From Deltaproteobacteria bacterium RBG_13_61_14 (GTDB taxonomy: Bacteria > RBG-13-61-14): a stretch of 7,983 nt of DNA. The DNA lies in NCBI GenBank assembly GCA_001797815.1, contig MGQK01000123.1, positions 12,864 through 20,846 of the forward strand, in the 5' to 3' direction. Positions 1 to 7,983 of this stretch are shown one piece after another (the first letter of the stretch is position 1; each line of letters begins with the position of its first letter). The notes beneath the pieces are model-generated. The model was not told the DNA's origin and ran no database searches. It saw nothing but the letters and a program-made list of their open reading frames with translations. The position numbers were made by a program, and so were the translations under genes.

Positions 1-335
1 TCAAGGACTGCGAGATCGTGGAGGCCACCGACGGCCTTGACGGACTCAAGAAGCTCAACGAACAACAATTCAGCATCGCCTTGATTGATATCAACATGCC
101 CCTGATGGACGGGCTCAAGCTGATCCGGCTCATGAAAGAGAACTCCCGCAACCGCCAGATCCCGGTGGTCATCATCTCCACCGAGGGCGGCGAAGTGGTC
201 AAAGAAAAGGCCCGGGCCTTGGGCGTCAACGCCTACATCACCAAGCCGATCAAGGCCGCCAACGTCCTCCAAACCGTCCGCTCCTTGATCGCCGCTCCCC
301 CGTCGGCCACGGCCACGCCCGCTCGCGCAACTTAA
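1..335 (+). CDS. CheY-like response regulator receiver domain, 5' end outside window
   Basis: This is the C-terminal three quarters of a single receiver domain; codons are read from base 3 and stop at TAA 333-335. Two-component receivers are phosphorylated on an Asp by a histidine kinase and pass the signal to a partner. The phospho-acceptor Asp is the first D of IALIDINMPLMDG (29th visible codon; it is residue 57 in CheY), so about 28 residues with the acidic DD pocket are missing upstream. The Ser/Thr switch is in IISTEGG and the conserved Lys in YITKPIK. After the last helix there is only an Ala/Pro/Thr-rich tail, so no output domain follows, as in CheY, PilG-type or other stand-alone receivers. 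An internal GTG at 18 lies inside the fold and is not the start. The pathway (chemotaxis or other) cannot be told from here. Confidence 0.92.
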   Translation, partial: KDCEIVEATDGLDGLKKLNEQQFSIALIDINMPLMDGLKLIRLMKENSRNRQIPVVIISTEGGEVVKEKARALGVNAYITKPIKAANVLQTVRSLIAAPPSATATPARAT

Positions 336-360
336 CATGGGGTCAGGCCCCTTACTTAAC
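331..360. repeat. Small palindromic element after the response regulator
   Basis: GGGGTCAGGCCCC (339-351) can pair as GGGG/CCCC and is bracketed by two copies of CTTAAC (331-336 and 355-360). It begins inside the stop region of the response regulator gene. It could be a short terminator hairpin for that gene, but there is no T-run after it. It could also be a REP-like palindrome, since short motifs of this kind are often scattered between genes. Only one copy is seen here, so neither reading is secure. Confidence 0.35.
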
Positions 361-430
361 AAGGCATCGCTCGAGGGTGTCGTTTATCCTTTTCAGGTCT
401 GGAAAGGGAAGGAACGGGGCAAAAGGGGCA

Positions 431-862
431 TCAGTCGGACTTTTTCGGTTCCAGGGCTTCCCAGTGGTTGAGCACCTTGCGCAAGCGATCGGGGTTGCCG
501 ACCAGGTCGCGGATCAGGGCCTTGAGCGTCTCCCGGTCCGAGCGCGGGAGCGAAGGGAGCTTGTCCAGGTAAGACAGGGCCGCGTCCAGCCATTCGTCTT
601 CGCGCAGGGGCTTGGTCACGCGAGCCCCGGCCCGGCGCGCCGGCGCGCCCCCCTCGCCGGAGGCCTTGCCGGTCAAAAGCCAATCCACGCTGGTGCCCGT
701 CCGCCGGGCGATCTTGATCAATGCCTCCCGGTTGGGTTTGCTCCCGCTCAGGTAGCGGCTGACCGACGCCTGGGTCAGCCGGAGGCGCTCCGCAAATTCG
801 ATCTGGGTTTCACCCGGCAACCGCAGTTGCCGAATCCGCTTGGCAATGTCTTTTCCTGGCAT
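431..862 (-). CDS. XRE-family helix-turn-helix transcriptional regulator
   Basis: A 143-residue DNA-binding protein, probably a repressor, of the lambda cI/Cro-like (XRE) class. Residues about 5-65 form the HTH domain: the scanning and recognition helices read TQIEFAERLRLTQASVSRYL (19-38), followed by the common SVDWLLTGK ending (58-66). Residues 67-88 are a Gly/Ala/Arg-rich linker. Residues 89-143 (REDEWLDAALSYLDKLP onwards) form a charged helical C-terminal part that I do not recognise and that probably mediates oligomerisation. The ATG is at 862-860, behind a purine-rich AGAGAGAAAG stretch. It points towards the response regulator gene and away from gltX. The AT-rich 880-1020 region upstream would hold its promoter and, as is usual for such proteins, its own operator. 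The target genes are not evident. Confidence 0.85.
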   Translation of the reverse strand: MPGKDIAKRIRQLRLPGETQIEFAERLRLTQASVSRYLSGSKPNREALIKIARRTGTSVDWLLTGKASGEGGAPARRAGARVTKPLREDEWLDAALSYLDKLPSLPRSDRETLKALIRDLVGNPDRLRKVLNHWEALEPKKSD

Positions 863-1122
863 GGTCTTTCTCTCTCGTTAAAAAACAGGCTAGGGTCTTC
901 TTCTCTCTTTTAGTATTCGGAAAACCCACAGGGAGACTTTAATCCTGTCCGTCAATTCTTGAACAAAACCCGGACCTTTAAACTTTTATAGATTTCTGAG
1001 CCCTGTTATTTTAAATTATAGCGGGGCAGACTACCCTGTCAAATCGCTATGCTTTTTTGGATAAAATCACATTTCCCACGCCTGCCGCCCTGATCCTCGG
1101 GTCCCCGGGATTGCAATCCGGC

Positions 1123-1152
1123 AAGATCTTTTCTTTTGGAAAGATCTTTTTT
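1123..1152 (+). terminator. Terminator-like hairpin with T-run, orphan
   Basis: AAGATCTTTTC (1123-1133) pairs with GGAAAGATCTT (1138-1148). This gives an 11-bp stem with one G-T pair, a TTTT loop and a T-run that reaches 1152, as in a rho-independent terminator reading left to right. The stem is AT-rich, which is weak for a terminator. No plus-strand gene lies directly upstream (the nearest ends at 335), so it may end an unseen small RNA, stop read-through before gltX, or be a chance structure made by the two AAGATCTT palindromes. Confidence 0.35.
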
Positions 1153-1260
1153 GCGGTTCCAGCCAACTCGTGGAGGTAGATAGGGAGGTGGTCATCGCCG
1201 AAGAATTCGTTCACGTTCAGGTTCAGGTTCACGGGTTCTTCTTGAGCCTCAAGCCTAAAG

Positions 1261-1336
1261 AGTGCACAGTTAACCGTGCACGGTATTGCTTCTTCATTAC
1301 TCTTCCCTGTGCACCGTGCACTGAGCACTGTGCACT
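1261..1336. repeat. Long inverted repeat built from GTGCAC motifs
   Basis: Left arm 1261-1284 and right arm 1313-1336 are 24 nt each and pair at 20 of 24 positions; the mismatches fall in a central patch of each arm. The spacer is 28 nt. The palindromic hexamer GTGCAC occurs five times (1262, 1276, 1309, 1316, 1330). The structure ends 30 bp before the gltX -35. It may be a REP/BIME-like extragenic repeat, an operator for a dimeric regulator, or an attenuating hairpin. No T-run argues for termination. Confidence 0.55.
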
Positions 1337-1366
1337 TTTCCTGGGTCGCTTGGGTTTTCTGCGATC

Positions 1367-1395
1367 TTGACAATCCGACCCCTGCCCGTTAGACT
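1367..1395 (+). promoter_or_regulatory. sigma70-type promoter for gltX
   Basis: A consensus -35 TTGACA (1367-1372) and a good -10 TAGACT (1390-1395) are separated by exactly 17 bp. The predicted start near 1402 gives a leader of about 60 nt that contains a perfect tandem duplication of TATTTTATTG (1431-1450) just before the ribosome binding site. The leader is too short for a T-box. Confidence 0.65.
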
Positions 1396-1463
1396 GCTTC
1401 CGGGAACAGGGCCTCGGGCCTTGCTTTCCCTATTTTATTGTATTTTATTGTGAGGAATCGGCC

Positions 1464-2876
1464 GTGGCCTCCATCCGCTGTCGTTTCGCGCCCAGCCCCA
1501 CCGGACACCTGCATATCGGCGGCGCCCGCACCGCGCTCTTCAACTGGCTGTTCGCCCGCCACCAAGGCGGTGAATTTTTCCTGCGCATCGAAGACACGGA
1601 CCCGGAGCGCTCCCAGCCGGAGTTCACCCAGGGCATCCTCGAGGGCTTAAGCTGGCTGGGCCTGGACGGGGACGGCGAGCTTCTTTACCAGTCGCAGCGG
1701 ATGGCCCTCTACCGCCGCTACCAGGAGCAACTGCTTGAGCGCGGACAGGCCTACTGGTGCTCCTGCACGCCGGCCGAGCTCGAAGAAATGCGAGCGGCCG
1801 CGCTGAAAAGCGGAGGCAAGCCCCGCTACAACGGCCGCTGCCGCGACCGGCGCGAGCATCCGCCCGACCGGCCCCAGGTGCTCCGCTTCAAGAGCATCAG
1901 CCAGGGCCAGACCGTGGTTCTCGATCTGGTCCAGGGCCGCGTGGTTTTTGAGAACAACGAGTTGGACGACCTGGTCCTGGTCCGCGGCGACGGCGTGCCG
2001 ACCTATAATTTTTGCGCGGTGGTGGACGACCATGAGATGGGGATCACTCACATCATCCGGGGGGCCGACCACTTGAGCAACACCCCGCGCCAGATCCAGA
2101 TCTACCAGGCCCTGGGTCTCGAGCCGCCGCGCTTTGCCCACCACCCGCTCATCCTGGGGGAGGACCGGAGCAAGATGAGCAAGCGCCACGGCGCGACCTC
2201 GCTTTTGGCCTACCGCGACCAGGGGTATCTGCCGGAAGCGATGATGAATTTCCTGGTCCGGATCGGCTGGAGCCACGGCGACCAGGAGATTTTCTCCCGC
2301 GACGAGCTGATCCGACTCTTCGAGCTTAAGGACCTGGCCTCCTCCCCGGGCGTGTGGAACCCGGAGAAGCTGCTTTGGACCAATGGCTATTACATCCGGG
2401 AGCGATCGGTGGAGGAATTGGCCCGGCTGGCGCTGCCTTTTTTTCTTGCCAAAGGACTCTCCGCCGAGCCGGATGACTATTTGGGCCGGGTGGTCGCCGA
2501 CCTGCGCGAGCGGGCCAAGACGCTCGCCGAGTTCGCGGAGCGGGGCGCCTTTTATTACGCGGATGAGATCGGGTATGAGGAAAAAGCCGCGAAGAAGTTC
2601 TTAACTCCCCGGACCGCGGTCCAACTGGAAAAGGTTTTAGCCCGGCTCTCCTCTCTGGCCGAGTGGACCCCGGCCTCCCTGGAGGCCGGTTTTCAGGAGA
2701 TGCTCGCCGCGAGCGGGGACAAGCTGGGCACTTATGCCCAGCCGGTGCGGGTGGCGGTCACCGGCTCGACCCAGAGCCCGGGCCTGTTCGAGGTGCTGGC
2801 CACTCTCGGCCAAGACCGGGTCGTGGCGCGCCTGCGGCGGGCGATCGCCTTTGCCCGCGCCGGGTCCCGCGCGTGA
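1464..2876 (+). CDS. gltX: Glutamyl-tRNA synthetase
   Basis: Cytoplasmic class I aminoacyl-tRNA synthetase that charges tRNA-Glu with glutamate using ATP. At 470 residues it has the usual bacterial length. The HIGH-type signature is PSPTGHLHIGGARTALFN (residues 10-27) and the KMSKS-type loop is KMSKR (237-241). C99, C101, Y122 and C126 match the CxC...YxxxC zinc site of the E. coli enzyme. Residues from about 320 to 470 form the helical anticodon-binding part. The start is GTG at 1464 with GAGGA at 1452-1456, 7 nt upstream; the conserved SIRCRFAPSPTG strand begins right after it, so no later start fits. Whether it also charges tRNA-Gln (non-discriminating type) cannot be decided by eye. Its TGA overlaps the next gene's GTG. 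Confidence 0.97.
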   Translation: MASIRCRFAPSPTGHLHIGGARTALFNWLFARHQGGEFFLRIEDTDPERSQPEFTQGILEGLSWLGLDGDGELLYQSQRMALYRRYQEQLLERGQAYWCSCTPAELEEMRAAALKSGGKPRYNGRCRDRREHPPDRPQVLRFKSISQGQTVVLDLVQGRVVFENNELDDLVLVRGDGVPTYNFCAVVDDHEMGITHIIRGADHLSNTPRQIQIYQALGLEPPRFAHHPLILGEDRSKMSKRHGATSLLAYRDQGYLPEAMMNFLVRIGWSHGDQEIFSRDELIRLFELKDLASSPGVWNPEKLLWTNGYYIRERSVEELARLALPFFLAKGLSAEPDDYLGRVVADLRERAKTLAEFAERGAFYYADEIGYEEKAAKKFLTPRTAVQLEKVLARLSSLAEWTPASLEAGFQEMLAASGDKLGTYAQPVRVAVTGSTQSPGLFEVLATLGQDRVVARLRRAIAFARAGSRA

Positions 2877-4480
2877 GCCCGCCCGGTCCCAGCTTCGCCC
2901 GCCTCGGCATCGCCGTTCTGCTCGCCCTCAATTTGGGCCTGCGTCTTTTTCATCTTCAGGCCGACGCGCCCCGCTCGCTGCCCAACGGCTTCCGCGTCTC
3001 CGCCGCCTTCCGCGACGAGGCGGCCAAGTCGCACGAATCCCGGAACCGGGCCTTGTTCGGGGAATGGCGGACCTCGCCCTCTGACCAATACCAGTATTGG
3101 CGGCTGCAGAGCCCGGCCTGGACCTACCCGCTGGCCGGATGGTTCAAGCTCGCCGGAGTGGGGTACCTGCAACTGCGCCTGGTCTCAGTGGCCGCCAGCC
3201 TCATCACCCTGCTTCTCGGCTGCCTCATCCTGCTGCGCCTGGGCTTATGCTCCGGGGCAAAAGTCTTCCCGGTGATCCTGGGCCTCAACTATTACTTCAT
3301 CTTCATCACCCGGCTCGGCCTGATCGAGCCGACCCTTTATGCCTGGCTCATGCTCGCGGCTTATTGTTTGTTCCGCTCCGAGGACCGGCCCGCCTGGTTT
3401 TTCGGCGCCGGGCTGGCCTTTTTAGCGGCCTTTTTCAATAAGCAAAGCGCCCTCTATTTCCTGCCCGTGCTTCTCTATGCCGCCTCTGCCCTCTTCCGCC
3501 GGAGCGGGAAGAGGCAGCCGGGTTCTTCGCGACGGTGGTTCTATCTGGCGGCCGTGGTTTTGATCCTGGTGGTGATGGCTTTGCCCTGGCTCGAACCGGA
3601 CTACCGGCTGCGGATCCTGATGAACTTCCGCCACGGCCTCCATTACCCGCCGGACAGCCAATCCCCCCTGCTCATGCAACCCGCCCCCCTCCGCACCCTC
3701 CGCGCCTTGGCCCAAGCCCATTCGCCGCAAGGGCTGTTCCAGGGCTTCCTCGCGTTCCACCCGGCCGCCGCTTTGCTCGGAGTGGCCGGACTGGTCCACC
3801 TGGGCCTTCGCCTGGTCCGCGGCCGGCGCGTGGCCTTCGCCGAAAAAGTCCTCGGGCTGTGGTGGCTCCTGGGCTGGCTCGCCGCTGCGGCCTCGCCCCA
3901 CCTGGTGGTCCGCTTCCGCCTGACCGAGTTCATTCCCCTGGCCATCCTCGCCTCTCTTTTTGCCGGCCGACTCCTGAGCGGCGCCTTTTCCCCTCGCCCC
4001 TCGGCCCGCCTCCAACAGGCGCTGGTCGCCGCGGTGCTGGCGGTGGAACTAGTTGTCTCCGGCATCCCCTATCTTGGCTGGGCGGCGAAGCCGAGCTACG
4101 ACCTGGTCAGCAGCTCCCGGAAACTGGGCGAGGTGTTGCAAGGTCAGCCGGCGGTGGTGATCGGCGAATGGGCCGGGCCGCTCGCGCTCGAGAACCGGAT
4201 CATCTACTACTACATCAAGGGCGGCTTCAACCAGAGCCCGGAGATCATCGCTCGCCTCGGCATCACCCATCTCCTGGAAACCCTCAACAAGCCGGACCCC
4301 GCGGTGAACCGCTTCCGCCGCCTCTTTCCTGAGGTTTACGCGCACCGGGTAGCGCTGGCCCGATTTCAGGTGGCCCGCTACCAACTGGAGCTTTCCGCGG
4401 TCCCCCCGGTCACCACGGTGCCGGGCCAGACCCAGGAACCGGAGCCTGAGCCGGAAGGCGAGGAAGACGAGTCGCTCTAG
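2873..4480 (+). CDS. GT-C type membrane glycosyltransferase (PMT/ArnT-like)
   Basis: A 535-residue integral membrane protein with about 11 hydrophobic segments (roughly 11-27, 103-122, 131-147, 152-167, 174-188, 192-207, 222-239, 295-312, 326-342, 350-367 and 381-399). It looks like the GT-C superfamily, which transfers a sugar from a polyprenyl-phosphate donor on the outer side of the membrane. The first outer loop carries an acidic pair, D48-E49 (in FRDEAAKSHE), where GT-C enzymes have catalytic acids. ITRLGLIEP (145-153) resembles the R-x-x-hydrophobic-E-P motif of PMT proteins. Residues 403-510 form a soluble domain that is repeated in the downstream relic, and the tail is EPEPEPEGEEDE. 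The GTG start forms a GTGA overlap with gltX, so translation is probably coupled; a longer in-frame extension inside gltX is spurious. Acceptor and sugar are unknown. Confidence 0.8.
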   Translation: MSPPGPSFARLGIAVLLALNLGLRLFHLQADAPRSLPNGFRVSAAFRDEAAKSHESRNRALFGEWRTSPSDQYQYWRLQSPAWTYPLAGWFKLAGVGYLQLRLVSVAASLITLLLGCLILLRLGLCSGAKVFPVILGLNYYFIFITRLGLIEPTLYAWLMLAAYCLFRSEDRPAWFFGAGLAFLAAFFNKQSALYFLPVLLYAASALFRRSGKRQPGSSRRWFYLAAVVLILVVMALPWLEPDYRLRILMNFRHGLHYPPDSQSPLLMQPAPLRTLRALAQAHSPQGLFQGFLAFHPAAALLGVAGLVHLGLRLVRGRRVAFAEKVLGLWWLLGWLAAAASPHLVVRFRLTEFIPLAILASLFAGRLLSGAFSPRPSARLQQALVAAVLAVELVVSGIPYLGWAAKPSYDLVSSSRKLGEVLQGQPAVVIGEWAGPLALENRIIYYYIKGGFNQSPEIIARLGITHLLETLNKPDPAVNRFRRLFPEVYAHRVALARFQVARYQLELSAVPPVTTVPGQTQEPEPEPEGEEDESL

Positions 4481-4481
4481 T

Positions 4482-4510
4482 TTGACTGTTGCTTGGCGCA
4501 GTGCTAATTT
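4482..4510 (+). promoter_or_regulatory. Promoter of the first LDI-like gene, extended -10
   Basis: TTGACT (4482-4487), 17 bp, TAATTT (4505-4510), preceded by TG one base before the hexamer (TGcTAATTT), which is an extended -10. It starts 2 bp after the glycosyltransferase stop codon and predicts a leader of about 22 nt with AAGGAG (4526-4531) as ribosome binding site. The same arrangement recurs upstream of the second LDI-like gene, which supports function. Confidence 0.65.
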
Positions 4511-4538
4511 GAGTCCATCTTGCTTAAGGAGAGTCGGG

Positions 4539-6107
4539 ATGCGTAAAGTTTTGCTTTTATCCGCCCTGGTGATCCTTTCTTTTTCCGCGGGGATGGCCTC
4601 GCCTGACCCGGCGTGCCCGGTGGACCCGTCCACTTATCCCCAGATCGGCCAAGAAGAAATGGCGCAGTTGCGCTGGACGCTCAAGCTCGCGAGCCAGCCG
4701 CTGGATGATTTTTCCAACCTGGAAGGCGCTAACCAGTTCGGCATGCAGGCCTACCGCTACCAGATCGCCTTCATGACCTATGCCCTGGCGCTGGAGCAGT
4801 ATCACAAGCTCCCGGCCTTTCGCGAGCTTCTTCAGCCGGCCGTGGACCGCCTTATCCAGAAGATCATCCAGCGGCCGGTCTGGGAGTTCTGGGCCGAAGT
4901 GAGCCGGGGCGTGCCCACCCTGGAACCGAAAGGGAACCGGCCCTATCCCGAAGTCCACGACCCGGTGGGCGACATCAACATCATGTATTCCGGCCACCTG
5001 GGTCACATGATCGGGCTGTATGAGATGCTCTTTCGGGATTTCCACTGGGACCAGCCCGGCAGTATCGTGTTCGCCTGGTCCGAGGACGAAACATACGTGT
5101 ATGACAACCCCAAGCTGCAACAGGCGATGTGGAAGCAGATGGACGAGAACCCCTGGCATTCCATCGCCTGCGAGCCCAACGCCGTCTTTCCCGAATGCAA
5201 CCAGCACCCGGTGCTCTCCTTCATCCTCTACGATTGGACCCACGGCACCCACCTGGCCGACGTGCGCCAGAAATTCTTCGATTTTTTCCTGGAACGCAAG
5301 CTGATTGACCCCAACACCCACGTCACCGCCGGCTATTACCTGATCAAGCAGGACCGGGTCTTCACCTCCCAAAGTCCGCGCTCCGAAAACGTCTTTGACC
5401 TGCTCACCGTGCCGGCCGCGGCCGTGGGCGTTTTGGCCAAAACCTCAGCCTGGGCCGACGGCTGGACCGGCGCTTTCATGCATGCCTGGCAGCCGGAATT
5501 CATCGAGCGCCATTACCCTTATCAGCGGGAGAACGACCTCCAGGAGGTGGACGAGGAAATGGCCCGGCTCAAGCGCGACCTCGGCGGCCGGAACATCCAA
5601 TACGGCTATTTCGCGGCCTATGCCCAGGAAGTGGGCGATCATGAGACCGCGAAAAAACTCATCGCCTTTGCCGACCAGAAGAATAAGCCCCAATGGCGCG
5701 AGGGCATGCTCTATTACCCCTGGGATAAGTCTGCCGCCTCCAGCCACTTGACCGGACACCTGCTCTTCCTGGCCCGGGCCAATGTCAAGGACGGCCTGCT
5801 CAAACTCCACCAGCAGCCCTGGCCCGAGTCTCACTTCCAGGAGCCTTTTATCGAGAAGGTGGATTATCCCAAGATGCTGGTGACTCGCGCGATTTACGAC
5901 CGCGAGAAAAAGGCGCTCATCGTCAGCACCCGGACCGGACCAGGGTCGCAAGGCCAAGCCAGTTTCCAGGTGCGGAACCTTTCTCCGAATCAAACCTACA
6001 CGCTCTGGCTGGATGGAAAGCTGGTCAAGCAATTTCAAGGTCAAGACCCTTTAGTCGTGGAAATTCCTCTCGATGGCTCTTATGACCTGGTGATTGCGGG
6101 CTTATGA
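4539..6107 (+). CDS. Secreted linalool dehydratase/isomerase-like protein, copy 1
   Basis: A 522-residue exported protein: signal peptide at residues 1-20 (MRKVLLLSALVILSFSAGMA), then a helical barrel of the LDI family. From memory, the Castellaniella defragrans enzyme isomerises geraniol and linalool and dehydrates linalool to myrcene in the periplasm. Matching blocks are INIMYSGHLGHMIGLYE (146-162) and CEPNAVFPECN (211-221). They keep the catalytic His (H153) and the Cys pair nine residues apart (C211, C220); Y74 also fits. The Asp and Tyr that bind the substrate hydroxyl in LDI appear not to be conserved in my hand alignment, and there is a 16-residue insertion near 165-190. Residues about 438-522 form an extra beta-rich C-terminal domain absent from LDI (about 400 residues). 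ATG is chosen over the in-frame TTG at 4482 because of AAGGAG at 4526-4531 and the signal peptide. The stop overlaps the next start (ATGA). Substrate unknown. Confidence 0.8.
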   Translation: MRKVLLLSALVILSFSAGMASPDPACPVDPSTYPQIGQEEMAQLRWTLKLASQPLDDFSNLEGANQFGMQAYRYQIAFMTYALALEQYHKLPAFRELLQPAVDRLIQKIIQRPVWEFWAEVSRGVPTLEPKGNRPYPEVHDPVGDINIMYSGHLGHMIGLYEMLFRDFHWDQPGSIVFAWSEDETYVYDNPKLQQAMWKQMDENPWHSIACEPNAVFPECNQHPVLSFILYDWTHGTHLADVRQKFFDFFLERKLIDPNTHVTAGYYLIKQDRVFTSQSPRSENVFDLLTVPAAAVGVLAKTSAWADGWTGAFMHAWQPEFIERHYPYQRENDLQEVDEEMARLKRDLGGRNIQYGYFAAYAQEVGDHETAKKLIAFADQKNKPQWREGMLYYPWDKSAASSHLTGHLLFLARANVKDGLLKLHQQPWPESHFQEPFIEKVDYPKMLVTRAIYDREKKALIVSTRTGPGSQGQASFQVRNLSPNQTYTLWLDGKLVKQFQGQDPLVVEIPLDGSYDLVIAGL

Positions 6108-6298
6108 TCCTCCCGCCCGAAAAAATTTCGACTGATGTCCGCCGCGACGGGATAGACTTCCTGATCATCGGCTCCGGCGCGGCCGGGTCGGTGCTGGCTT
6201 ATCATCTGGCCCAGGCCGGGAAGAAAGTGGTCGTCCTGGAAAAAGGCCACTACTGGCCGCCCGAGGCCATGCGCCAGCGCGAGCTGTTCATGACCGCA
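6104..6298 (+). pseudogene. 5' fragment of a GMC-type FAD oxidoreductase gene
   Basis: The ATG overlaps the stop of the LDI-like gene by ATGA, as expected for translational coupling. Residues 18-49 form a Rossmann beta-alpha-beta unit with GSGAAG (23-28) and an acidic E46 at the end of the second strand. This matches the FAD-binding start of GMC (glucose-methanol-choline) oxidoreductases, including the following YWPPEAMRQREL. After about residue 62 the similarity ends and the frame continues into glycosyltransferase sequence, so the FAD fold, substrate domain and catalytic His (normally over 400 further residues) are gone. The boundary is only known to lie between about 6285 and 6305. An intact gene was probably the third member of the original unit. 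The fragment cannot be an active flavoenzyme. Confidence 0.75.
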
Positions 6299-6676
6299 GG
6301 GCCGTGGTGGGCCTGGGTCAGTCATCCGCGCTACGACCTAGTGGATGGGTCCCGGCGCCTGGGAGCGGTGCTGGAATCCGAGGAAAAGGCTCTAGGTCGG
6401 CCGGCGGTGCTGATCGGCGAATGGACCGGCTCCTTAAGCCTGGAAAACCAAATGATCTGCTACTACGTCAAGGCATCCGACAACCAACGCCCGGAACAAC
6501 TCCGTGCCTTCGGCATTACCCACCTGCTCGAAAACCAGGACAAAGACGATCCCGCGGTCAACCGCTTTAAACGGCTTTCCCCCCAGACCTATGCGGCGAG
6601 ATAACCCGTGGCCGACTTCCAGGTGCGCAACCGCCACCTCCGACTCTACCGCATCCCTCCCCTCTGGACCGAATGA
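6299..6676 (+). pseudogene. 3' relic of a second GT-C glycosyltransferase gene
   Basis: In the same frame as the GMC fragment, the sequence from HPRYDLVDGSRRLG onward aligns with residues about 398-511 of the glycosyltransferase at 2873-4480. Shared blocks are IGEW-G-L-LEN, GITHLLE and DPAVNRF-RL. About 60% of positions match over 84 by hand count, with an insertion of about five residues after AVLES. All transmembrane segments and the catalytic region are missing. TAA at 6602-6604 stands where the intact copy has a Val codon; beyond it the same frame continues to match (VADFQVRNR) until TGA at 6674-6676, so this is a nonsense change and not a frameshift. A 166-residue chimeric product from 6104 to 6604 could still be made. 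Confidence 0.8.
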
Positions 6677-6683
6677 AAGCGGT

Positions 6684-6712
6684 TTGACTCTGGCTCAGAA
6701 GAATGTTAGTTT
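6684..6712 (+). promoter_or_regulatory. Promoter of the second LDI-like gene, interrupted downstream
   Basis: TTGACT (6684-6689), 17 bp, TAGTTT (6707-6712) with TG one base before the -10 (TGtTAGTTT). It sits 7 bp after the glycosyltransferase relic, at the same place and with the same geometry as the promoter of copy 1. The inserted element begins two bases after the -10, so any transcript from here would carry almost the whole element in a leader of nearly 190 nt. Confidence 0.6.
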
Positions 6713-6713
6713 G
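6704..6713. repeat. Target-site duplication, left copy
   Basis: TGTTAGTTTG, a perfect 10-bp direct repeat of 6872-6881, directly abuts the left inverted repeat of the inserted element. In copy 1 of the unit the equivalent site occurs once (TGCTAATTTG, 4502-4511), which shows the pre-insertion state. Confidence 0.85.
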
Positions 6714-6871
6714 GGTGTGCGACATTTTTGGTGGATTTTTCCATTAACCCATTGATTTTGCGGGTGATGGTGTCTGTAATGAATACTTACAGATATTGGA
6801 TGAATTCCCCAGTCATTTTCAGAACTTTGGGAATTCCTCGGCCGCCTAGCCACCATTTATGTCGCACACCT
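6714..6871. mobile_element. MITE-like non-coding element, 158 bp
   Basis: The ends are GGTGTGCGACAT (6714-6725) and its perfect complement ATGTCGCACACC (6859-6870). The inverted match resumes after three mismatches with TGGTGG, giving 18 of 21 positions. A perfect 10-bp direct repeat flanks the element, with one extra T (6871) on the right. It encodes no transposase and is clearly richer in AT than its surroundings. Inside is a hairpin, TCTGTAA (6773-6779) and TTACAGA (6787-6793), and two GAATTCC sites (6802-6808 and 6831-6837). Mobilisation would need a transposase elsewhere. The family is not recognised; a target duplication of about 10 bp is compatible with several DDE groups such as IS4. 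The empty site at copy 1 supports insertion. Confidence 0.85.
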
Positions 6872-6881
6872 TGTTAGTTTG
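6872..6881 (+). promoter_or_regulatory. Target-site duplication, right copy, carrying an extended -10
   Basis: TGTTAGTTTG repeats the original extended -10 (TGtTAGTTT) 26 nt before the ATG of the second LDI-like gene, at the ancestral distance. No good -35 lies 16-18 bp upstream within the element end (bases near 6852-6858 read ACCATTT), so activity would depend on the TG extension alone. It may be a weak substitute promoter or inert. Confidence 0.45.
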
Positions 6882-6906
6882 AAGCTATTTCCAGGAGGTT
6901 ACAGAC

Positions 6907-7983
6907 ATGAGAACGGGGCGACTTCTTGCCATGGTTGCCATCCTGTTACTTTCCATCTCGGCCGCGGCAACGGACCCTGGCTGCCCGGTGGACCCGTCCG
7001 CTTACCCGGTCATCGGCCCGGAAGAGATGGCGCAACTCCGCTGGACCCTCAAGCTCGCCAGCCAGCCGCTGGATGATTTTTCCAACCTGGAAGGCGCTAA
7101 CCAGTTCGGCATGCAGGCCTACCGCTACCAGATCGCCTTCATGACCTATGCCCTGGCGCTGGAGCAATACCACAAGCTCCCGGCCTTTCGCGAGCTCCTG
7201 CAGCCGGCCATGGACCGTTTCATCGAAAAGATGGTCCAGAAGCCGGTGTGGGAGTTCTGGGCCGGGGTGAGCCAAGGCGTGCCCACCCTGGAACCCAAAC
7301 GGGACCGGCCCTATCCCGAAGTCCACGACCCGGTGGGCGACATCAACATCATGTATTCCGGCCACCTGGGTCACATGATCGGGCTGTATGAGATGTTCTA
7401 CCGCGATTTCCACTGGGACCAGCCCGGCAGCATCGTGTTTGCCTGGTCCGAGGACGAAAAATACGTGTATGACAACCCCAAGCTGCAACAGGCGATGTGG
7501 AAGCAGATGGACGAGAACCCCTGGCATTCCATCGCCTGCGAGCCCAACGCCGTCTTCCCCGAGTGCAACCAGCACCCGGTGCTATCCTTTATCCTCTACG
7601 ACTGGACCCACGGCACCCGCCTGGCCGAGGTGCGGCAGAAGTTCTTCGACTTTTTCCTGGAGCGCAAGCTGATTGACCCCCGCACCCACGCGACCGCGGG
7701 TTATTACCTGATCAAGCAGAACCAGGTCTTCAGCCTGCAAAGCCCTCGATCCGACAATGCCTATGACCTGCTCACCGTGCCGGCCGTTGCCCTGGGCCTT
7801 TTAGGTAAGGGGTCGTCCTCGGCCGACGGTTGGACCGGCGCCTTCATGCACGCCTGGCAGCCGGAATTCATCGAGCGCCATTACCCCTATCAGCGGGAAA
7901 ACAATCTCAAAGAGGCGGACGAGGAGGGGGCCCGGCTCAAGCGCGACCTTGCCGGCCGGCCGCTCAAATACGGTTTTTTTGCC
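6907..7983 (+). CDS. Secreted linalool dehydratase/isomerase-like protein, copy 2, 3' end outside window
   Basis: Open from ATG 6907 to the window end (359 codons, no stop), so it is incomplete. AGGAGG (6893-6898) lies 8 nt upstream. The signal peptide is MRTGRLLAMVAILLLSISAA, followed by a mature start like that of copy 1 (CPVDPSAYP against CPVDPSTYP). It aligns with copy 1 without a single gap, about 301 of 359 residues identical by hand count. H153, C211, C220 and Y74 occupy the same positions, so the putative catalytic set is intact. Differences concentrate in the signal peptide and around residues 272-300 and 331-359; the latter two may tune substrate or stability. The even protein-level conservation suggests that both copies remain under selection. 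Expression is probably altered by the element in its promoter region. Same uncertainty on substrate as copy 1. Confidence 0.8.
   Translation, partial: MRTGRLLAMVAILLLSISAAATDPGCPVDPSAYPVIGPEEMAQLRWTLKLASQPLDDFSNLEGANQFGMQAYRYQIAFMTYALALEQYHKLPAFRELLQPAMDRFIEKMVQKPVWEFWAGVSQGVPTLEPKRDRPYPEVHDPVGDINIMYSGHLGHMIGLYEMFYRDFHWDQPGSIVFAWSEDEKYVYDNPKLQQAMWKQMDENPWHSIACEPNAVFPECNQHPVLSFILYDWTHGTRLAEVRQKFFDFFLERKLIDPRTHATAGYYLIKQNQVFSLQSPRSDNAYDLLTVPAVALGLLGKGSSSADGWTGAFMHAWQPEFIERHYPYQRENNLKEADEEGARLKRDLAGRPLKYGFFA

Follow-up and report, generated by a model that had tools for sequence, protein, structure and literature searches.

Two groups of Mutator-like insertion sequences (ISs), TnGBS/ISLre2 (p-MULT 3) and ISKra4 (p-MULT 4), keep a fixed spacing between their insertion sites and the sigma-A promoters downstream of them (Guerillot et al. 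2014, PMC3942029). The distance is 15-17 bases for TnGBS; the p-MULT 3 distribution peaks at 16 bp, and p-MULT 4 has a similar but weaker peak (PMC3942029). Both the ISKra4 group and TnGBS make 8-9-bp duplications, and their inverted repeats carry a conserved terminal cytosine (PMC3942029).

Small non-autonomous elements (MITEs) without a transposase gene follow the same pattern in an uncultured deltaproteobacterium, an order-level relative and Ca. Abyssubacteria. They share several properties with the ISKra4-group ISs (p-MULT 4; PMC3942029): GGG...CCC inverted repeats of about 20 bp; a 9-bp target duplication; and insertion about 16 bp upstream of a sigma-A-type -35, from either end. They differ in lacking the transposase gene and in their size (107-234 bp for the paired elements delimited in three genomes), and the copy treated here sits in a promoter core, not upstream of it. 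TnGBS and ISLre2 likewise have Mutator-like transposases and insert 15-17 bp upstream of -35 boxes; however, the matching IS transposase is of the ISKra4 and not the ISLre2 family, and either MITE end can face the promoter.

MITEAba12 and other bacterial MITEs, likened here by description, are also non-autonomous, with inverted repeats and no coding capacity. The Correia elements (NEMIS/CREE) of Neisseria are short palindromic MITEs near genes, one of them just 3' of the mtrCDE promoter (PMC10969869). Their host belongs to a different phylum. As described, the ends and transposase family of Correia elements differ as well.

The element in question lies in a 7,983-nucleotide stretch (the window; G000:C123:12864-20846) of a 4.74-Mb assembly of 132 contigs, 95% complete and broken at repeats. 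The comparison set comprised three genomes of the same phylum, with G001 and G002 as order-level relatives; further genomes included Ca. Abyssubacteria SURF_17 (G060) and a more distant genome with a complete IS (G033, locus L124). It is quite probable that this element is a MITE of an ISKra4-family (p-MULT 4) IS inserted into the -10 of a duplicated enzyme gene, transcription through a folded leader being the most likely outcome.

An insertion between promoter and gene

The window contains two linalool dehydratase/isomerase-like (LDI) genes, and the 159-bp sequence in the promoter of the second is confirmed as a non-autonomous transposon (MITE) insertion. The features are:

4482..4510, + strand: promoter of the first LDI gene, TTGACT (4482-4487)-N17-TAATTT (4505-4510), with the empty site TGCTAATTT at 4502-4510
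4539..6107, + strand: first LDI-like gene (PF18566, E 8.2e-83)
6684..6689, + strand: TTGACT, the -35 hexamer in the second LDI gene promoter (TTGACT-N17-TAGTTT), conserved with 4482-4510
6704..6712, + strand: left copy of the target duplication, TGTTAGTTT, holding the original -10; 9/9 match to 6872-6880
6707..6712, + strand: -10 hexamer TAGTTT (extended, preceded by TGT); predicted start at about 6719-6722, inside the element
6713..6871, no strand assigned: non-autonomous ISKra4-type element (MITE), 159 bp, without transposase; boundaries from copy comparison and family copies in the same genome
6713..6734, + strand: left terminal inverted repeat GGGTGTGCGACATTTTTGGTGG, of the same end type as the complete ISKra4-family IS in L124
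6850..6871, - strand: right terminal inverted repeat, reverse complement AGGTGTGCGACATAAATGGTGG; outermost base T, which is C in other clear copies
6872..6880, + strand: right copy of the target duplication, TGTTAGTTT, with a -10 and no -35 (slot 6852-6857 reads ACCATT)
6893..6898, + strand: ribosome-binding site AGGAGG, outside the element; recognized by sequence, with predicted accessibility similar with and without the element
6907..7983, + strand: second LDI-like gene (PF18566, E 1.4e-72), running off the window into a scaffold gap

The segments 6714-6734 and 6850-6870 form inverted ends of 21 nt with 86% complementarity, flanked by copies of the direct repeat TGTTAGTTTG at 6704-6713 and 6872-6881. 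No open reading frame of at least 60 aa is confined to the element. The original prediction of a MITE-like insertion with inverted ends is borne out by these features and by the recurrence of the ends throughout the genome; its boundaries, 6714-6871 (158 bp) between perfect 10-bp duplications, need a small correction. In almost all clear copies the base preceding GGTGTGCG is G and the base following CGCACACC is C; in the window copy the latter is T. G 6713 and the base at 6871 are therefore part of the element, whose outermost bases are G...C in the consensus and G...T here; it begins one base earlier than proposed and is flanked by a 9-bp duplication, the rule that other copies follow. The corrected inverted repeat is GGGTGTGCGACATnnnTGGTG. 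The tenth matching base of the direct repeat is the element's own G, coincident with a chromosomal G at 6881. The terminal cytosine is present at both ends in most copies and at the left end in the window copy, and its replacement by T at the right end may have left this copy immobile.

The upstream paralogue, already proposed as the empty site, has TTGACT-N17-TAATTT with no insertion, and the two LDI leaders align once the element and one target copy are removed (an equally good alignment arose in 2 of 5,000 shuffles). The empty-site junction at the second leader would read AAGAATGTTAGTTTGAAGCTA. Among 20,000 Markov resamples, 22 contained the pattern TTGACT-N17-TAGTTT and 9 the paralogue's TTGACT-N17-TAATTT. 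A simple promoter scan did not pass the second leader, since TAGTTT is a weak -10. Two further points hold as first described. The original promoter survives ahead of the element, with TTGACT-N17-TAGTTT intact on the left, and the extended -10 is duplicated, each of the identical 9-bp copies carrying a -10. The second extended -10 (6875-6880), noted earlier for its distance from the ATG, is present but falls short of a full promoter: 17 bp upstream, where its -35 should stand (6852-6857), one position of six matches TTGACA.

Downstream of the first LDI gene lies the 3' end of another copy of the glycosyltransferase-like gene that precedes it. The second LDI gene and its leader thus derive from a local duplication, which makes the paralogue a reasonable empty-site reference. 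At window 6104-6604, one reading frame joins an FAD-binding N-terminus to C-terminal sequence of this preceding glycosyltransferase-like gene, and it seems to mark the junction of the duplicated segment from which the second LDI gene arose. A run of 68 Ns follows window position 7983 directly, within the second LDI gene (L195 448-515), and probably marks where the assembly broke between two nearly identical paralogues. Elsewhere in the window, the intergenic stretch 1255-1340 before a glutamyl-tRNA synthetase-like gene holds several nested inverted copies of a GTGCACnGTGCAC-like sequence.

A dispersed family and its transposase

The 12-base end GGTGTGCGACAT has 11 exact matches in the 4.7-Mb genome; allowing up to one mismatch raises this to 35 sites, whereas the reversed control has 3. 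The longer end pattern GGTGTGCGACATNNNTGGTG, with up to three mismatches, occurs at 27 sites in this genome, 18 in G001 and 34 in G060 (controls 1, 1 and 3); some of these sites are chance matches. The proposed search for the element elsewhere finds its ends repeated in all three of these genomes. At least 10 related loci in the same genome share the element ends, with more in the order-level relative and in Ca. Abyssubacteria. Paired elements lie on C3, C126, C40, C85, C114 and in the window; single ends lie on C84, C32, C11, C80, C125 and C5. Paired elements in the relatives are on C344, C388 and C323 of G001 and on C43, C2 and C35 of G060. Duplications of 9 bp flank independent loci: C126, C85 and the window (each 9/9), and C40 and G060 C43 (each 8/9).

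The interiors fall into subfamilies within the genome: C85/C114/C84/C32; C3/C126; C40; and C11/C80, to which the window copy is related at 73-77% identity. The window interior is otherwise single-copy, its similarity to the two longer C11/C80 elements extending over 90-130 bp. These two relatives, at the end of C11 (L002) and the start of C80 (L027), are 97% identical to each other, and their interiors run off the contig ends. They were considered as the autonomous partner and set aside: the interiors stop at the contig ends, and the one relative found is a decayed piece of the C11/C80 interior on C27 (L082, about 1500-1600).

Several further observations concern the family. Loci of G060 (L061, L157, L158 and others) carry the same MITE family at the same 16-bp promoter distance, and some G060 copies contain GTAGGGGTCGTTCGCGAACGACCCC palindromes. 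The copies at G000:C84:1-157 (L003) and G000:C32:1-173 (L004) are interrupted by an IS110-like element (family judged by eye from its frame, MEKAEAVVAFVGIDAH..., with the source gene in L085), which in both cases occupies a REP-like palindrome of the MITE. This IS110-like element has a third copy on C40, inside another GTAGGGGCG-type repeat, which suggests that it targets such palindromes. The sequence beside the C32 and C84 ends was examined as a candidate for the cognate transposase and proved to be this IS110-like element, inserted into two MITEs. A scan of GTDB genome contigs with the end pattern (17 fixed bases) returned 29 matches, about the chance number; only 2 of the 29 had paired ends, both in Ca. 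Abyssubacteria SURF_17. One match on a viral contig was without a partner end.

A native leader structure such as a riboswitch or thermosensor would also fold strongly and occupy this position. This origin for the 159 bp can be all but dismissed: many unrelated loci carry such ends together with 9-bp duplications, in place of the native, unrepeated sequence that would have spoken against an insertion; the sequence is absent from the paralogue's leader and from the short leaders of the LDI homologues in G001 and G002; and an Rfam search of the element gave 0 matches.

A complete IS in G033 (L124) identifies the mobilizing family. This IS is 1,831 bp long; its 18-bp inverted ends, GGGTGTGCGACAAATTTG, match perfectly, as do the two 9-bp copies of the flanking duplication, AGATGGCTG. 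Its transposase scores 329.6 bits against NF033572 (ISKra4, Mutator-like; cut-off 205) and 80.6 bits against ISLre2, below the cut-off of 200. Both ends of the C126 MITE are identical to the L124 ends over 18 bases; those of the window element agree at 16 and 14 of 18. The family is ISKra4 because a single IS combines this transposase, the C126-identical ends and the 9-bp duplication. The order relative G002 has a nearly complete ISKra4 transposase with an end, GGGTCTGCGTCATAAAAGTGG, 7 nt after the frame and identical to the MITE end at 16 of 21 positions; NF033572 also detects a transposase fragment in G001. ISKra4 relatives in a plasmid collection reach only 24-31% identity among the matches listed.

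The original prediction had suggested looking for a transposase with such ends. One exists, in G033; a profile search of the window's own assembly with NF033572 found no ISKra4 transposase, which is weak evidence of absence in a 95% complete assembly whose contigs break at repeats. An unseen donor nevertheless counts against an ISKra4 origin, as does a window interior related only to C11/C80, whose own interiors are cut off at contig ends. Some other transposase family with shared ends, such as IS256 or ISLre2, could in principle have moved the element: both are related Mutator-like families with 8-9-bp duplications, and ISLre2 also targets promoters (PMC3942029). This seems very unlikely given the ISKra4 score of the IS with identical 18-bp ends, and given that PF01609 transposases in the three genomes of the phylum have no matching element ends nearby.

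A promoter at sixteen base pairs

Promoter scores for the pattern TTGACA-N16-18-TATAAT were computed at successive distances beyond 50 element ends in the window's own genome, G001 and G060. At 14 of the 50 ends, a sigma-70-like promoter (at least 8/12) has its -35 starting exactly 16 bp outside, where 0.48 is expected. None of 3,000 first-order Markov resamples gave more than 4 at this distance, and among the real ends the runner-up distance also has 4. Examples are C125, TTGACA-N18-TGATAT; C3, TTGACA-N17-TATAGA; and C85, TTGACG-N17-TAGTAT. The mean promoter score peaks at 16 bp in each genome alone, clearly in the window's own genome and in G060, and weakly in G001 (289 of 2,000 shuffles reach the same height at some distance). 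This shared preference is, beside the ends and the 9-bp duplication, a further ground for placing the elements in the ISKra4 family.

The window copy is an exception. It has no promoter 16 bp outside either end, a point against assigning it to ISKra4, and it departs from the family's preference by sitting on a -10. The original prediction recognized the MITE-like insertion but missed both the transposase family and its promoter-directed targeting. MITEs and ISKra4 targeting are already known kinds; a limited literature search found no papers describing ISKra4-type MITEs, and a promoter-directed family of them in uncultured phyla appears to be unreported.

Consequences for the second LDI gene

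The most probable sequence of events begins with the local duplication that created the second LDI gene. Later, an ISKra4-type transposase acting in trans would have inserted the element into TGTTAGTTT, making the 9-bp target duplication. Transcription most likely still begins at about 6719-6722, some 7-10 bases past the -10, a few bases into the element and inside its left inverted repeat. The mRNA leader would then open with a stable hairpin of about 150 nt, followed by the unchanged ribosome site. As single-stranded RNA the element has a predicted fold of -63 kcal/mol (z -7.1 against shuffles).

Occlusion of the ribosome site by this hairpin was considered and rejected, the predicted accessibility being no lower than in the ancestral leader. 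In the predicted transcript from 6719 the element forms a closed hairpin, and AGGAGG has a mean unpaired probability of 0.28, compared with 0.19 for the ancestral leader. From 6722 the value is 0.22, and the start codon is more paired (0.01 versus 0.08), so a small effect on translation is possible in this model. The hairpin probably changes how long the mRNA lasts and does not block translation; protection of the 5' end and cleavage by RNase III are two possible routes. The closest experimental precedent comes from Neisseria, where RNase III cleaves mtrCDE transcripts at the inverted repeats of the Correia element that follows the promoter (PMC10969869).

The main rival to transcription through a folded leader starts from the same element. 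Here the structured 159 bp would block open-complex formation or early elongation and silence the gene, an outcome that is possible but doubtful. The element begins directly after the -10, its fold is strong, and the second -10 has no -35 with which to compensate. Against this, the original -35 and -10 are intact and correctly spaced, a scan found no terminator-like site in the element leader, and the ribosome site is predicted to be as accessible as before. Moreover, between the two LDI copies dN is 0.095 and dS 0.41 (dN/dS about 0.2; NG86, 359 codons), so purifying selection has acted on the protein during most of the period since the duplication, although this ratio does not date the insertion and the selection may pre-date it. 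The original prediction had offered silencing and a folded leader side by side; the intact left -35/-10 and the unreduced accessibility of the ribosome site favor transcription through the element, with silencing the less likely outcome as judged from sequence.

It had also raised a reversible switch, in which precise excision would give some members of the population their ancestral promoter back. A perfect 9-bp duplication and a precise empty-site paralogue would allow exact excision in principle. Such a switch is nonetheless unsupported and very improbable: the right terminal C is replaced by T, the assembly yields no ISKra4 transposase, and evidence from p-MULT elements points to circular intermediates, not programmed excision (PMC3942029).

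A broader reading, offered as a long shot, is that this promoter-seeking ISKra4-type family, shared across phyla, acts as a leader-remodeling device, its landings on a -10 giving hairpin mRNAs and unequal expression of duplicates. If so, many copies would lie 16 bp upstream of promoters, and copies on a -10 would keep the promoter and add an RNase-cleavable or protective hairpin.

Promoter-directed insertion by ISKra4 was known in 2014 from complete ISs. The same 16-bp rule now shows in small non-autonomous elements whose uncultured hosts span at least two phyla, and targeting by the transposase therefore travels with the ends. ISKra4-type ends may thereby serve as pointers to real promoters in genomes that lack expression data. 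The window copy, in turn, illustrates the outcome when the rule is missed: an element that takes over the transcript leader of one duplicate enzyme gene.
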